Shown here piece by piece: positions 1 through 64,000 of a stretch of 64,000 bases of DNA. Position numbers and translations under genes: made by a program. The notes under the pieces are model-generated. The model made no database searches. It was given only the letters and a program-made list of their open reading frames with translations, and was not told the DNA's origin. Positions within the stretch are counted from its first letter, which is position 1, and the number at the start of each line of letters is the position of its first letter. The DNA is taken from positions 592,077-656,076 of the forward strand of contig NZ_FNPW01000001.1 in the NCBI RefSeq assembly GCF_900107395.1, written 5' to 3'. The DNA is from Pseudomonas sp. NFIX28 (lineage in GTDB: Bacteria; Pseudomonadota; Gammaproteobacteria; Pseudomonadales; Pseudomonadaceae).

Positions 1-39
1 CAATAAGGCAGGTGAAGCGTTCCCAGGACGAGGTGTGTG

Positions 40-945
40 ATGTTGAAAATCCAACGTTTATTGCTCATTGCACCGACGCAAATGGCCCGCACCCCGGCGT
101 TCGACCGAGCGCAGGCGCTGGCCCGGGCAACCGGCGCGATGTTGCATATGGTCGCTTTCGATCACGTCAACGCGCTGGCGGTGGCCGGCCTGTTCGACCA
201 TGACGCCATGACCCAGGCCCGCGAAGGCTACCTGCAGGTGCACCGGCACTGGCTGGAACAGCAGGCGCGCCTGCAACGGTGCGAAGGCTTGCGGGTGACC
301 AGCGAGGTGGTGTGGTCCAGGTTCAGCCTGGCGCACGTGCTGGACTACGCCAACGACTTCCACGCCGACCTGGTGATCAAGGACATGCAATCCGTGCCGG
401 CCTTCGACCGGGTATTTCATCGCCCGCTGGATTGGCTGTTGCTGCGCGATTGCCCGGCCCCCTTGCACCTGGTGGCCGGCGCGGAAAACCCCAAGCCGCT
501 GAAGATCCTCGCCGCCATCGATCTGTCGCACCTGGAGGATCTGACCCAGGGGCTCAATGAGCGGATTCTCACGCTGGCCTCGACACTGGCCGTGGCCTGC
601 GATGCCTCCTTGCACATGCTCAATGTCGGCAATTGGTCGGTGTTCGGTGACGCCCTGGCGAGCGTGCCGACCTCGAGCCTGGACGACAGCCTGCGAGACG
701 CGGTCAACGATGCCCAGCAAGAGGCGTTCGAGGCGCTGGCCGAGCACTATGGGATCGAGGCGTCGCACCGCCATGTGCTGAGCGGCATTCCCCACCGGGT
801 GATCGGGCAGTTTGCCCGCAGGCAGGCCTTCGACATGGTCGTACTGGGCACGGCCTCGCGTCATGGCGTGGATATTTTTCTCGGCGGTACTGCCGAGAAC
901 GTGCTGCATCACGCACCGTGCAGCCTGACGGTCGTCAAGCCGTAG
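40..945 (+). CDS. Two-domain universal stress protein
   Basis: A 301-residue cytoplasmic protein with two Usp domains in tandem, the arrangement of the E. coli UspE type. The N-terminal half contains the family-typical stretches IAPTQMARTPAFDRA and LDWLLLRDCPAPLHLV. The C-terminal half ends in GTASRHGVDIFLGGTAENV, the G-x2-G-x9-G(S/T) nucleotide-binding pattern of ATP-binding Usp proteins. ATG at 40 is preferred because GGACGAGG lies just upstream; an in-frame GTG sits at 37. It is closely similar to the Usp genes at 5163-6089 and 6354-7271, so the three are paralogues. In Pseudomonas such proteins support survival under oxygen limitation; that role here is inferred. Only 39 bases of upstream sequence are visible, so its promoter cannot be judged. 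Confidence 0.9.
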   Translation: MLKIQRLLLIAPTQMARTPAFDRAQALARATGAMLHMVAFDHVNALAVAGLFDHDAMTQAREGYLQVHRHWLEQQARLQRCEGLRVTSEVVWSRFSLAHVLDYANDFHADLVIKDMQSVPAFDRVFHRPLDWLLLRDCPAPLHLVAGAENPKPLKILAAIDLSHLEDLTQGLNERILTLASTLAVACDASLHMLNVGNWSVFGDALASVPTSSLDDSLRDAVNDAQQEAFEALAEHYGIEASHRHVLSGIPHRVIGQFARRQAFDMVVLGTASRHGVDIFLGGTAENVLHHAPCSLTVVKP

Positions 946-982
946 CCGGGGCCCGGTGAAAAGCGCACGAGTGCGCTGCGGC

Positions 983-996
983 TTGATAAAAGTCAA
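983..996 (+). promoter_or_regulatory. ANR/FNR-like box before the metallo-hydrolase
   Basis: TTGATAAAAGTCAA matches TTGAT-N4-ATCAA with one mismatch. It lies 60 bases before the ATG at 1057, a suitable place for activation by the oxygen sensor ANR. Confidence 0.65.
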
Positions 997-1056
997 CCGC
1001 GCGCCCGGCCAAAGGAGCGATCAATAGCACTCCCATGTGGGTTCAAGGAGAAGGCC

Positions 1057-2445
1057 ATGCGTATGACATTTCTCGGCGCCGCCGGTACGGTCACCGGCAG
1101 CAAGTACCTGTTGGAGCATGCCGGCCAGCATCTGCTGATCGATTGCGGGCTGTTCCAGGGCTACAAGCAGCTGCGGTTGCATAACTGGGACCCGTTCCAG
1201 CTACCGGTTCACGACCTGGATGCCATTGTGCTGACCCATGCCCACCTGGACCACAGCGGCTACCTGCCGGTATTGGCGCGCAATGGCTATCGCGGCCCGG
1301 TCTATGCCACGCCCGCGACCTGCGAGCTGGTGAAAATCCTCCTGCGCGACAGCGGCCGCCTGCAGGAGGAAGAAGCCGAGTTCGCCAATCGCCATGGCTA
1401 TTCGAAACATACCCCGGCGCTGCCGCTGTATACCGAGCAGGACGCGGAGCGCGCCCTGAAGCTGCTGCGGCCAATGGAGTTGCACCACCGGGTGGATATC
1501 CTGCTGGGAATCAGCATCCAGTTGCGCTGCGCCGGGCACATTCTCGGGGCGGCCACGGTGGAGGTCGTGGCCGACGGCGTCACGCTGGTCTGCTCCGGGG
1601 ACCTGGGGCGGCCGAACGACCCCTTGATGCTTGCCCCGGAAACCATCGAACAGACCGATTATTTATTGGTCGAGTCGACCTACGGCGACCGTCGGCACCC
1701 TGCCGAATCGCCGGAGGAACAACTGGCGCAGGTCATCAACCGCACCGCCATGCGCCATGGCATCACCCTGGTTCCGTCGTTCGCGGTCGGGCGCGCGCAG
1801 TTGCTGATGTATCACCTGTACCGCTTGCTGCAAAAGCGCGCGATTCCCGACCTGCCGATCTACCTCAACAGCCCCATGGCCACCGATGTCACGCGGCTGT
1901 ACCAGCGCTTTCGCAGTGAACACCGCCTCTCTCCGCAGGAGTGCGAAGGCATGTGCCATGTGGCGCATTTCGTGCGCACCACCCAGGAGTCGATCGATCT
2001 CGACCTGCAGCGCACGCCGGCGGTCATTATCGCCGCCAGTGGCATGGCCACCGGCGGCCGGGTGATCCACCACCTCAAGGCCCTGGCGCCCAACCCGCTC
2101 AATACGCTGCTGGTGCCGGGCTTCCAGGCCGGCGGCACGCGCGGCGCGCAGATTGTCGCCGGCGCCGAGTCGGTGCGCATCCATGGCAAGGACGTGCCGA
2201 TCCGGGCCGAAGTGGTGCCGATGGAAACCTTGTCGGCGCATGCCGACGCCGATGAAATCATGCAATGGCTGCGCGGCTTCAAGCGGCCGCCGAAACACAC
2301 GTTCGTGGTGCACGGCGAGCCCAACGCCTCGGATGTGTTGCGCCGGCGCATCAGCCAGGAACTAGGCTGGTCGGTCTCGGTGCCGGAATACCGTGACAGC
2401 GTCGAGCTGTCGCACATCGAGCAGCCGTTGCCGCTGTTTTCCTGA
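1057..2445 (+). CDS. MBL-fold beta-CASP metallo-hydrolase (RNA-processing type)
   Basis: A 462-residue cytoplasmic protein of the CPSF73/YSH1-like family, whose members cut RNA with a two-metal centre. The HxHxDH motif is at residues 61-66 (THAHLDH). Further metal-ligand regions are CAGHILGAA and CSGDLGRP. The beta-CASP part shows SFAVGRAQ, ASGMATGGR and SAHAD, and the end carries VVHGE. Length is normal for the family. ATG 1057 follows AAGGAGAAGGCC, a strong ribosome site. Gene position behind an ANR-like box and among Usp genes suggests RNA turnover under low oxygen, which is inference. The exact substrate cannot be read from sequence. Confidence 0.88.
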   Translation: MRMTFLGAAGTVTGSKYLLEHAGQHLLIDCGLFQGYKQLRLHNWDPFQLPVHDLDAIVLTHAHLDHSGYLPVLARNGYRGPVYATPATCELVKILLRDSGRLQEEEAEFANRHGYSKHTPALPLYTEQDAERALKLLRPMELHHRVDILLGISIQLRCAGHILGAATVEVVADGVTLVCSGDLGRPNDPLMLAPETIEQTDYLLVESTYGDRRHPAESPEEQLAQVINRTAMRHGITLVPSFAVGRAQLLMYHLYRLLQKRAIPDLPIYLNSPMATDVTRLYQRFRSEHRLSPQECEGMCHVAHFVRTTQESIDLDLQRTPAVIIAASGMATGGRVIHHLKALAPNPLNTLLVPGFQAGGTRGAQIVAGAESVRIHGKDVPIRAEVVPMETLSAHADADEIMQWLRGFKRPPKHTFVVHGEPNASDVLRRRISQELGWSVSVPEYRDSVELSHIEQPLPLFS

Positions 2446-2450
2446 ACCAC

Positions 2451-2485
2451 AAAAAAGCCCCTTGCCGGTTTGCCGGCAAGGGGCT
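2451..2485 (-). terminator. Rho-independent terminator, leftward
   Basis: A 13-bp perfect stem (2456-2468 with 2473-2485), loop TTTG, followed on the minus strand by a run of T (A-run 2451-2456). It belongs to the truncated hsp20 gene and may also stop rightward transcripts from the metallo-hydrolase. Confidence 0.8.
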
Positions 2486-2496
2486 GGCTGGCCGGT

Positions 2497-2655
2497 TCAC
2501 TCGCCCTTGATCGGTACCACCTGGTCGGCTTGCATGGCGTCGGTTTTTTTCGGCAGGGAAATGTTCAATACGCCCTTGCTGAAGCTGGCCTCGATCTTCT
2601 CGGCATCGACGCCCTTGGGCAGGTTGAACATCCGCTCAAAGGAGCCGTATTTAAG
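2497..2655 (-). pseudogene. Truncated Hsp20 small heat-shock protein (C-terminal remnant)
   Basis: The minus strand encodes about 52 residues ending the alpha-crystallin domain: LKYGSFERMFNLPKGV, then AEKIEASFSKGVLNISLPKK, ending IKGE and TGA. These are the last strands of a class-A-like Hsp20. The homology stops sharply at about 2655, where an in-frame stop (complement of 2656-2658) replaces the expected N-terminal half. No start codon or ribosome site fits. The stop and terminator are intact, so the 5' part was lost by deletion or replacement. In related Pseudomonas, Hsp20 genes commonly sit near Usp and metallo-hydrolase genes, so the LysR/SDR/reductase cassette next door probably marks the replacement point (inference). 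Confidence 0.8.
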
Positions 2656-2718
2656 TCAGAACCAGGAAAAATTCCGCCAGCCCCCCGGCCAGCCGGGCAC
2701 CAACGGCGTGCCCGGGCT

Positions 2719-3645
2719 TCAGCGGCCAGCGGCGAAGCGCTCGGCCCATTGCTGCTGGCGGGCGTGATCGACCAGCAGATCGACGAACACCCGGGTCTTG
2801 GCCGGCAGCAGCTTGTGCCCGGCGAAGTACAGCGAGATCGGCCCGGCGTCGACATGCCAGTCCGGCAGCACCCGCTCCAGGGCGCCGCTTTGCAGGTGAC
2901 CAAGCACATCCGGAACCGCCAGCAAGGCGATGCCCAGCCCCATGAGGGCACTCTGGCAAAGCGCTTGCGGGTCGTTGACCAGCAAGCGCGGGCGCAACTC
3001 CAGGGCCTGGCGCTGCTGCCTGGGGCCCTGGAGCATCCAGCTGCGCACCTTGCCGCTTTGCAGGGAGCGCATGGCCAGGTGCTCGAGCCCGCTCAACTGC
3101 TCCGGGCTCCGCACGGCAGGGTGCCTGGACAAGTAGCCCGGCGAAGCCACGAGGACCAGGTGCGCGGGCGCCAGATCCCTGGCGACCACGCCGGGCGCAA
3201 GCTCGATCCCGCCGCCGATGGCGACATCGAAGCCATCGGCAATCAGTTCTACCTGGCGATTATCGAAGTGCCATTCGGGCACCACCGCCGGATAGCGCTG
3301 CAAGAACTGCGGCATCAACGGCAGCAGGTAGTCGCGACCAAAGGCCGGCGCCGCGGAAATACGCAACACCCCGGCCGGTTCTCCGGCGTGGCTGGTCACA
3401 TCGGCAATCGCCGCCTGGACCGTCTCCAGGCCGTCCCCGAGATTCCCCAGAAAACGCTCCCCAGCCTCGGTCAGGGCCAGACGGCGAGTGCTGCGCTGGA
3501 ACAGGCGCACCCCGAGGTTGGCCTCCAGTTGGGCAACGTTCCTGCTCACCGCGGCCGGGGTGATTCCCAGGCGCCGCGCCGCGGCGGAGAAGCTGCCGGC
3601 CTCGGCGCTGCGAACGAAGGATTGCAGGTTGGCCAGGGTTTCCAT
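2719..3645 (-). CDS. LysR-family transcriptional regulator
   Basis: A 308-residue regulator. The N-terminal winged helix-turn-helix is clear (METLANLQSFVRSAEAGSF, AAARRLGITPAAVSRNVAQLE, then LFQRSTRRLALTEAG), followed by a substrate-binding-like effector domain from about residue 90. The start at 3645 is preferred over the longer frame because it gives the standard LysR N terminus and follows GAAGGT. It is divergent from the SDR gene at 3756 with a gap of about 110 bases, the usual arrangement for a LysR protein controlling its neighbour. The effector is unknown; the likely targets are the SDR/reductase pair and itself. Confidence 0.9.
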   Translation of the reverse strand: METLANLQSFVRSAEAGSFSAAARRLGITPAAVSRNVAQLEANLGVRLFQRSTRRLALTEAGERFLGNLGDGLETVQAAIADVTSHAGEPAGVLRISAAPAFGRDYLLPLMPQFLQRYPAVVPEWHFDNRQVELIADGFDVAIGGGIELAPGVVARDLAPAHLVLVASPGYLSRHPAVRSPEQLSGLEHLAMRSLQSGKVRSWMLQGPRQQRQALELRPRLLVNDPQALCQSALMGLGIALLAVPDVLGHLQSGALERVLPDWHVDAGPISLYFAGHKLLPAKTRVFVDLLVDHARQQQWAERFAAGR

Positions 3646-3755
3646 GAGCGATACCTTCAAGTGAATGTTGAAAGTGATTCTAGCCACTGCCTACTACTTG
3701 ATGAAAATGAAACAGCGTTTCATAGCCTCGTCAACCACCAGTCGAGGCTCACACC

Positions 3756-4508
3756 ATGAACCCTGCAACTCTTCCACTCACCGGCAAGGTCGCCATCGTC
3801 ACCGGCGGCTCGCGCAGCATCGGCGCGGCCATTGCCAAGCGCCTGGCCGCGGACGGCGCCGCTGTCGCCATTACCTACAACGCCTCGCCAGAGCGCGCCG
3901 CCGCCCTGGTCGCGGATATCACCGCGGCCGGCGGCCAGGCTTTTTCGCTGGCCGCCGACGCTGGCGATCCTGAAGCGGTACGCGCCGCCGTGCAGAGCGT
4001 CGCGGCGCGCTTTGGCAAGGTCGATATCCTGGTCAACAACGCCGGTATCAGCCTGCTCGGCGCCCCCGAAGACATCGCCTTCGAGGACTTCCAGCGCATC
4101 CTGGCGGTGAATGTCAGCGGGGTCTTCGTTGCCACCCAGGAGGCGCTCAAGCACATGGGGCAGGGCGGGCGAATCATCCATATCGGCAGCTCGATGGTGC
4201 AATACAGCGCGTTCGCCACAGCCTCCGTCTACACCCTGACCAAGGGCGCCGTGGCGGGCTTCAGTCGCGGCCTGGTGCGGGACCTTGGGCCGCGCGGCAT
4301 TACCGTGAACACCGTCCACCCCGGGCCGACCGACAGCGACATGAACCCCGCCGATGGCCCGGTGGCGGATTTCGTCCGTCCCCATATCGCCGTGGGCCGT
4401 TACGGCGCCGGGCAGGACATCGCCAGCGCAGTGGCCTACCTGGCCAGCGCCGAAGCCAGTTTTGTCACGGGTGCCGAATTAATCGTCGATGGCGGTTTCA
4501 CTGCCTAA
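3756..4508 (+). CDS. SDR-family oxidoreductase
   Basis: A 250-residue classical short-chain dehydrogenase/reductase. Visible motifs are the TGGSRSIG cofactor loop near residue 16, NNAG in the middle, the catalytic serine in IGSSM and YTLTK (YxxxK). The C terminus VDGGF is typical of FabG-like members. The substrate is not predictable. ATG 3756 gives a full N terminus. The stop lies just before the ribosome site of the next gene, so the two are co-transcribed, and the pair is divergent from the LysR regulator. Confidence 0.9.
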   Translation: MNPATLPLTGKVAIVTGGSRSIGAAIAKRLAADGAAVAITYNASPERAAALVADITAAGGQAFSLAADAGDPEAVRAAVQSVAARFGKVDILVNNAGISLLGAPEDIAFEDFQRILAVNVSGVFVATQEALKHMGQGGRIIHIGSSMVQYSAFATASVYTLTKGAVAGFSRGLVRDLGPRGITVNTVHPGPTDSDMNPADGPVADFVRPHIAVGRYGAGQDIASAVAYLASAEASFVTGAELIVDGGFTA

Positions 4509-4518
4509 GGAGTGCGTC

Positions 4519-5112
4519 ATGAGCATTAGCATCATTGGAGCAGGAGCCATCGGCAGCGCAATCGCCAGATTGCTGACGAACACCGGCCTGGAAATCAGCA
4601 TTGCCAACAGCCGCGGCCCCGAAAGCCTGAAGCCGCTGGTCGCCGAACTGGGGCCCAGGGCGCGAGCCGTCAGCCTGGAGCAGGCAGCCGCGGCAGACCT
4701 GGTGTTCCTGGCGGTGAACTGGTCGAAGATCCCGGCGGCACTGGCCGGCCTGGGGCCTTGGGAGGGAAGGATAGTGGTGGACGCCAACAACCCGATCGAA
4801 GCGCCACTGTTCAAGCCTTTCGAGCTGGGAGGCGAACCTTCGACCCAGGTCGTGGCGCGCATGCTGCCCGGTGCGCGGGTGGTCAAGGCATTCAACCACC
4901 TGACCCCGAACTTGCTGGCCAACCCGGGCGCCGAAGGTGGCAAGCGGCTGTTGTTCGTCTCCGGGGAACAGGCGGACGCCAAGCGGCAGGTCATCGAGCT
5001 GATCACCCAACTGGGTTTTCATGGCATCGACCTGGGAAATTTGCAGCAAGGGCAACTGGCGCAGTTTCCCGGCGGGCCCTTGCCGGCGCTGAACCTGGTC
5101 AAGCATGGCTGA
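4519..5112 (+). CDS. NADP-dependent F420-reductase-like oxidoreductase
   Basis: A 197-residue protein of the NADP oxidoreductase, coenzyme-F420-dependent family. It starts with a dinucleotide-binding loop, ISIIGAGAIGSAIARLL, continues with SRGPESL and VVDANNPIE, and has KAFNHL in the middle. Pseudomonads lack F420, so the bacterial members are thought to reduce other substrates with NADPH. ATG 4519 is chosen for AAGGAG seven bases upstream, right after the SDR stop. It forms a two-gene operon with the SDR under probable LysR control. Confidence 0.85.
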   Translation: MSISIIGAGAIGSAIARLLTNTGLEISIANSRGPESLKPLVAELGPRARAVSLEQAAAADLVFLAVNWSKIPAALAGLGPWEGRIVVDANNPIEAPLFKPFELGGEPSTQVVARMLPGARVVKAFNHLTPNLLANPGAEGGKRLLFVSGEQADAKRQVIELITQLGFHGIDLGNLQQGQLAQFPGGPLPALNLVKHG

Positions 5113-5145
5113 GGACAAGGCCGGTGCATGCCGGCCTTGCTGTCC
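5113..5145. terminator. Hairpin between convergent genes, possible bidirectional terminator
   Basis: GGACAAGGCCGG (5113-5124) pairs with CCGGCCTTGCTGTCC (5131-5145) with one bulge region. There is no T-run on either side, so termination is only probable. It lies between the convergent reductase and Usp genes. Confidence 0.45.
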
Positions 5146-5162
5146 CGCGCCGAGGCGCTGGG

Positions 5163-6089
5163 TCAGCTGCTCAGTTGCTGGGGTGAAATCACCCACACGC
5201 TGCAGGGCATCTTGTACAACAGGTGCTCCACGGTGCTGCCGATCAAGCGTCCCATGCGGCGATGGCCGACCCTGCCCATGACAATCAGGTCCACGTCATA
5301 GGCCTCGGCGTAGCTGGCAAGGACCTTGGCCGGGTTGCCCATGATCATGTGCTGGCGCTCCGCGGGAATGCCGTTGCGTTCCGCCAGCTCATTGAAGGCT
5401 TCGCTTTGCGCATCGAACAGGGTCCTGGCCTTGCTGGTGGAGAAAAACGTCGAGCTCTGGTCGAAGTTGAATTCGTCGGCGCCGATGGACGACAGGTCAT
5501 GGGCATAGACTACATCGAGCTCGGCGTTGCAGGCGCTGGCCAGTTTCGACGCTTCGTGCAGTATCCGGTCGTTGAAGTCCTTGTACTGGCCGTCGCGATG
5601 GAACGGGTCGACGGCGGCGACGATCCGGCGTGGCATTGCGTGCTGCACATGGCTGACAAAATGCAGGGGCACCGGGCATTCGCGCAGCAAGTGGACATCC
5701 AGCGGCGTGAATATCACCCGTGACAGCAGCGATTCGTGCTGCAGTGCCTTGATCAGCAGGCTCATGGGCTGCTCTTTGACGTGGATCAGGATCTCCTCCA
5801 AGGGCTTTTCGACCCAGATCGCTTCGGTGGTCACGGTCAGCCCGAGTTTGCGCAGCGGGCGCGCCTGCTCTTCGAGCCAGCGGTGATGGCGCTCGACATA
5901 ACCCAGGCGCATTTGCTCCAGGGCCTGTTCGTTGACCAGGCTGGCCGTCGCCAGGCCTTCCAGGTAGTCGAAGGCGACGATGTGCAGGGCCGCGTCTTCG
6001 GCCTTGGCCAGGGCCGCTGCCCGATCGAAGGCAGGGCTGTGCTCCATCAACGGCGAGGCGACCAGCATGAAACGTGATTGCTCGGACAT
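5163..6089 (-). CDS. Two-domain universal stress protein
   Basis: A 308-residue paralogue of the proteins at 40-945 and 6354-7271. The N-terminal domain holds MLVASPLMEHSPAFDRAAAL and LLRECPVPLHFV; the C-terminal domain ends with MGRVGHRRMGRLIGSTVEHLL, a good G-x2-G-x9-G(S/T) nucleotide-binding pattern. The start at 6089 follows AAGGGAGATGTGTC. It is divergent from the Usp gene at 6354, and the 265-base gap between them holds one perfect and one partial ANR box. This suggests low-oxygen induction of both. Molecular activity is unknown beyond likely nucleotide binding. Confidence 0.9.
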   Translation of the reverse strand: MSEQSRFMLVASPLMEHSPAFDRAAALAKAEDAALHIVAFDYLEGLATASLVNEQALEQMRLGYVERHHRWLEEQARPLRKLGLTVTTEAIWVEKPLEEILIHVKEQPMSLLIKALQHESLLSRVIFTPLDVHLLRECPVPLHFVSHVQHAMPRRIVAAVDPFHRDGQYKDFNDRILHEASKLASACNAELDVVYAHDLSSIGADEFNFDQSSTFFSTSKARTLFDAQSEAFNELAERNGIPAERQHMIMGNPAKVLASYAEAYDVDLIVMGRVGHRRMGRLIGSTVEHLLYKMPCSVWVISPQQLSS

Positions 6090-6183
6090 GACACATCTCC
6101 CTTGGGTAATGGCAGATAACGGCCGCGCGCTTCCTGGGCCGTGAAACCTTGCTGCGATTCTGACGCTGGCCAGGCGCGCGCGT

Positions 6184-6197
6184 TTGATCTGCATCAA
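6184..6197. promoter_or_regulatory. Perfect ANR/FNR box between divergent Usp genes
   Basis: TTGATCTGCATCAA fits TTGAT-N4-ATCAA exactly. It lies 95 bases upstream of the leftward Usp start and 157 bases before the rightward one, so it most likely serves the leftward gene. Confidence 0.75.
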
Positions 6198-6265
6198 CCT
6201 CGTCGAACAAGCGCAAAGCGCAGCTGACGTGCGGTCAACCGCCAGCGTGCCCGTCGAACATCGGG

Positions 6266-6279
6266 CTGACAAAAATCAA
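6266..6279. promoter_or_regulatory. Partial ANR box before the rightward Usp gene
   Basis: CTGACAAAAATCAA has a perfect right half (ATCAA) and a weak left half. Its position, 75 bases before the ATG at 6354, suits activation of that gene. Confidence 0.45.
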
Positions 6280-6353
6280 TTCCCCCGGGCCGGAAAATGC
6301 GCAATCTGCAACTCTGCCTACCGTCTTGAAACGACCCCGTGTCGAGGTGCCCT

Positions 6354-7271
6354 ATGTCGCAGTCCCAGCGTTTATTGTTGATTGCCCCTTCGGCCATGAC
6401 CCGCACACCGGCGTTCGACCGCGCCGCGGCCCTGGCCCGGGCGATGCGGTTGCCGTTGCATATCGTGGCGTTCGATTACCTGCAGGCGCTGGCGGTGGCC
6501 GGGTTGTTCGCTCCCGAGCAGATCGCCCAGGCCCGCGATGGCTATCTGGAGCGCCACCGGCACTGGCTCGAGGCGCAAGCCGAGGCGATGGCGCAGCACG
6601 GCATCGAAGCCACCTGCGATGTGGTCTGGGTGCAGCATCCGTTCGAGGAGATCCTGCACTTCATCAACGAGCTGCCCTTGGCCCTGATCATCAAGGACGC
6701 CGAGCACGAGCCTGCCTTGAAGCGGGTGTTTTTCACCCCGCTGGATTGGCAACTGCTGCGCGATTGCCCGGTGCCGGTGCACCTGGTGACCCACGCCCTC
6801 AACCCGCGGCCGCGCAACGTGCTGGCCATCGTCGATGTGTTGCGCAGCGAAGAACAGGACATGATTTTCAACGACCAGATCATCGACGCCGCGGTGAAGC
6901 TGGCCGAGCAATGCGCGGCCGGGCTGGAGCTGGTGCATGTGTATGACTGGGCCGCGGTGTACGCCCAGGACATGGGCGGCGGGGTGTTGCCAATGACCAT
7001 GGGCGTCTATGAAATGCTCGGCGAGGCGCAGTACGAGGCGTTCTCCGCCCTGGCCGAACGCCATGGGGTGCCCGCGCCAAACCGCCATTTCATCGAGGGA
7101 ACGCCGCTGTCGTGCATCTGCGACTTCGCCGTTGCGCACCGCACCGATGTCATTGTCATGGGAACCGTGCAGCACAGGGGGCTGAGCAAGCTTTTGGGAA
7201 GCACCGCCGAACAGCTGCTGCATCGCGCGCCGTGCAGCATCCTGGCGATCAAGCCGGAGCAGAGGCTTTAA
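6354..7271 (+). CDS. Two-domain universal stress protein
   Basis: A 305-residue protein with two Usp domains, very similar along its length to the product of 40-945 (for instance LLLIAPSAMTRTPAFDRAAA and LDWQLLRDCPVPVHLV). The C-terminal nucleotide-binding pattern is MGTVQHRGLSKLLGSTAEQLL. ATG 6354 follows GAGGTGCCCT; a longer frame from 6339 lacks a site. It probably arose by duplication together with the other two Usp genes, and the shared promoter region with ANR boxes suggests induction when oxygen runs out. Confidence 0.9.
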   Translation: MSQSQRLLLIAPSAMTRTPAFDRAAALARAMRLPLHIVAFDYLQALAVAGLFAPEQIAQARDGYLERHRHWLEAQAEAMAQHGIEATCDVVWVQHPFEEILHFINELPLALIIKDAEHEPALKRVFFTPLDWQLLRDCPVPVHLVTHALNPRPRNVLAIVDVLRSEEQDMIFNDQIIDAAVKLAEQCAAGLELVHVYDWAAVYAQDMGGGVLPMTMGVYEMLGEAQYEAFSALAERHGVPAPNRHFIEGTPLSCICDFAVAHRTDVIVMGTVQHRGLSKLLGSTAEQLLHRAPCSILAIKPEQRL

Positions 7272-7530
7272 CCCAGGACTGAATCGCCGGCTGCCGGGGC
7301 GGCCCGCAACGGCAGTAGCCCGCCGCTTGGGCGCGTCAGGCCATGCCGTTGATCGATTCAGAGGGGCCTGCGGGCGGTGTCGCTGATTCGTTGATGGTCA
7401 TGATCGAGGCCTTTGGGGGCAAGGGCCTGAGCCGTATCAACTTTCCGTAATGAGACGACCGCACCGGGTTCTATTCGTCGCTCCGCGGAAAACACCGGCT
7501 TCAATTGGACGCGTTTTGCCGTTTTGCGGA

Positions 7531-7544
7531 TTGATTTTTATCAG
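7531..7544 (+). promoter_or_regulatory. ANR-like box, distal
   Basis: TTGATTTTTATCAG matches TTGAT-N4-ATCAA with one mismatch at the last base. It lies exactly 100 bases upstream of the second box at 7631. Confidence 0.5.
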
Positions 7545-7630
7545 TCGCCGGGTAACCGCCGATAGGCGGTCGCGCCCGCGGGCCAGGGCTTTGCGCTTGG
7601 TCGCGCGGGTTGGCCAGCCGTGGGGATTTG

Positions 7631-7644
7631 TTGATGAAAATCAA
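7631..7644 (+). promoter_or_regulatory. Perfect ANR box, proximal
   Basis: TTGATGAAAATCAA is an exact match to TTGAT-N4-ATCAA, 118 bases before the ATG at 7763. Activation from this site would place the transcript start near 7680. Confidence 0.7.
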
Positions 7645-7762
7645 AGTGGCGCGAGCCGATTCGCGCAAGCTGCGAAACAGCGTCGGCGCACGCCGGGGGC
7701 GGAATCAAAACCCGTCCGCCGCCTTGATCCATGGACGCTATATCGCTTCAGGAGGCATTCCC

Positions 7763-8470
7763 ATGTCCGACAGCTCCTCATCGCACAGCATTTTGCGGGA
7801 TCGGCAAGACGCCGGCCAAAGCTTGGTGGAGCCGTTGCGCGGCTATGCCCAACGCCCCGATGTGATTGTCCTGGCCTTGCCCCGTGGCGGGGTCCCGGTT
7901 GCCTATGAAGTGGCCACGGCCCTGGGCCTGCGCCTGGACCTGATGCTGGTGCGCAAGCTGGGCATGCCCTCGCGCGAGGAGTTCGCCATGGGCGCCATCG
8001 CCAGCGGCGGCATACAGGTCCTCAACGAAGATGCCTTGCGCGTTCATCCGATCGATCAAACCGATTTCGATGCCGTGGTCGCACGGGAAATGCAGGAATT
8101 GCTGCGGCGCGAGCAGGCTTACCGGGGAAATCGGCCCGCGTTGCGGCTCAAGGATCAAGTGGTGATCCTGATCGACGACGGCCTGGCCACGGGCGCCTCG
8201 ATGATGGCCGCGGTTCACGCGGTGCGGGCCCAGGCGCCGGCGCGCATTGTCGTGGCGGTGCCGGTCGCCCCGCTCGAGACGGTGGAGGCGCTGCGCAGCG
8301 AGGTGGATGAGCTGATTTGCCCGCTCACCCCCGAATGGATGATGTCGATCGGCTATTGGTACCTGAATTTCTCCCAGACCGAGGATGCCGAGGTGATCGA
8401 GCTGTTGCAGCGCGCCTGGCAGCGCGAGTCCGTTTCCAATCCCCCAGGCCGGGAGCCCGGCGATGCTTGA
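7763..8470 (+). CDS. Phosphoribosyltransferase-fold protein
   Basis: A 235-residue protein with a type I phosphoribosyltransferase fold. The PRPP-binding loop is VILIDDGLATGASM, and LALPRGGVPVAYEVA and VRKLGMPSREEFAMGAI are typical of the ComF-distant family often found beside hydrolases in stress clusters. ATG 7763 is preceded by AGGAGGCATTCCC; longer readings run through the promoter. The stop overlaps the next gene by eight bases, so the two are coupled. The substrate is unknown. Two ANR-like boxes upstream indicate low-oxygen control. Confidence 0.85.
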   Translation: MSDSSSSHSILRDRQDAGQSLVEPLRGYAQRPDVIVLALPRGGVPVAYEVATALGLRLDLMLVRKLGMPSREEFAMGAIASGGIQVLNEDALRVHPIDQTDFDAVVAREMQELLRREQAYRGNRPALRLKDQVVILIDDGLATGASMMAAVHAVRAQAPARIVVAVPVAPLETVEALRSEVDELICPLTPEWMMSIGYWYLNFSQTEDAEVIELLQRAWQRESVSNPPGREPGDA

Positions 8471-9122
8471 AGCTCAATCTCGACAGCTGGACCTGAAGGA
8501 CATTCAGTTGACGGCCGACTTGCGCCTGCCGGCGAACACCGGCGCGCTGGTGGTGTTCGCCCATGGCAGCGGCAGCGGCCGTTCAAGCCCGCGCAATGCC
8601 TACGTTGCCGACGCGCTGGCCGCGCGGGGGTTGGGGTCGCTGTTGTTCGACCTGCTCACCGAACCGGAACAGCACCTGGACAACCGCACCCGCGAACTGC
8701 GCTTCGATATCGCGCTGCTGGCCGGACGGCTGGTGCAGGTCATCGACTGGGTCGGCCGGGACGAGGCATTGCAATCGCTGCGGATCGGCCTGTTTGGCGC
8801 CAGCACCGGTGCGGCGGCGGCCTTGTTGGCGGCGGCCGAACGCCCGGAGGTGGTGCATGCGGTGGTCTGCCGGGGAGGGCGAAGCGACCTGGCGGGGCCC
8901 GCGCTGTCTCGGGTCAAGGCGCCGACCCTGCAGATCGTCGGGGCCCAGGACCCGGTGGTGTTCGGCCTGAACTGCCAGAGCAGCCGGGCCCTGCGCTGTG
9001 AGCAGCGGCTGGAAGTGGTGGCGGGGGCAACGCACCTTTTCGAAGAACCCGGCACCCTCGAGGAAGTCGCCCGGCTCGCCGGCGACTGGTTCGACAAATA
9101 CCTGCGCGCCGCCCATCCATAG
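8463..9122 (+). CDS. Dienelactone-hydrolase-like alpha/beta hydrolase
   Basis: A 219-residue single-domain alpha/beta hydrolase. The nucleophile elbow is GASTG (serine near residue 115), the oxyanion region is VVFAHGSGSGRSS, an acid is expected in IVGAQDPVVF, and the histidine in AGATHLFEEPGTLEEV completes the triad. The start overlaps the phosphoribosyltransferase stop. Pairs of a phosphoribosyltransferase with such a hydrolase recur in bacterial dormancy or low-oxygen regions, sometimes fused, so a joint role is likely but undefined. Confidence 0.85.
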   Translation: MLEAQSRQLDLKDIQLTADLRLPANTGALVVFAHGSGSGRSSPRNAYVADALAARGLGSLLFDLLTEPEQHLDNRTRELRFDIALLAGRLVQVIDWVGRDEALQSLRIGLFGASTGAAAALLAAAERPEVVHAVVCRGGRSDLAGPALSRVKAPTLQIVGAQDPVVFGLNCQSSRALRCEQRLEVVAGATHLFEEPGTLEEVARLAGDWFDKYLRAAHP

Positions 9123-9147
9123 GCCTGCGCATGGCGTGGCGAACCCG

Positions 9148-9465
9148 TCATGCCGGGCGGTCGGGGTATTTCGTCTCGTTGTCGGGCAGGCCTTCGGTCC
9201 CCGGGCCATTGCTCGCGTCGCTTCGGAGTGGGCCTCCAGAGCCGTCGTGTTCAGCGCTTTGTTCATCTGCCTGCCTGGCATGGCCATGCCCACGGTGCAT
9301 GAAAAAATGCATCAGGGGGCAGGCCAGTAGCAGCAGGTATGGCAAGTACGGAACGACATGGGCCCTGTGCTCGGTGAACAGGAAATAGCCGCCAATCGCC
9401 AGGAACCCCAGGAAGTAAGCGTAGGCACCTCCTGTGCGATGTCGGTGCAAGTCGGATTGATTCAT
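9148..9465 (-). CDS. DUF2933 small membrane protein
   Basis: A 105-residue protein with a membrane segment (AYFLGFLAIGGYFLF) and the DUF2933 pattern LPYLLLLACPLMHFFMHRGH, a second membrane segment ending in a His-rich patch. The tail is hydrophilic. ATG 9465 follows AAAAGGAGCGTTGTC. It is the last gene of the leftward copper operon. DUF2933 proteins commonly accompany copper-transport and ICMT-like genes; the His/Met/Cys residues may bind metal (inference). Confidence 0.8.
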   Translation of the reverse strand: MNQSDLHRHRTGGAYAYFLGFLAIGGYFLFTEHRAHVVPYLPYLLLLACPLMHFFMHRGHGHARQADEQSAEHDGSGGPLRSDASNGPGTEGLPDNETKYPDRPA

Positions 9466-9515
9466 GACAACGCTCCTTTTGGCCTTTATCGGGCCGTTGA
9501 TCGACACTTCGCGCT

Positions 9516-11699
9516 TCATGTTCCGGCGTTCTGGCTCAAGCCGATACGGGCGCGCTTGAGCAGCGCGGAGTTGGCGATCACCGACAATGAACTGAGCGCC
9601 ATGGCGGCGGCAGCGATGATGGGATTGAGCAGGCCAAAGGCCGCGATCGGAATGCCGATGCTGTTGTAGATGAATGCCCAGAACAGGTTTTGCTTGATCT
9701 TGACCATGGTGGCGCGCGACAGCCTGATCGCGGTGACCACGTCCCGGACATCGTTCTTGAGCAATATGATGCCGCCGGTTTCCTTGGCGACATCCGAACC
9801 CGAACCGATGGCGATGCCGATGTCGGCGGTGGCCAGGGCGGGCGCATCGTTGACGCCATCGCCCACCATGGCCACCACCTGCCCATCGCCTTGCAATTGC
9901 CGGATCACCGCGGCCTTGTCGTCCGGCAAGACCTCGGCGATCACTCGCTCGATGCCGACCTGGCGCGCGACCGCTTCGGCGGTACGGCGGTTGTCGCCAC
10001 TGAGCAGCACCACCTCGATGCCGCTTGCCTGCAGCGCCGCGATGGCTTCAGCCGCCTCGGGCTTGATGGTATCGGCCACGGCGATGACCCCGAGCAAGCG
10101 CTCACCGGCACCGACCAGCATGCAGGTCTTGCCGTCGGCTTCCAGGCGGATGAGGTGCGGCTCGGCAATGTCGGTCGCAATGCCTTGGCGGGCAAACAAG
10201 CGTCGGTTGCCCAGCCGGATCTCCTGACCGTCGACATTGCCCTGGATGCCGTGGCCGGCGATTCCCTGGATAGCTCCAGCTTTCGGCAAGCGAATGCCAC
10301 GGTGGGCAGCGGCGCGCACTATCGCCGCGCCGAGCGGGTGTTCCGAACCGGATTCCACCGCGGCGGCGAGCATCAAGACTTCGTTCTCCAGCGCGGTCCC
10401 CAGCGCGATCAAGTCGGTCACGTTGGGTTCTCCTCGGGTAATAGTGCCGGTTTTGTCGAACACCACGGTTCCGAGTTTTTCTGCCCGCTCCAAGACTTCG
10501 CCGCCGCGGATGAGGATGCCGTTATCGGCCCCCTTGCCAACGCCGACCATGAGTGCGGCAGGCGTCGCCACGCCCAGAGCACAGGGGCAGGAAATGATCA
10601 GAACCGCAATAAATGCCAGCAGTCCCTGGGCAAAGCTTCCCGCAAGCGACCAGCCCACCAGCGACAGCAGCGCGACCGCCACCACTGCCGGCACGAAGTA
10701 GCCGGTGACCTGGTCGGCCAGCCGCTGGATCTGCGCGGTGCTGGCCTGAGCCTCCTCGACCATCCTGATAATCTGCGCCAGTGCGGTGTCGGCGCCGATC
10801 CTGCTGGCCTTGAAACTGAACACGCCACTGCCATTGAGCGTGCCTCCGATCACCGCGCTGCCCGGGTGCTTGTCGACCGGCATCGACTCGCCGGTGAGCA
10901 TCGACTCGTCCACCGTCGTCCGGCCTTCGCTGATTTGGCCATCGGTGGGGATCTTTTCGCCGGGCTTGACTATCAGCAGCTCGCCGGCCATGACGCTTTC
11001 GGCAGGCAGGTCGACTTCCTGGCCGTCACGAACCACGTGGGCGATCGCCGGCTTGAGATCCAGCAGGCGCCGTACTGCGGCAGAAGACTTTTTCTTGATG
11101 ATTTCCTCCATGTACCGGCCCAGCAGCACGAAGGCGATGATGACCGCCGACACCTCGAAATAGACATCGCGCTCGGCCACCTTGACCGGCAGCACGTCCG
11201 GGAAGAACAGCACGGCGACGCTGTAGAAATAGGCGACCGAGGTGCCGAGGGCGATCAGGAAATCCATGTTGATGTTGCGGGTGCGAATCGCGTTCCAGGC
11301 CCCCTTGTAGAAGCTCCAGCCACCGATGAACTGCACCGGCGTGACCAGCAGAAATAGCCAGATGCCCCAGGTGAACCAAGGAAGCGCCGGGATCGGTGCC
11401 CATGTCAGCAAAGTGGCGCCGGCCGCCAGTGCGATAAAGGCGCCCGCGCGCAGCAACGCCAGGGCCAGCACCCCGGTCAGGGCGATGGTGACCCGGGTCT
11501 TCAGCGCTTTCAGTTCACGTTCCGGCGACACGAAGGTGCGCAGGCAGGTATCGCTGCAGAAGTAATAGCGGCGCCCGCCACGTTCCTGGGACAACGCGGT
11601 GCTCTTGTCCACCATCATTCCGCAGATCGGATCTTTCGCCAGGTTTCCTGGGGCAAGCGCCTGCTGCTGGTGGCTGTGTTGAATATGCGACGGGTTCAT
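9516..11699 (-). CDS. YHS-domain copper-translocating P-type ATPase
   Basis: A 727-residue inner membrane P1B-type ATPase that exports copper using ATP. A YHS metal-binding domain replaces the usual N-terminal HMA domain: CGMM near residues 26-29 and CSDTC about 22 residues later. The transmembrane Cu(I) site is CPC at 371-373, the phosphorylation site is DKTGTIT with Asp415, and SEHPLG and [12 protein letters not shown] follow. The longer frame to 11966 would run into the upstream gene; ATG 11699 overlaps that gene's stop as ATGA and gives a normal N terminus. YHS-type ATPases include both silver/copper efflux pumps and CtpA/FixI-like pumps serving periplasmic cuproproteins. The ANR box at the operon head favours a low-oxygen role. 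Confidence 0.92.
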
Positions 11700-12382
11700 G
11701 ACTGTTCTCCCGGGCCAGAAGGCGTGCCGGTAGCGGGCGGGGAGCGGTGCGGCGCCGGCCAGGGCAGGAAGGCCGGCGTCTGCTGGCAATAGGAGCGGTA
11801 GCGATCGCCGAAACGCGCAAGCATCTCCCGTTCCTCGCGCTTCGCCAGCCTGGCGTAGACCAGCAGCAGGATTGGGAACATCAGCAGGGTGATCAAGGTA
11901 GGCCACTGCAACAGAAAGCCGAACATGATCAGCACGAAGCCCAGGTACTGCGGGTGACGGATCCACCCATAGACGCCGTCGAGCGCCAGTTGTCCGGCAC
12001 GTTGAGCCTGGTAAAGCACGCGCCAGGCGGCCGCCAGCAACCAGAAGCCGCCGGCGATCAGTACGTTGCTGAGCAGGTGGAACGGCCCCCAGTGCGGATT
12101 GACGTTCCAGCCCAGGACCGTCTCGAGCAGATGCCCGGCGTCATGGGAGAGGAAGTCGATACCCGGGAAATGGCGGGTCAGCCAGGGCATCAGCAGGTAG
12201 AGGGTCAGCGGGAAGCCGTACATTTCGCTGAACAGCGCCACCAGGAACGCCGAGAACATGCCGAAGGAGCGCCAGTCGCGTTTTGTCCTGGGCCGCGCGA
12301 AGCTGAAGGCGAACAGGATAAACACCAGCGAATTGATAATGACCAGCGACCAGAGACCGTAGGCCGAGCCTGCATGATTCAT
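11696..12382 (-). CDS. Isoprenylcysteine-methyltransferase-like (ICMT/PEMT) membrane protein
   Basis: A 228-residue polytopic membrane protein. Several hydrophobic helices precede the ICMT/PEMT signature [21 protein letters not shown] and the charged tail [23 protein letters not shown], which in the family binds S-adenosylmethionine. The target lipid or protein is unknown. It ends in an ATGA overlap with the copper ATPase. ICMT-like genes are common next to YHS-type copper ATPases and DUF2933 genes. Confidence 0.85.
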
Positions 12383-12463
12383 GATTGGCGCTCCTCACGT
12401 GCCGGTGTGCGTGCCGTCCGCCTGGGCGAGTGTCGCCATGGCGCGGGGGCTGCACCGGTGCAC

Positions 12464-12488
12464 AGGTGGACAGGTGGACAGGTGGACA
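12464..12488. repeat. Short tandem repeat ACAGGTGG
   Basis: Three copies of an 8-base unit (ACAGGTGG) stand head to tail between the ICMT-like gene and the Met-rich gene. No role is evident; 8-base units are prone to slippage. Confidence 0.7.
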
Positions 12489-12545
12489 GCCGGCGGCGCG
12501 GTCGGCGACCTCGCCATGCCGGGTTCTTCGATACCCGCCTCAGGT

Positions 12546-12968
12546 TCAATTTTTCATCGGCATGTCCATCATCGACGACTGCTGCTCCATCATCTTCATC
12601 ATCATGTCCATCATTCCCTTGCCTGAGCCGTCCTTGGCCGCGGGCATGCCCATGCAGCCCATGGCGCCGTGTTCCTTGTGCATCATGGCCATGCTGTTCC
12701 TCAGCGCCTGCATGCCTTCCTGCATGGCAGCGTGGCGCTCTTCGGGGGTTTTGGCCGCGGCGGCCTTGTCGTGGGCTGCCTGCATTTTCTTCATCTGCTC
12801 GGCCATGGCGTCGGTCATGGCCGTCGATGTGGGCGTCGGTGCTGGCGCCATGCTTTCGGTCGACGAGGTGTCTGGAACCTGTGCAGGGTGATGCGCATCT
12901 TCGGCTGAGGCCATGAGCGCGCCGCTGGCCAAGAGGGCAGCCAGAACCAAAGGGGAATGCTTGAACAT
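12546..12968 (-). CDS. Met-rich periplasmic protein, probable copper binder
   Basis: A 140-residue secreted protein. A signal peptide is clear (MFKHSPLVLAALLASGALMASA, cleavage after ASA). The mature part has a charged helix (MAEQMKKMQAAHDKAAAAKT) and a Met-rich end with MGCMGMPA and MMDMMMKMMEQQ; methionine clusters bind Cu(I) in the oxidising periplasm. No known family name is certain. It lies second in the copper operon, so a periplasmic copper buffer is plausible. Confidence 0.75.
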   Translation of the reverse strand: MFKHSPLVLAALLASGALMASAEDAHHPAQVPDTSSTESMAPAPTPTSTAMTDAMAEQMKKMQAAHDKAAAAKTPEERHAAMQEGMQALRNSMAMMHKEHGAMGCMGMPAAKDGSGKGMMDMMMKMMEQQSSMMDMPMKN

Positions 12969-13069
12969 GTTGAACTCCTTGAATCATGGAGGAACCAGCA
13001 GGAATCACCGAGGCGCAAAGGCGCCACGGCAAGAAGGAGCAATAGGTGCTCTGCCACTGCGGTGGGGCG

Positions 13070-13465
13070 TTAATCGTTGAAACGGACGAACGTCAGGCGG
13101 ACCGGTTTTTCCGGTGGGGAGGGGCGTTTCAATGCCAGGGCGGCGAAGGAAGCTGTTCTCTGGGGATCCAGCAGCATGCTGACTGCCGCCGTCAACAGCA
13201 AAAGAGCGACCCAGTGCATGGGCACCAAGGCCGGAATCTGCACGGCAGGTTTGATTGCCGTGGCGACGTCCTCGCAGCCCTGAAGACAACCCGTGGCATG
13301 CAAGGCGTGGGCATCCGCCACAGATTGCCCGGCATGATGGGGCGCGGCGATATCGTGGCTCGGCTGCACCAGGCACCCCTGGACCGCCATCACGGCCACG
13401 GCCAACACCCACACCGCGAGGCTCAGGCGCAACAGGCATTGGCGATGACGGCGGAACCAGCACAT
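13070..13465 (-). CDS. Small Cys/His-containing membrane-anchored protein, copper-operon leader
   Basis: A 131-residue protein with an N-terminal signal or anchor (LRLSLAVWVLAVAVMAVQGC), a central region with His and Cys (PHHAG, DAHALH, GCLQGCED) and a second hydrophobic segment (MHWVALLLLTAAVSMLL). It resembles uncharacterised proteins that open copper-resistance clusters in Pseudomonas; no function is assigned. GAGG precedes the ATG at 13465. It is first in the leftward operon and sits 64 bases downstream of a perfect ANR box. Confidence 0.7.
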   Translation of the reverse strand: MCWFRRHRQCLLRLSLAVWVLAVAVMAVQGCLVQPSHDIAAPHHAGQSVADAHALHATGCLQGCEDVATAIKPAVQIPALVPMHWVALLLLTAAVSMLLDPQRTASFAALALKRPSPPEKPVRLTFVRFND

Positions 13466-13528
13466 GGGGACAACCTCGACTTGTACGTCGTGTTGTTTTT
13501 CAGTCTAGCCAGCAAGGCCAGCGGAAAG

Positions 13529-13542
13529 TTGATCAAAATCAA
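13529..13542 (-). promoter_or_regulatory. Perfect ANR box heading the copper operon
   Basis: TTGATCAAAATCAA is an exact match to TTGAT-N4-ATCAA, 63 bases upstream of the start at 13465 in the leftward direction. Confidence 0.75.
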
Positions 13543-13707
13543 ATTTCACCGAGGCGCCTTACCGGCGTGCCGGGGGCGGCACGTTCGATGTCGAGGCACG
13601 CCTGTTCAGCCTTGGCCATATCGCGGGCGGTTAGGGTGGCGTGGTCTGCCAGGCCTGCGCGGGCTCGCAACAGGGCGCTATTACCGGCAATTCGGGCCGT
13701 TCGCCGT

Positions 13708-14121
13708 CTAGCCCCTGGCCTGAAGCGCCAGCTCGACGGCGTTGAGCAACGCATCGCTGCTGAAGGGTTTGCGCAGGCATTCGATGGCCTCGTAGCGGCT
13801 CGACTCGGCGAGGGTTGCTTCGTCCCAATAGGCCGACATGCAAATCACCGGAAACTTTCGGTCCATGAGCGCCAGGGCCTGCATCACCTCGATTCCCGAG
13901 AGGCCGTTCATTTTCAGGTCCAGCAGCAGGCAGGCGACATCGTCGAAGCTCTCGAGGGACAAAAACTCCTCACCCGAAACGAAAACCCGCGCTGCATAGC
14001 CGGCCGAGCGGAGCAGGTTGGCCAGGCTTTTTCGCACGGACACATCGTCGTCGACGATGCAGACGATTGTCATGGGGATGGCGGGCGATGCCGGGGCAGG
14101 GCAGCCGGTTGTCTCGTTCAT
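13708..14121 (-). CDS. Receiver-only response regulator
   Basis: A 137-residue protein with one receiver domain and no output domain. The acidic pair is in CIVDDDVSVRK, the phosphorylation site is Asp68 in CLLLDLKMNG, the threonine/serine position is CMSAYW and the conserved lysine is CLRKPF. ATG 14121 forms an ATGA overlap with the stop of the larger regulator. It probably exchanges phosphate with the large kinase at 15368, as a phosphate sink or relay (inference). Longer readings start inside the neighbouring gene. Confidence 0.85.
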   Translation of the reverse strand: MNETTGCPAPASPAIPMTIVCIVDDDVSVRKSLANLLRSAGYAARVFVSGEEFLSLESFDDVACLLLDLKMNGLSGIEVMQALALMDRKFPVICMSAYWDEATLAESSRYEAIECLRKPFSSDALLNAVELALQARG

Positions 14122-15104
14122 GAAGAGCCCTGCGCGCCAAACGCCGGGTCCGGGCCGATCAGGCCGTACAGCTTGACCAGGCCGACCAGCGAGCGGGTCT
14201 GCATCTTTTCCATGATGTGTTTGCGATGGACCTTGGCCGTGACTTCGCTGGTGCCCAGCTGGTTGGCAATGTGCTTGTTGGACAGCCCGGCGACGATCAG
14301 CGGCAGCACTTCCCGTTCCCGGGGCGTCAGCAGGGCGGCCTTTTGGCGGGCGCTCTGGATGCATTGCCATTGCTCGAAGGCCTTGGCTGCGCGCTGGCGA
14401 GTGGCGTGCAGGGCATCCAGCAACTGGCTGTCGTTGAATGGTTTGGTGAGGAATTCGACCGCGCCGGCCTTCATGGCCTGCACCGACATCGGGATGGTGC
14501 CGAAACCGGTCATGAAAATGACCGGCCACGGATGCCCGCGCTGGGCGAGCGCCGATTGCAGTTCCAGCCCTGTCGCCTCGGGCAGGCTGATGTCCAGCAA
14601 CAGGCAAGCGGGGCCGACGCCAAGGTCGGCGTTGAGCAGTTCTTCGGCCGAGGCGAATATCCGGTGGGCAATGCCTTCGGCGCGCAGCAGCCGGCTGAGC
14701 GCGGTGCGCACGGAAGTTTCGTCGTCGACGACGAACACCGGCACGCTGTCGGGATCGATCGTCGCCTGTTCCTCGGATGCCATGGGGCCCGGAACCATCG
14801 GCTGGAACAGGGGCGGCTCACGTTCTTTCAATAATCGGTAACCTCGGCGTGGGATCGTCTGGATGAGTTCTTTTTTTCCGAGCAATTTGCGCAGCGAGGA
14901 AATCTGCACTTGCAGATTGTTTTCCTCGACCACGGTGTCGGGCCAGACCTGAGTGATCAATTCATCTTTACTGACGATCCGGCCATCGGCCTGCATCAGC
15001 ACCGAGAGGATTTCGAACGCCCGTCCTCCAACACGCAGCGGCCGTCCATCGAGAAAGGCTTCGCGCTGTTCCAGGGAAATGGTGGCTTGACCGAGTCGGA
15101 TCAT
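14118..15104 (-). CDS. Response regulator with OmpR-type wHTH, receiver and LuxR-type HTH
   Basis: A 328-residue protein with an unusual order of domains. Residues 1-92 form an OmpR/CadC-type winged helix (FEILSVLMQADGRIVSKDEL, LRKLLGKKELIQTIPRRGYR). Residues about 122-235 form a receiver: acidic pair VVDDE, phosphorylation site Asp171 in LLLDISLP, FMTGFG and the lysine in LTKPFN. Residues about 255-315 are a LuxR/FixJ-type HTH (LTPREREVLPLIVAGLSNKH, then IANQLGTSEVTAKVHRKH). ATG 15104 gives the normal wHTH beginning; a longer frame to 15185 adds a non-homologous stretch. It is divergent from the giant kinase gene, its likely partner. Confidence 0.88.
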   Translation of the reverse strand: MIRLGQATISLEQREAFLDGRPLRVGGRAFEILSVLMQADGRIVSKDELITQVWPDTVVEENNLQVQISSLRKLLGKKELIQTIPRRGYRLLKEREPPLFQPMVPGPMASEEQATIDPDSVPVFVVDDETSVRTALSRLLRAEGIAHRIFASAEELLNADLGVGPACLLLDISLPEATGLELQSALAQRGHPWPVIFMTGFGTIPMSVQAMKAGAVEFLTKPFNDSQLLDALHATRQRAAKAFEQWQCIQSARQKAALLTPREREVLPLIVAGLSNKHIANQLGTSEVTAKVHRKHIMEKMQTRSLVGLVKLYGLIGPDPAFGAQGSS

Positions 15105-15192
15105 GCGTTGCTCTGCTCTGTGTGAGGGAGAGTGACGCGCAAGCGTCGATTCATCTGGCACACACGCTAGGGGACGGCCCTGCATATTGCAA

Positions 15193-15208
15193 TTATCCCG
15201 AGGGATAA
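15193..15208. promoter_or_regulatory. Palindrome in the divergent regulator/kinase promoter
   Basis: TTATCCCGAGGGATAA has two perfect 7-base arms around GA. It is 89 bases upstream of the regulator start and 160 bases before the kinase start, a good place for an operator used by the wHTH or LuxR domain of the neighbouring regulator. Confidence 0.5.
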
Positions 15209-15367
15209 CACGCGCCGCTCCCAGCGTGAAAATCGCCGTTTACAGGGCCGCTCCACGGCCATGATGGTGCCGATTACGGACAAGATCGTTCATCGCGGTT
15301 ATCTGCTCGCAGCGCTGCATATACTCTTCGGGCTCAGCCTGAAACGAATCTTTAGCGGTGGTTGTTC

Positions 15368-18300
15368 ATGCCCGGCAGTGCGTCCTCATTCAGCTCCCAC
15401 ACTCCTGGTCTCGTTCACGATGAAGCCTGGCTGGAAGGTTGCACCTTCGCCATGCTGCGCCGGGAAAACGAACTCGCCTGGTTCAGCCTCCACGACCGGC
15501 AATCGGGGACACGCTGGCTGGCTGCCCGGGCACCGATCCAGCGGCCGGCCATCTGCCAACGGCTGGAGCGCGATTTTCACCTGCGCCTGGATGCGGCCTG
15601 GGCGATTGCCCCCAGCGCATTCATCCGCTCGGCCGAGGGGCCGTTGCTGGTCTACCCCGCGTTGGGCACGCCTCTGACGGATTTGATGGGCGAGGCCGCT
15701 CTGCCGCTGGAACGCTTTTTGGCCATCGCCGTTGCGGCGGCCAATGCGCTTTGCGGCGCGCAGAAAGCGGGCGTGCGCCATGCCAGCCTGCAACCCCACC
15801 ACCTGATGGTGGACGCCACCCATTCGGTAAGGCTCCTGGGTTTCCACAGCCATTGCGCGGAGGCGTCCGTCAGCCAATTGCCTGAGCTGGAGCAATGGCC
15901 GTACCTGGCCCCGGAGCAGGTACGGCGCGACAACCCCGGTTGCGACGGGCGCAGCGATATCTACGCCCTGGCGACGATTCTTTATCAAGCGCTGACGGGC
16001 CACCTGCCGCTGACCGCCCGCGAGCCGGCCCAATGGCTGCATGTGCATGCGGCCGTGCAGCCGGAGTCGCCGGCGGTGCATGTGCCCGATCTGCCGGAAG
16101 GGCTCTGCCGGGTGCTGCTCAAGGGCTTGGCGAAAGAGCCGCAGGCGCGCTATCAGAGCGCCGAATCGATGGCCGCGGACCTGGCCTGGTGCCAGCAGCA
16201 ATGGCTGGAGCAGGGGCGGGTCGAGGCCTTTCGCCTGGGCGCCTTCGATAGCACACCCGTGGCGATCGGCAATGATGCCTTGTTCGGCAGGGACACCGAA
16301 CGCACGCAATTGATCGAGCAGATGGGCCAGGTTCGCAGCGATGGCATCGCCCGCGTCCTGCTGGTCGCCGGCGCGCCGGGGGCCGGCAAGTCGACGCTGA
16401 TCCACCAGGGTGTGCGGCCCATGGCGCCCGGCTATTGGGCCAGCGGCAAGAGCAATTTGCTGCAGCGCGAAACGCCCTATGCACCATTGACGGAGATTTT
16501 CAGGTCGCTGGTCACCCAACTGCTCGGCAAGCCGGCCCTGGAGCTCGAGACGACGAGCCAGCAGCTGGTCGAACGACTCAAGGGGCGGGGCCGGCTCCTG
16601 GTGGAACTGGCGCCCGAAGCCGAGTTGATCATTGGTGTCGCGCCCGAACTGCCCAACCTGCCGGCCCGGTATGCGCTCGATCACGCCAACCGGATCCTGC
16701 TCGATGTGCTGGAGGTCTTCGCGCAGCCGGGACGGCCTCTGGTGGTGTTCGTCGATGACGTGCAGTGGGCGGACGACTCGACTCTGTCGTTCCTGCAGGC
16801 GCTCATCGCCCGGCCGCCCCGGCATTTGCTGCTGATCATGGCCTGTCGCGAGGCCGAGACGCATGCGCTGGAGCATCAAAGTGGATGGCTGGATGCGCTG
16901 GGTACCGAGCAAGGCCCGCCGTACCAGAAGGTGCTGCTGGGCCCTTTGTCGGTGCCCGCCGTTGCCGCGCTGATCGCCGCTGAACTGGACACCACGGCCA
17001 AGGACATCGAAGCACTGGCGCGCGTGGTGCACTTCAAGACCGCGGGCAACCCGCTGTTTATCAGCCAGGTATTGCGGGCGCTGATCGATGAGCGGCTGGT
17101 GCGCTTCGATTTGCAGGATCGCCGCTGGGTGTGGAACCAGGAAGACGTGGACAGCTATCGCTACGCCGATAACGTCGCGGACTTGATGGTGCAGCGTCTC
17201 GAACGGCTGTCGCCGATGGGGCGGGAAGTGATGCGCCTGGCCGGATACGTTGGTCGGCGCTGCGAAGAATCGTTGTTGCTGCGGCTGATGCCGACGTGCG
17301 AGCCGCAACGGATCTCCAGCGATGTGCAGGATCTGGTCAGTGCCGGCTTTCTGCTGCGCGAGCGCCAGTACCTGGTATTTCCCCATGACCGCGTGCTGGA
17401 GGCGGCCAGCCGGCTGCCGTCGCAAGCCGGGCAGGGCGCCGAGCATGCGCGCATCGCCGCCGCCATGCTCGACCAGTGGGGCCGGCATGTGCCTGAGCGG
17501 GTGTTCGAAATCGCCAGCCAGATCCAGCGCATCGACGTCGCGGCATTGGACGAGCATCGCCGCGCGGTGTTCGTCGAGCTGCTGCTGGAGGCGGCCGAAC
17601 AAGCCCGCGCCACCGCCGCGGTCGAGCAGGCCGCGGGCTACTTGCACAGCGCCGAGATTCTGCTGGGCCAGGCGAACGAGCCGGCGCTCTATACCCAGGC
17701 ATTCGCCACCCGCTGGCTGGCGGCCGAGTGCGACATGTTGCTGGCCGACCTGGCCGGCGCCCAACGACGCCTCGACGATTGCCTGGTCCACGCCAGGACC
17801 GCGCTCGACCGCGCGAAAACCTATCGGCTGCGCGCCACCTTGCGCACGTTGCACTGCGATTACGAAGGCGCGATAAGCGAAGCCCTGACGGGCCTGGCGC
17901 TGCTGGGCATTTCCCTGCAACGCCAGCCCTCGCAGGCGCAGTTGACCCAGGCATTCGCCCAGGTACGCACCCTGATCGGCCCACGGCGCATCGCCGAGCT
18001 GGTGCAGTTGCCCAAGGCCGACGACCCGCTTGTCGAAGCGAGCATGGAGTTGCTCGGCACGCTGATTTCCTCGTTTTTCGTCGACGACGATATCCGCCTG
18101 CTGCATCTGGCCAAAATGGTCGAACTCACGCTGCTGCATGGCGTGACGCCCGCCAGCAGCTACGCCATCGCCTGGTTCGGCGTGATGATTGCCGAGCGCT
18201 ACGGCGAATATGTGGATGGGCACGCCTTCGCCGAAGTGGCCCTGGAACTGATCGACCAGTACGGCCATGAGGCGGCTCGAACCGGCACCCTGGTGGCGCT

Positions 18301-20509
18301 CGACCAGGTCAGCCCCTGGACCAAGCCGATGGCCTATGCCCTGCAGCGGGCCATGGCCGCCTTCGAGTGCGGCCAGGCGGGCGGCGACCTGGGCATGTCC
18401 TGCTATGCCTGCAACCATATCGGCTCGGACCTGCTGTTCATGGGCGAACCCCTGCAAGGGGTGTTGAATGAGCTGGAGCATGGCTTGGCGTGGGTGCGCC
18501 AGTTTCATTACATCGACATCGAGCGGATCCTGCTGGCGCAACAGGCGTTCGCCAGCGATTTGCGCAACGGGCGGCCGCACCGGCCGCTGCCCGAGCTGAA
18601 TGGCGCGGAGCATGACCGTTTCGGGGTTATCGATCACAGCAGCGTGTCGCAGCCGACCTTGTTCTTTTCGGCGCTGTATTCAGGCATGTCGGCGTTTTAC
18701 TTCGGCGATATCCCTTACGCATTGCGGCGTTTCGAAGAGGTTGCCGCGCTGGCCTGGTCCATTCCGGCGCATATCAACCTGGCCGATTACTACCTGTTCT
18801 ACGGGCTGGCACTGGGCAGCGCGCAGGCCCCCGGCGAATTGCCCGACACCCTGGAAAAACTGGAGCGGCAACGCCAGCGGTTCCTGCACTGGGTGGAGCT
18901 GAACCCGACGACCTTTCGCAGCAAATTGCTGCTGATCGAAGGGGTGATCGCCCGCCTCAAGGGCCTGGAGCTGGAGGCCATCCGTTGCTTCGACCAGTCG
19001 CAGATTGCAGCGGCCGCGGCCGGGTTCATCCACGAGCAGGCGCTGGCTCACGAACAACTGGCCAATATCTGCATTCCCAACGGGCTGGTGTCCGGCGCCA
19101 ATCATCACCTGCGCGTGGCGCGCGATTGCTACAGCCTGTGGGGCGCCGACGGCAAGGTGCGCCAGCTGGAGGCCATGCACCCGTCCCTGGTGGCGCAGCC
19201 GTCGTTCGAACCGGTCCGCCCGGTGACCCAGGTGCGCCTGGATCTGGAGGCGGGGGTCGAGGTGGCCCGCGCGCTGTCGCAAGAGGTGTTGCTCGAGCGG
19301 CTGGTTGAAACCCTGATGAATCACCTGATGATCCAGGCCGGCGCCGATAAAGGCGTGCTGATGGTCGTCAACGACGCCGAACTGCAACTGGCGGCCACGG
19401 CCTCCGTCGAGGCCGGCAACGTGCAAGTCGCGCTGGATGCCGGACAGCCGCTTGAGCAGTTCGCGCCGCTCTCGGTGCTCAACGCGACCATGCGCACCCG
19501 CGCGCCCCTGGTGCTCGACGACGCCCAGGCCGACTGCCCCGAGGCCTACAGCACCGATCTGCAACGGCGCCGGACGCGTTCGCTGCTGTGCCTGCCGCTG
19601 CTCAAGCAAGGCATGTTGATCGGCCTGGTCTACCTGGAAAACAGCCTGGTCTCCAAGCTGTTCAGTGCCGAGCGCCTGACCATGCTGGAGATTCTGGCTT
19701 CCCAGGCCGCCGTGTCGCTGCAGACCGCCAGCCTCTATGCGCGGCTGGTCGAGGACAACCAGCTGCGGGCGCAGATGGAGGCCGACTTGCGCAGCTCGCG
19801 GGCGGAACTGGCACGCAGCTCGCACCTTAAGGTCATGGGCGAGCTTTCCGCTTCGATTGCCCATGAAATCAGCCAGCCGCTGCTGGGCATCCTGTCCAAC
19901 GCCTCGGCCAGCCTGAGCTGGCTCAAGCGCGACCGGCCCGACCTGGAAGAGGCGATTCAGGGGCTCGAAGACATTCGCTCCGACAGCACCCGAGCCGCCA
20001 ACATTGTCCAGGCGCTTCGCGCCCTTGCCAAACAGGCGCCCTTGCAGCGCTTGCCGGTGCGGATCGAAGACTTGATCCGCGACGTTTTGTGCCTGACCTC
20101 GAGCGACCTGCAGAGCGCCAACGTGCGCCTGGAAACCCGGCTCGATACGCAGTGCACGGTGTGGGTGGATGCGGTGCAGATCCAGCAGGTGGTGTACAAC
20201 CTGATCACCAATGCATTGGAGGCCATCGCCGGAGCGGGGTTGCGGGAGGGGCGCATCGTCATCGACTCCGCCATCGAGGACGAGCATGTGCAGCTCTGCC
20301 TGCAGGACAACGGCCCGGGAATCGGCGCCCAGGAACGCGGGCAGATTTTCGACGCGTTCTACACCACCAAGGGCAATGGCATGGGAATGGGGCTGGCCAT
20401 CTGCAGGTCGGTGATCAGTGCCCATGGCGGCACGCTGACCCTGCAGGACAGTGAACAGGGCGCCCGGTTCTGCATCAGCCTGCCGCTTGCGCCGGCCGGC
20501 GGCGGATAA
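15368..20509 (+). CDS. Giant pseudokinase/AAA ATPase/GAF/sensor histidine kinase
   Basis: A 1713-residue soluble sensor. Residues 1-280 resemble a Ser/Thr protein kinase (YLAPEQ, GRSDIYALATILYQALTGHL), but the catalytic loop reads RHASLQPHHLM in place of HRDxxxxN and the DFG is LGF, so it should be inactive. An AAA/STAND-like ATPase follows, with P-loop GAPGAGKST near residue 335 and Walker B VVFVDDVQWAD near 458. A long helical TPR-like part leads to a GAF domain (about 1310-1455) and a histidine kinase with phosphoacceptor His1499 in SIAHEISQP, N box NLITNALEAI and MGMGLAICRSV. No membrane helix is seen. The ATG at 15368 is preferred over TTG 15362. The two divergent regulators are probable partners. 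Signal unknown. Confidence 0.88.
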   Translation: MPGSASSFSSHTPGLVHDEAWLEGCTFAMLRRENELAWFSLHDRQSGTRWLAARAPIQRPAICQRLERDFHLRLDAAWAIAPSAFIRSAEGPLLVYPALGTPLTDLMGEAALPLERFLAIAVAAANALCGAQKAGVRHASLQPHHLMVDATHSVRLLGFHSHCAEASVSQLPELEQWPYLAPEQVRRDNPGCDGRSDIYALATILYQALTGHLPLTAREPAQWLHVHAAVQPESPAVHVPDLPEGLCRVLLKGLAKEPQARYQSAESMAADLAWCQQQWLEQGRVEAFRLGAFDSTPVAIGNDALFGRDTERTQLIEQMGQVRSDGIARVLLVAGAPGAGKSTLIHQGVRPMAPGYWASGKSNLLQRETPYAPLTEIFRSLVTQLLGKPALELETTSQQLVERLKGRGRLLVELAPEAELIIGVAPELPNLPARYALDHANRILLDVLEVFAQPGRPLVVFVDDVQWADDSTLSFLQALIARPPRHLLLIMACREAETHALEHQSGWLDALGTEQGPPYQKVLLGPLSVPAVAALIAAELDTTAKDIEALARVVHFKTAGNPLFISQVLRALIDERLVRFDLQDRRWVWNQEDVDSYRYADNVADLMVQRLERLSPMGREVMRLAGYVGRRCEESLLLRLMPTCEPQRISSDVQDLVSAGFLLRERQYLVFPHDRVLEAASRLPSQAGQGAEHARIAAAMLDQWGRHVPERVFEIASQIQRIDVAALDEHRRAVFVELLLEAAEQARATAAVEQAAGYLHSAEILLGQANEPALYTQAFATRWLAAECDMLLADLAGAQRRLDDCLVHARTALDRAKTYRLRATLRTLHCDYEGAISEALTGLALLGISLQRQPSQAQLTQAFAQVRTLIGPRRIAELVQLPKADDPLVEASMELLGTLISSFFVDDDIRLLHLAKMVELTLLHGVTPASSYAIAWFGVMIAERYGEYVDGHAFAEVALELIDQYGHEAARTGTLVALDQVSPWTKPMAYALQRAMAAFECGQAGGDLGMSCYACNHIGSDLLFMGEPLQGVLNELEHGLAWVRQFHYIDIERILLAQQAFASDLRNGRPHRPLPELNGAEHDRFGVIDHSSVSQPTLFFSALYSGMSAFYFGDIPYALRRFEEVAALAWSIPAHINLADYYLFYGLALGSAQAPGELPDTLEKLERQRQRFLHWVELNPTTFRSKLLLIEGVIARLKGLELEAIRCFDQSQIAAAAAGFIHEQALAHEQLANICIPNGLVSGANHHLRVARDCYSLWGADGKVRQLEAMHPSLVAQPSFEPVRPVTQVRLDLEAGVEVARALSQEVLLERLVETLMNHLMIQAGADKGVLMVVNDAELQLAATASVEAGNVQVALDAGQPLEQFAPLSVLNATMRTRAPLVLDDAQADCPEAYSTDLQRRRTRSLLCLPLLKQGMLIGLVYLENSLVSKLFSAERLTMLEILASQAAVSLQTASLYARLVEDNQLRAQMEADLRSSRAELARSSHLKVMGELSASIAHEISQPLLGILSNASASLSWLKRDRPDLEEAIQGLEDIRSDSTRAANIVQALRALAKQAPLQRLPVRIEDLIRDVLCLTSSDLQSANVRLETRLDTQCTVWVDAVQIQQVVYNLITNALEAIAGAGLREGRIVIDSAIEDEHVQLCLQDNGPGIGAQERGQIFDAFYTTKGNGMGMGLAICRSVISAHGGTLTLQDSEQGARFCISLPLAPAGGG

Positions 20510-20530
20510 AAAAAGGCCGCGCAAGCGGCC
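20508..20530 (-). terminator. Rho-independent terminator, leftward
   Basis: GGCCGC (20515-20520), loop GCAA, GCGGCC (20525-20530), with an A-run at 20508-20514 that is a T-run on the minus strand. It ends the AraC-family gene and overlaps the end of the giant kinase gene. Confidence 0.75.
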
Positions 20531-20561
20531 AAAGGGGAGGAGCGGGCTGATTTCGTTCAAT

Positions 20562-21062
20562 TCATGGGTGAAACTCCGGTGCCTGGGCCTGCCGCAGGCC
20601 ATGGGCCGTGTGGTTGAGGATTACCCCGTTGGATAGGTCCTGCTCAAGCATAGGCATCAGGGAAGCATTGCTCCGGATCCCATGATGAACGGCACCGCGC
20701 CAGGCCCTGGGGGTGACGCCTTCCAGGCGGGTAAAGGTCCGGGTGAAATGCGAGTGGTCGCCGAAACCGCATTCATAGGCGACTTCGGTGATGGGCATCG
20801 CTGTGACCAGCAGGCTTTTGGCCTTTTCGATCTTCATCCTCATCAACCAGCCTTGCGGCGAATGGCCGGTAATCTTTTTGAATGCCCGGGAAAAATGGCT
20901 GCGCGACAGGTTGCACTGCTCGGCTACTTCGCTGATGCGTAGGCAGCTGCCCATGTCACGCATCATCAGTTCCTTGGCGCGGCGTTCCTGCCAGCCGGTC
21001 AAGGCTCCCAGCGGTCTTGCAAGGGCGCCTGGAATGTCTGAATTCATCGATTGTGGGTTCAT
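20562..21062 (-). CDS. AraC-family transcriptional regulator, short form
   Basis: A 166-residue regulator that is almost only the two-helix-turn-helix DNA-binding domain of AraC/XylS proteins (LRISEVAEQCNLSRSHFSRA, PQGWLMRMKIEKAKSLL, ITEVAYECGFGDHSHFTRT, VTPRAWR). A short leader of about 40 residues replaces a ligand domain. ATG 21062 follows CCAGGAGAGCCGTC; the longer frame lacks a site. Short forms like this resemble SoxS/MarA-like or phenazine-cluster regulators, often controlled by their own level. Its target is not shown; the esterase gene at 21719 is one candidate. Confidence 0.88.
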   Translation of the reverse strand: MNPQSMNSDIPGALARPLGALTGWQERRAKELMMRDMGSCLRISEVAEQCNLSRSHFSRAFKKITGHSPQGWLMRMKIEKAKSLLVTAMPITEVAYECGFGDHSHFTRTFTRLEGVTPRAWRGAVHHGIRSNASLMPMLEQDLSNGVILNHTAHGLRQAQAPEFHP

Positions 21063-21718
21063 GACGGCTCTCCTGGTCGTTGAGGAAAGTGTGTCCGCCA
21101 ATGACATTTAAAGTCCTTAAACAAACCTTAAGAGTTATGAAATATTGCACTCGTTGATGACGCTTAGTTGGGCAAATCATGCTGGCATTTGGCCTATTAG
21201 CCTTGATGAAACTAGCCGGCGGATTAGTTGGGCCAAGGCTATTAAGTTGACGGTTCGGTCAATGAATGGCGGGGAAGGGAAGAGCGGGCTGAATATCAGG
21301 TCATGAACAGTGGACGGCTCGAGCGCCGATTACCGGTGTAGCGCTCTGGACAGGCCTTTTCAAGGCCGCTCGCCACGGCAGCGCGGACCAATGGAAAGTC
21401 ACCGCGAGGAATACCACGAAAGAAACAACGCGCAGACTCTGGTACCAATGCGCGGAGCCAGTCGAACAAGGAACCTGACGAGGAAAGTTGCCCGAAAGCC
21501 CAACTAATCGACGCCTGTTATTTGTGCACTTGCCTATTCAGGCGCGCGTTATTGGGGCGGTGTCCGAAGTTCAATTCCCAGGGTGCTGCTTAAAAAAGCA
21601 CAAACAAACAATTTGCGCATTACCGGGGCAGGCAGACTGCTTGTCCGGGTCAATGGTGTGTGCGGGACATTTCCAGATCCGGCTGATTCATTCCAACTTC
21701 TGCTACGGAGCATCCCTT
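21063..21718. other. Long non-coding gap with small repeats
   Basis: No gene is supported in these 656 bases; small reading frames there lack ribosome sites and known motifs. A 10-base direct repeat TTAGTTGGGC occurs at 21164 and 21224, and TAGCCTTG (21198-21205) is inverted as CAAGGCTA (21234-21241). These may be regulator half-sites. Confidence 0.4.
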
Positions 21719-22543
21719 ATGACTACATTCACCACGCGTGACGGCACCCAGATTTATTACAAGGACTGGGGCAGCGGCCAGCCGATTGTCTTCAGCCATG
21801 GCTGGCCGCTGAATGCCGACAGTTGGGAGTCGCAGATGATTTTCCTCGCCGCCCAGGGCTACCGGGTCATCGCTCACGACCGTCGCGGCCATGGCCGCTC
21901 CAGCCAGCCGTGGTCCGGCAATGACATGGACACCTATGCCGATGACCTCGCACAACTGATCGAACATCTGGATTTGCGCGATGCCGTGCTGTTCGGTTTC
22001 TCCACCGGTGGCGGCGAAGTGGCGCGTTACATCGGCCGTCATGGCACCGCCCGCGTGGCCAAGGCCGGGCTGATTTCCGCGGTGCCGCCGCTGATGCTCA
22101 AGACCGAAGCCAACCCTGGCGGCTTGCCGATGGAGGTGTTCGACGGCATTCGCCAGGCCTCGCTGGCCGATCGCTCGCAACTGTACAAAGACCTCGCCAG
22201 CGGTCCGTTTTTCGGCTTCAACCAGCCCGGCGCGAAACCGTCCGCCGGCATGGTCGACTGGTTCTGGCTGCAGGGCATGGCCGCCGGCCACAAAAACGCC
22301 TACGACTGCATCAAGGCGTTCTCGGAAACCGACTTCACCGAAGACCTGAAGAAAATCGACGTGCCGACGCTGGTGGTGCATGGCGACGCCGACCAGGTAG
22401 TGCCGATCGAAGCGTCGGGCATCGCCTCGGCAGCGCTGGTCAAGGGTTCCACGCTGAAGATCTACTCCGGTGCTCCCCACGGCCTGACCGATACCCATAA
22501 AGATCAGCTCAACGCCGACCTGCTGGCGTTCATCAAGGGTTGA
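21719..22543 (+). CDS. Arylesterase/non-heme haloperoxidase-like alpha/beta hydrolase
   Basis: A 274-residue protein that closely follows the Pseudomonas fluorescens arylesterase family ([49 protein letters not shown]). The likely catalytic triad is Ser95 in GFSTGG, Asp225 in HGDADQVVP and His254 in GAPHGL. Family members hydrolyse aryl esters and can carry out perhydrolysis without a cofactor. ATG 21719 gives the standard N terminus; a longer frame adds unrelated residues. No signal peptide, so cytoplasmic. It stands alone between long gaps. Confidence 0.9.
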
Positions 22544-22800
22544 CGCGCCTCGGGCGCGGGCCCAGTTCCGCGCCTGACTCCACGCCTTATAAGCCCAAAT
22601 GGACTTCACTCACGCCCACCGGTTGCTCAGCGCGGCCCAGCACTGATCGCATCCGGCACCATGCTCCGTGACAAGGGTGTCACGTAGCGCGCTCTAGCAT
22701 TTCAATTCACGACCGCATCCGTTACCCACGGGCAATTCAGGGTGCAGGTCGCGCCCTGTCAACTCACGCCGAGTTATCGGCGTTATCGAGAGCGATCAAG

Positions 22801-24222
22801 ATGTTGAAATGCTTACGGACCCGTCAAGGGTTCGCCGGCGTGGCATTGGCCGCGTTACTGGCACTGCTGTGCTTCTGGGGATTGGGCGATGTGCCTTTGC
22901 TGAGCACCAACGAAGCTCGCCGCGCGGTCAGTGTTCGAGAGATGTACGCCAGTGGCGAGTGGCTGTTGCCACGCATGAACGGCGAGCCGTACCTGACCAA
23001 ACCACCACTGTTCAACTGGCTGGCGCTGTTGCCGACGAGCCTGCTCGGCGGCGCAAGCGAGTGGGCGGTACGCTTGCCTTCCGCGGTACTAGGCCTGCTC
23101 CTGCTGCTTGGTACCTATCTGCTGGGCGCGCGCATGGGTGGGCGTGCGGCAGGCTACTTCGCGTGCCTGTTCCTGGCGGCCAACGCAGGGTTCAGCCTGT
23201 TCGCCCGCCGCGCCGAGATCGAGATGACCCTGGCCGCATTCTGTGGCTTTGCCGTGATCTCGGCCTGGTACTACCTCTTTCACGATCCCAGGAAACGCTG
23301 GTCCCGCCTGAGCCATGCCTGCCTCGGTTGCGCGCTACTGACCAAGGGGCCGGTGGCCCTGTTGCTGGTGACGCTGCCGATAGGCGTGTACTACCTGGTC
23401 ACCCGTGACCGCCGTGCCAAGGCGCTGTTGGGCGATGGCCCCGGCTGGTTGCTAGCGCTCGGTATCGGTGGTTGGTGGTATTGCTGGGTGATGGCCACGC
23501 AGGGACTGACGATCTGGCAGGCGACGCTGCAGGAGGACATTGTCAAGAAAATCGATACGGCCGCGGGTGAACCATGGTTCGCCTACCTGGGCTACCTGGC
23601 AGGCGACTTCTTCCCCTACTGGCTGGTGGTGCTGGTTCGACCAGGCGTCTGGTTGAAGACCGCAAGGAGCAATCCCCAGTTGATACTGCTGGGGTGTGTC
23701 GCGTTCGTACCCTTGGCGTTGTTTTCAGGTTTTGACGAGAAGCATGCAAAGTATCTGCTGCCGATCTATCCGGCGCTGTCGGTGCTGTTGGCCTGGCAAG
23801 CCAACCGGTTGCTTGCCGTTGCAGCAGGTTGGAGGCGCAGGTTGCTGGTGATGACGCCCACCGTGATGCTTTGCGCGTATGTCCTGTTCTACTCGGTCGC
23901 CGAGGTGCGCCTGCGTCAGCATCGTATCGCCGCGCTGCCACTGATCGAACAGACGCTGGACCGCTATCGCCAGCAGGCGCTGTACAGCCTGGGCGAGCCG
24001 GATATGCGCCTGGTCTACTATGCGAATCGGCGGGTCAGTCCGCTGAGCGTCGAACAGGTCCACGCACTGGCCGCAAGCGAGGATCTGTTGTTCGTCAATG
24101 GGCCATTACCGACCTCGCTGGAGTATCTGGCTCCCTGTGTTCGCCAACGCTTTCGGCCCTATCTGCGGCAGAACAAGGAAGCCGTGCTGATCCAGATGGC
24201 AGGCGAATGCTATCGCGACTGA
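22801..24222 (+). CDS. ArnT-like (GT39/GT83) membrane glycosyltransferase
   Basis: A 473-residue inner membrane enzyme of the PMT/ArnT superfamily, which moves sugars from polyprenyl phosphate to envelope targets. The periplasmic-loop motif with acidic residue is near the N terminus (LLSTNEARRAVSVREMYASG), followed by LTKPPLFNWLALL, and about ten membrane helices (for example AVLGLLLLLGTYLLGARM, CALLTKGPVALLLVTLPIGV). GAGAGC precedes the ATG. It converges on another ArnT-like gene. The classic arn operon is not visible, so the sugar and acceptor are unknown. Confidence 0.85.
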   Translation: MLKCLRTRQGFAGVALAALLALLCFWGLGDVPLLSTNEARRAVSVREMYASGEWLLPRMNGEPYLTKPPLFNWLALLPTSLLGGASEWAVRLPSAVLGLLLLLGTYLLGARMGGRAAGYFACLFLAANAGFSLFARRAEIEMTLAAFCGFAVISAWYYLFHDPRKRWSRLSHACLGCALLTKGPVALLLVTLPIGVYYLVTRDRRAKALLGDGPGWLLALGIGGWWYCWVMATQGLTIWQATLQEDIVKKIDTAAGEPWFAYLGYLAGDFFPYWLVVLVRPGVWLKTARSNPQLILLGCVAFVPLALFSGFDEKHAKYLLPIYPALSVLLAWQANRLLAVAAGWRRRLLVMTPTVMLCAYVLFYSVAEVRLRQHRIAALPLIEQTLDRYRQQALYSLGEPDMRLVYYANRRVSPLSVEQVHALAASEDLLFVNGPLPTSLEYLAPCVRQRFRPYLRQNKEAVLIQMAGECYRD

Positions 24223-24249
24223 TACGGCGTAATCGGATCAATGACCGTT

Positions 24250-25758
24250 TCAATCCAGCGGCTTGTTCCAGGTGAAGCGGTAGACCTGCGTTTCATCGTC
24301 GTCGCCATGGCACTTTCCATTGTCCGCGTCGGCTTTCAGCAGGTAGCGTTCAGGATCGCTAAGCGGCTGTGCCGCCTGAGGCTTGAAACAACGGGCCAAC
24401 TCGGAGGCGCTGATCAACGCATGGCTGCCCGGGTTGGCGCGCAACCATTGGACGGCCTTTTCAGTCTGGCCCGGTGCCTCCATGCCGAAATGCACCAGAG
24501 GCTGACGCGCATACAACCAATGTCCTTCGCGCCAGTGGGTCAACACCAGCTCGCTGCCCTGGGAAAGGGAAGCCACTTCTTTCATCAGCGCCTGACGTTC
24601 ACTGCCGCCTTCCACCAGCGGCTCGATGAAGCCCCTGGCGAACCAGGCCGCGAACCAGAACACGGCCATGGCTCCGGCCCATTTCCCAAGCCTTGGCCGC
24701 TGCGCGAACCAGCGCCGTATCAGCCAGGGCAGCAAGGGGGCCATGACCAGTACCAGGGCGGGCAGGGCGGGGTAGATATAGAGTTTGCGCTTGCCGCTGC
24801 TGAAGCTGAAGAACAGCAGCACCATCAAGACCCAGGTCAGCAGGACCAGATAGCGGCCATCCCGCTTGGCCAGTTGTCGTCGCCATCCGCCGATGGCCCA
24901 GGGCAACAGCAGCACCAGCGGCAGCCAGTACTGGGGAATGACCTGGACGAAGAAGTACCAGATGGGTTCGCGATGGTGCCAGGCATCGGTATAGCGTTGG
25001 GCGGTCTGCTTGAGCAGGATATTCGACAGGTAGGCACGTCCCTGCGCATTGTCATCGAGCACCACGCTGACGAGCAAAGGCACCAGCCAGGTGGCCATTG
25101 CCGCCAGCATCAGCAGCGGCCCTGTCATCCAGGCACGGCCCGAGGCGTGGATCGGCGTCACACCGCTCCAGCCTTGGCGCACGGCGTAGGCCCAAGGCAT
25201 CAGCAGCAACGCCGGCAGAAAGCCGACGCCTTTGCTGATGACACCGAAGCCCATGGCCATGCAGGCCAGGTAGAACCAGCCCCACGCCGGCCCCAGCAAC
25301 AGGTGGCGACACATTCCGTACAGGCCCAGTGCAATCCAGAGCAGCAGAAGACCGTCGATCTGGCCCGCTCGCTGAATGCTGTAGGTCTGATAGGTGGCCA
25401 GGAACAGCAGCCCGGTCAGGGTGCCGACACGACGGTTCCACAACCGGCTCCCCAGGTCGCAGAGGAGCCCGGTGGCTACGGTTCCGGCCAGTAATGCGGG
25501 GAGAAACAGAGCCATACCTGCAGGTATGCCCAGGCGCACCAGCAGCGCCACCGCCCATATGAACAACGGCGGTTTGTCGGCATAGATCTCACCTGCCCGG
25601 TGGGGTATCAACCATTCACCGCTGTCGAGCATTTCCAGCGCCACGCCGAGAAAACGTTCTTCGTCCACGTTGGACAGCGGACGCAGCCCCAGGCCTGCGC
25701 CAATCATGAACACGGCCAGCAGCATCAACTGCCCGGTTTGTCGGGATCTGCGCGGCAT
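24250..25758 (-). CDS. ArnT-like (GT39/GT83) membrane glycosyltransferase
   Basis: A 502-residue polytopic inner membrane protein of the same superfamily as its convergent neighbour. The first loop reads LSNVDEERFLGVALEMLDSG, with IYADKPPLFIWAVALLVRLG after it, then many hydrophobic helices and a C-terminal periplasmic domain. It is last in the leftward operon that starts with UDP-glucose dehydrogenase, one base after the GT2 stop. A GT2 enzyme that makes a polyprenyl-phosphate sugar, followed by an ArnT-like transferase, is the normal pairing, so this enzyme likely uses the GT2 product. The final acceptor is unknown. Confidence 0.86.
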   Translation of the reverse strand: MPRRSRQTGQLMLLAVFMIGAGLGLRPLSNVDEERFLGVALEMLDSGEWLIPHRAGEIYADKPPLFIWAVALLVRLGIPAGMALFLPALLAGTVATGLLCDLGSRLWNRRVGTLTGLLFLATYQTYSIQRAGQIDGLLLLWIALGLYGMCRHLLLGPAWGWFYLACMAMGFGVISKGVGFLPALLLMPWAYAVRQGWSGVTPIHASGRAWMTGPLLMLAAMATWLVPLLVSVVLDDNAQGRAYLSNILLKQTAQRYTDAWHHREPIWYFFVQVIPQYWLPLVLLLPWAIGGWRRQLAKRDGRYLVLLTWVLMVLLFFSFSSGKRKLYIYPALPALVLVMAPLLPWLIRRWFAQRPRLGKWAGAMAVFWFAAWFARGFIEPLVEGGSERQALMKEVASLSQGSELVLTHWREGHWLYARQPLVHFGMEAPGQTEKAVQWLRANPGSHALISASELARCFKPQAAQPLSDPERYLLKADADNGKCHGDDDETQVYRFTWNKPLD

Positions 25759-25759
25759 G

Positions 25760-26500
25760 TCATTGCTCCAGCTCGCTGGGCAGGCAATCCAGGCGTACGC
25801 GTCGCATCAGCCACCAGACACCCAGCAGGTCGACCGCGCCGACCAGTGCGCGGTCCAGATTGCCGTAGTTGGAAACCCCCGCGCCGCGTGGTCGGTGGTT
25901 TACCGGCAACACGCAGATCTCGCCGCCTTGGCGCAGGATCAGCGCCGGCAAGTAGCGATGCATATGGTCGAAGTAGGGCAGGCGCAGGAACGCGGCACGC
26001 TCGATGAGCTTCAGGCCGCAGCCGGTGTCCGGTGTGTGGTCTCGCAGCAGGAAGCGGCGCAAATGATTGGCCAGGCGCGACGCCCAGCGCTTGCTGGTGC
26101 TGTCGCGTCGGTCGATGCGGTGACCGGCAATCAGCTGCAACTGTGAAGCGCTGCCGGCTGAGCGCATGAACTCGAGCATCCTGGGAATGTCGGCGGGATC
26201 GTTCTGCCCATCGCCGTCGAGCGTCGCCAGCCAGGCCCCCCTGGCGGCCTGGGCGGCATGAAGGATCGCCGTGCTTTGCCCCAGCGAGCAGCTGTGACGC
26301 AGGATCCTCAGCTGAGGGTAACCTCGGCGCCTGATGTCAAGCAGGCGCTGCGCGGTGCCGTCAGTGCTGCCGTCGTCGACCACAATGACTTCGAAGCGCT
26401 CTTGCTGCAGAGACAGGTGTACTTCAGTCAGCAACGCGGGCAGATTTTCCGCCTCGTTCCTGGCAGGAATCAGGATAGAGAGCAAAACAGGGTGGGTCAT
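25760..26500 (-). CDS. GT2 family polyprenyl-phosphate glycosyltransferase (DPMS/ArnC-like)
   Basis: A 246-residue cytoplasmic-side enzyme. The GT-A fold shows SILIPARNEAENLPALLTEV, VVDDGSTDGT, LDGDGQNDPADIPRML (nucleotide-sugar DxD region) and DTGCGLKLIERAAFLRL. There is no long C-terminal membrane domain, as in dolichol-phosphate-mannose-synthase-like enzymes. It would load a sugar onto undecaprenyl phosphate for the adjacent ArnT-like transferase. It lies 10 bases after the TVP38-like gene in a five-gene leftward operon. Confidence 0.88.
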   Translation of the reverse strand: MTHPVLLSILIPARNEAENLPALLTEVHLSLQQERFEVIVVDDGSTDGTAQRLLDIRRRGYPQLRILRHSCSLGQSTAILHAAQAARGAWLATLDGDGQNDPADIPRMLEFMRSAGSASQLQLIAGHRIDRRDSTSKRWASRLANHLRRFLLRDHTPDTGCGLKLIERAAFLRLPYFDHMHRYLPALILRQGGEICVLPVNHRPRGAGVSNYGNLDRALVGAVDLLGVWWLMRRVRLDCLPSELEQ

Positions 26501-26510
26501 GACGGAACCA

Positions 26511-27254
26511 TCATTGTGAGGGGGTGTTTGAGACCGTCGGCTCCATGTCGTCCGGCGGCAGGTCCTGATGCTTGAACAGCCGGGTGCCTAGCAGCAGGCA
26601 AGCGACAAACAAGGCACTGGCGCCAACGAATCGCAGCGTGGGTGAAACGTTGCCGCCGTCACCCAGCAAAGCGAAGATCAATGACTGCGGGACGAAACCC
26701 AGGGCACTGGCGAAGAGGAAAGCAGGTAGGGGAACGCGGTAGATCCCGGCGACGAGATTAGTGACCAGGTTGCTGCCAACAGGTGACAACCTGGCTAGCA
26801 AGGTGGTTAGGAACGGTCGATGGCGCACGTAGCGACCGACAGAGGGGAGGCGTCGCTGGACGGCCTGTAGCACTGGACTCGCGCTAAACAGGCGAGCGTA
26901 CGCAAACGCAGGAACGCAACCCAGAGTGGTCGCCAGTACTGTTATCGAACAGCCAAGCCCGAAACCGAAGGCGTATCCGGCTAGAAAGGCCATGGCCTGC
27001 CGCGGTAGTCCGACGGCAGTGAACATCGCTCCGGCAAGCAGGAACAGGAGCACACCTTCCAGGCCACGGTCACGGACGTGCTGCTCGACCCACTGCGTGT
27101 CGAGCGGTGGGATGAATCCGCTACCATGCAGTAGCCAGCTAATCAGCAGCAACCCCAGGAACCCTCCGGCACTTTTACTGACGGCCCGTATCCTGCGCCT
27201 GTGCATGTTTTTCACCTGTGTCGAAGCCCCCGAAGCATTCGGACTCGTTTTCAT
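26511..27254 (-). CDS. TVP38/TMEM64 family membrane protein
   Basis: A 247-residue polytopic inner membrane protein of the DedA-related TVP38/TMEM64 (VTT-domain) family. It shows LFLLAGAMFTAVGLPRQAMA followed by LAGYAFGFGLGCSI, and then LARLSPVGSNLVTNLVAGIY, the characteristic re-entrant regions. Related proteins help move lipid carriers across the membrane, which would fit a polyprenyl-phosphate sugar pathway (inference). The start at 27254 makes an ATGA overlap with the epimerase stop; a longer frame extends into that gene. Confidence 0.85.
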   Translation of the reverse strand: MKTSPNASGASTQVKNMHRRRIRAVSKSAGGFLGLLLISWLLHGSGFIPPLDTQWVEQHVRDRGLEGVLLFLLAGAMFTAVGLPRQAMAFLAGYAFGFGLGCSITVLATTLGCVPAFAYARLFSASPVLQAVQRRLPSVGRYVRHRPFLTTLLARLSPVGSNLVTNLVAGIYRVPLPAFLFASALGFVPQSLIFALLGDGGNVSPTLRFVGASALFVACLLLGTRLFKHQDLPPDDMEPTVSNTPSQ

Positions 27255-28246
27255 GCGCGATAGAACGTCCGATACCACTGGACGAAGCTGTCGATGCCTT
27301 GGGGCAGGGGCGTTTTCGGACGGAATCCGGTGCGCGCCTCCAGGGCGCTGACATCGGCCCATGTGTCGTAGACGTCACCGGGCTGCATGCGTTTGCGGTG
27401 GCGTATGGCGCTTGCGCCCGTGGCGGATTCGATGCAGCCGATCAGTTCGGCCAGGCTTGAGGGGGTGCCGAAGCCGATGTTGTAGGTGGCATGAGGTACG
27501 TCGTTGTCGCGGGCGCCGCTTTTCGGCCCGAAGCAAGGGATGCAGTTCAGCAGTTGAACGATGCCCTCGACGACATCGTCGATGTAGGTGAAATCCCGTG
27601 ACAGGTTGCCACCGTTGTAGAGGTCGATCGGCCAGCCTTCGAGCATGGCCTGGGTGAACTTGAAGGGCGCCATGTCTGGTCTGCCCCAGGGGCCATAGAC
27701 GGTGAACAATCGCAGGCCGGTGGCTGGCTGGCCGAACAGGTGTGCGTAGCTGTGGGCCATCATTTCATTAGCACGCTTGCTCACTGCATAGAGCGACACG
27801 GGAATGGTCGGGGCATCCTCCCGCAGGGGCAGTGCGCGACTGATACCGTAGACGGAACTGCTGGAGGCATAGAGCAGATGTCCGACGACGGAGCGACGGC
27901 AGCCCTCGAGAATGTTGACGAAGCCTTGGAGGTTGCTGTCCACATAGACATGGGGGTTGTCGATCGAGTAACGGACACCGGCCTGCGCCGCCAGGTGCAC
28001 GACACGGTCGAAGCGATGCTCGTCGAACAGTTTGCGCATCGCCTGGGTATCGGCGATATCCTGTTTCCTGAACTGGAACCGCGGATTCTCCATCAGCAAG
28101 TCCAGCCGAGCCAGTTTCAGGTCGATGGCATAGTAGCCGTTCAGGTTGTCGAGCCCGAGCACTTGGTGGCCTTCCTGGCACAAACGCCTTGCCACATGCG
28201 AACCAATGAATCCCGCGCACCCCGTCACTAGGATATTCATGGTCAT
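27251..28246 (-). CDS. NAD-dependent sugar epimerase (UDP-glucuronate 4-epimerase-like)
   Basis: A 331-residue extended SDR enzyme. NAD loop GCAGFIGSHVARRL, then GLDNLNGYYAIDLK, which is typical of UDP-glucuronate 4-epimerases, the LAAQAGVRYSIDNPHVY segment and a YAVSK (YxxxK) active site preceded by SSSVYG. The likely reaction is UDP-glucuronate to UDP-galacturonate, using the product of the adjacent dehydrogenase. The start at 28246 gives an ATGA overlap with that gene. Confidence 0.88.
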   Translation of the reverse strand: MTMNILVTGCAGFIGSHVARRLCQEGHQVLGLDNLNGYYAIDLKLARLDLLMENPRFQFRKQDIADTQAMRKLFDEHRFDRVVHLAAQAGVRYSIDNPHVYVDSNLQGFVNILEGCRRSVVGHLLYASSSSVYGISRALPLREDAPTIPVSLYAVSKRANEMMAHSYAHLFGQPATGLRLFTVYGPWGRPDMAPFKFTQAMLEGWPIDLYNGGNLSRDFTYIDDVVEGIVQLLNCIPCFGPKSGARDNDVPHATYNIGFGTPSSLAELIGCIESATGASAIRHRKRMQPGDVYDTWADVSALEARTGFRPKTPLPQGIDSFVQWYRTFYRA

Positions 28247-29580
28247 GCCGGCCTCACCGCAGGACGTCCTATGGGGTAATAGCTGAGGGATTCGCGCAGC
28301 ATCTGCCGGGGGTCGAACAGGTTGCGTCCGTCGAACACCACGGCATCCCTCAAAGCTTGGCGAACCTTGCCCAGGTCGCAGGCCCGGAATACTCGCCACT
28401 CCGTCATGATCACCAGTGCATGCGCGCCCTCCAGTGCCGCCTCCTGCGACTCGACAAGGCGCAGGTCCGGGCGCTCGCCGTACAGGCGACTGGCCTGTTC
28501 CATGGCCTCGGGGTCGAAGGCGCGGACCTGCGCGCCCGCCGACCACAGGGCCTCGAGCAGTACGCGGCTGGGCGCTTCGCGCATGTCATCGGTGTCGGGC
28601 TTGAACGAAAGCCCCCAGACCGCGAACGTCTTGCCACGGAGATCGCCGTGGTAATGCGCACTAATGTGCTCGAAGACGCGGGTTTTCTGACGCTGGTTGA
28701 CCGCCTCGACGGCGTCCAGCAGGTGGCTCTGGCACCCCTCCTGGCGGGCAATAGCGCGTAGCGCGCGGATGTCCTTGGGAAAACAGGAACCGCCAAAGCC
28801 ACAGCCCGGATAGATGAAATCATGGCCGATCCGGGTGTCGGAACCGATGCCCAGGCGAACCATTTCGATGTCCGCCCCCAGGCGCTCCGCCAGGTTGGCC
28901 ATCTCGTTGATGAACGACACCCGGGTGGCCAGCATGCTGTTGGCCGCATACTTGGTCAGCTCGGCACTGCGGCTGTCCATGACGATGAGCTTCTCATGGT
29001 TACGGGAGAACGGGGCATAGACCGCGCGCACCACGTCAAGTCCACGAGTGCCGTCGATGCCGACGACGATGCGATCGGGCCGCATGCAGTCATCGAGCGC
29101 GGAGCCTTCCTTGAGAAATTCGGGGTTGGCCAGGACCTCGAGGGTGTGCTCGCACCCGCGCTGCCTGACCACCCGTGCCATCAGGGCCCTCAGTTGCTGC
29201 GCCGTCCCGACCGGTGAAGTGGACTTGTTGATGACGATCTTGTCGCCTTGGGCATGCGTTGCAATGGCCCTGGCCACGGCCAGGACGTTGTCGAGATTAG
29301 CACTGCCGTCTTCGTCGGCAGGGGTTCCCACGGCGATGAAGACGACTTCGGAAAAGTCTACCGCGTCAGCGGCGGAATCGGTGAAGCGCACACGACCGGC
29401 CGCGAGGTTGGTTTTCAGCAACGCTTCCAAGCCGGGTTCGAAGAACGGGCAACGCCCTGTCTGCAGCATGGCAAGGCGTTGCCTGTCCACGTCGGTGCAG
29501 CAGACGTCATGCCCTGCCTGGGCAAGGCAAACGGCCAAGGTGAGCCCGACGTAGCCGGTTCCGAAAAGGGTGATGTTCAT
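28243..29580 (-). CDS. ugd: UDP-glucose 6-dehydrogenase
   Basis: A 445-residue NAD-dependent enzyme that oxidises UDP-glucose to UDP-glucuronate. Motifs are the N-terminal loop MNITLFGTGYVGLTLAVCLA, the second-domain LIVMDSRSAELTKYAANSML, the catalytic cysteine region YPGCGFGGSCFPKD and GLSFKPDTDDMREAPS. The start at 29580 matches the family; the longer frame does not. It opens a five-gene leftward operon that would supply a uronic-acid sugar to the epimerase and glycosyltransferases. Confidence 0.93.
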   Translation of the reverse strand: MNITLFGTGYVGLTLAVCLAQAGHDVCCTDVDRQRLAMLQTGRCPFFEPGLEALLKTNLAAGRVRFTDSAADAVDFSEVVFIAVGTPADEDGSANLDNVLAVARAIATHAQGDKIVINKSTSPVGTAQQLRALMARVVRQRGCEHTLEVLANPEFLKEGSALDDCMRPDRIVVGIDGTRGLDVVRAVYAPFSRNHEKLIVMDSRSAELTKYAANSMLATRVSFINEMANLAERLGADIEMVRLGIGSDTRIGHDFIYPGCGFGGSCFPKDIRALRAIARQEGCQSHLLDAVEAVNQRQKTRVFEHISAHYHGDLRGKTFAVWGLSFKPDTDDMREAPSRVLLEALWSAGAQVRAFDPEAMEQASRLYGERPDLRLVESQEAALEGAHALVIMTEWRVFRACDLGKVRQALRDAVVFDGRNLFDPRQMLRESLSYYPIGRPAVRPA

Positions 29581-29703
29581 GGTCTGCCTGTATGCACGGT
29601 TGCAGAAACTGCTGGCAACCGCAGGTGTTGGGTACTTGTGCCGTAACATCCTTGTCGGGCGGTTGTGTTCAGAAGCCAGTCGGCCAGCGGGTCAGGGCAT
29701 TGT

Positions 29704-30450
29704 TCAGAAGGAATATCCCAGCCCGAGCATGACCGTGGACTGATGACCCTTTTCGGTCAGCGGGCTGTCCTTGACACTGCCGGAGAATCGCTCCATCGCC
29801 ATGCGCCCCAACAGGTGCCAGTGATCGCTCATCTGCCAATGGCTGTTGACTGCGACGCCGTAGTTCACGCCACTGCCCGCCGAGTAGCTGTCGCGCAACG
29901 CATTGCTTGCCGATGGGTCGACGCCGAAGTAGTAGTCGTTCTGCTTGGCGCTGACCCAGGTTGTCGTGGCCTCCGGTGTGACACGCCAGGTGGGGGAGAG
30001 CGACAATGTCCTCGAAAGGCCGAGTTCGACGCTCTGTCCCTTGTGCGCGGCGCTGATATCGGTCATCAGGGCGCCCTTCATCTCGGCCCAGCCCAGGTCG
30101 TAACGCAGCACCAGGCCGCCTTCAAGCGCCGAGTCGCGGTCCTTCAACCCGTCGTACAGCCGACTGGAAGACTTGGCATCACTGGTCTTGAAGCCGGATG
30201 GGTTGTATTGCAGTGCGGCGCCGATACTGAAGTCGCCCTGCTCGTAGAGGTCGTATCCCGCCTGCAGCCCTTCGACCCAGAAGTTCCCACTCCGGCCATT
30301 GAGCAGGGGGACAAGTTTGCTGCCGGCGTCCATATCCTTGTAAAGCTTGGATTGGCTGGCCACGCCAAGTCCGACCGTGAAGGGTCGATCTTCTGCCATG
30401 ATTGAAAAACTGGTTGCAATCAACGCAAGCGCACTGAAAGAAAGTCGCAT
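29704..30450 (-). CDS. MipA/OmpV family outer membrane protein
   Basis: A 248-residue outer membrane beta-barrel. A signal peptide (FSALALIATSFSIMA, cleavage before EDRPF) is followed by amphipathic strands and a final aromatic residue (LGLGYSF), typical of outer membrane insertion. FTVGLGVASQSKLYKDMDAG and LVPLLNGRSGNFWVEG match the MipA/OmpV family. MipA-like proteins in Pseudomonas are linked to envelope stress and polymyxin response, which would fit the nearby ArnT-like genes and two-component operon. It is transcribed alone. Confidence 0.85.
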   Translation of the reverse strand: MRLSFSALALIATSFSIMAEDRPFTVGLGVASQSKLYKDMDAGSKLVPLLNGRSGNFWVEGLQAGYDLYEQGDFSIGAALQYNPSGFKTSDAKSSSRLYDGLKDRDSALEGGLVLRYDLGWAEMKGALMTDISAAHKGQSVELGLSRTLSLSPTWRVTPEATTTWVSAKQNDYYFGVDPSASNALRDSYSAGSGVNYGVAVNSHWQMSDHWHLLGRMAMERFSGSVKDSPLTEKGHQSTVMLGLGYSF

Positions 30451-30682
30451 CTTGAAGTTCTTCCGAAAGTGTTATGGTCTGTCCGATCGACATTAATCAA
30501 TGGGGTGTGACGCAAATGTCACGTGCGAACAGGGCCGATGCGAGTCAGCCCAGGCGGTCTTGAGCAGACCGGTCTAGACGCACTGGCTTTCATGGTCCGG
30601 CGCTCCAGGCGTCTGCCCCGGAGCATCGGCAACACCGAGCTGTGTTGATGCTGCAAGGCATCGTCGCTGCGCGAGGGGGGCT

Positions 30683-30931
30683 CTATGGCCTGCCGTACAT
30701 AGGCCCCCGGGTACTGTCGCCGGCGGCGCCATAGGTTCGCAGCGTACGGTCCAGAATGATCAGGCTGGTGGCATAGGCAGGCATGTTGGCATCGATGCTT
30801 TCATCGGTGTTCTTGGAGGAATTGATCAGCAATCCGAACACGAGCGAGGTCATGACCATAAAAAAGATGTACGTCACCAGGCGCACGACCAGACGAAGAG
30901 CGCGGCCGAAATCACAAGTGATGCCAGACAT
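30683..30931 (-). CDS. Small membrane protein of unknown function
   Basis: An 82-residue product with one strong membrane segment (LVTYIFFMVMTSLVFGLLI) and a polar tail. GGAGAG lies just before the ATG, a little close. No family is recognised. It lies between MipA and the sensor kinase, on the same strand as both. Confidence 0.45.
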   Translation of the reverse strand: MSGITCDFGRALRLVVRLVTYIFFMVMTSLVFGLLINSSKNTDESIDANMPAYATSLIILDRTLRTYGAAGDSTRGPMYGRP

Positions 30932-31005
30932 CTCTCCACAATCAGGTGACGGCTTACAAGGAACCTAGCCTTGGAGCGCAATCGCACAACCGTGAAGCAT
31001 CCGCG

Positions 31006-32232
31006 TCAGGAAAACTCCACCCGGGCGACGAAGCGAGTGGATTCGCGGGTGATGGTCAAGCGCCATCCGCAATGGGTGCACAGACGCTGCACGATACCAA
31101 GCCCGTAGCCGAAGCCCGAGTGGAGGTCGCTGCCCGGGTCGAGGCCATTGATCAGTAGCAGATGGTCGGGGTCGGCCTGGACTTGCAGGTAGTCGCTGCC
31201 GTGCACCAGGGCATTGCCCATCAGGTTGTTGACCAGCACCTGCAGCGCGCTCGGCGGTGCGGCGACAAGCAGCTGTGGGTCGATTGCCAGGTCCACGCGC
31301 AATGCCTTGCTGGCCAGGTAGTCGGCGTACTTGTACGTGCATGCGTCAAGCAGCGGGCGCAGGGCCACGGCCTGGCTCGGCATCCGTTCGCCTTCCCGAC
31401 CCAGGTAGAGAAACAGCTGCACCAAGGTCTCCATCTCGCCACTGGCCTGCTCGATGCGCTCCAGGCCGCGGGCCTGTTTCTCGGCGCTGCAGGTGGGCAG
31501 GCGCAGTACGGCCAGGCTGTTGCGGATGACGCCCAAGGGCGTGCGCAATTCATGGCTGGCGTGGCGGGTGAAGGCCCGTTCGCGCTCCAGGGCGTCGTGC
31601 AGGCGGTCGACCAGTTGCGACAGCGCACGGCTCAGCGTACCGACTTCATCCTTGCGCCCATGACCGGGCAGATCGGTGCCTGGCCGCCACCCCTGGGCGA
31701 CGGCATCGGCCAGTTGCGTCACCGGCGAGGCCAGGTGCCTGGCGCCAACGACCGCGAGCACGGCGCCGGCAATGATGACCAGCCCTGCCACCCCCCACAG
31801 CGTGCTGAACAACAAGCTGGCATGCCGATCCAGCGAGCTGAGTTGCGATTCATCAAGCTCCAGATACAGGTTTTCTCCGGCTGTCGGCAGGTAGATCACC
31901 TGGACATGGGTGCGTTCATCGTCCAGCTCATGACGGCCGGGTGGTAACGCGCGGTAACTCTCCGGCAGGCTTGGGTCCTTGGCCCAATAGCTACGCAGGT
32001 AGCTGGTTGCCGGCAAAGGCGTGGTCGCCGGTGACCGAGCGTAGTCCTGCTGGAAGCGGGAAACCTCACGGTCCAGGTAACTGTTGACGATATGGTCTTC
32101 GGTGATGATCACCGAAGACCAGACCAGCAGGCTGTACATCACGGCGATGAACACCGTGAAGGGCAGGAGGGTGTACAGCGCGCGGGCGAAGAACGAGCTA
32201 GTCGGGTATAGCAAGGCGATAACCCTTTCCAT
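31006..32232 (-). CDS. Two-component sensor histidine kinase
   Basis: A 408-residue inner membrane kinase. Membrane helices near residues 14-40 and 150-172 flank a periplasmic sensor of about 110 residues; a HAMP region follows. The phosphoacceptor is His227 in RHASHELRTPLG. The N box is NNLMGNALVHG, while the G boxes are reduced (FGYGLGIVQRL) and the ATP domain is short, as in several Pseudomonas and Xanthomonas kinases. The ATG at 32232 overlaps the regulator gene by 35 bases, so translation is coupled. Its partner is the regulator at 32198, and a secreted HbpS-like protein is encoded first in the operon. Confidence 0.88.
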   Translation of the reverse strand: MERVIALLYPTSSFFARALYTLLPFTVFIAVMYSLLVWSSVIITEDHIVNSYLDREVSRFQQDYARSPATTPLPATSYLRSYWAKDPSLPESYRALPPGRHELDDERTHVQVIYLPTAGENLYLELDESQLSSLDRHASLLFSTLWGVAGLVIIAGAVLAVVGARHLASPVTQLADAVAQGWRPGTDLPGHGRKDEVGTLSRALSQLVDRLHDALERERAFTRHASHELRTPLGVIRNSLAVLRLPTCSAEKQARGLERIEQASGEMETLVQLFLYLGREGERMPSQAVALRPLLDACTYKYADYLASKALRVDLAIDPQLLVAAPPSALQVLVNNLMGNALVHGSDYLQVQADPDHLLLINGLDPGSDLHSGFGYGLGIVQRLCTHCGWRLTITRESTRFVARVEFS

Positions 32233-32875
32233 GGACTGTCTTGACAAGGTCGCGCTCAAAGGGGCGGTCCAGTGCCTGGCGCAGCCGATAGATATGGGTG
32301 CGCAATGGGTCGCTTTCCGGCAGTTCGTCGGGCCACAGGGCATTCTCCAGCTTGTGCCGGCTGACCGTATCGGGAGCGGCTTCGGCGAGCAACGACAGCA
32401 GGCGGATCGTTATGTCCTGGAGGTCGATTGCCAGCCCCTGCCGGTAGACTTTCTGCCGTTTGAGGTCGATCAGCAGTTCGCCACAGGTCTGTTGCCCGCC
32501 GCTGCTGGGCAGTTTGCCTCGGCGCAACAGCGCGTGCAGGCGGCAGACCAGCTCCTGCGGCTCGAACGGTTTGATCAGATAGTCGTCGGCGCCGGCTTCG
32601 TAGCCGTCGAGCTTGTCGGCCAGCGTGTCACGAGCGGTCAGGAACAGAATCGGGGTGTGGTCCTGACGCTTGCGCAACGCCTTGCAGGCCCGCAGGCCAT
32701 CGAGCCCGGGCATGGTCACATCCATGACGATGGCGTCGTAGCGTTGTTCGAGAGTGCGCTCCAGACAGGATTGGCCGTTGAAGGCGAAGTCGACCTCGAA
32801 GCCGACCTCGCTGAGGTAATCGGCCAGGGACCCGGCCAAGGCGCGATCGTCTTCGACCAAAAGTATCTCGATCAT
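32198..32875 (-). CDS. OmpR/PhoB-family response regulator
   Basis: A 225-residue regulator. Receiver: VEDD acidic pair, phosphorylation site Asp52 in VMDVTMPG, FLTARD and LIKPFEP. The C-terminal winged helix reads IRLLSLLAEAAPDTVSRHKL and ends KTVHGKGYRLAIPD. The start at 32875 forms an ATGA overlap with the upstream HbpS-like gene. Targets are unknown; MipA and the glycan genes on both sides are candidates. Confidence 0.92.
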   Translation of the reverse strand: MIEILLVEDDRALAGSLADYLSEVGFEVDFAFNGQSCLERTLEQRYDAIVMDVTMPGLDGLRACKALRKRQDHTPILFLTARDTLADKLDGYEAGADDYLIKPFEPQELVCRLHALLRRGKLPSSGGQQTCGELLIDLKRQKVYRQGLAIDLQDITIRLLSLLAEAAPDTVSRHKLENALWPDELPESDPLRTHIYRLRQALDRPFERDLVKTVHGKGYRLAIPD

Positions 32876-33402
32876 TCTTTGGTTCCCTTGGCGGCGGCCC
32901 ACTGCGCGCCGATCGATTTGATGCCGGCCTCGGCGCACAACGTGTCGAAGTCCTGGCCGAGGGCGTTCTGGCCCGGAGCACCAGCGACACCGACACCGCC
33001 GACGTACTGATTGTCGTGGACCACCGGCAAGCCACCGCTGAGCGTGGTCAGGCCGATTGCATGGAAGGCCACGCCCAGGCTTTGTTCGTGGTCGTTGCCG
33101 CCAAGGATATCGCCAGTTGACGCACGCCGCGAGGCTGCCGTGCGAGCCTTGCGTTCACTGGTCTTGCGGGCATGGGCGAAGGCGTCGTCCGAGACCAGCA
33201 GCACAAGGGGCAAGGCCTGTCGGTCGACCACGCTGACCGCCACCGAGAAGCCCATTCGCTGACAGGCCAGCCGGGTCTCGGTGGCGAGTTTCAATGCCGC
33301 GTCAAAGCCGAGACTGGGCCGTGTCTGGCTCGGTGCCTGGCCGAACGAGTGACTGCCGAGAGACATCAAACCAATGAACAGCAGGGTGTGGATCGGATTC
33401 AT
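32872..33402 (-). CDS. Secreted HbpS/GlcG-like heme-binding protein
   Basis: A 176-residue protein of the GlcG/HbpS (DUF336) family with a signal peptide (IHTLLFIGLMSLGSHSFGQA). Family parts seen are LGFDAALKLATETRLACQRM, AVSVVDRQA, AFHAIGLTTLSGGLPVVH and YVGGVGVAGA. In Streptomyces the related HbpS binds heme outside the cell and tunes the sensor kinase SenS. Here the gene is first in an operon with a regulator and a kinase, joined by an ATGA overlap, which suggests a similar role (inference). AGGAG precedes the ATG at 33402. Confidence 0.85.
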   Translation of the reverse strand: MNPIHTLLFIGLMSLGSHSFGQAPSQTRPSLGFDAALKLATETRLACQRMGFSVAVSVVDRQALPLVLLVSDDAFAHARKTSERKARTAASRRASTGDILGGNDHEQSLGVAFHAIGLTTLSGGLPVVHDNQYVGGVGVAGAPGQNALGQDFDTLCAEAGIKSIGAQWAAAKGTKE

Positions 33403-33514
33403 GGCACGCTCCTGTGATAACGATAATGAGGGGCGCACCCTAGCCGGGCCCAGGTGATACGGATGTGACTTGCTGCGACAAGTAGTTCACTTGCGCCTGG
33501 CTAGCATCGGCGCC

Positions 33515-33937
33515 ATGAAGACATCCAGCCCCCACTTGCCCTCCATGTTCGCCTCCCTGGTCTGCTACCTGGGCGTGGGCAGCTTGGCTACCGCGGCCCA
33601 CCAGGCATTGTTCCTGCTGTTCGTCGCCCTGGACCAGGCGCTGCTCGGCAGCATCCTAGGCGCGCTTTTGGGAGCCTTGCTGAGTTTCGCTCTGGGCAGT
33701 CGTACCTGCTTCGCCAGCCGGGGCGGTAAGACGCTGCAACCGCTTCGCTTCGCCTGCGTCGCCGGTCTGCACAACATCCTCAACGCCGTGGCCATGGTGC
33801 TGCTGCTTCGTCATGAAACCCATCCCTTGCTTGCCCAGGCCCTGACCACGGGTTGCCTGACCCTGCTGGTTTTTTTCCTCCACCGTCAATGGACCTATCA
33901 CCATGCTGACCTTGTCCCCTCCCGCACAGGGCGCTGA
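33515..33937 (+). CDS. GtrA-family membrane protein
   Basis: A 140-residue protein with four predicted membrane helices (YLGVGSLATAAHQALFLLFV, LLGSILGALLGALLSFALGS, FACVAGLHNILNAVAMVLLL, LTTGCLTLLVFFLHRQWTY), the GtrA/DPMS layout. GtrA proteins are thought to flip or assist undecaprenyl-phosphate sugars. It overlaps the GT2 gene by 35 bases and opens a four-gene operon. The start at 33515 is preferred by homology length. Confidence 0.8.
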   Translation: MKTSSPHLPSMFASLVCYLGVGSLATAAHQALFLLFVALDQALLGSILGALLGALLSFALGSRTCFASRGGKTLQPLRFACVAGLHNILNAVAMVLLLRHETHPLLAQALTTGCLTLLVFFLHRQWTYHHADLVPSRTGR

Positions 33938-34883
33938 TCCGCGCCTGAGCATCATCGTGCCCTGCTATCAGGAAGAACTCGTGCTGCAGGCGTTCCATCA
34001 ACGTATGCGCGCCGTCATCGCCACCCTGCCGGTGTCATGCGAACTGCTCTACATCAACGACGGCAGCCGCGACGGCACCGCCGCGCTGCTGCGCCATTTC
34101 GAGCGCTGGGAGAGCGCGCGGGCCCTGCACCTGAGCCGCAATTTCGGCAAGGAAGCGGCTATCCGTGCGGGTATCGACCATGCGCGCGGGCAGGCAGTGG
34201 TGCTCATCGACGCCGACCTGCAGGATCCTCCGGAGCTGATTGCCGACATGGTCAGGCATTGGCTGCAAGGCTACGACGTGGTCAACATGCAGCGTTCACG
34301 AAGGGCTGGAGACACCTGGCTGAAGAGGACCACGGCGCGCTTGTACTACCGCATCATGCACAGGCTGGTGGCGCGGGGAACGCTGCCCGAGGAGGTCAGC
34401 GACTTTCGCCTGATCGGCCCCGCGCCCTTGGCTGCCTTGCGGGCAATGGACGAGCGGGCAGGGCTGTTCAAGGGGTTGGTCGGCTGGATGGGCTTTCGCA
34501 GCATCGAATTGCCCTATGAGCGCGTCGAGCGGGCCGCAGGTGAAACCAAATGGAACTACCCGGCGTTGCTGGGATTGGCCGCTGAAAGTGTGCTGGCGTT
34601 CTCACGCAGGCCACTGCGTTGCTTCAGTTTCCTGAGCCTGGGGCTGTTGCTGGTATGCGTGACCTGGATGCTGGCGGCGCTGTTCGCCGGCAGCTTCTCG
34701 GCCGTGCACCTGTTATTGGGGGTGGGAGGGGTGTTGTGCCTGGGCGTGGCGATGGTCGGAGAGTACCTGGGCGCGACCTTGTTCGAAGTCAAGCGTCGTC
34801 CGCACTACCTGCTGCAGACGGCGCCGCCGGACTCGGTGGAAACGCTGCACCCTGTGGGCCGCGGCGAACGGAGGCCGGCATGA
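33903..34883 (+). CDS. GT2 glycosyltransferase with C-terminal membrane helices (GtrB/ArnC-like)
   Basis: A 326-residue enzyme. The GT-A domain has LSIIVPCYQEELVLQAFHQR, YINDGSRDGTAALL, LSRNFGKEAAIRAGIDHARG and VLIDADLQDPPELI. Two C-terminal membrane helices follow (FLSLGLLLVCVTWMLAALF and LLLGVGGVLCLGVAMVGEYL), the build of undecaprenyl-phosphate sugar synthases of the GtrB/ArnC/YfdH type. The product probably feeds the ArnT-like enzyme, whose start overlaps this stop as ATGA. Confidence 0.9.
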   Translation: MLTLSPPAQGADPRLSIIVPCYQEELVLQAFHQRMRAVIATLPVSCELLYINDGSRDGTAALLRHFERWESARALHLSRNFGKEAAIRAGIDHARGQAVVLIDADLQDPPELIADMVRHWLQGYDVVNMQRSRRAGDTWLKRTTARLYYRIMHRLVARGTLPEEVSDFRLIGPAPLAALRAMDERAGLFKGLVGWMGFRSIELPYERVERAAGETKWNYPALLGLAAESVLAFSRRPLRCFSFLSLGLLLVCVTWMLAALFAGSFSAVHLLLGVGGVLCLGVAMVGEYLGATLFEVKRRPHYLLQTAPPDSVETLHPVGRGERRPA

Positions 34884-36316
34884 GCGAACACGCACGGCGC
34901 AACCTGCTGTGGGGGCTGCTGGCGGCGATCCTGGCGCTGCGCCTGGTCGGTCTTGGCGCCTATCCACTCATGGACACCTCCGAGGCACGTTACGGTGAAA
35001 TGGCGCGCAAGATGCTCGAACTCGATGACTGGGTCACCCCGATGTTCAATTACGGGGTGCCGTTCTGGGGTAAGCCGCCGCTGTCGTTCTGGACCCAGGC
35101 GGCCAGCATGCACTGGCTGGGCGTCGGCGAGTTCGCCGTGCGCCTGCCGGCCTGGTTGATCCATGTACTCAGTTGCCTGTTGATCGTCGAGATGGGGCGT
35201 CGCGAACGGCGCCTGGAGGTCGGGCTGCTTGGCGCGGTCATCTATTCCAGCTGTACGCTGGGGCTGATCGCCAGTGGCGTGGTGCTGACCGATCCGGCCC
35301 TGTCGCTGGCCCTGCTGATGGCCTACCTGGGCTTCTGGCAAGGCATGCGGCACAACGCGCGTAACTGGGCCCGCCTAGGTTTCGCCGGCCTGGGTCTCGG
35401 TCTGCTGGCCAAAGGGCCGCTGGCATTGGTCCTGTTCGGCATTCCCGCACTGGCCTGGACTGCCTATCACCAACAGTGGAAAGCCCTGTGGCGCCTGCCT
35501 TGGTTGAGCGGAACCCTAGCGATGCTGCTGATCGCTGTACCGTGGTATGTGCTGGCAGAGCTCAGGACCCCTGGGTTTCTCGACTACTTCCTGATCGGAG
35601 AACACTGGAAGCGCTACGTCATCAGCGAATGGAGCGGTGACCTCTATGGCAACGCGCACGCCAAGCCACTGGGCACGATCTGGTTGTATCTGTTGGGTGC
35701 GCTGTTCCCCTGGAGCCTGTTGCTGCCGGTGTTGTATCTGAACCGCAAGGTCGCGCAGGGCGGGATGTTCCGGGGGTTCCTGTGGTGCTGGGCGCTGGCT
35801 ACGCCGGTGTTCTTCAGCCTGGCGGGCAACATTCTGTGGACCTATGTGCTGCCGGCGTTGCCAGCATGGGCATTGCTACTGGCCGACAGCCTGTCGCGCC
35901 GAAACGCCCCGCGCCTGGCCTTGGTCGCGCCCGTGGCGCTGGCCTTGCCATTACTGGCGCTGGCAATGGTGCTGCACGGCAGCCTGGAGCAGCGTCCGCA
36001 AAATCAACGAGGGCTGGTCACCGCCTGGCAGCGCGCCAGCGTCGCCCATCCGGGGCCGCTGGTCTACTTAGGGCGACGCTCGTATTCCGCGGAGTTCTAC
36101 AGCGCCGGCAAGGCACGTCGTATCGACTCGTTCGACCAGTTGCCCATGGGCCAGGTCTTCTACTTGGCGCGTCGCTTGCGCGATCTCGACGAGCCGTTGC
36201 CCAGCCTTCTCGACTGCGTGTCGCTGGCGCAGACCAATGCCAGCCTCCTGCTGCGCTGTCAGCCGTTGCCGGTCAGCAAAACCTTGCCTACTTCCATCGG
36301 AACAACACATTCATGA
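34880..36316 (+). CDS. ArnT-like (GT83) membrane glycosyltransferase
   Basis: A 478-residue inner membrane enzyme and the third ArnT-like protein of the window. It has the ArnT-type first loop YPLMDTSEARYGEMARKMLE, then GVPFWGKPPLSFWTQAASMH, LLAKGPLALVLFGIPALAW and repeated membrane helices. A shorter C-terminal periplasmic domain follows. The start is in an ATGA overlap with the GT2 gene. Together with GtrA and GT2 it forms a complete polyprenyl-phosphate sugar transfer set; the sugar and target (lipid A, O-antigen or other) are not shown. Confidence 0.88.
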   Translation: MSEHARRNLLWGLLAAILALRLVGLGAYPLMDTSEARYGEMARKMLELDDWVTPMFNYGVPFWGKPPLSFWTQAASMHWLGVGEFAVRLPAWLIHVLSCLLIVEMGRRERRLEVGLLGAVIYSSCTLGLIASGVVLTDPALSLALLMAYLGFWQGMRHNARNWARLGFAGLGLGLLAKGPLALVLFGIPALAWTAYHQQWKALWRLPWLSGTLAMLLIAVPWYVLAELRTPGFLDYFLIGEHWKRYVISEWSGDLYGNAHAKPLGTIWLYLLGALFPWSLLLPVLYLNRKVAQGGMFRGFLWCWALATPVFFSLAGNILWTYVLPALPAWALLLADSLSRRNAPRLALVAPVALALPLLALAMVLHGSLEQRPQNQRGLVTAWQRASVAHPGPLVYLGRRSYSAEFYSAGKARRIDSFDQLPMGQVFYLARRLRDLDEPLPSLLDCVSLAQTNASLLLRCQPLPVSKTLPTSIGTTHS

Positions 36317-37272
36317 ATCGCTTCGTCCTTTTCTTGATCCGCCGCTGGTCGGCCTGGAGACACGCTCCGCTGGCATGGCTGGCATGCCTGCTGGTTGTCA
36401 GCCTGCCATTGCTGTCGTGGTTCGAAGTCGACGACGTCCTGGACCAGCAACTGCAGGAACATCTCACACCACACCAAGTACGCCAGCGCAGCATCTGGCT
36501 GCCTGACTACCAATTCGTCCAACGCCTGCAACTGCCAGGCATCGTCGCCAACGCCTCGGACATTGTCTACGTCAGGGAGCGCAACAGCTATTTCGTGGTG
36601 GTCAACAGTCCGGCACAGCTCTACGAGTACAGCGAGGATTTCGTGCTCAAGGCCCGTGTCGATCTGGTGGACTTCGAAGATCCCGAGGCCCTGGCCTACG
36701 ACGGCAAGGGGCATCTGCTGATCGGTGAGGAGCGGCGCCAGAGCGTGGTGACATTGCCCTTGGCGAAACTCGATGGGCCGATCGTGCGCGGTGATCTCGG
36801 CACACTGACCATCGCCGAACAGGCCGACAACAACCGCGGCCTCGAGGGTATGGCGTTCGATGCCGACACCCAGGTGCTATTCGCTTCCCAGGAGCAGCGT
36901 CCGATCCGGCTGTTCGAGGTGGCGGGGGTGGTGCAACCTGCGCCCGAGGCATTGGCGGACCCCACCTACCAGGCCGCCGTGTCGATGCTCGGCGTACAGC
37001 GCCTGCGTATGGAGGACGTGTCGGCCCTGCACTACGACCCGCACACCCGTCATCTGTTGATCCTGAGTGATCAGTCGCGACTGTTGGCCGAATTCGACAG
37101 CGGCTACACCCCGGTCAGCTTTATGGACCTGGAGCAGGGCTTCAATGGCCTGGACCAGAGCATGCCGCAGGCCGAAGGCGTGACCCTGGGGGCCCAGCGT
37201 GATTTGTTGATCGTCAGCGAACCCAACTTGCTCTACCGCTATACCAGCAAACCACGGGCGACGCAGATGTGA
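36313..37272 (+). CDS. SdiA-regulated-domain (YjiK-like) protein
   Basis: A 319-residue protein with an N-terminal membrane anchor (HAPLAWLACLLVVSLPLLSW) and a beta-propeller-like body containing the SdiA-regulated (YjiK) domain: ASDIVYVRERNSYFVVVN, LIGEERRQSVVTLPL, NNRGLEGMAFD, EDVSALHYDPHTRHLLILSD, PQAEGVTLG. It is probably exposed in the periplasm. The start forms an ATGA overlap with the ArnT-like gene. Function in the glycan operon is unknown. Confidence 0.85.
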   Translation: MNRFVLFLIRRWSAWRHAPLAWLACLLVVSLPLLSWFEVDDVLDQQLQEHLTPHQVRQRSIWLPDYQFVQRLQLPGIVANASDIVYVRERNSYFVVVNSPAQLYEYSEDFVLKARVDLVDFEDPEALAYDGKGHLLIGEERRQSVVTLPLAKLDGPIVRGDLGTLTIAEQADNNRGLEGMAFDADTQVLFASQEQRPIRLFEVAGVVQPAPEALADPTYQAAVSMLGVQRLRMEDVSALHYDPHTRHLLILSDQSRLLAEFDSGYTPVSFMDLEQGFNGLDQSMPQAEGVTLGAQRDLLIVSEPNLLYRYTSKPRATQM

Positions 37273-37450
37273 TCGGTATTTTCACCGCGGACGTGAAAGT
37301 GTTGCCGACTGGTCTTTTCACCATGCCACAGCGGCGGTCATGGCCCTGCTGTTGCAGCGCATGGGGTTCGTTGTGGAGCGTTCCAGCGCACCTCACGAGC
37401 GAAACTTCGAGCGGCTACGCGAAGGCGCGATCGTCATGCTCGCACCGTGA
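37268..37450 (+). pseudogene. Possible relic of a solute-binding protein N terminus
   Basis: A start-less frame reads FHHATAAVMALLLQRMGF and then VVERSSAPHERNFERLREG before a stop at 37448-37450. The pattern weakly recalls the ligand-binding N terminus of betaine-type (OpuAC-like) binding proteins. No start or ribosome site is present and the expected remainder is absent. Assignment from memory only. Confidence 0.3.
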
Positions 37451-37487
37451 GCTGGGGCTGCGGTTTATGTTCATGGATCGCGAATAA

Positions 37488-37901
37488 CGGGCTTTGGCAC
37501 AGCGTCCTCACACGAACACTGGGTTCCTTCATGCCTGAGGGCTTGTTTGTGGTTCGTAAGCCCTGGCGGGGGAATGCCCTTGCCATTTGAGTGCATTCTC
37601 AGACTGTTGGGTGCAGCGCTATTTTTGGCGGTATTGCCGTTGTCACTCGTCCGCCGATTTTTTGATTCTTGAAGCAGGGAAGGGTGTGGTACCTCCTGAC
37701 GCGGCGACTGGCTTTGCAAGCGCTTTTTACGCCGTGTCCACATGCCGGATCATGCTAATGCCATAGAACCGTTTATTAAGGAAAAGTGCGCAGGTTGTTC
37801 GGCATTTCTCGCGTTATGTCTTAAAGTAGCCGGTTGCCGAAAGAACCGTCATGGCCATAGCCATGAAGGGCTTTCATCCTTTACAAATAAGTGTGGTGAA
37901 G
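37488..37901. other. Intergenic region without recognised content
   Basis: Apart from the leader of the GNAT-Rnk gene, I see no gene, strong hairpin or repeat in this stretch. Confidence 0.4.
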
Positions 37902-38813
37902 ATGAACAAGCCTTTCATTTCGCTGTGCCCTGAAATTACTCGGGCACATGCGCTGACGTTGAAGGATTGGTTGGAGGATGAGCGCGTCACTTGCTATCTG
38001 AGCGATTCACGTGACGTTTCCCGCTCCATCGAGCAAGTCATTGATCGGACTCAATTACCGATCCTGACCCATCTATTCAACCGGGGTGGCCGATTCTTCA
38101 TGGCCTATGACCGGCATGACTCCCCGGTGGGCTTTGTCCGTCTCATCAAGACCGGCTCGAATTGCGAGATAGTCCTAGTCATCGGAGACAGCGACAAATG
38201 GGGCCGAAACCTTGGCGCCCGCACAATCCGCGAAGGCATGAAACTGGCCTTCCTCGACATGCGGGCCGAGAAGCTCATCGCCAAGATCCACGCGGACAAT
38301 GCGCGCTCGCTGAAAGCCTTTCTGCGCAGCGGCTTTCTGCTTGAGAGCGAAACGCCGACATTGAAGTCATTTTCCATGACGGCGGGGCGCTATCTCCAGT
38401 TCTTGCGCGAAGGTGCAGTTGGCGATTCCACTGGGATCTACATCACTGAAATCGACAAGGCCAGGCTCGAGATGCTGATCGCGCTCGAGCAAGGTCCGGC
38501 CGTTGTTGAACTCGAACATGAGCTTGAGCGAGCCATTGTCGTCAAGCCGCAGCAGGTGGCGCGCAATGTCGTCACGATGAACTCTAGGGCCTTGCTGCAG
38601 CTGGACGACAAAGAGATCGAAGTGGCCTTGGTCTATCCTGAAGACGCGGACAGCAGCGCCGGGAAGCATTCCGTGTGTTCCGACATCGGCGCCGCCATCC
38701 TGGGCTATCAGGAGGGGGACGCCATCGACTGGCGAATTTCTGATCGGACCCGCCGGATTGAGATCAGGAAAGTGCTTTACCAGCCGGAGGCCGCAGGCGA
38801 TTTCCACCTGTAA
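37902..38813 (+). CDS. GNAT acetyltransferase fused to a Rnk/GreA-like domain
   Basis: A 303-residue protein of two parts. Residues about 5-150 are a GNAT acetyltransferase (SPVGFVRLI, EIVLVIGDSDKWGRNLGART for the acetyl-CoA region, HADNARSLKAFLRSGF). Residues about 170-300 look like a nucleoside-diphosphate-kinase regulator (Rnk), which shares the C-terminal fold of GreA/GreB: ITEIDKARLEMLIALEQ, VVTMNSRALLQLDDKEIEVALV, SVCSDIGAAILGYQEGDAIDW. Rnk-like domains bind RNA polymerase. The ATG at 37902 follows GTGGTGAAG; longer frames add an unconserved leader. The gene stands alone beside decayed genes. The acetylation target is unknown. Confidence 0.85.
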   Translation: MNKPFISLCPEITRAHALTLKDWLEDERVTCYLSDSRDVSRSIEQVIDRTQLPILTHLFNRGGRFFMAYDRHDSPVGFVRLIKTGSNCEIVLVIGDSDKWGRNLGARTIREGMKLAFLDMRAEKLIAKIHADNARSLKAFLRSGFLLESETPTLKSFSMTAGRYLQFLREGAVGDSTGIYITEIDKARLEMLIALEQGPAVVELEHELERAIVVKPQQVARNVVTMNSRALLQLDDKEIEVALVYPEDADSSAGKHSVCSDIGAAILGYQEGDAIDWRISDRTRRIEIRKVLYQPEAAGDFHL

Positions 38814-38940
38814 TTGCGCCTTTAGCTCAGTGTTCGTCCATCCGGCGCGAAGATCCCCCAAAGGACGGTGCCTCGAACTCCCGCGTTGAAGTCGAATGCA
38901 TGGCGGTAAAATCCTGAAAGTAAATTTGATGGTCTGCTGA

Positions 38941-39155
38941 TTCGCTCTCGATCACGAGATGGTCAACTTCAGTGATGTGATCCAGGCGACAGGGTTTGCG
39001 GTTGCATCGCTGGAGATTGTTGATTGCCGACTCAAGAACTGGGGCATCCGCGATGGCAGACCAGGACCTGTGTGTGCTCGTCCAGATCGAAACGCAAGCG
39101 GCATTGGACAAGATCGAAGAAGTCGCAGCTGTAGAGAGCATCGACGGATTGAGAG
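38941..39155 (+). pseudogene. Fused relics of a 2-keto-4-pentenoate-hydratase-like and an HpcH/HpaI-aldolase-like gene
   Basis: Frame 1 at 38941-39048 reads SDVIQATGFAVASLEIVDCR and then LKNWGI, a good match to the hydratase family (MhpD/HpaH; compare LEIVDSRIxDW). Immediately after, another frame at 39053-39155 reads ADQDLCVLVQIETQAALDKI and EEVAAVESIDGL, an HpcH/HpaI aldolase segment. Neither has a start, an active site or full length. In aromatic meta-cleavage operons these two genes are neighbours, so this looks like a deletion scar of such an operon. Confidence 0.65.
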
Positions 39156-39201
39156 AGTGGACATCAGAAGCAGGTTTGTCGAATCAGTGTTTTGAGCTGC
39201 T

Positions 39202-39234
39202 CATGAACATATCTGGCATAGCACATCATTTAAC
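39202..39234 (-). repeat. Dispersed repeat copy A (related to copies at 39323 and 50809)
   Basis: The 33-base block matches 50809-50841 with five mismatches (CATGAACAYATCTGRCATAG, then YACATSATTTAAC), and the similarity continues at equal spacing for 24 bases upstream. On the minus strand it reads ARYVHEQLKTLIRQ. Confidence 0.6.
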
Positions 39235-39322
39235 TTATGGGCGATGTTTACTGTTCATGAGTGATCGAAACCTCCAATCATTGCTAGGGGGTTTAGCGGG
39301 TGTAGGGAGCCTCATGTTCACA

Positions 39323-39350
39323 GATGTATGTTCATGAAGAGCTGAAAAAG
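39323..39350 (+). repeat. Dispersed repeat copy B, inverted relative to copy A
   Basis: The plus strand reads ATGTATGTTCATGAAGAGCT, i.e. MYVHEELKK, matching the minus-strand reading of copy A about 100 bases away. The two form an imperfect inverted repeat. Confidence 0.45.
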
Positions 39351-39359
39351 GTCAGGGGG

Positions 39360-39502
39360 CGGGTACGCTAGCTGCTTCTGTATCGCTGGCCGCCTTCGGT
39401 AAAGATCTGGACAAGGGCGGGGCAGGGAAGGTGATCCCGGCTGATTCTCCAGTCGCTCCAGCTGAATCCAGCTCAAGTGCTACAAAGGTGCAGAGAAAAT
39501 AA
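39360..39502 (+). pseudogene. Unidentified C-terminal reading-frame fragment
   Basis: An open, start-less stretch reads AGTLAASVSLAAFGKDLDKG, GAGKVIPADSPVAPAESSSS and ends TAA. Composition looks coding, but no family is recognised. Confidence 0.25.
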
Positions 39503-39641
39503 CCGATTCAGATATTTTGACACGCATCTAGGAAACCAGGGGCGATTCAGAGATCCAACCACCACAATCAGAACCGCAGCCATTGCTGGAACGGGTAGCT
39601 ATGCCCACGCTGCGTTCCACTCCGCGACAATATTCGACCGT

Positions 39642-40293
39642 CTAGCAAACCTGCCTGGATAAAGGAGCCCACGAATGGGAAGTATGCGCACCGCGTCGGT
39701 AGTAGCCAGGATCGGCGGAGCGAGGGTGTGATGAGCTTTCACGGCCTCGACCCGTTGAGCTGCGGTCAGCTGCCCAGAGCGGTACTGGTTGAATAAGCCA
39801 TAACAGAAAGCCGTGCAAGCCATCGGTGTCCAGCCACGCAGGGGGCTCAACCTCACCCACATGCGCATAGTAGCTGGACCAGGGCCACGCAGCGGGTTCA
39901 CCCACCATGCCTGCGCGCACCTGCCTCAGCTCCACGTAGCGGCACACCTCCAGCAGGGAAGCATCCCGATCGACCAGAATGGCCTTGAACCGCCCCTGGA
40001 ACAAATGCCTCACCTTGCCGTGCCGTCGGTTGAACACCTGCGTGTACACGCCGTTGACATGCCGCATCAGCCACGAAAGATTCGCCTGCCGGGTATGGAG
40101 CACGAAGTGGTAGTGATTGTCCATGAGGCAGTAGGCCAACGCTTGGGCATCGAAGCGCTGCATGCCCTGAGCCACGACCGCCAGCAGGGCTTCGCGGTCG
40201 GTGTCGTCGACGAAGATCGGCTTGCGGCGGTCGCACTCGGGAAGTGACGTGATAGATCGCGCCGGGGAATTCGATGCGGAGAGGTCTGGTCAT
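39642..40293 (-). pseudogene. Frameshifted Y1/RAYT-type transposase
   Basis: The minus strand begins MTRPLRIEFPGAIYHVTSR, the usual start of REP-associated tyrosine transposases. A one-base insertion near 40231-40240 then shifts the frame; the other frame continues RRKPIFVDDTDREALL, AQGMQRFDAQALAYCLMDNH, YHFVLHT (HYH, the HUH metal motif), GKVRHLFQGRFKAILVDRDA and GEPAAWPWSSY. The last 60 residues also depart from the family, so a second lesion is likely. The enzyme should be inactive. I see no clear REP hairpins next to it. It lies where the immunity gene for the Rhs toxin would be expected. Confidence 0.85.
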
Positions 40294-40481
40294 GGGTTGG
40301 GCAAGTTAAGAGGGAAGGGGGGCAAAAGGCAAGACCTAACCCCGAATCGGACCCCGATCATCGCCTTGACCCCGAATCTGTGGAGTGAACGTCTTGATAC
40401 CGCATTTGCAGACGACCATCTGGACCTTTCGGGAGGGCCGGAGTCAGCCAACGACAGATCGAGCGCGTCACAGGGATGCGC

Positions 40482-43400
40482 TCAGCAACCACAACTTATC
40501 CCAGCTGGATGTACAGAACCATCGGGACCGGTGTGTCCTGTCGCAAAATTTGCGCCATGGTAAAGAATCGAGCAAATCCTGCACGCTTCTATCGGCTGAT
40601 TAATATCGCCTTGACGCCAGGCCAAAATTACCAATCTACCCAAAGAGGGGGCTGTCCAACCGCCGGCCATCAGCGGCAAAATGGGTCCGACCGCCCCACT
40701 CTCCGCACAGGCAAAAATTGATCTACTTCCTCGCGCAACACCTGCCGCATGGGCAGCAGAAATGCGCGCCGGATCAATTAATGAATGACTTATTGATCCA
40801 CTATGCCCGGATTCGCTTATTGCGAAACTGTCATTATCGATATCATAAACCCCCGCTATGACAGTCGGGCTTTCACCAAACGTGCTCATGGTCGCGCCTT
40901 TGGAAACCTCCCTCTTCAAGTACTCGGCAGCACGATCTTCTACTGATCCGTTTAGTCTCCTGAGATCCCCTGTGCCTTGGTGAGCCGCCAAGCCAAGAGG
41001 ATCAATCCACCCCGAGCAATTCGCCGCATACCGAAACAGATTAATTCCACCCAATAACCCCAGGGGATCTTTACTGAGGAAGCCCCCGATATTTCCATCG
41101 TAGTATCTGTGCCGGTTGTAGTGCACCCCTGTTTCGGCATCTCCATACTGACCCTGCAGCCGTATTGGATTGGTGACCTCGTTGACCAGCAGCCGAGCTT
41201 GCCCCCAAACGTCGTACCGCGCCGCCCAGACAACCTGCCCGTCAACTTTGGTCAGCAGCATCGGAGAGCCGTTCGGATCGGTCTGATAGAGATAGTTGGT
41301 TTCGCCTTCCAGTAACGCCAGTGGCACGAAGGTGCTCGGATAGTGCACGTACTCGCGTTGCACCTGGGTTGGTGGCTGCGCCTCACCCGTCTCTTCGGCC
41401 GCTAACACTTCTCCATCCCATCCGAAGCAGATGCAGACGTCACCCGTGCGCTTGAACACGCGCCGCCCCAGCGGGTCGTAACCGTAGATGGTTTCAACTG
41501 TCGGTGTTTCTCCATCGCCGAACGTCAGCCGAGTGTGACTGCGCACTAGCCGCTGATTCGCATCCCATTCCAACGCAAGTGTCTTCGGCTCATTGCCGTC
41601 CAATTGCCGCTCATCCCGCCGCTCCACCAGATTGCCCGCAGCATCGAAGCGGTAGAACACCCCCTCGCACCAACCCTCACGCCGCCATAGGCCGTCCTCC
41701 CGCACTCTGGTCGTCAGCCGATCCCCCACCGGATCCTGGAAGAACCGCTTCAGCTTCCCTTGCGGATCGACATGCTCGACGATCTGCCCCAGCGGGTCGT
41801 AGCGGTACTGGTCCAGCCCGTACTGGCTGTCCTTGCGGTGCGTCAGGTTGCCGGCCGCGTCATAGGCGTATTGCGTGTCGAACAGCCACTCCGCTTCTCG
41901 TCTGACACCTTGCGCCGTGAGCCGTCCTTCGGCGTCGTACTGGTAGTGCCGCTCCAGTGCCGGCGCCAAGGTCTCCTTGACCACCTGTCCCGCCGCATCG
42001 CGTTCGATGGTGATCGGCGGATCGTCGTTGATGTGGATGGACGTCGGCTGCCCGAGCGCGTCGTATGCATAGGCGACCGTGTTGCCCGCGCTGGTTTCGC
42101 GCCGGATGCGTCGGCCCAGCGCATCGAAGCCGTTCTTGATGACGAAGTCGCCTTGCCGCTCTTCGAGCAGCCGCCCCTCGGCATCGAGGGTTCTCGTCAC
42201 TGTCACGTGCTCGTTGGCGCAGCCGGTGAGGTTGCCATTCGCGTCGAAGTCGAAGGTTTCCTCGAATTGGCGGCCCGCCTCGAACGGATGCTCGAAAAGC
42301 TTGCTCCGGATGCGCCCGAGTTTGTCGGTCGTGTACTCGATCATCCGACCCGGCGGGTCGCAGCTTTGTTTCAGGTGCCCGGCGATGTCGAAGACGTAAC
42401 GCGTGGCTTGGCCCCAGTAGTCCACTTCCTCGACCACCCGACCGAGCGCGTCGCGCTTGAGTTCGTACCGCTCGCCGCGCTGATTGCTCACGCCGACGAG
42501 CTGTTCCTCGGTGTCGTAGTGGTAGTGCACCACGTGCCCGTCGGGCTGATGGCGTTTGGCGACCAGCCCTTGCCCGAAGTACTCGAAGCGCGTGCGGGCA
42601 CCGTTCTCGTCCTCGTAATGGGTCAGGTTGTCCTGCGCGTCATAGGCGCAGCGGACGTGGGCACTGCCCGGCAGGGTCGCCTCGACCAGCCGGCTCTTGC
42701 TGTCGTAGCGGTACGTCGTACTTCTGCCCAGCGGGTCGCTGCGTTCGAGCACGTTGCCCAGCAGATCGCGCTTGATCCGGGTGACCTGGCCCAGCGCGTT
42801 CTCGACTCTGACCAGGTAGCCGTCGCTGTCGTAGCCGAGCCGGGTGGTGGCGTTCAGGGCGTCGGTCACGCCCACCAGCAGGCCGGCCTCGCTGTATTCG
42901 TAGGTGGTTACCGCTCCCAGCGGGCTGGTCTGTTCGATCAGCAAGCCCCGCTCGTCCCAGCGCTGGCGCCAAGTGGCGCCGCTGGGGGCGGTGATCGCCG
43001 TGGGCTTGTTGCACGCATCCACCTGGATCGCCAGCGCACTGCCGTCTGGTCGTATGAGTTCGAGCAGGTTGCCTCGCTTGTCGTAGGCGTATTGGATACG
43101 GTGGTTGCCCGCATCCACCACGGCCGTGGTGCGTCCCGACTCGTCGTATTCGTAAAGCGTGCGCCCACCCAGCGGGTCGATTTCCAGGACGGGCAGGCCA
43201 TTTTCGTCGCACTGGACGGTGGAGACGTGGCCCAGCGAGTCGGTGATGTGCACCTCGCGGACCGCCGGGGCGTAGGCGAAATGGTAGTCATATAGCCCGC
43301 CGTCGCCCCAGGCATGCACCACCTGCCAGGTCGCGCCGCTCTCGTCGTATTCGTAATGGAACGACAGCCCGGTGCGGTTGGTGTGCCCCACCATGTGGTG

Positions 43401-46400
43401 GCCGTCATAGGCGAAGCAGTACGGGTTGCCCAGCTCGTCGCGGACGGCGGTGAGGTGGCCCTGTTCGTCGTGCTCGTAGGTCACGAAGGTGTGGCTGAAG
43501 TCGGCATCGGACGCGCACAGGGTCAGCGAGCGGATGTGCTGCCCGGCGTATTCGACGAGCAGGTAGCGTCCGCCCGATTCACGGATCGTACGCAGCCGGC
43601 CGTCCTCCCGCTCGTAATCCAGCCAGTTGCCGCACAGGTCGCTGGTGCGGTCCAGCGGGACTTCGCGCAAGCCGTCCTCACTACGAACCAGCAGCGCCTT
43701 GGGGAAGTGGTAGATCAGATCGCTCTTGGTGCGCACGCGCCATTCGTCGCCGTGGTCGCTGAGCAGCGCACCGTCCATCAGTTCCAGCACGGCCGCAGCG
43801 TCGCCGATCCCGGCAGGCAACATGGGGAACAGAGTCGGCCCTTCGCTGGGGTGGCGGAACATCACGTCACCATCGGCCGCATCGATTTCCAGCCGGGCAT
43901 CGGCAGGGCTCTCCCAACCGATGCCGCAGGCACCGGGGCGCTCACTGCCGGAGGCGTAGTTGCGTGTCCATTCCAGCGGGATGTGCCAGGGCAAGGTAAA
44001 GTCGCTTTGCCCGACGCTGACCTCGCCGTTCAGGATGTTCACCGGCTCGGCCCGCAATATTTTGCACTTCAGGACACCGGCTTTCATGTTCTTGAACAGC
44101 TTCTGGCGGAAAGTGGGTTTCTTCGGTGAAGAGGGGGCATCGTGTCCTTTGCTCCCCGGCGTATGCCCTTTGGGGGCCTCGCAATCGGGGCCTTTTCCGT
44201 CCGAGCCTTCCTTGTTGCCCTTAGAGGAGCTACAAGCGGCCATTAATCCCAGCACATCCACCGCTGCCAAGGGATTCGCCGGATAGCTATAGAGATTAAT
44301 GCCTCCTTCTTGTCCCATCGGATCCGACTGCAAATACCGCCCCAGCCTCGGGCAGTACACGCGAAACCGATTGCAATGCATCCCCGTCTCCCGCTCGAAC
44401 CAATGCCCCGGCCAGCGCAGGTCATATTCGACCGTATTGCCCTCGGCGACGCGGAGCAGGCCGTATGGGTCGATGTCTTCCGCCCGCCAGGCTTCCCGTC
44501 CCCGGGCATCCTCGATGCGTTCCGGCAGGCCGACCTGGTTGCAGAAGACGAAGTACGCGCGCCCCGATTCGGGCGGGGCGTCGGGGGTGTCGTAGTCGAG
44601 GAACAGGAAGGGCAGGAAGGCGTCTTCGTTGGCGTAGACGTAGAGCCGTAGCCGGCCGTCGGGCGCGGTTTCGGCCGCGAGGCGGTCGCCGTCCCAGTGG
44701 TATTCGGTGCGGGCCTGGTCCAGGGTCTTGGCGATGCGCCGGCAGAGGCCGTCGTATTCCGCCGTCCAGGCGTCCGGACGGTCGCTCCAGGTGACCTTCG
44801 CCAGCAGGTCCATGCTGTTGTAGTGGTAGCGGGTGCTGTGGCCATGGGCGTCCACCACTTCGCAGAGATGGTTGCGGTGGTCGTAGCGGTAGGTGCCTGC
44901 GCTGGAGATTTCCAGGCGGTTGCCTTCGCGGTAGCGCATCCACGGCACGGCCGGGGTGGCCAACAGGTTGCCGCCGGGGTCGTAGGCGTAGTGGCGTGTC
45001 GCCGAGCCGTCGCGGATTTCCCAGACGAGGCGGTGGGCGGCGTCGTAGCGGTATTCGCGGATGCCGTCGATGTTGCTCTCTACCCGCCGCAGTTCGCCTT
45101 CGCCGCTGTAGTGGTAGCGCTGCCAGCGGGCCGCTTCGGGCTGGCCGGAGGACCAGTGCAGACGGCCGATGCAGCGGCCGTCGAGGTCGAAGCCGCGCAG
45201 TTCGCGGCTGCCGTTGCCCAGGGCCAGCAGCAGGTGGCCGTCGGCGCCGCGTTGCAGGTGGTGGGTGCCGCCGTCCGGGGTGTGGATCAGCAGGGGACCG
45301 CCCGGCTGCACGGCGTAGTCCACGGTGAAACGGTCGAAGTAGGTGGTCCGCGCCAGGTGCCGGCCCCGGTACTGGTGGCGCACGCCCTGGCCGTCGCGCA
45401 GGTCGCTGGTACGCCGGTCCGCCCAGTCGTGGCTCATGCCCACCTCGTGGGTGTCGGTGGAGGCTTCGGTGAAGTGGCCGCGCTCGTCGTACTGGTAGCG
45501 ATGCACTTCGCCGGAGGCCAGCAGGCGTGTGCTGTGCAGGCCGTTGTCGCCCACTTCGAAGCGCAGCAGCAACTCGCCGTAGGCGTCGCGCTTCTCGATC
45601 AGGCGGTCGCCGGTGTCGTAGGCGTAGCTTTCGCGGGTGACGCCGTGGCGGACGACGCGGGTGATGCGGTCCTTGTAGTCGTAGTCGTAGGTGCTTTCGT
45701 TGCCGTTGGCGTCGATGACCTGGCGGACCTTTTCGCGTCGGGTGTAGCCGTAGCGCACGCTGTGGCCGAGCGGGTCGGTCTCGCTGCCGCGCAGGTTCCA
45801 GGAGGTGGTGGTGTAGTGGTGCTCGCGGCCGTCCTTGTCAGTGAAACGGATCAGGTTGCCGGCCGGGTCGTGTTCGAAGTGTTCGCGGCGGCCGTAGGCA
45901 TCGAGGCGCTCCACTATCCGGCCCAGCACGTCATGGCGGGTTTGCGGCGGCAACTGTTCGGGCAGGGCGAGCACGTCGGTAGCCAACTCGGCCAGTTCGG
46001 CCGGCAGGTCGAGGGGGGGGGCGGGCAAGTGCTCGATGGCTTCGCCCCACTGCAGGCCGAGCGGCGTGCCCGGCACCTTGTGTTCCAGTGGGTTGGGCAG
46101 GTTGGGGGCGTCGTCCTTGGTCGGCCAGACGTTGCCCCAGCGGTCCATGCGCCCGGTGTTATGGCCGTCCGGGTCGTAGAGCCAGCGCATCACGCGGCCG
46201 CCGGAGTCCTCTTCTTCGACGATGTGGCCGTCGGCGTGGGTGAGGATGTTCCGTTCGCCTTCGTAGGGGTCGATGACGCACACGACGGTGCCGGCCTCGT
46301 TGTAGAGGAACAGCCATTCGCCGCCGTCGGCCTCGGTGACGCGGGTGCGACCGGGTTCGTAGGCGAGGTCCACCCGCCACAATTGGTCCTGGCCTTCGCT

Positions 46401-48035
46401 GTGCACGCAGCGGCCCTGGGCGTCGTAGGCGTAGGAGAAGGAGTAGCCGTTGCGGTCGGTCACCCGCGTCATGCGGCGCTGGGCGTCGTAACCGTGGAAG
46501 CCGCTGTGGCCGAGGGCGTCGTGCCAGGTGGCGAGGCAGCCGGCGCCATCGTATGCGTAGCGCGCCACGCTCAGGGTGTCGTCGGGCCGGGCGCGCAGTA
46601 CCTCGGTGATGTGCCCCTGGGTGTCGTAGTGGAACCACCAGGTCTGCAGGGGCTCGCCGGCTTCGTCGACGTCGCAGAGGCATTCGAGCCGGCCGTCGGG
46701 GTGATAACGCGGGGTGCGGCGGATGATATTGTCGACGACGATCCCGGCCAGGCGGGCGTGAATATCCTCCGGCCTGCCGTGTTCGAAGCCGAGTGTGGCG
46801 TGACGATCATGGCGGAGGATGAAGCGGGTCGGGCTGGGCTGGCTCAGCGTATAACCGCCGAAGGTGCCGGCGTAATGGCCGTCCGCCTGGCGCGGGAATT
46901 CGTACTCCCGGCGGCGCGGGTCGATGTACAGGGCGCGGGTGCGCAGCAGGAGCAGTTCGTGCTGGAGGCTGTGGCGGAAGCCGAAGCCCAGCGGGCCGTC
47001 TTCCTTGCTCCAATGACTGTAGTAGTAGCGCTCCCAGGTGAAGCGGCCTGGGCCCTGGTCCTGGTAATCGACCAGTTCGTCCGCGCTGGCACCGGTAACC
47101 GGGTCTACCGGGTGGCCGGGGCGGTCGCAATCGGGGTTGGCTTTCTTGCTCTTGGGGGTGGCGAGTTCGGGGAGCTTCTTCGCTGCCTTGGCCAGGCCGC
47201 CCGCCACGTCCATGGCGTCGGGCAGGGGGAAGCCGCCGATCAGCACGGTGGGGTTGCCCATCGCCAGGGTGCCGGTGCTCGGCGGGACGCCGGGGTCCTT
47301 GCCGAGCAAGGCGCCGAGGGCCATGGTGGCGGCGTCGGCGGCAGCCTGGGCGGCAGTCATGGCCGCTTCGCCGCCTTCGCCACCCTCGGCCTGCGCCGCC
47401 GCCGAGAGGCCGCCCGCTGCCGCGCCGACGGCGGTCATGGCCATGCCGAACTTGCCGAAAGCGGAGGCCGGGTTGCAGTGGCGGGTGATGTCCAGGCTCA
47501 TGCGGGCGGCCCGCGAACCGCCGATGTAGGTGTTGCTGGAGCCGGTCCAGATGTCGTAGCCGGGGAAGAAGCTGCCACAGGTGGGCGCGATGCCCAGATC
47601 GCCGGCCCGCGCGGCGGGGATGCCGCCGATCAGCACGCTGACGCAGCACGAGCCCAGGGTGGTGCCGAGGCTGGGCAGTGGCGCGTTGAGGCTGGGCGGG
47701 TGCGGATGGGCATGCGGCACACCCCGGTGCGGCACACCGAGCACTGCGGCGGGCATGCCCGGCGTGAGGTGGTCGAGCGGTGAGACCAGTAGCGCCAGGC
47801 CGGTGTTGAGCAGCTCGAAGGGGGCGCCGACCACGGCCAGGGCGGCGTTGACCCAATGGCTGACCACGCCGACCTCGCCCTGTTCGGGCGGCGGTGCTTC
47901 TTGGAACGGCAGGGCGGTGTTGTTGACCACCTCAGCCAGGGCATCGACGCTGGTATCGCCGGTGGGAGCGATCAACGGTTCCGCGGCCGGTTGTTCGCCC
48001 GCTTCGGGGAGCTTGGCGGTGGTGTTCCAGTTCAT
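40482..48035 (-). CDS. PAAR-Rhs polymorphic toxin with two Rhs cores and a deaminase-like tip
   Basis: A 2517-residue T6SS-type effector. Residues about 40-230 hold hydrophobic segments and a PAAR-like spike (AAVLGVPHRGVPHAH, CCVSVLIGGIPAARAGD, NTYIGGSRAARM). A DUF6531 start (NPDCDRPGHPVDPVTGASAD) opens the first YD-repeat core, which closes at about 1230-1265 with RYLQSDPMGQEGGINLYSYP. A short charged linker follows, then a second DUF6531-like start (EPVNILNGEVSVGQSDFTLP, about 1330) and a second core closing near 2320 with GGFLSKDPLGLLGGINLFRY. The last 165 residues are the toxin: Cys2443-Ala-Glu2445 and Cys2485-x-x-Cys2488 fit the zinc site of nucleic-acid deaminases. The start overlaps the TPR gene as ATGA. 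No immunity gene follows. Confidence 0.9.
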   Translation of the reverse strand: MNWNTTAKLPEAGEQPAAEPLIAPTGDTSVDALAEVVNNTALPFQEAPPPEQGEVGVVSHWVNAALAVVGAPFELLNTGLALLVSPLDHLTPGMPAAVLGVPHRGVPHAHPHPPSLNAPLPSLGTTLGSCCVSVLIGGIPAARAGDLGIAPTCGSFFPGYDIWTGSSNTYIGGSRAARMSLDITRHCNPASAFGKFGMAMTAVGAAAGGLSAAAQAEGGEGGEAAMTAAQAAADAATMALGALLGKDPGVPPSTGTLAMGNPTVLIGGFPLPDAMDVAGGLAKAAKKLPELATPKSKKANPDCDRPGHPVDPVTGASADELVDYQDQGPGRFTWERYYYSHWSKEDGPLGFGFRHSLQHELLLLRTRALYIDPRRREYEFPRQADGHYAGTFGGYTLSQPSPTRFILRHDRHATLGFEHGRPEDIHARLAGIVVDNIIRRTPRYHPDGRLECLCDVDEAGEPLQTWWFHYDTQGHITEVLRARPDDTLSVARYAYDGAGCLATWHDALGHSGFHGYDAQRRMTRVTDRNGYSFSYAYDAQGRCVHSEGQDQLWRVDLAYEPGRTRVTEADGGEWLFLYNEAGTVVCVIDPYEGERNILTHADGHIVEEEDSGGRVMRWLYDPDGHNTGRMDRWGNVWPTKDDAPNLPNPLEHKVPGTPLGLQWGEAIEHLPAPPLDLPAELAELATDVLALPEQLPPQTRHDVLGRIVERLDAYGRREHFEHDPAGNLIRFTDKDGREHHYTTTSWNLRGSETDPLGHSVRYGYTRREKVRQVIDANGNESTYDYDYKDRITRVVRHGVTRESYAYDTGDRLIEKRDAYGELLLRFEVGDNGLHSTRLLASGEVHRYQYDERGHFTEASTDTHEVGMSHDWADRRTSDLRDGQGVRHQYRGRHLARTTYFDRFTVDYAVQPGGPLLIHTPDGGTHHLQRGADGHLLLALGNGSRELRGFDLDGRCIGRLHWSSGQPEAARWQRYHYSGEGELRRVESNIDGIREYRYDAAHRLVWEIRDGSATRHYAYDPGGNLLATPAVPWMRYREGNRLEISSAGTYRYDHRNHLCEVVDAHGHSTRYHYNSMDLLAKVTWSDRPDAWTAEYDGLCRRIAKTLDQARTEYHWDGDRLAAETAPDGRLRLYVYANEDAFLPFLFLDYDTPDAPPESGRAYFVFCNQVGLPERIEDARGREAWRAEDIDPYGLLRVAEGNTVEYDLRWPGHWFERETGMHCNRFRVYCPRLGRYLQSDPMGQEGGINLYSYPANPLAAVDVLGLMAACSSSKGNKEGSDGKGPDCEAPKGHTPGSKGHDAPSSPKKPTFRQKLFKNMKAGVLKCKILRAEPVNILNGEVSVGQSDFTLPWHIPLEWTRNYASGSERPGACGIGWESPADARLEIDAADGDVMFRHPSEGPTLFPMLPAGIGDAAAVLELMDGALLSDHGDEWRVRTKSDLIYHFPKALLVRSEDGLREVPLDRTSDLCGNWLDYEREDGRLRTIRESGGRYLLVEYAGQHIRSLTLCASDADFSHTFVTYEHDEQGHLTAVRDELGNPYCFAYDGHHMVGHTNRTGLSFHYEYDESGATWQVVHAWGDGGLYDYHFAYAPAVREVHITDSLGHVSTVQCDENGLPVLEIDPLGGRTLYEYDESGRTTAVVDAGNHRIQYAYDKRGNLLELIRPDGSALAIQVDACNKPTAITAPSGATWRQRWDERGLLIEQTSPLGAVTTYEYSEAGLLVGVTDALNATTRLGYDSDGYLVRVENALGQVTRIKRDLLGNVLERSDPLGRSTTYRYDSKSRLVEATLPGSAHVRCAYDAQDNLTHYEDENGARTRFEYFGQGLVAKRHQPDGHVVHYHYDTEEQLVGVSNQRGERYELKRDALGRVVEEVDYWGQATRYVFDIAGHLKQSCDPPGRMIEYTTDKLGRIRSKLFEHPFEAGRQFEETFDFDANGNLTGCANEHVTVTRTLDAEGRLLEERQGDFVIKNGFDALGRRIRRETSAGNTVAYAYDALGQPTSIHINDDPPITIERDAAGQVVKETLAPALERHYQYDAEGRLTAQGVRREAEWLFDTQYAYDAAGNLTHRKDSQYGLDQYRYDPLGQIVEHVDPQGKLKRFFQDPVGDRLTTRVREDGLWRREGWCEGVFYRFDAAGNLVERRDERQLDGNEPKTLALEWDANQRLVRSHTRLTFGDGETPTVETIYGYDPLGRRVFKRTGDVCICFGWDGEVLAAEETGEAQPPTQVQREYVHYPSTFVPLALLEGETNYLYQTDPNGSPMLLTKVDGQVVWAARYDVWGQARLLVNEVTNPIRLQGQYGDAETGVHYNRHRYYDGNIGGFLSKDPLGLLGGINLFRYAANCSGWIDPLGLAAHQGTGDLRRLNGSVEDRAAEYLKREVSKGATMSTFGESPTVIAGVYDIDNDSFAISESGHSGSISHSLIDPARISAAHAAGVARGSRSIFACAESGAVGPILPLMAGGWTAPSLGRLVILAWRQGDINQPIEACRICSILYHGANFATGHTGPDGSVHPAGISCGC

Positions 48036-49297
48036 TGGACCGACTCGACCGGAGCAGTTTTCGGCGTGCCATCGTCCAGGGCGGCTTTCTCTGCCCTGAA
48101 GCCGCGTACCTGTTCACGCAAACCGGCGTCGGCACAGAGGGCGATCAGGCGGTCGAGAATCGAGCGGCAGGGTTCGAGGCAGCCGAACTGCAGGGCCAGG
48201 TCCTTGGCCGTCACCCAGGTGCGCGCCGCTTCGGTGAGTTTGCCGGCCCCCCGCTGCGCTTCACCGAGTTGCTCCAGCGCGTCGAGCTTGGTGTTGAGGA
48301 ACATCAGCTTGCCGGCGCAGCGCTCGGCCAGTTCCAGGTAGCCTTGCGCTTCGCCGCAGCGCCCCACGCGCAGGCAACTACCGCCCGCAGCCATCAGCAG
48401 GTTCAGGGTGACACTCAGGTCATTACCGTCGGCGGCCTGCGCAAGCGCCTGCTGGTAGCGCTGCCTGGCCAGGGCATGATTGCCCTGGCGGGTCGCGACG
48501 TCACCCGCGCCACCGAGGGCAAGCGCCTGGCCGATGCTGTCGTCCTGCTGGTGGTGGTAAGCATGCAGCAGGGCGTATTTCTGCGACGCCTGATCGAGGC
48601 GGCCATGGGCCAGATCGAAGGCCGCGAGCTGGGTCAGGGCCTGCATGCGCTCGGCCACTGGCAGCGCGGGGTCGTTGACGCTGCGGGCCAGACCGTCGGC
48701 CGCCTTGGCGACGGAGAAGTCGATGCTCAGGACGCAGGTGTGGTGGGCCTGGGCGTCGGCGAACCGGGGCAGCAGGAAGGGCGCGGCTCGGTCGTCGCGG
48801 ACGATGAAGCGCTGGCCCTCCATCCACGGCTCGACGTCCTCAAGCGCCAGCAGGCGGATGATCAGCTCCAGGTAGCCGTTCGGGTCGCCGATCGAAGCCG
48901 GCGCGAATCCCCAGACGATACAGGCGTGCGCCGGCACGCAGCGGCGAATGTGCTCAATGGCGGCTTGCAGCCGCGCTGCCGGCTGGCCCGCAGGGTCGGA
49001 GCAGGCCAGCGGCAGCGGCGGCCACGGTGCTTGCTCGTCCTCCACGAGGAATTCGTTGCCGGCGCGAATCTGCATGGCCAGTGAATCGACGCAGCGCTGC
49101 AGGTAGGCGGCACTGTCCGGGCAGTCGAACGGAAAGAGCAGGAAGATATGGCTGGGCCATTGCCGGTCCCAGTTCTTCAGGACGCCGAACGGGAAGGCAC
49201 TGTCGCAGTCGGCCATGTCGAGGATGAGTGTGGGCTGGTCGGGTTGTTCGATGAACGCCTGCAAGCCGGCTTCCATCGTGGCGAATTCACGCTTCAT
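48032..49297 (-). CDS. TPR-containing protein of an Rhs/T6SS cassette
   Basis: A 421-residue soluble protein without signal peptide. The N-terminal 220 residues form a domain I do not recognise (LILDMADCDSAFPFGVLKNW, HIFLLFPFDCPDSAAY, ACIVWGFAPASIGDPNGYLE). From about residue 225 helical repeats of TPR type follow (AAFDLAHGRLDQASQKYALL, GDVATRQGNHALARQRYQQA, EQLGEAQRGAGKLTEAARTW). It lies between DUF6484 and the Rhs gene with an ATGA overlap to the latter, so it is probably an adaptor or chaperone for loading the effector. That role is inferred from position. Confidence 0.75.
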   Translation of the reverse strand: MKREFATMEAGLQAFIEQPDQPTLILDMADCDSAFPFGVLKNWDRQWPSHIFLLFPFDCPDSAAYLQRCVDSLAMQIRAGNEFLVEDEQAPWPPLPLACSDPAGQPAARLQAAIEHIRRCVPAHACIVWGFAPASIGDPNGYLELIIRLLALEDVEPWMEGQRFIVRDDRAAPFLLPRFADAQAHHTCVLSIDFSVAKAADGLARSVNDPALPVAERMQALTQLAAFDLAHGRLDQASQKYALLHAYHHQQDDSIGQALALGGAGDVATRQGNHALARQRYQQALAQAADGNDLSVTLNLLMAAGGSCLRVGRCGEAQGYLELAERCAGKLMFLNTKLDALEQLGEAQRGAGKLTEAARTWVTAKDLALQFGCLEPCRSILDRLIALCADAGLREQVRGFRAEKAALDDGTPKTAPVESVQ

Positions 49298-49312
49298 GTA
49301 TCAGCCCCGTGG

Positions 49313-49945
49313 TCAGTTCAGCCGGATGAAGCGACCTCGCACCACAGTTTCGGCGTCGGTACGGATATCGACGCCGCCCCGCCCGCCACGCAGTTCGATG
49401 GCCTCGGCCCGCAGCCGCAGTTTGCCGTCGACCAGCAGGTCGACATCGTCGCCGATCAGGCGAACCACCGGCCCCTGGCTGGAGCCCTGGACCTCTATCA
49501 GCGAGTTGCCGCGGGCATCGGCGATGCGCACGCACTGGCCGGAGGGCACCGTGATGGTCTGGCTCGCTTCGCTCGGGGGCGGCTGTATTGCGCCGGGACA
49601 GGGTGGCTCCAGCATGGCGACCACCAGGGCTTCGGGCCAGTTGGCGGGCTGATCCAGCAGGACGCGGTCGCCCCGCTGCGGCACCACGGTGCGGACGCAT
49701 TCGAGCCATCGTGCGACCTGTTCACTGCCCGCCGACCAGCGCACGAACACGTAGCCGGGCAGCTCGGAATGATGGGTATCGATGACTTCGCCGAGCAGGG
49801 ACCGGGGGCGTTCGCTGGTGGGACTCGGCGTGGCTTTCGGCTCCTGCCGGGGCGGTGTCCGGCTGCGTTCCAGCAGGTCGCGCAGGGACGCGATGGGATC
49901 TTCCGTGGAGGTTTCGGAGGGTAGGGGAGTGGAGATGGGTAGCAT
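49313..49945 (-). CDS. DUF6484 protein, T6SS effector-associated
   Basis: A 210-residue protein. The N terminus is Pro/Ser-rich; the middle (SLLGEVIDTHHSELPGYVFV, PQRGDRVLLDQPANWPEALV) is the DUF6484 domain. The C-terminal third is beta-rich with a gp5/VgrG-needle-like look (GNSLIEVQGSSQGPVVRLIG, DVDLLVDGKLRLRAEAIELR). GAAAGG precedes the ATG at 49945. Such proteins are encoded before TPR and PAAR-Rhs genes in Pseudomonas and probably help mount the effector on the spike (inference). No VgrG gene is in the window. Confidence 0.75.
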   Translation of the reverse strand: MLPISTPLPSETSTEDPIASLRDLLERSRTPPRQEPKATPSPTSERPRSLLGEVIDTHHSELPGYVFVRWSAGSEQVARWLECVRTVVPQRGDRVLLDQPANWPEALVVAMLEPPCPGAIQPPPSEASQTITVPSGQCVRIADARGNSLIEVQGSSQGPVVRLIGDDVDLLVDGKLRLRAEAIELRGGRGGVDIRTDAETVVRGRFIRLN

Positions 49946-50808
49946 GTCGGTCGCCTTTCATTGGGCTCCGCCCGGAGGGAGCGGGAGGTCACGTCATGGC
50001 GCCGACAGCGGGAACTGGTGCCGGTGGGGTAGCGAGGGGGGGACGTTCTCGGCCGGGTTTCTGGGCCGAGCGCCTGGGTTCCATTCGAACGCGCCTGCAC
50101 ATCACGGGCTCGTTGGCATTTCACACGGCGTGCGGGAAGGACTTGAAACTTTCGGAGAGAACCAATGGGGAGGGTCAGCCAATCTGCCAAACGCCGGTAA
50201 TTTCCGGCGAAACATCCTTTGCATTTGGCTGAACGATAAAGGGTGTTATCGATCAGCGTGTTCACTTTGAATAATCCGTTATTGGCAGTGATTGATTTCC
50301 ATTAGTGAGAAACGGTAGCTCAAGGCGAGGCTTGACTTCAACGAAACCGAATATAACGATTATTTATCGATGAGCCGTTGGTATGTAGTGTGTGGAATTT
50401 GTATGTGTTTCACATTTAGCGTGACTGGGCAGAGATGCTTTGTCTTTTATTATTTTTTCTTATGTATTTCAAAGAGTTGTAATTATAAAAATTGCAGTTC
50501 GCTGGACGTCCCCATGAAATCGAAAAGCAGGTGAAACGAAATCCAGATGAAGTCTTATGGCCAGCATTCTGATTGCTAATAATGCTTTCATACTGACGCT
50601 TATCCTGAGTGCTTATTGCAAAATAATCTTTCAATAAACGAAGTCATCCAAGCATTCAGGCAGCAATCTGAATTGAGGCCTCGGCTTTTGGCATAGGAAT
50701 AGAAAGCCTGGATCGCCCGCGAAGGATTCGCCATGAACACGAAGGACATGGCCCTTAAAGAAAATGGATGATAGAAGCGAACTTGTCGAAACAGGGCCTT
50801 ACGAAGCA

Positions 50809-50841
50809 CATGAACACATCTGACATAGTACATGATTTAAC
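50809..50841 (-). repeat. Dispersed repeat copy C
   Basis: Matches copy A at 39202-39234 (28 of 33 bases) and, at equal spacing, part of the 24 bases upstream. The minus strand reads YVRCVHVLRKALFRQ, similar to copy A's ARYVHEQLKTLIRQ. Copies A and C lie on either side of the Rhs cassette in the same orientation. Confidence 0.6.
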
Positions 50842-50897
50842 ATAATATACATTATGCGAATCATTATATGGAGGCCTGGTGGCCGTGGGTTGTGAGC

Positions 50898-51135
50898 GTC
50901 AGGAATAAAGTGGAATTTCGTCAGCTAAAAAATGTAATCCCTTGGTAAACAGCCACTTAGACGACTCTTAAAACGGCTATGCCCGGAAGTTCCCTGCGAA
51001 TGTCAGGAATAAAGTGGAACGGACCACTTCCTTTTGTCTTTTTTTCCACCTTTCGAATGACAAGACTCATGGGTGGCTTTCGCATCTGGTGTCAAAATCA
51101 CAGATATTTCGCCACGATTACACTTTTTAGCTGAC
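50898..51135. mobile_element. MITE-like or insertion-sequence end remnant
   Basis: An 18-base direct repeat GTCAGGAATAAAGTGGAA occurs at 50898-50915 and 51002-51019. GTCAGCTAAAAAATGTAATC at 50920-50939 is inverted, with one mismatch, at 51116-51135. No transposase gene lies inside. Repeated motifs at element ends are seen in IS21-like elements, but the family cannot be fixed from sequence. Confidence 0.55.
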
Positions 51136-51169
51136 TTTCTGGTCTGCATTGCCCAGCCTGAAACGTCGC

Positions 51170-51451
51170 CTAGCTGAAACCATTAGCTCGCAATTCCGCC
51201 TGGACCAAATGAAGTAACTCACTGGTCGGCAGTTCGCTCTTGAACTGATATGCCGCTGCCAACAACGTTAGAGGTTGGACACCCAAAAGCCCTGCAATTT
51301 CTTGAATCTTTTCAAGTGTTGGGGACTTCAGACCTCTTTCCAAGGTGCTCAGATAAGTCCGACTACTCACGTTCGAAAAGTCCTCCTGGGTCTTCCCCTG
51401 TTTTTTGCGAATCTGTTTGAGGGCCTGTCCGAATGCTGCACTAAGTTCCAT
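51170..51451 (-). CDS. XRE-family HTH regulator
   Basis: A 93-residue Cro/CI-type DNA-binding protein: FGQALKQIRKKQGKTQEDFS, NVSSRTYLSTLERGLKSPTL, EKIQEIAGLLGVQPLTLLAA. Length and pattern match small stand-alone repressors. The start at 51451 begins at the HTH domain; a longer reading includes the operator region. It is divergent from the unknown gene at 51537, and a perfect palindrome lies between them, so it probably represses both. Confidence 0.85.
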   Translation of the reverse strand: MELSAAFGQALKQIRKKQGKTQEDFSNVSSRTYLSTLERGLKSPTLEKIQEIAGLLGVQPLTLLAAAYQFKSELPTSELLHLVQAELRANGFS

Positions 51452-51490
51452 TTGCTGTACCTGCAAAAGGAACGATGAAGCAATAATGAT

Positions 51491-51515
51491 CACTATAGGG
51501 CTACAATCTATAGTG
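51491..51515. promoter_or_regulatory. Probable XRE operator
   Basis: CACTATAG at 51491-51498 and CTATAGTG at 51508-51515 are perfect inverted 8-base arms separated by nine bases. It lies between the divergent starts at 51451 and 51537. Confidence 0.7.
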
Positions 51516-51536
51516 TTCATTTCTACTGGAGGTTGT

Positions 51537-51974
51537 ATGTTTCTGACGCTTGAACACGCGGAGGTGCCGCTCGGAGCCTTAGTGAAAGGCGCGCATTCAT
51601 GGCGTTACGTCGAGTACCTGACCTCACAGCCGTGGTTCTATGTGATGGCGCTGGAACATGTTGAAGGCATAGCTCGTCCAGCGACACTGCTGATCAAAGC
51701 TCTCGATGACTTACTGGAGCTCGAAGGCGTTGACAATGATGCTTGGGAAATCACGCGGGTGCATTTGGTTAGCCCTGGACACCTGAACGGCACAGAGGAT
51801 TGGAAGATGGAACGGTTGAAGGAAATTGCAAAGATCAAAAGCAATGGTAACTCGAGTCTCCTCTACCTGCTCCATTCAGGCGTGGTTTACTTCGAAAATA
51901 GCCAAGCACGCTCGTATCTGTCCAACTCCAATAAGGTGGTGCTTTTCAGGCAAGCACCCGATAGTGGAACCTGA
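51537..51974 (+). CDS. Unknown protein controlled with the XRE regulator
   Basis: A 145-residue soluble protein with no signal peptide or recognised family. Notable stretches are TLEHAEVPLGALVKGAHSWR, PWFYVMALEHVEGIARPATL, and LLYLLHSGVVYFENSQARS. GGAGG stands a few bases before the ATG at 51537. The divergent XRE gene and shared palindrome point to tight repression, as in toxin-antitoxin, phage-related or defence modules, but nothing in the protein itself decides this. Confidence 0.65.
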   Translation: MFLTLEHAEVPLGALVKGAHSWRYVEYLTSQPWFYVMALEHVEGIARPATLLIKALDDLLELEGVDNDAWEITRVHLVSPGHLNGTEDWKMERLKEIAKIKSNGNSSLLYLLHSGVVYFENSQARSYLSNSNKVVLFRQAPDSGT

Positions 51975-52375
51975 CATGCGCTTGCTAGGCGCCCAATGAG
52001 TAAAACCGAGGGTGCAACAGCTTCAGAAAATGCACATTTCTGTAAACTGCTTAGCGGCTCTAGAATGCCTGCTACAGAAGTATTTACTGGATTCTTCTGC
52101 ACATTTTTTTTCACATATTTCAAAGTCGCTTCAGCATGGCTGAGCGATCAGCTCACGTGCCTGGCGAAGGCAATTGCGCATTCCTGGGACTGTGCCAGCG
52201 GGGCTCGAACAACGCGTTGTTCCGCCTGGAGTATGGGCTCTCCCAGGGGATCGATTTCTTTGGCGATATGTTCTACCTGATCCACAACACCCGAACCGTC
52301 GGTGATGCGCTGCTCGAACTGGCCACCCTCCCCTTGGCGCTGAGCCAGCCTATAGACAATCAAGGGAAACGGAGG
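51975..52375. other. Gap between the XRE module and the PucR-like regulator
   Basis: The left half shows no recognised feature. The right half contains the regulator relic described separately. Confidence 0.4.
52200..52368 (+). pseudogene. Possible relic of an AraC-type regulator ligand domain
   Basis: A start-less stretch reads NNALFRLEYGLSQGIDFFGD and MFYLIHNTRTVGDALLELAT, then LPLALSQPI, after which the frame runs antisense through the next gene. The pattern resembles the N-terminal domain of AraC regulators with an arabinose-binding-like fold (GxxLLxSPTLGDAL region). Both ends are missing. Confidence 0.35.
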
Positions 52376-53629
52376 CTATTGCTCACCGTTGTCCAGCGGG
52401 ATGCTCCAGATCACCAGCTCAAGTGCTGCGGCGATCCGAATGCGATGGTCGGCAAGTTGGACGGGCAGCAGGTCCTGAGCGCGCTCCAGCCGACGCAGCA
52501 ATGTATTGCGGTGCGTACCCAGTGCTTCAGCGGTCTGGGTGATATTGCAGCCATTGGCCAGGAAGGCGTGCAACGAGCGCTGAAGAACCATGGGCTCCGT
52601 CGCCAACCGCCCCAGCGTGCTCAAGACAAACTGCCTGGCCGCACGCGCGTCCTGGGTCATCAGAGACACCATCCTCACCTGATCGATCGTGGCAACGGCG
52701 GGGGCGCCAGCCAAACGGCCCATCAATCTCTGGGTGGTCAAGGCTTCCAAGTGTGATCGACGGAAACCATTCACCCCCGCTCCCGGGGAGCCGACTGCCG
52801 CGCGTATCTTTGGAAATTGCCGAGCAACGCCTTGCAGCATGTTCAGGTCCAGCGGCTTTGCCGCGTTGCTCCAGACCCAAAGGGTGGCAGGGCCCGCGAA
52901 CACGATCAGGGGCGCGACTGTGCCACTGAGATGCGCCAGAGCGCGCGCCATCTCCTCCAGCGGGCGGAGTTCTGCGTCCGGGATTTCGCTCCAGACGAGG
53001 CAGGCATGGTGCTTCTGAGAAAGGCTGTAGCCTAGTCGCTTGCCGAACTGCTCGGTATCCACATCTCTGCCGTCGAGCAACCGACTGACCAGACTGCGTT
53101 TGTCAATGTGGTCGTCATGGGCCTGGACGCTCTTTTCTTCCAGGATGATTTGGGTCACCACACGCATGTTGTTGTCGATGAACCCCGAGATCGACCGCAA
53201 CGAGACTTCCAGGAACTCCTCAAGCACCACCGGATCCTGCGTCAGGCTGAACGCCATCTTCATCCACAGTTCCCAGGCTACGTTTTGTGTCGACCTTGCG
53301 ACATTCATCAGCAGTTCGGATGCCCCCCTGCGGGCAAGTTCCCTGGCCGTGTCCACCATGTCTGCAGACACGTAGGGTTCCACCGGTTCTCCAGGTCGCT
53401 GTAGATTCGCGTTCGCCCAGTGCAGCAATTCTGCCCGATTGGCACGCCGGCACGCCGCCAGGATGACCGGGTCCTCCAACAGCCTCACCTCTTCCGGTGA
53501 AGAAAAAAGCGCCTGATTCATGCGCTCGATCCACTCCGGCGGTAGTGTCTGAGCGAGTTCGGCGCCTTTGCGCATGAGCTCACGAACGGCTTCCGATGGG
53601 CGTGGCCAGGGGGACGGCGTACTGGTCAT
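52376..53629 (-). CDS. PucR/CdaR-like transcriptional regulator
   Basis: A 417-residue regulator. The N-terminal 180 residues are a helical sensory part (RELARRGASELLMNVARSTQ, SISGFIDNNMRVVTQIILEE). The middle is a GGDEF-like CdaR domain (RSLVSRLLDGRDVDTEQFGK, HHACLVWSEI). The C terminus is the PucR-type HTH (LHAFLANGCNITQTAEALGT, HRNTLLRRLERAQ). The start at 53629 is chosen because the longer frame adds an unconserved stretch. It lies 118 bases downstream of, and on the same strand as, the YCF48-like gene, and is the probable regulator of the envelope/oxidase genes to its right. Confidence 0.85.
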   Translation of the reverse strand: MTSTPSPWPRPSEAVRELMRKGAELAQTLPPEWIERMNQALFSSPEEVRLLEDPVILAACRRANRAELLHWANANLQRPGEPVEPYVSADMVDTARELARRGASELLMNVARSTQNVAWELWMKMAFSLTQDPVVLEEFLEVSLRSISGFIDNNMRVVTQIILEEKSVQAHDDHIDKRSLVSRLLDGRDVDTEQFGKRLGYSLSQKHHACLVWSEIPDAELRPLEEMARALAHLSGTVAPLIVFAGPATLWVWSNAAKPLDLNMLQGVARQFPKIRAAVGSPGAGVNGFRRSHLEALTTQRLMGRLAGAPAVATIDQVRMVSLMTQDARAARQFVLSTLGRLATEPMVLQRSLHAFLANGCNITQTAEALGTHRNTLLRRLERAQDLLPVQLADHRIRIAAALELVIWSIPLDNGEQ

Positions 53630-53747
53630 GGACAACCACTCAAAAAACGCAGGGAAATAGTGCAGGCGCAGGATGACTGATAGCACCCTTATGGCTTGCG
53701 CGCCACGAGCAGTTAGCCCGTTGGCGCGCACGGCAATGAGCGACCCT

Positions 53748-54710
53748 TCACTCCTGGTAGGGTATTACCCCACGACGTGAAAACAGCACAGGTGCTCCGT
53801 CGGCATTGAACAGCGCCTCCGTCAGCGAGACACCATCAGCGGATTGTTTCTCCTGGAAACTGTGTCCACCATCGCTGCTCTGCAGCATCAGCCCGTCCAG
53901 CCCGACCGCCAGCACTTTAGGGCCAGCTACCACTACAGAGGTGACAGAGCCTTTGCTTTGCGTCGGCAATCTGCGAAAGCCCTGTTCACTCGCAGAGCCG
54001 TGCAACAGTGTCCCACGCTGGCCACCAAGCAGCAGACTTCCATCGGCCAGTACTGCGCCAGACCAAAGGGTGCCTTCGTAGCCGGTATCCAGATAACGCC
54101 AGCTTTTTCCATGGTCTTCGGAGTGCAACACTTGCCCATGCTCGGCTGTGGCGTAAAGCGTGCCGCGGCTGTCGGCAAAAAGCCCCATCAGGTTGAGGTC
54201 GGCCCTCTTGGCGCCTGGTGGTGCCTGCAACGGCTGCTCCGTCCACGTCTTCCCACCATCCTCGGTAGTCAGCACCAAAGACCAGAGCCCTACCGCAACG
54301 CCCTGCTGGGCATTGAAAAAGTGCACTGCAAACAGGGGCCGATCCTCGGCGCTGGACAGGCGCTGGATCTGCCAGGACTCACCACCATCCATGGTGGACA
54401 GGATCGCTCCCCAGTGGCCAACCGCCCAACCGCGCTTGGCATCCACGAAAGACACCCCCGTCAGTGGTGTGGACAGCGGTACCGAGCTCGCCTGGTGGAA
54501 ACGCTTGCCGTGATCATCGGACAACAACACGACGCCGTGATCGCCGACAGCAACCACGCGCTCGCCCGCCCAAACGGCGTCCAGCATGGTGGCCTGCGTG
54601 GCATTGCGCGACTGGACAGCCGGCATTGCCTCTAACGGCGCGGCCTGGAGAGACATCAGCGGCAACGCGGTGGCGAGCAAAACCGCAGTTAATGAAAGCA
54701 TGTATCGCAT
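53748..54710 (-). CDS. YCF48-like beta-propeller protein, periplasmic
   Basis: A 320-residue secreted protein. A signal peptide (MLSLTAVLLATALPLMSLQA) is followed by BNR/YCF48-type repeats: AVGDHGVVLLSDDHGKRF, GWAVGHWGAILSTMDGGESW, GVAVGLWSLVLTTEDGGKTW, ATAEHGQVLHSEDHGKSW and LLGGQRGTLL. YCF48 in plants and cyanobacteria assists photosystem assembly, but bacterial relatives beside RND transporters have an unknown role. GAGGAGAG precedes the ATG. It is last in the leftward DUF1329-DUF1302-RND operon, 10 bases after the RND gene. Confidence 0.87.
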   Translation of the reverse strand: MRYMLSLTAVLLATALPLMSLQAAPLEAMPAVQSRNATQATMLDAVWAGERVVAVGDHGVVLLSDDHGKRFHQASSVPLSTPLTGVSFVDAKRGWAVGHWGAILSTMDGGESWQIQRLSSAEDRPLFAVHFFNAQQGVAVGLWSLVLTTEDGGKTWTEQPLQAPPGAKRADLNLMGLFADSRGTLYATAEHGQVLHSEDHGKSWRYLDTGYEGTLWSGAVLADGSLLLGGQRGTLLHGSASEQGFRRLPTQSKGSVTSVVVAGPKVLAVGLDGLMLQSSDGGHSFQEKQSADGVSLTEALFNADGAPVLFSRRGVIPYQE

Positions 54711-54720
54711 CGTTCTCTCC

Positions 54721-57147
54721 TCAGTGCGCTAGCGCGCCGATCATGCGCACGGGGCGCCTACGCGGGAACACCCGCTCCAGCCAGACGGCGAAGGCCGGCA
54801 GCACGGTCATGGCCATGACCATATTGACGATGAACATAAAGGCCAGCAGCTTGCCCATGTCAGCCTGGAACTTCAGCTCGGAGAACGCCCAAGTGGCGAC
54901 GCCAACTGCCAGGGTGATCGCGGTGAAGATGGTGGCGACGCCCACCTCGAGCAGCGCGTACTCGACCGCCTTGGTGATCGACTGGCCATGGGCCTGATGC
55001 AGTTGCAGACGGTTGTAGATGTAGAAGGCGTAGTCGACGCCGATACCCACTGCCAGCACCATCACCGGCAAGGTGGCGATAGTCAGGCCGATCTGTAGCT
55101 CCTTCATGAACCAGTAGCCAATGAAGGTGCCTATGGTCAGAGGCAGACAACACACCAACACCGCTCGCCAGTCGCGATAGACAACGAACACCAGCAAGGC
55201 GATGGCGGCATAGACGTACAGCAGCATGGGTGTTTCGCTTTTCTCCACCTCTTCGTTGATGGCTGCCAGGACACCGGCGTTGCCTGAAGCGAGGCGAACC
55301 GAAATGCCTGGCATCGGATACTCGCTTCGGAAAGCCTTGGCGGCTTCCACCACCCTATTGATCGTCGTGGCTTTGTGATCTGCCAGATACAGGTGCACGG
55401 CAGACATACTGCAGTCGGTACGAACCAGCCCGGGCGTGCGCGCAACCTCAGTGGCCAGCGCGGCGTAGTTCATCGGATCGATGGGAACCGCAGCCATCTT
55501 CGGATTGCCTTCGTTGTACCCCTCGTTGAATTGGCGCATGTTGGTGGAGAAGGAAGCGACCGACAGTACGTCAGGCACCCCCTGCATGGCCCACACGAAG
55601 CGATCCTGGTATTGACCCAGAGCGACATCCTCGCAGGCCACTTGAGTGTCTTCGCCAGACGTATCCCAATTGACTTCGAAAACCACGCTGAGCCAGTCCA
55701 GACCGATGTCGTAGTTGCTGGCGATGGAGACTGCATCGCGATTGAAACGCGAGTCCTCGCGCAACTCTGGCGCACCCGCCTGCAGTGTGCCAACGATACG
55801 GTCATGGCTTTGCCAGATCGCGACCAGAAAGACTGCCAAGGCAACGCCAAGCACCCACTGCGCCTTGCGCGGCTCGGCGAGCCGAGCAAGGCCTCGTAGC
55901 CAGCGGGACCGGCGCTGCCGGGAGACTTCCTGCGCCGCAGCGTACTTGTCATCGACGTGCAGCAAAGACGCCATCAACGGCAACATCACCAGATTGGTGA
56001 CGATCTTGTAGGCCACGCCAAGTGATGCCGTGATAGCCAGCTCCCGCACCATCGGGATGGGGATCAAGAGCAGCGTTACAAAAGAAACCAATGCGGTCAC
56101 CAATGCCAGGGTCCCAGGGATCAGCAACCCCGTGAAGCTTGAGCGCGCCGCCTCTTCGGCGCGCTTGCCAATCGCGATTTCACGGACGATGAAGTTGATT
56201 TGCTGCACGCCATGGGAGACCCCGATGGCGAATACCAGAAAGGGCACCAGGACCGCCAGCGGGTCGAGGCCGTACCCCAGCAGGCGCAGGCTGCCGAACT
56301 GCCATACCAGCGAGGCCAGCGAACAGACCAGCGCCAGCAGCGTGAAGCGCAGCGAGTGGCAGTACCAGTACACCGCCCCCGCCGTTAGCAACAAGGCCAG
56401 CAAACAGAACTCCAGCACTGCTGAAGCCCCGTCAGCGATGTCGCCGATCTGCTTGGCGAAACCGATAATCTGGATTTCGAAAGCGCCATCCTCGAATTGC
56501 TGGCGGATCTCATTCTCCAGCCGATGGTTGAACGCGACATAGTCCAGATGGGTCCCGTTGGCATCGAACTCATTGAGTTCCGCGGTGATCATCGCACTGC
56601 TCTGGTCACGGGAGACCAGCGTGCCAATGAAGCCTCCCTGCGCAGTGGAGTTGGAGATCTTCGCGATGTTCTCGTCATCCAAGTGCTCGGGAGAAACCGT
56701 CCCTGGTACCAGCGGATCGGCGCGAAAACCTTCTTCAGTGATCTCGTTGACGAAGGCATTGGGCGTCCACAACGAACGCACACTGCTGCGCGATACCCCC
56801 GGGAAAAAGGTCACCGCCTGGGTAACGTCATAGAGCCGCTTCAGGCCTGGGGCGCTCCAGATATCGCCATTTCGTGCCCTGACCACGATGGTCAGCCGGT
56901 TTGCCCCCAGCAGATCATTGCGGTACGCCTCGAATGTCTTGATGTATTCGTGGCCTATCGGCAATTGCTTTTCGAAACCGGCATCCATACGCAGTTGCAC
57001 GGCGAACCAGCCCATGATCAGGGTGAAAACGGCCAGGCTCGCCAGCACCAGCCGACGATGACAGAACAAGACGCCCTCAACGCGTGACAGCATGCCACGT
57101 GCCCGGATTTCAGATAGTTTTACAGAACCGTTCACGGCAGGCCTCAC
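54721..57147 (-). CDS. RND/MMPL-family transporter
   Basis: An 808-residue inner membrane transporter with the duplicated RND layout: a first helix (RRLVLASLAVFTLIMGWFAV), a large periplasmic loop, five helices (SAVLEFCLLALLLTAGAVYW, VPFLVFAIGVSHGVQQINFI), then a second loop and five more helices (LVFVVYRDWRAVLVCCLPLT, VMVLAVGIGVDYAFYIYNRL, ATIFTAITLAVGVATWAFSE). It resembles hopanoid/lipid-type MMPL exporters rather than drug pumps. The GTG start at 57147 overlaps the DUF1302 stop as GTGA; an internal ATG at 57093 is the alternative. Confidence 0.9.
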   Translation of the reverse strand: MRPAVNGSVKLSEIRARGMLSRVEGVLFCHRRLVLASLAVFTLIMGWFAVQLRMDAGFEKQLPIGHEYIKTFEAYRNDLLGANRLTIVVRARNGDIWSAPGLKRLYDVTQAVTFFPGVSRSSVRSLWTPNAFVNEITEEGFRADPLVPGTVSPEHLDDENIAKISNSTAQGGFIGTLVSRDQSSAMITAELNEFDANGTHLDYVAFNHRLENEIRQQFEDGAFEIQIIGFAKQIGDIADGASAVLEFCLLALLLTAGAVYWYCHSLRFTLLALVCSLASLVWQFGSLRLLGYGLDPLAVLVPFLVFAIGVSHGVQQINFIVREIAIGKRAEEAARSSFTGLLIPGTLALVTALVSFVTLLLIPIPMVRELAITASLGVAYKIVTNLVMLPLMASLLHVDDKYAAAQEVSRQRRSRWLRGLARLAEPRKAQWVLGVALAVFLVAIWQSHDRIVGTLQAGAPELREDSRFNRDAVSIASNYDIGLDWLSVVFEVNWDTSGEDTQVACEDVALGQYQDRFVWAMQGVPDVLSVASFSTNMRQFNEGYNEGNPKMAAVPIDPMNYAALATEVARTPGLVRTDCSMSAVHLYLADHKATTINRVVEAAKAFRSEYPMPGISVRLASGNAGVLAAINEEVEKSETPMLLYVYAAIALLVFVVYRDWRAVLVCCLPLTIGTFIGYWFMKELQIGLTIATLPVMVLAVGIGVDYAFYIYNRLQLHQAHGQSITKAVEYALLEVGVATIFTAITLAVGVATWAFSELKFQADMGKLLAFMFIVNMVMAMTVLPAFAVWLERVFPRRRPVRMIGALAH

Positions 57148-58790
57148 AAGGTGCGGGAGATCGCGACACCGACATAGTCGCGGTCACGGTACAGCTGATC
57201 GTAAGGGGTCTCGCCCCCCATGAACTTCGCGTAGTTGAGGGAAATCTGCCAACTGGCCGGGTTTCGCACGAAGTTCAGGTAGAGGTTCATACTGCTCGCG
57301 TCTTCGGTGAAGGTTGCGCTGAGGTTCGGTGTTCTTCCCCCCAGCGAGCGCGAGTAGAAGACGCCTGGGGTGACCTGCCATCCCGGCAGCAAGGTACCGT
57401 CATAGGTCAGGCTGAAGTCCAGATTGATACCCGACGAGGTCTTGTCGCCATGGGCCTTCGGCGCTGTCGCGGGGTCCAGCTGCCAGGTATTCAGGCCGGC
57501 GGCGATCGGCTCGCCATTGACCTCGTCATGCAGCCCCGGGTATTTGATGACCACCAACTCAGTCAGCAAGGTGCCCGTGCTGGCCCCGGTGAAATCGAGC
57601 AGCGTCGGGGAGTTGGAAGGCGTAAAGCTATACAGGCCGGTCAGGTGCCACTGGAATTTCTTCTCGTCCTTCCAGCATTTGCCGCCATTGCTCGAACACA
57701 GATCGATGACCGGGTTGAGCGCGACCGAGTCCTTCGGTCGGTACGACAGCTCTGTCCCTACTGCCCAGTCGCCAATCGGCATGTTGGCGCTGACGCCATA
57801 CATCATCCGATCTTCCTGATAGCGCCAGGTCGGTGCTGCCGCGAAGGTGTTCGGGTCAAGAATGTCTACCTGCAATGACGGCAACTTGTCGTGATAACGC
57901 ATCACGTAGAGGCCATAGTTGATGTCGCTGTCCTCCGGTTGCCAACGCAGCGAAACACCCCACTGGCCGCTGTCGCGGGCATCCTTTTCGGAGAACCCGT
58001 AGGCCCCCCTGCCCTCACCGAGGCCATTGGTGGTGGACCAGTAGCTCCCTACCGGTGGCATTTCACTCTTGTTCCATCGGAACTGATAGTAAGCCTCGAT
58101 ATTCACCCCGGAGCCCAGGCCCGATGCAACGCTGAGCATCGGCGCCGGCAGCACGGCCTCCTTGAGCTGTACGCCGGGACGGGCCAGGGCTTGATAGTCG
58201 TAGGCATTGGTATTGTTGATACCACCGGCCACGAACAGGCTTTCGCCCCAGTTGATCACTTGATTACCCAAGCGAGCCCGAACCCGCTGCCCGCCGACAT
58301 CGAAGCCTTTGCTCACCCACAGATCGAGCAGGCGCGCCTTGAAGGCGAGGTCGTCGCGGGCGTCGTCGCTGAGGCCGTTGCTGCCGACACTCTCGGGCGT
58401 GTTGAACGACAGCGTGCCCGTGGTATCGGTGGCGGCAAAGTCGCGGATCCAGGTGCCGCGCGCCATGAAGGTGAGGTCCTCGGGCATCTTCAGCAACAGC
58501 TCGTGCGTACCTTTGAGGTAGTTGGTGAAGAGATCGCCCCGGTCGTAGTTCAGGTCGCCCTGGTCAGCCACGCCCGAGGTCTGCGCCAGGCAGCCAGAGG
58601 GCACGTTGTGCCCGCTGGGCCCCTGGTTGATCAGGTTGCAGCCCCGCGACTCCGTACGCACGCCCATGCCTGCGGTGATCGTGGAGTCGAACGAGCCACG
58701 GATAGTTTCGGTTTCAAATGTGAACCCCATTGCCAATGGGGTTGCGCACGCGATGACAAAGCCTGACGTTTTGGTAATTATTTTTTTCAT
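57144..58790 (-). CDS. DUF1302 outer membrane beta-barrel protein
   Basis: A 548-residue protein with a signal peptide (TSGFVIACATPLAMGFTFET) and many short amphipathic strands ending YVGVAISRTL. Landmarks of DUF1302 are GSFDSTITAGMGVRTESRGC, DRGDLFTNYLKGTHELLLKM, LGNQVINWGESLFVAGGINN and AVLPAPMLSVASGLGSGVN. The family is predicted to form outer membrane channels, usually encoded next to DUF1329 and an RND transporter. It lies 24 bases after the DUF1329 gene. Confidence 0.9.
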   Translation of the reverse strand: MKKIITKTSGFVIACATPLAMGFTFETETIRGSFDSTITAGMGVRTESRGCNLINQGPSGHNVPSGCLAQTSGVADQGDLNYDRGDLFTNYLKGTHELLLKMPEDLTFMARGTWIRDFAATDTTGTLSFNTPESVGSNGLSDDARDDLAFKARLLDLWVSKGFDVGGQRVRARLGNQVINWGESLFVAGGINNTNAYDYQALARPGVQLKEAVLPAPMLSVASGLGSGVNIEAYYQFRWNKSEMPPVGSYWSTTNGLGEGRGAYGFSEKDARDSGQWGVSLRWQPEDSDINYGLYVMRYHDKLPSLQVDILDPNTFAAAPTWRYQEDRMMYGVSANMPIGDWAVGTELSYRPKDSVALNPVIDLCSSNGGKCWKDEKKFQWHLTGLYSFTPSNSPTLLDFTGASTGTLLTELVVIKYPGLHDEVNGEPIAAGLNTWQLDPATAPKAHGDKTSSGINLDFSLTYDGTLLPGWQVTPGVFYSRSLGGRTPNLSATFTEDASSMNLYLNFVRNPASWQISLNYAKFMGGETPYDQLYRDRDYVGVAISRTL

Positions 58791-58814
58791 GCTGGCTCTC
58801 GATCTGACGTCGTG

Positions 58815-60236
58815 TTAGCGCTCGCTGATGGCTCGCAGGTTATCGGAGGTGAAGAAGTCGCGTTTCAGGCGGGGGTTGCCACCTTCGTCGGTGATCCAGC
58901 GAATATCGTTCTTGCCCGCGCCGATCGAAGTCATGTCGAAGAGATAACGCGCATCGGCCAGGTTGTACTGGACCTGGGCTTCCACGTCGCAAGCGCCCGT
59001 CTCGTACACGGGAATCGAGAGCCCTTCGCGCACCTTCCAGATCTGCCCTTGCTTGTCATAGTCAACGGCCATCAAGGCGTTCCAGCTGTCCTCGTCGATG
59101 TAGAACAGGCGCTTTGGTGCCTGGTGGCGCATGCCTTGGCGGACATTGGCCTCGACCACCCAGACGCGATGCAGCTCATAGCGACGCGACTGCGGCGCAA
59201 CCGAGTCGTTGCCGGCAAAATCCTCTGCTTTGGCGGACGTGTCATAGGCGCCAAAAACGTTGTAAGGCACCAGCAGTTCCTGCTTGCCAAGCAGTTTCCA
59301 GTCGAAGCGGTCCATGGCCCCGAAGAACACGTTCGCTTCATCGACGGTGTATTGGTTGTCCAGGCCAATCTGCGGCGCGTCGTAGGAATAGGACGGCATG
59401 CGGCGCACGCGACGCTGGCCGGGGAAGTAGTAGAAGGTCGTGGCCTGTTCGCCGGCCACGGCAGTCTGCACCGCGGCCTGACCGGCCAGGGCGGCGGGCT
59501 CCTGGTAGTTGAAGAAGGTGGCGTTTTCCAGGCGACCGACGGATGAGAAGAGCGCACTGCCCTTTTTGCCCCATGGTGTGAAGAAGACCGTGTCTGTCGA
59601 CTGGCGTAACCATTCCCCACCCTTGCGCGGCGAAATCCCGGAAATGCTCCGGGGCAGTTCGACGCCCACCCCGCGATAGCGCATCTTCATGTTCCACATC
59701 ACCTCGGCACCGGTGCTGGGCATGGGGAACGGGATACCCGGAACATGCGCTTCCTCGAGGGCGACACCGGCAGCATCAAGCTTGGCGAAGCCAACGTTCT
59801 GCTTGGTGTTCTCGGCCACGAAGTCTGGAGCGCCGCAGGTACGACGGGTCGGATAGACATTCATGCGATAGCCTGGAACTTTCTTGAACAGTTCAAGCTG
59901 GCCGGGGGACAGCTTGCTCGCATGCTGCGCCACATTGTTCGAGTCGATGCTGTAGAGGGGTTTATCGCCCTTGAACTTCCAGTGCTCCCCGCGGACCTGG
60001 CCGTAACTCCATCCCGCCCCCTGCTGCCCAGGTTGCGTCCAGGCCGGAATGTCCCCGCCGGAACTTGCGGCGATCTCTCCCCCCAGGGGAGTCAGCTTCG
60101 AACCCAGCGCCTCAGGCCCCATGGTCGCAGCCTGGACCGAGAAAATCGCAGTCGATGCCGCAATAGTCACCAGCAGCTGCCTGATAACACGGCGGGTGGA
60201 TACGTTACCTTCCAGCCGTTCAGTCACATCTTTCAT
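58815..60236 (-). CDS. DUF1329 periplasmic protein (LolB-like fold family)
   Basis: A 473-residue exported protein. A signal segment (VIRQLLVTIAASTAIFSVQA) is followed by LGSKLTPLGGEIAASSGGDI, PAWTQPGQQGAGW, YRMNVYPTRRTCGAPDFVAE and a long beta-rich body. The DUF1329 family is predicted to have a LolB/LolA-like fold that could carry lipids in the periplasm. The start at 60236 with AGGATCCTCCA upstream is preferred over the longer frame, which would cross the promoter palindrome region. It opens the four-gene leftward operon. Confidence 0.88.
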   Translation of the reverse strand: MKDVTERLEGNVSTRRVIRQLLVTIAASTAIFSVQAATMGPEALGSKLTPLGGEIAASSGGDIPAWTQPGQQGAGWSYGQVRGEHWKFKGDKPLYSIDSNNVAQHASKLSPGQLELFKKVPGYRMNVYPTRRTCGAPDFVAENTKQNVGFAKLDAAGVALEEAHVPGIPFPMPSTGAEVMWNMKMRYRGVGVELPRSISGISPRKGGEWLRQSTDTVFFTPWGKKGSALFSSVGRLENATFFNYQEPAALAGQAAVQTAVAGEQATTFYYFPGQRRVRRMPSYSYDAPQIGLDNQYTVDEANVFFGAMDRFDWKLLGKQELLVPYNVFGAYDTSAKAEDFAGNDSVAPQSRRYELHRVWVVEANVRQGMRHQAPKRLFYIDEDSWNALMAVDYDKQGQIWKVREGLSIPVYETGACDVEAQVQYNLADARYLFDMTSIGAGKNDIRWITDEGGNPRLKRDFFTSDNLRAISER

Positions 60237-60313
60237 TGGAGGATCCTCAAACAAAGGGCTTTGATCGATGGCAGGGCCTTCCAGACGGAAAAATCGGTTC
60301 CTGCCACACATCC

Positions 60314-60351
60314 GATCATCTGACATGGTCAATTGACCATGTCAGATGATC
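60314..60351. promoter_or_regulatory. 38-base perfect palindrome upstream of DUF1329
   Basis: Every base of 60314-60332 pairs with 60333-60351; the centre is TGGTCAATTGACCA flanked by TGACA and TGTCA and outer GATCATC/GATGATC. It begins 78 bases before the start at 60236. Most likely an operator; TGGTnnnnnnACCA centres are common for GntR/FCD-type repressors. A hairpin terminator is less likely as no T-run follows. Confidence 0.75.
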
Positions 60352-60651
60352 ATGAGGCAAGCCATATGCCAGAATCCAAAATCTAATTATTTCTTTATAA
60401 AAAACAAACAGTTACAGTCTGTCGGAGATCTGCGTATGTCGACCTACTGCCCCATAATGGGAATTAAGGAAACACCTGTTACCAAGAAGTGCTTGGTCAT
60501 GGGGCAAAAGAGCCAGCCTGAGTGTGCGTCGTAACTTGGCGAAAACTGCCTTTGCCAGTTTGGATAGCCAGGGTTCCTACCCTCGTTACTTGCACAACGG
60601 ACATTGCTTGGTTCTAACAGCAGAGGCTGTGTAGATCTGCTCGCTAACAAC

Positions 60652-60677
60652 AAAAAAAAGCCGCCCAGGAGGGCGGC
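60652..60677 (-). terminator. Rho-independent terminator, leftward
   Basis: GCCGCCC (60660-60666), loop AGGA, GGGCGGC (60671-60677), with an A-run at 60652-60659 on the plus strand. It ends the transcript of the membrane protein gene at 60795. Confidence 0.8.
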
Positions 60678-60794
60678 AAAGAAGCAGGCCTACGGCCAGC
60701 CATGGAGTAGTAGATTATTCCTGATACGAAAACATGGAGTATTCGAAACAGCACGCCTTTACAGGAACGGAACAGCTCGCTATGCAGTGCAGAC

Positions 60795-61457
60795 TTACCT
60801 GGAATGAAGAAGCGAGTAAGAAGAATCTTTCCTCGAACGTTCCAGCGCACCATAGGCGTAATACAGCTGCACAATCGAATATGACCAAGCCAGGAAGGCG
60901 CAGGTCATGAAGATCATTTTTGTGTCATCGCCCGGAATCGGGAAGAAGTCGTACCGAAGTGCCACGGTCAGCCCCGCCGCCCCGCCCAGGACAGTAGCCA
61001 GTGCGTGGAATACCTCTCCGGCACGTGCCAATCGCCAGGTAAAGTAGCAAAGGTACAACGTGTAGATTGACCACATGAGCATATAGAAGTAAGGCAGCGA
61101 CTCCTTAACGATGCCGGATAGAAAGTAGACACCTGTAGCGGCAAAACCCGCCACGAACAGGCTGATGTCTTTCGCGAGAGATGGCTTGTAATTGTGCGTA
61201 ACCGCCATCAACCCAAGCGTCGCGATAATAGGCACGCCAACCCCTCGTGAAAAGGCGTCGAGAAAGATCGCGACGTTGTAATTGGCTTGCCAGCCCGTGG
61301 CTATAAACGTAGTGAAGTTCGACGCGGAGATCCCCACAATCAAGAACTCCAGGCCGAGCAAATAATTATTCCGCCGGATGAATGCCACGCCATAACTTAG
61401 CCCGCAAATCACCAGAAGAATGCATGAGACCAGTGCAAATATATCTATCAGTTCCAC
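60795..61457 (-). CDS. Polytopic membrane protein of unknown function
   Basis: A 220-residue protein with about seven hydrophobic helices (IFALVSCILLVICGLSYGVA, YLLGLEFLIVGISASNFTTF, GVGVPIIATLGLMAVTH, DISLFVAGFAATGVYFLSGI, YFYMLMWSIYTLYLCYFTWR, MIFMTCAFLAWSYSIVQLYY). No family is recognised. It lies on the same strand as, and about 100 bases after, the FAD oxidoreductase gene and is followed by a strong terminator. It may be a transporter or sensor for the substrate of the oxidase. Confidence 0.7.
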   Translation of the reverse strand: MELIDIFALVSCILLVICGLSYGVAFIRRNNYLLGLEFLIVGISASNFTTFIATGWQANYNVAIFLDAFSRGVGVPIIATLGLMAVTHNYKPSLAKDISLFVAGFAATGVYFLSGIVKESLPYFYMLMWSIYTLYLCYFTWRLARAGEVFHALATVLGGAAGLTVALRYDFFPIPGDDTKMIFMTCAFLAWSYSIVQLYYAYGALERSRKDSSYSLLHSR

Positions 61458-61555
61458 GATAACAGCCTCTTTAAATAGTGTCGCGCCGATGCCTCGCCTC
61501 TGCCCATGCGTCGGGGCAACAATAGGGCGCCATTAATGTCCCCCCCGCATTGTTC

Positions 61556-62923
61556 TCAGCCTTTCAAAGCGTTGTCTTTACGCACTTTGTTGTCGGTCCA
61601 CGCATCAAGTAGCTTGGCCGCTGCAAAAGCGGACTGTATAGCGCACCATTGAAATGGCTCAGGCAGCATGGAGGGGGTCTTGTGCTGCAGCGCCGCTAGA
61701 AGTGGAGGCTCTTTGCCGTTGATCCGCCCGGCGAAAAGCGCCCCCATGAGCGATTGAGTAGCCAGGCCATGGCCCGAACAACCCGCGGTATAGAAAATAT
61801 TCTGTTTCGCACCCATTGCACCGATGACGGGTAGGAAGTCGTAAGCCCCACTGATGTATCCGCTCCAGCAGTGCTGAATGCCAAGACCTTGCAACGAGGG
61901 ATAGCGCTCGCGCAGTACCCGGGCCAATGCGGTATAGGCGCGATAATCCGGGACATTGGGGGTCTTCGAGCCGTAGGCATAGCCCAACTCTTTCACCGTT
62001 AACACCATGGTGTCATGGGCCGTCAGGCGGTGGCTCTCCATCGTGTAGTGCGGCGTGATGAGCCCTTCCCGCCCTTTCCAACCCAGGGACGCCAGTTGCT
62101 CCGCCGACAGCGGCTGGGTTTCGATTGCCGAAACGCGGATCGGCGCAACCTTGTTACGTAGCACCCCCAACTGAGGCGTATAGGCGTTGGTTGCCAGCAC
62201 CATTACCGGTGCGGTTGCGCTACCGAGAGCGGTCTTGCAGGTGATGACCGACCCTTCACTGTAGGAAAGCAACGGGGTGCGTTCGTAAAGTTTTACCCCC
62301 GCCAGGATTGCCGCGCGACGCAGGCCGCTGACGTACTTCCCAGGATTCAAGGTGCCACCGCGCTGCTCGCTGCCAAACAGGAATGCCGGCGGGATTCCCC
62401 GCACGCGCATCTCGGCACTATCCACAAAGCGGGTCACAGAGCCCAACTTATGCCCCAGCTCCATATTCGCGCGCAGCCGCTTTTCCTGGCTAGGATGAAC
62501 AGCAGCCCGGATAACCCCCGAGGGATTGTAATCACAGTCGATACCCAAGGCCGTCAAACGCTCTTCCACGTAAGTGACGGCCTCGTCGTAGAAACTGACG
62601 AAGCTCTTTGCCTGCTCCATCCCCACCCGCTTGACGAAGACGTCGCACTCGATACCCATGCTGCCGAGCAGATAGCCCGCATTGCGCCCACTGGCACCGA
62701 AGCCGGCGAACTCCTGCTCCAGGACAATGACTTTCGCCCCAAGAGCCGTAAGCTCGAGCGCGGTTGACAGGCCGGCAAAACCACCTCCGACCACGATCAC
62801 ATCGGCGTGCTCATGGCCTTTGAGTTCCGGCTGCAGGTCGACCGGCCGCTCCACCCACCCGCCAAGATTGCGAAATCTCAGGGTTTCAGAACCGTTGCGG
62901 GCCTCTGTATTCGAAGCTTTCAT
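61556..62923 (-). CDS. DAO-family FAD-dependent oxidoreductase
   Basis: A 455-residue enzyme of the D-amino-acid oxidase/glycine-oxidase superfamily, closest in style to gamma-glutamylputrescine oxidases (PuuB-like). The FAD loop is DVIVVGGGFAGLSTALELTA, followed by GFGASGRNAGYLLGSMG. The C-terminal flavin region is CWSGYISGAYDFLPVIGAMG and YTAGCSGHGLATQSLMGAL. It should oxidise a C-N bond of an amine or N-methyl compound. AGGAG precedes the ATG at 62923; the frame to 62944 has no ribosome site. It follows the PhyH-like gene by about 220 bases on the same strand. Confidence 0.88.
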   Translation of the reverse strand: MKASNTEARNGSETLRFRNLGGWVERPVDLQPELKGHEHADVIVVGGGFAGLSTALELTALGAKVIVLEQEFAGFGASGRNAGYLLGSMGIECDVFVKRVGMEQAKSFVSFYDEAVTYVEERLTALGIDCDYNPSGVIRAAVHPSQEKRLRANMELGHKLGSVTRFVDSAEMRVRGIPPAFLFGSEQRGGTLNPGKYVSGLRRAAILAGVKLYERTPLLSYSEGSVITCKTALGSATAPVMVLATNAYTPQLGVLRNKVAPIRVSAIETQPLSAEQLASLGWKGREGLITPHYTMESHRLTAHDTMVLTVKELGYAYGSKTPNVPDYRAYTALARVLRERYPSLQGLGIQHCWSGYISGAYDFLPVIGAMGAKQNIFYTAGCSGHGLATQSLMGALFAGRINGKEPPLLAALQHKTPSMLPEPFQWCAIQSAFAAAKLLDAWTDNKVRKDNALKG

Positions 62924-63143
62924 TCGCTTCACTCCTACGTGCACTCAGTCAATATTTGCGTGCACGAACATCTCATCGGGCACGACAGCACTCGCAATGA
63001 AAATGAACGGCGGCGCAGTTGTGCGCTGATCGGCGTCGGCCGCTCTCCCTGACGTTAAAGTCGGTACAGGCAAAGCAGGCCTCGAAGAGACGTCGACCAC
63101 TCCTCAAACCGTGGGGCGCCCCCACAGGGTCGATTTGAAAGGC

Positions 63144-64000
63144 TTAAAAGCCTTTACCCGCCCCGGCGAAAGAAGGCATGGCCAGCAGCTCTTGCGGGTC
63201 GCGCATCTGGCCATCGACTTCCACCCACCCCAGCAACGTGCTACTGCAGCTCCAACCCAGCAGGCGCTGCATTTCTGCGGGGAGCTGACGCAGCCGCTCA
63301 ATGGGGATGGAAAGGAAGTGATTTTCTTCCAGTCGCAAGAATGCCAAGTCATAGGCCATCGTGAGGCCGGTTCGAGGCGCCGAGGACGTGTTGGCGCCAC
63401 CTCCGTGGTACACCGACCCCATCCACAAAAGCGCAGAGCCCGCCGGCATTTCCGCCGCGATGGTTTCGTCTTGAGTGGGCATTCGCTCGTCATTCCACTC
63501 GTGGCTTCCGGGAATGACACGCGTTGCACCGTTCTCTTCGGTAAAGTCTGAAAGGGCCAGCATCATTTGCAGCCGAGCCTCACGACCGTACTGGGGGTGA
63601 CGCCAGAGCGAGGTGGTATCGTCGCGGTGCAGCGGTTGCCGGCCTTGCCCCGGACCGATCTGAATAGCCTGGGTAATGCTGAGTTGAATATCAGGCTCGA
63701 CCTCGATTCGATCCTCCCCCACCCAGACATGCGCAGGGACTTGCAAGATTTTTCTCGCCGCCCCGAGAAATAGGGGATTGAGTGCCACCTCCACCGCCGT
63801 GTCGCTTCGCCCGATAATTCGTGCGACACGGCGTGTCTGCGTGCCAGCGAAGTAAGGATCCACACCGCACGGCGTTGCACTCAAATAGGGCTCCAGCTCT
63901 TCAGCAAGGGACTTCAGCGTTTCTCCCGAGACAAAGTTGGAAATAACGACGGCGCCGTCCCGCTTGATAATCTCCACCACCTGCTCGATCGGCGCATCGC
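63144..64000 (-). CDS. Phytanoyl-CoA-dioxygenase-like enzyme, 5' end beyond the window
   Basis: At least 285 residues of a Fe(II)/2-oxoglutarate dioxygenase of the PhyH family. The frame stays open to the window edge (DAPIEQVVEIIKRDGAVVIS), so the true start is outside; the GTG at 63980 is not the start. The iron-binding HxD is in PLHRDDTTSLW, the distal His is in VYHGGGANT, and the arginine for 2-oxoglutarate is in APRTGLTMAYDL. Such enzymes hydroxylate small or lipid-like substrates. The neighbouring FAD oxidoreductase suggests sequential oxidation of one compound, which is inference. Confidence 0.88.
   Translation of the reverse strand, partial: DAPIEQVVEIIKRDGAVVISNFVSGETLKSLAEELEPYLSATPCGVDPYFAGTQTRRVARIIGRSDTAVEVALNPLFLGAARKILQVPAHVWVGEDRIEVEPDIQLSITQAIQIGPGQGRQPLHRDDTTSLWRHPQYGREARLQMMLALSDFTEENGATRVIPGSHEWNDERMPTQDETIAAEMPAGSALLWMGSVYHGGGANTSSAPRTGLTMAYDLAFLRLEENHFLSIPIERLRQLPAEMQRLLGWSCSSTLLGWVEVDGQMRDPQELLAMPSFAGAGKGF

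What the first reader, a model, noticed from the sequence alone, without database searches (positions are those of the whole stretch)
40294..40481. No immunity gene after the Rhs toxin
Rhs toxins normally have a small immunity gene directly downstream. Here only 188 bases without a usable leftward frame separate Rhs from a broken transposase. Either immunity is encoded elsewhere, the toxin is inactive, or its target is absent from kin.
Basis: seen in the sequence. Interest (0 to 1): 0.6.

Follow-up and report, generated by a model that had tools for sequence, protein, structure and literature searches.

The report
Rhs toxin orphaned by transposon debris
A large intact bacterial toxin gene has no neighbouring antidote gene; the DNA where the antidote should be is scrap from broken transposable elements, so the toxin looks orphaned by a deletion.

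Summary
In detail: 188 bases separate the stop of the Rhs gene (40482-48035, minus strand) from a frameshifted RAYT-like transposase, and no plausible immunity gene lies there. The interval is not plain spacer. Bases 40385-40477 are the first ~31 codons of an IS21-family istA, frameshifted and pointing at rhs; the homology ends 4 bases from the Rhs stop. The 1.5 kb beyond holds more scraps (RAYT, arsenic-resistance, NTPase and aldolase pieces). The simplest reading is a deletion between istA and the end of rhs that took the rest of the IS and the immunity gene. Among 107 related Rhs tips, 106 have an ORF of at least 80 aa starting within 60 bases of the stop (random positions: 364 of 800). The 167-aa tip has no relative in the collections searched. 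It carries CAE...CxxC at the spacing of toxin deaminases and 29 residues after the last Cys, so a deaminase core is probably complete, but no family profile confirms it. Immunity in trans could not be tested properly, because no relative of the tip names the partner. Toxicity and deaminase activity are inferred, not shown.

The parts
40294..40481 (.). Interval of the finding: mobile-element debris, no credible gene
40385..40477 (+). Remnant of IS21-family istA, codons 1 to about 31, one extra base breaking the frame, reading toward the Rhs gene; homology stops 4 nt from the Rhs stop codon
   Evidence: blastn match 40381-40477 to 4 annotated plasmid istA genes, 77-80% identity, E 3e-14 to 8e-10 (11 records matched in all at E up to 1); in 10-nt bins 2.1 to 4.5 of 5 references agree over 40381-40470 (mean 3.7), 0.9 to 1.5 beyond 40490
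40339..40378 (.). Two direct copies of ACCCCGAATC, 30 nt apart; REP-like arrangement beside the RAYT (REP label recalled, not tested; short two-copy repeats can be chance)
39642..40293 (-). Broken IS200-type (RAYT-like, label recalled) transposase: start in one frame (39898-40293), body in another (39642-40175)
   Evidence: PF01797 E 8.2e-9 on 39642-40175; start frame without Pfam match; stops shown; 69% DNA identity over 235 nt to an open frame in L008
39550..39638 (-). Scrap of an arsenic resistance protein gene
   Evidence: 82% over 89 nt to a Pseudomonas plasmid gene, 79% to a Stutzerimonas one
39373..39538 (+). Scrap of a gene whose open frame in another genome (L007) reads as a P-loop NTPase (name from its GxxGxGKS stretch, recalled)
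   Evidence: 77% over 173 aligned columns
38996..39337 (+). Scrap with a piece of HpcH/HpaI aldolase
   Evidence: PF03328 E 5.1e-5, 23.1 bits, below the curated cut-off of 25
40482..48035 (-). Open Rhs protein frame, 2517 aa: PAAR motif, two DUF6531, two Rhs core regions, C-terminal tip
40482..40985 (-). C-terminal tip, 167 aa, deaminase-like by motif; no relative found
40701..40709 (-). CAE motif (tip residues 93-95), candidate zinc ligand and catalytic Glu
40572..40583 (-). CRIC (CxxC) motif (tip residues 135-138), candidate zinc ligands
48032..49297 (-). TPR-like protein directly upstream, overlapping the Rhs start by 4 nt; possible adaptor (inferred)
   Evidence: TPR_12 E 4.2e-5, below cut-off

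Best explanation
An open, probably type VI-delivered Rhs toxin with a deaminase-like tip has lost its adjacent immunity gene. An IS21-family element once lay downstream, with istA reading toward rhs. A deletion then joined codon ~31 of istA to the very end of rhs, removing the rest of the IS and whatever stood between it and rhs, the immunity gene included. RAYT insertion and further decay left the remaining flank as scrap. SHOWN: debris in the interval, homology break 4 nt from the Rhs stop, no adjacent immunity ORF, open Rhs frame, CAE and CxxC motifs present. INFERRED: that an immunity gene was there before, that one deletion removed it, the order of events, T6SS delivery, and that the tip is a deaminase. 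How the cell copes is open: immunity in trans, no effective delivery to kin, a dead tip, or a target that kin lack; the first and the third of these are compatible with the deletion and are listed below as rivals on what happened next.
For: IS21 istA 5' end at 40385-40477 against five plasmid references (three annotated istA, one annotated integrase, one record without annotation), with a drop in agreement next to the Rhs stop. The break is inside istA (codon ~31), not at an IS end, so simple insertion does not explain it; a deletion or recombination is needed. The flank 38.8-40.3 kb holds pieces of several broken genes. Of 107 related Rhs tips, 106 have an ORF of 80 aa or more at the stop; these include the other clear Rhs gene of this genome (contig C39), with a 138-aa ORF 1 nt after its stop. 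The interval has no second copy in this genome. Tip: CAE-to-CxxC distance 42, against 40-47 in the 11 of 13 YwqJ-type sequences that carry both motifs; allowing 39-49, 16 of 50000 shuffles of the tip match, and of 118 Rhs tips only this one; with a wide gap (18-73) 31 of 20000 shuffles and 3 of 118 tips match; 29 residues follow the last Cys, against 12-36 in the 13 YwqJ-type sequences.
Against: No relative with the same tip was found, so the ancestral arrangement is not seen. No deaminase family matches the tip in Pfam (E up to 10) or NCBIfam (E up to 1); a profile of the 13 YwqJ-type sequences puts the tip 5th among 2001 (2000 shuffles and the tip), and hhalign gives 2% probability. AlphaFold2 without an alignment gave no usable model (pLDDT 39 and 37). 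The tip's GC at second codon positions (0.57) is unusually high: 1 of 109 other tips reaches it, though its frame is open and GC3 (0.44) is like that of other tips (mean 0.42). A deletion end just 4 nt past a natural stop codon is a coincidence this model does not explain; the tip may have lost a few end residues.
Confidence: 0.68

Rival explanations
1. Immunity is encoded in trans: the partner gene sits elsewhere in the genome, so the toxin is active and the cell protected. Compatible with the deletion.
For: The 2517-codon frame and both motifs stay intact while the neighbouring istA and RAYT pieces are frameshifted, which would fit continued selection on a tolerated toxin.
Against: No candidate found: a profile of three immunity proteins from YwqJ-type Rhs loci gave no match in this genome, a weak test because the tip is very divergent and the empty answer had no positive control.
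Confidence: 0.2
2. The toxin never needed an adjacent immunity gene: its substrate or entry route is absent from kin, or it aims at non-bacterial cells.
For: Precedent: Zhang et al. 2012 (PMC3482391, passages read) report CxE-type deaminase toxins of Wolbachia without accompanying immunity genes and infer host targeting. In one search, for 4 of 13 YwqJ-type loci the longest following ORF starts more than 60 nt after the stop (only the longest was reported, so a shorter near one could be missed).
Against: PAAR-Rhs architecture with an exchangeable low-GC tip is that of interbacterial Rhs toxins, and related loci nearly always have an ORF at the stop (106 of 107). The istA break indicates that DNA was lost where the immunity gene would lie.
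Confidence: 0.12
3. The toxin is already dead: the tip lost its true end at the istA junction, or the operon is silent, or the secretion machine is gone.
For: The Rhs stop lies 4 nt from the junction and the flank is decayed. Secretion genes outside the window were not looked for.
Against: CAE and CxxC intact; 29 residues follow the last Cys, within the 12-36 of the 13 YwqJ-type sequences. Rhs frame fully open.
Confidence: 0.25
4. Assembly artefact: a false join places unrelated debris after rhs.
For: Mobile-element sequence lies at the junction.
Against: Interior of a 781 kb contig, interval single-copy in the genome, and only about 93 nt of the IS present, without the long repeats that cause misjoins.
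Confidence: 0.05

Closest known systems
Rhs polymorphic toxin / RhsI immunity pairs (Koskiniemi et al. 2014, PMC3967940, abstract and passages seen)
   Same: Rhs body with a variable C-terminal tip; [quoted passage not shown]
   Different: Here no downstream immunity ORF but IS21/RAYT debris. It is the reverse of that paper's 'orphan' modules, which keep the immunity gene but lack the Rhs body
YwqJ-type toxin deaminases (PF14431)
   Same: CAE (or HAE, CGE) then CxxC 40-47 residues apart in 11 of 13 sequences; six of the 13 sit on Rhs proteins of the same genus
   Different: The tip is not recognised by the Pfam model (own genome no match); the six Rhs-borne YwqJ tips are followed by 134-162 aa ORFs, this one is not
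DddA / SsdA interbacterial DNA deaminases (PMC7901873, passages seen)
   Same: Deaminase-fold toxins with a zinc site, used between bacteria and paired with immunity proteins
   Different: No sequence relation shown; activity of this tip untested; no immunity gene found
Wolbachia CxE deaminase toxins without immunity genes (PMC3482391, passages seen)
   Same: CxE...CxxC deaminase-like toxin domain without neighbouring immunity gene
   Different: Those carry a C-terminal latrotoxin-type domain and belong to endosymbionts; here a PAAR-Rhs protein, with signs that DNA was deleted

Membership tests
Rhs polymorphic toxin (PAAR-Rhs) | RHS repeats and Rhs-associated core | tested here: met
   PF05593 E 1.9e-93; TIGR03696 E 1.3e-41, two stretches
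Rhs polymorphic toxin (PAAR-Rhs) | PAAR motif for T6SS loading | tested here: met
   PF05488 E 2.6e-7, 31.2 bits, cut-off 27
Rhs polymorphic toxin (PAAR-Rhs) | variable C-terminal tip of different base composition | tested here: met
   Tip GC 52% against 66.5% of the rest of the gene; GC3 0.44, 109 other tips mean 0.42; but GC2 0.57, reached by 1 of 109
Rhs polymorphic toxin (PAAR-Rhs) | immunity gene directly downstream | tested here: not met
   longest ORF near the stop 53 aa, antisense to istA
Rhs polymorphic toxin (PAAR-Rhs) | delivery by a working T6SS | not tested
Toxin deaminase superfamily | [HCD]xE and CxxC motifs | tested here: met
   CAE at 93, CRIC at 135; motif definition from PMC3482391
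Toxin deaminase superfamily | match to a deaminase family profile | tested here: not met
   none in Pfam at E 10 or NCBIfam at E 1; own YwqJ-type profile 5th of 2001, hhalign 2%
Toxin deaminase superfamily | deaminase fold | tested here: inconclusive
   AlphaFold2 models pLDDT 39 and 37, not searched against structures
Toxin deaminase superfamily | deamination of a base | not testable with these tools
   needs a bench assay
IS21 family (debris in the interval) | istA coding sequence | tested here: met
   first ~31 codons, 77-80% DNA identity to four annotated istA genes
IS21 family (debris in the interval) | istB and both terminal repeats | tested here: not met
   homology ends after about 93 nt of istA, on the other side lies the Rhs gene; a remnant, not an element

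The most novel reading that the evidence does not exclude
A catalytically intact, highly divergent deaminase-type Rhs toxin has been kept open while its downstream flank decayed, in a cell without its cognate immunity gene. The producer would survive because immunity now comes from an unrelated locus or because the cell tolerates the toxin, for example as a low-level mutagen of itself and its kin.
Probability: 0.15. Interest if true: 0.65.

Novelty: new variant of a known kind. Interest (0 to 1): 0.4.

Why it matters
Toxin and immunity genes are usually treated as inseparable. A locus where the immunity gene appears deleted while the toxin frame stayed open is a natural test of how cells tolerate their own interbacterial toxin, and of whether trans immunity or loss of delivery comes first. 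The tip may also be a deaminase too divergent for current family models.

Tried and rejected
Relatives of the tip: none accepted in 398 genomes of the genus, 369 of the class and 293 of the order (the draws overlap in part). Besides the window itself, one search listed three rows (E 2e-4 to 8e-4, all with stops inside the match) and four (E 0.005 to 0.006, at a limit of 0.01); I looked at all seven and take them for chance. One of them, L159, reaches E 2e-6 when the tip is compared with its 3-kb locus alone, but its frame reads as a Rieske-type oxygenase (recalled) and the match lacks the CxxC part. Two scans of genome contigs (81 and 596 pattern matches, none confirmed) and one of viral contigs (6, none) see close relatives only. 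Nothing in plasmids or phages or PDB sequences. Against 112 other Rhs tips of 30 aa or more the best phmmer E was 0.047, to a mis-anchored 68-aa stretch. PF04717 on the tip (E 0.05, on a sub-stretch 0.02; below cut-off) rejected as chance.

IS21 copies: none by DNA besides the window in 57 relatives of genus and order; in 328 genomes of the genus four weak rows of 24-29 nt, not used (only two candidates per genome scored).

One search read the nine minus-strand YwqJ loci on the wrong strand; replaced. In one search the seven loci that I judged by eye not to be simple Rhs tips (L134-L139, L144) have their longest next ORF at -32, +291, +174, -1, +172, -4 and +64; the statement on Rhs tips uses the six others (L140-L143, L145, L146: -1, -20, -10, -4, -4, -4). 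The 107 leave out 4 matches without a stop, 5 tips under 60 aa, 3 duplicates, 2 with under 400 nt of flank and the window itself; the one miss is L130 (55 aa). They are ranked by core similarity in the capped list, not a random draw, and near-identical tips remain. Plus-strand frames 40201-40563 and 40476-40721 rejected: they run antisense to the RAYT start and to the tip; no family search was made for them.

Fold searches were not run because both models are of very low confidence. T6SS completeness was not tested.

Full report
What is there. The window lies in a 6.73 Mb genome (G000, contig C29). On the minus strand a short gene cluster runs leftward: a 210-aa protein (49313-49945), a 421-aa TPR-like protein (48032-49297) and a 2517-aa Rhs protein (40482-48035). 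The Rhs protein has a PAAR motif, two DUF6531 and two Rhs core regions and ends in a 167-aa tip. The tip has 52% GC against 66.5% for the rest of the gene. Its GC3 (0.44) is like that of 109 other tips (mean 0.42), but its GC2 (0.57) is reached by only 1 of them.

The observation. Between the Rhs stop (40482-40484) and the start codon of the RAYT-like frame (40291-40293) are 188 bases, as reported. Leftward frames of 44 and 53 codons exist, with GTG and TTG starts. I measured how unusual that is: among 107 distinct tips of related Rhs genes, 106 have an ORF of 80 aa or more starting within 60 nt of the Rhs stop, median offset -4, and 91 of the 106 lie between -20 and +12. Random positions in loci L054-L133 give 364 of 800, so the size test alone is permissive; the offsets are tight. 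The second clear Rhs gene of this genome, counted among the 107, has a 138-aa ORF 1 nt after its stop.

What the interval is. A blastn of the flank against plasmids found IS21-family istA genes of Variovorax, Polaromonas and Delftia (records). I aligned it to five references (three annotated istA, one annotated integrase, one record without annotation). Window 40385-40477 is the first ~31 codons of istA with one extra base that breaks the frame. In 10-nt bins 2.1 to 4.5 of the 5 references agree over 40381-40470 (mean 3.7), and 0.9 to 1.5 beyond 40490. The istA fragment reads toward rhs. Because the break is inside istA and not at an IS end, a simple insertion does not explain it: the rest of istA, istB and the right end are missing on the rhs side, so DNA was lost between istA and rhs (inference). 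The two leftward frames are antisense to this fragment. On the other side lie two copies of ACCCCGAATC 30 nt apart and a RAYT-like transposase split over two frames. Further left come scraps of an arsenic resistance gene, of an NTPase-like gene and of an HpcH/HpaI aldolase; the stretches between them were not identified.

What the tip is. No relative was accepted in any collection searched and no Pfam or NCBIfam domain passes. By eye it reads as a deaminase: strand-turn-strand (residues 41-56), CAE at 93, a hydrophobic strand (117-124), CRIC at 135; the strands are those of a low-confidence model. I fetched YwqJ-type sequences from the same genus (13 of 199 genomes, own genome none). In 11 of 13 both motifs are present, 40-47 residues apart; here 42. 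Allowing 39-49, 16 of 50000 shuffles of the tip match, and none of the other 117 Rhs tips. With a wide gap 31 of 20000 shuffles and two other Rhs tips match. A profile of the 13 sequences places the tip 5th of 2001 (2000 shuffles and the tip), and hhalign gives 2%. So 'deaminase-like' rests on motif, spacing and order, not on proven homology. The 29 residues after the last Cys are within the 12-36 of the 13 YwqJ-type sequences, so the core is probably whole even if a few end residues were lost. AlphaFold2 from one sequence was useless.

Where immunity might be. The six YwqJ-type tips that sit on Rhs proteins are followed at -20 to -1 by ORFs of 134-162 aa; of the other seven loci, four have their longest following ORF further than 60 nt away. 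A profile of three of these ORFs found nothing in this genome; the tool notes that this shows nothing without a positive control. Without a relative of the tip the true partner cannot be named, so immunity in trans stays open.

How it works, and what is known. Most likely this is an interbacterial PAAR-Rhs toxin whose immunity gene was deleted. Koskiniemi et al. [quoted passage not shown] this locus departs from that. Zhang et al. (PMC3482391, passages) describe CxE deaminase toxins without immunity genes and infer host targets, the best precedent for the rival that none was needed. The interbacterial deaminases DddA and SsdA (PMC7901873, passages) have immunity proteins. Four searches of the paper library (Rhs with deaminase; orphan toxins lacking immunity; Rhs with insertion sequence and pseudogene; YwqJ) showed 15 of 39, 13 of 13, 15 of 29 and 7 of 7 papers; none of the titles and abstract openings shown is about an Rhs gene whose immunity gene was removed by an IS. 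That speaks for these listings only.

Judgement. The finding is real and mostly explained: the downstream flank was broken up by mobile elements. The more interesting part is that the 7.5 kb toxin frame and its motifs are intact although the neighbouring istA and RAYT pieces are frameshifted. If the debris decayed in place, the toxin has outlived its immunity gene for some time; if the fragments arrived already broken, it may not have.

Noticed in passing
window 40482-48035: The Rhs protein holds two Rhs cores in tandem (two DUF6531, two Rhs-associated core matches); its open frame is 2543 codons against at most 1905 in the other rows shown in the capped list.
   Followed up: partly
window 50250-52150: About 1.9 kb upstream of the Rhs cluster in which the gene-picking script chose only short frames of unusual, mostly low GC and one of 189 aa.
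   Followed up: no
window 37851-38813: One ORF joins a GNAT acetyltransferase to an Rnk/GreA-type C-terminal region.
   Followed up: no
L051 and L052 (contigs C23 and C4 of the same genome): Two very large Rhs-repeat ORFs whose core looks TccC-like (recalled); the longest ORF near the end of L052 starts 262 nt away. Left alone.
   Followed up: no
window 39149-39237: A stretch of up to 89 nt recurs at 73-86% identity in several genomes of the genus; nature unknown.
   Followed up: no
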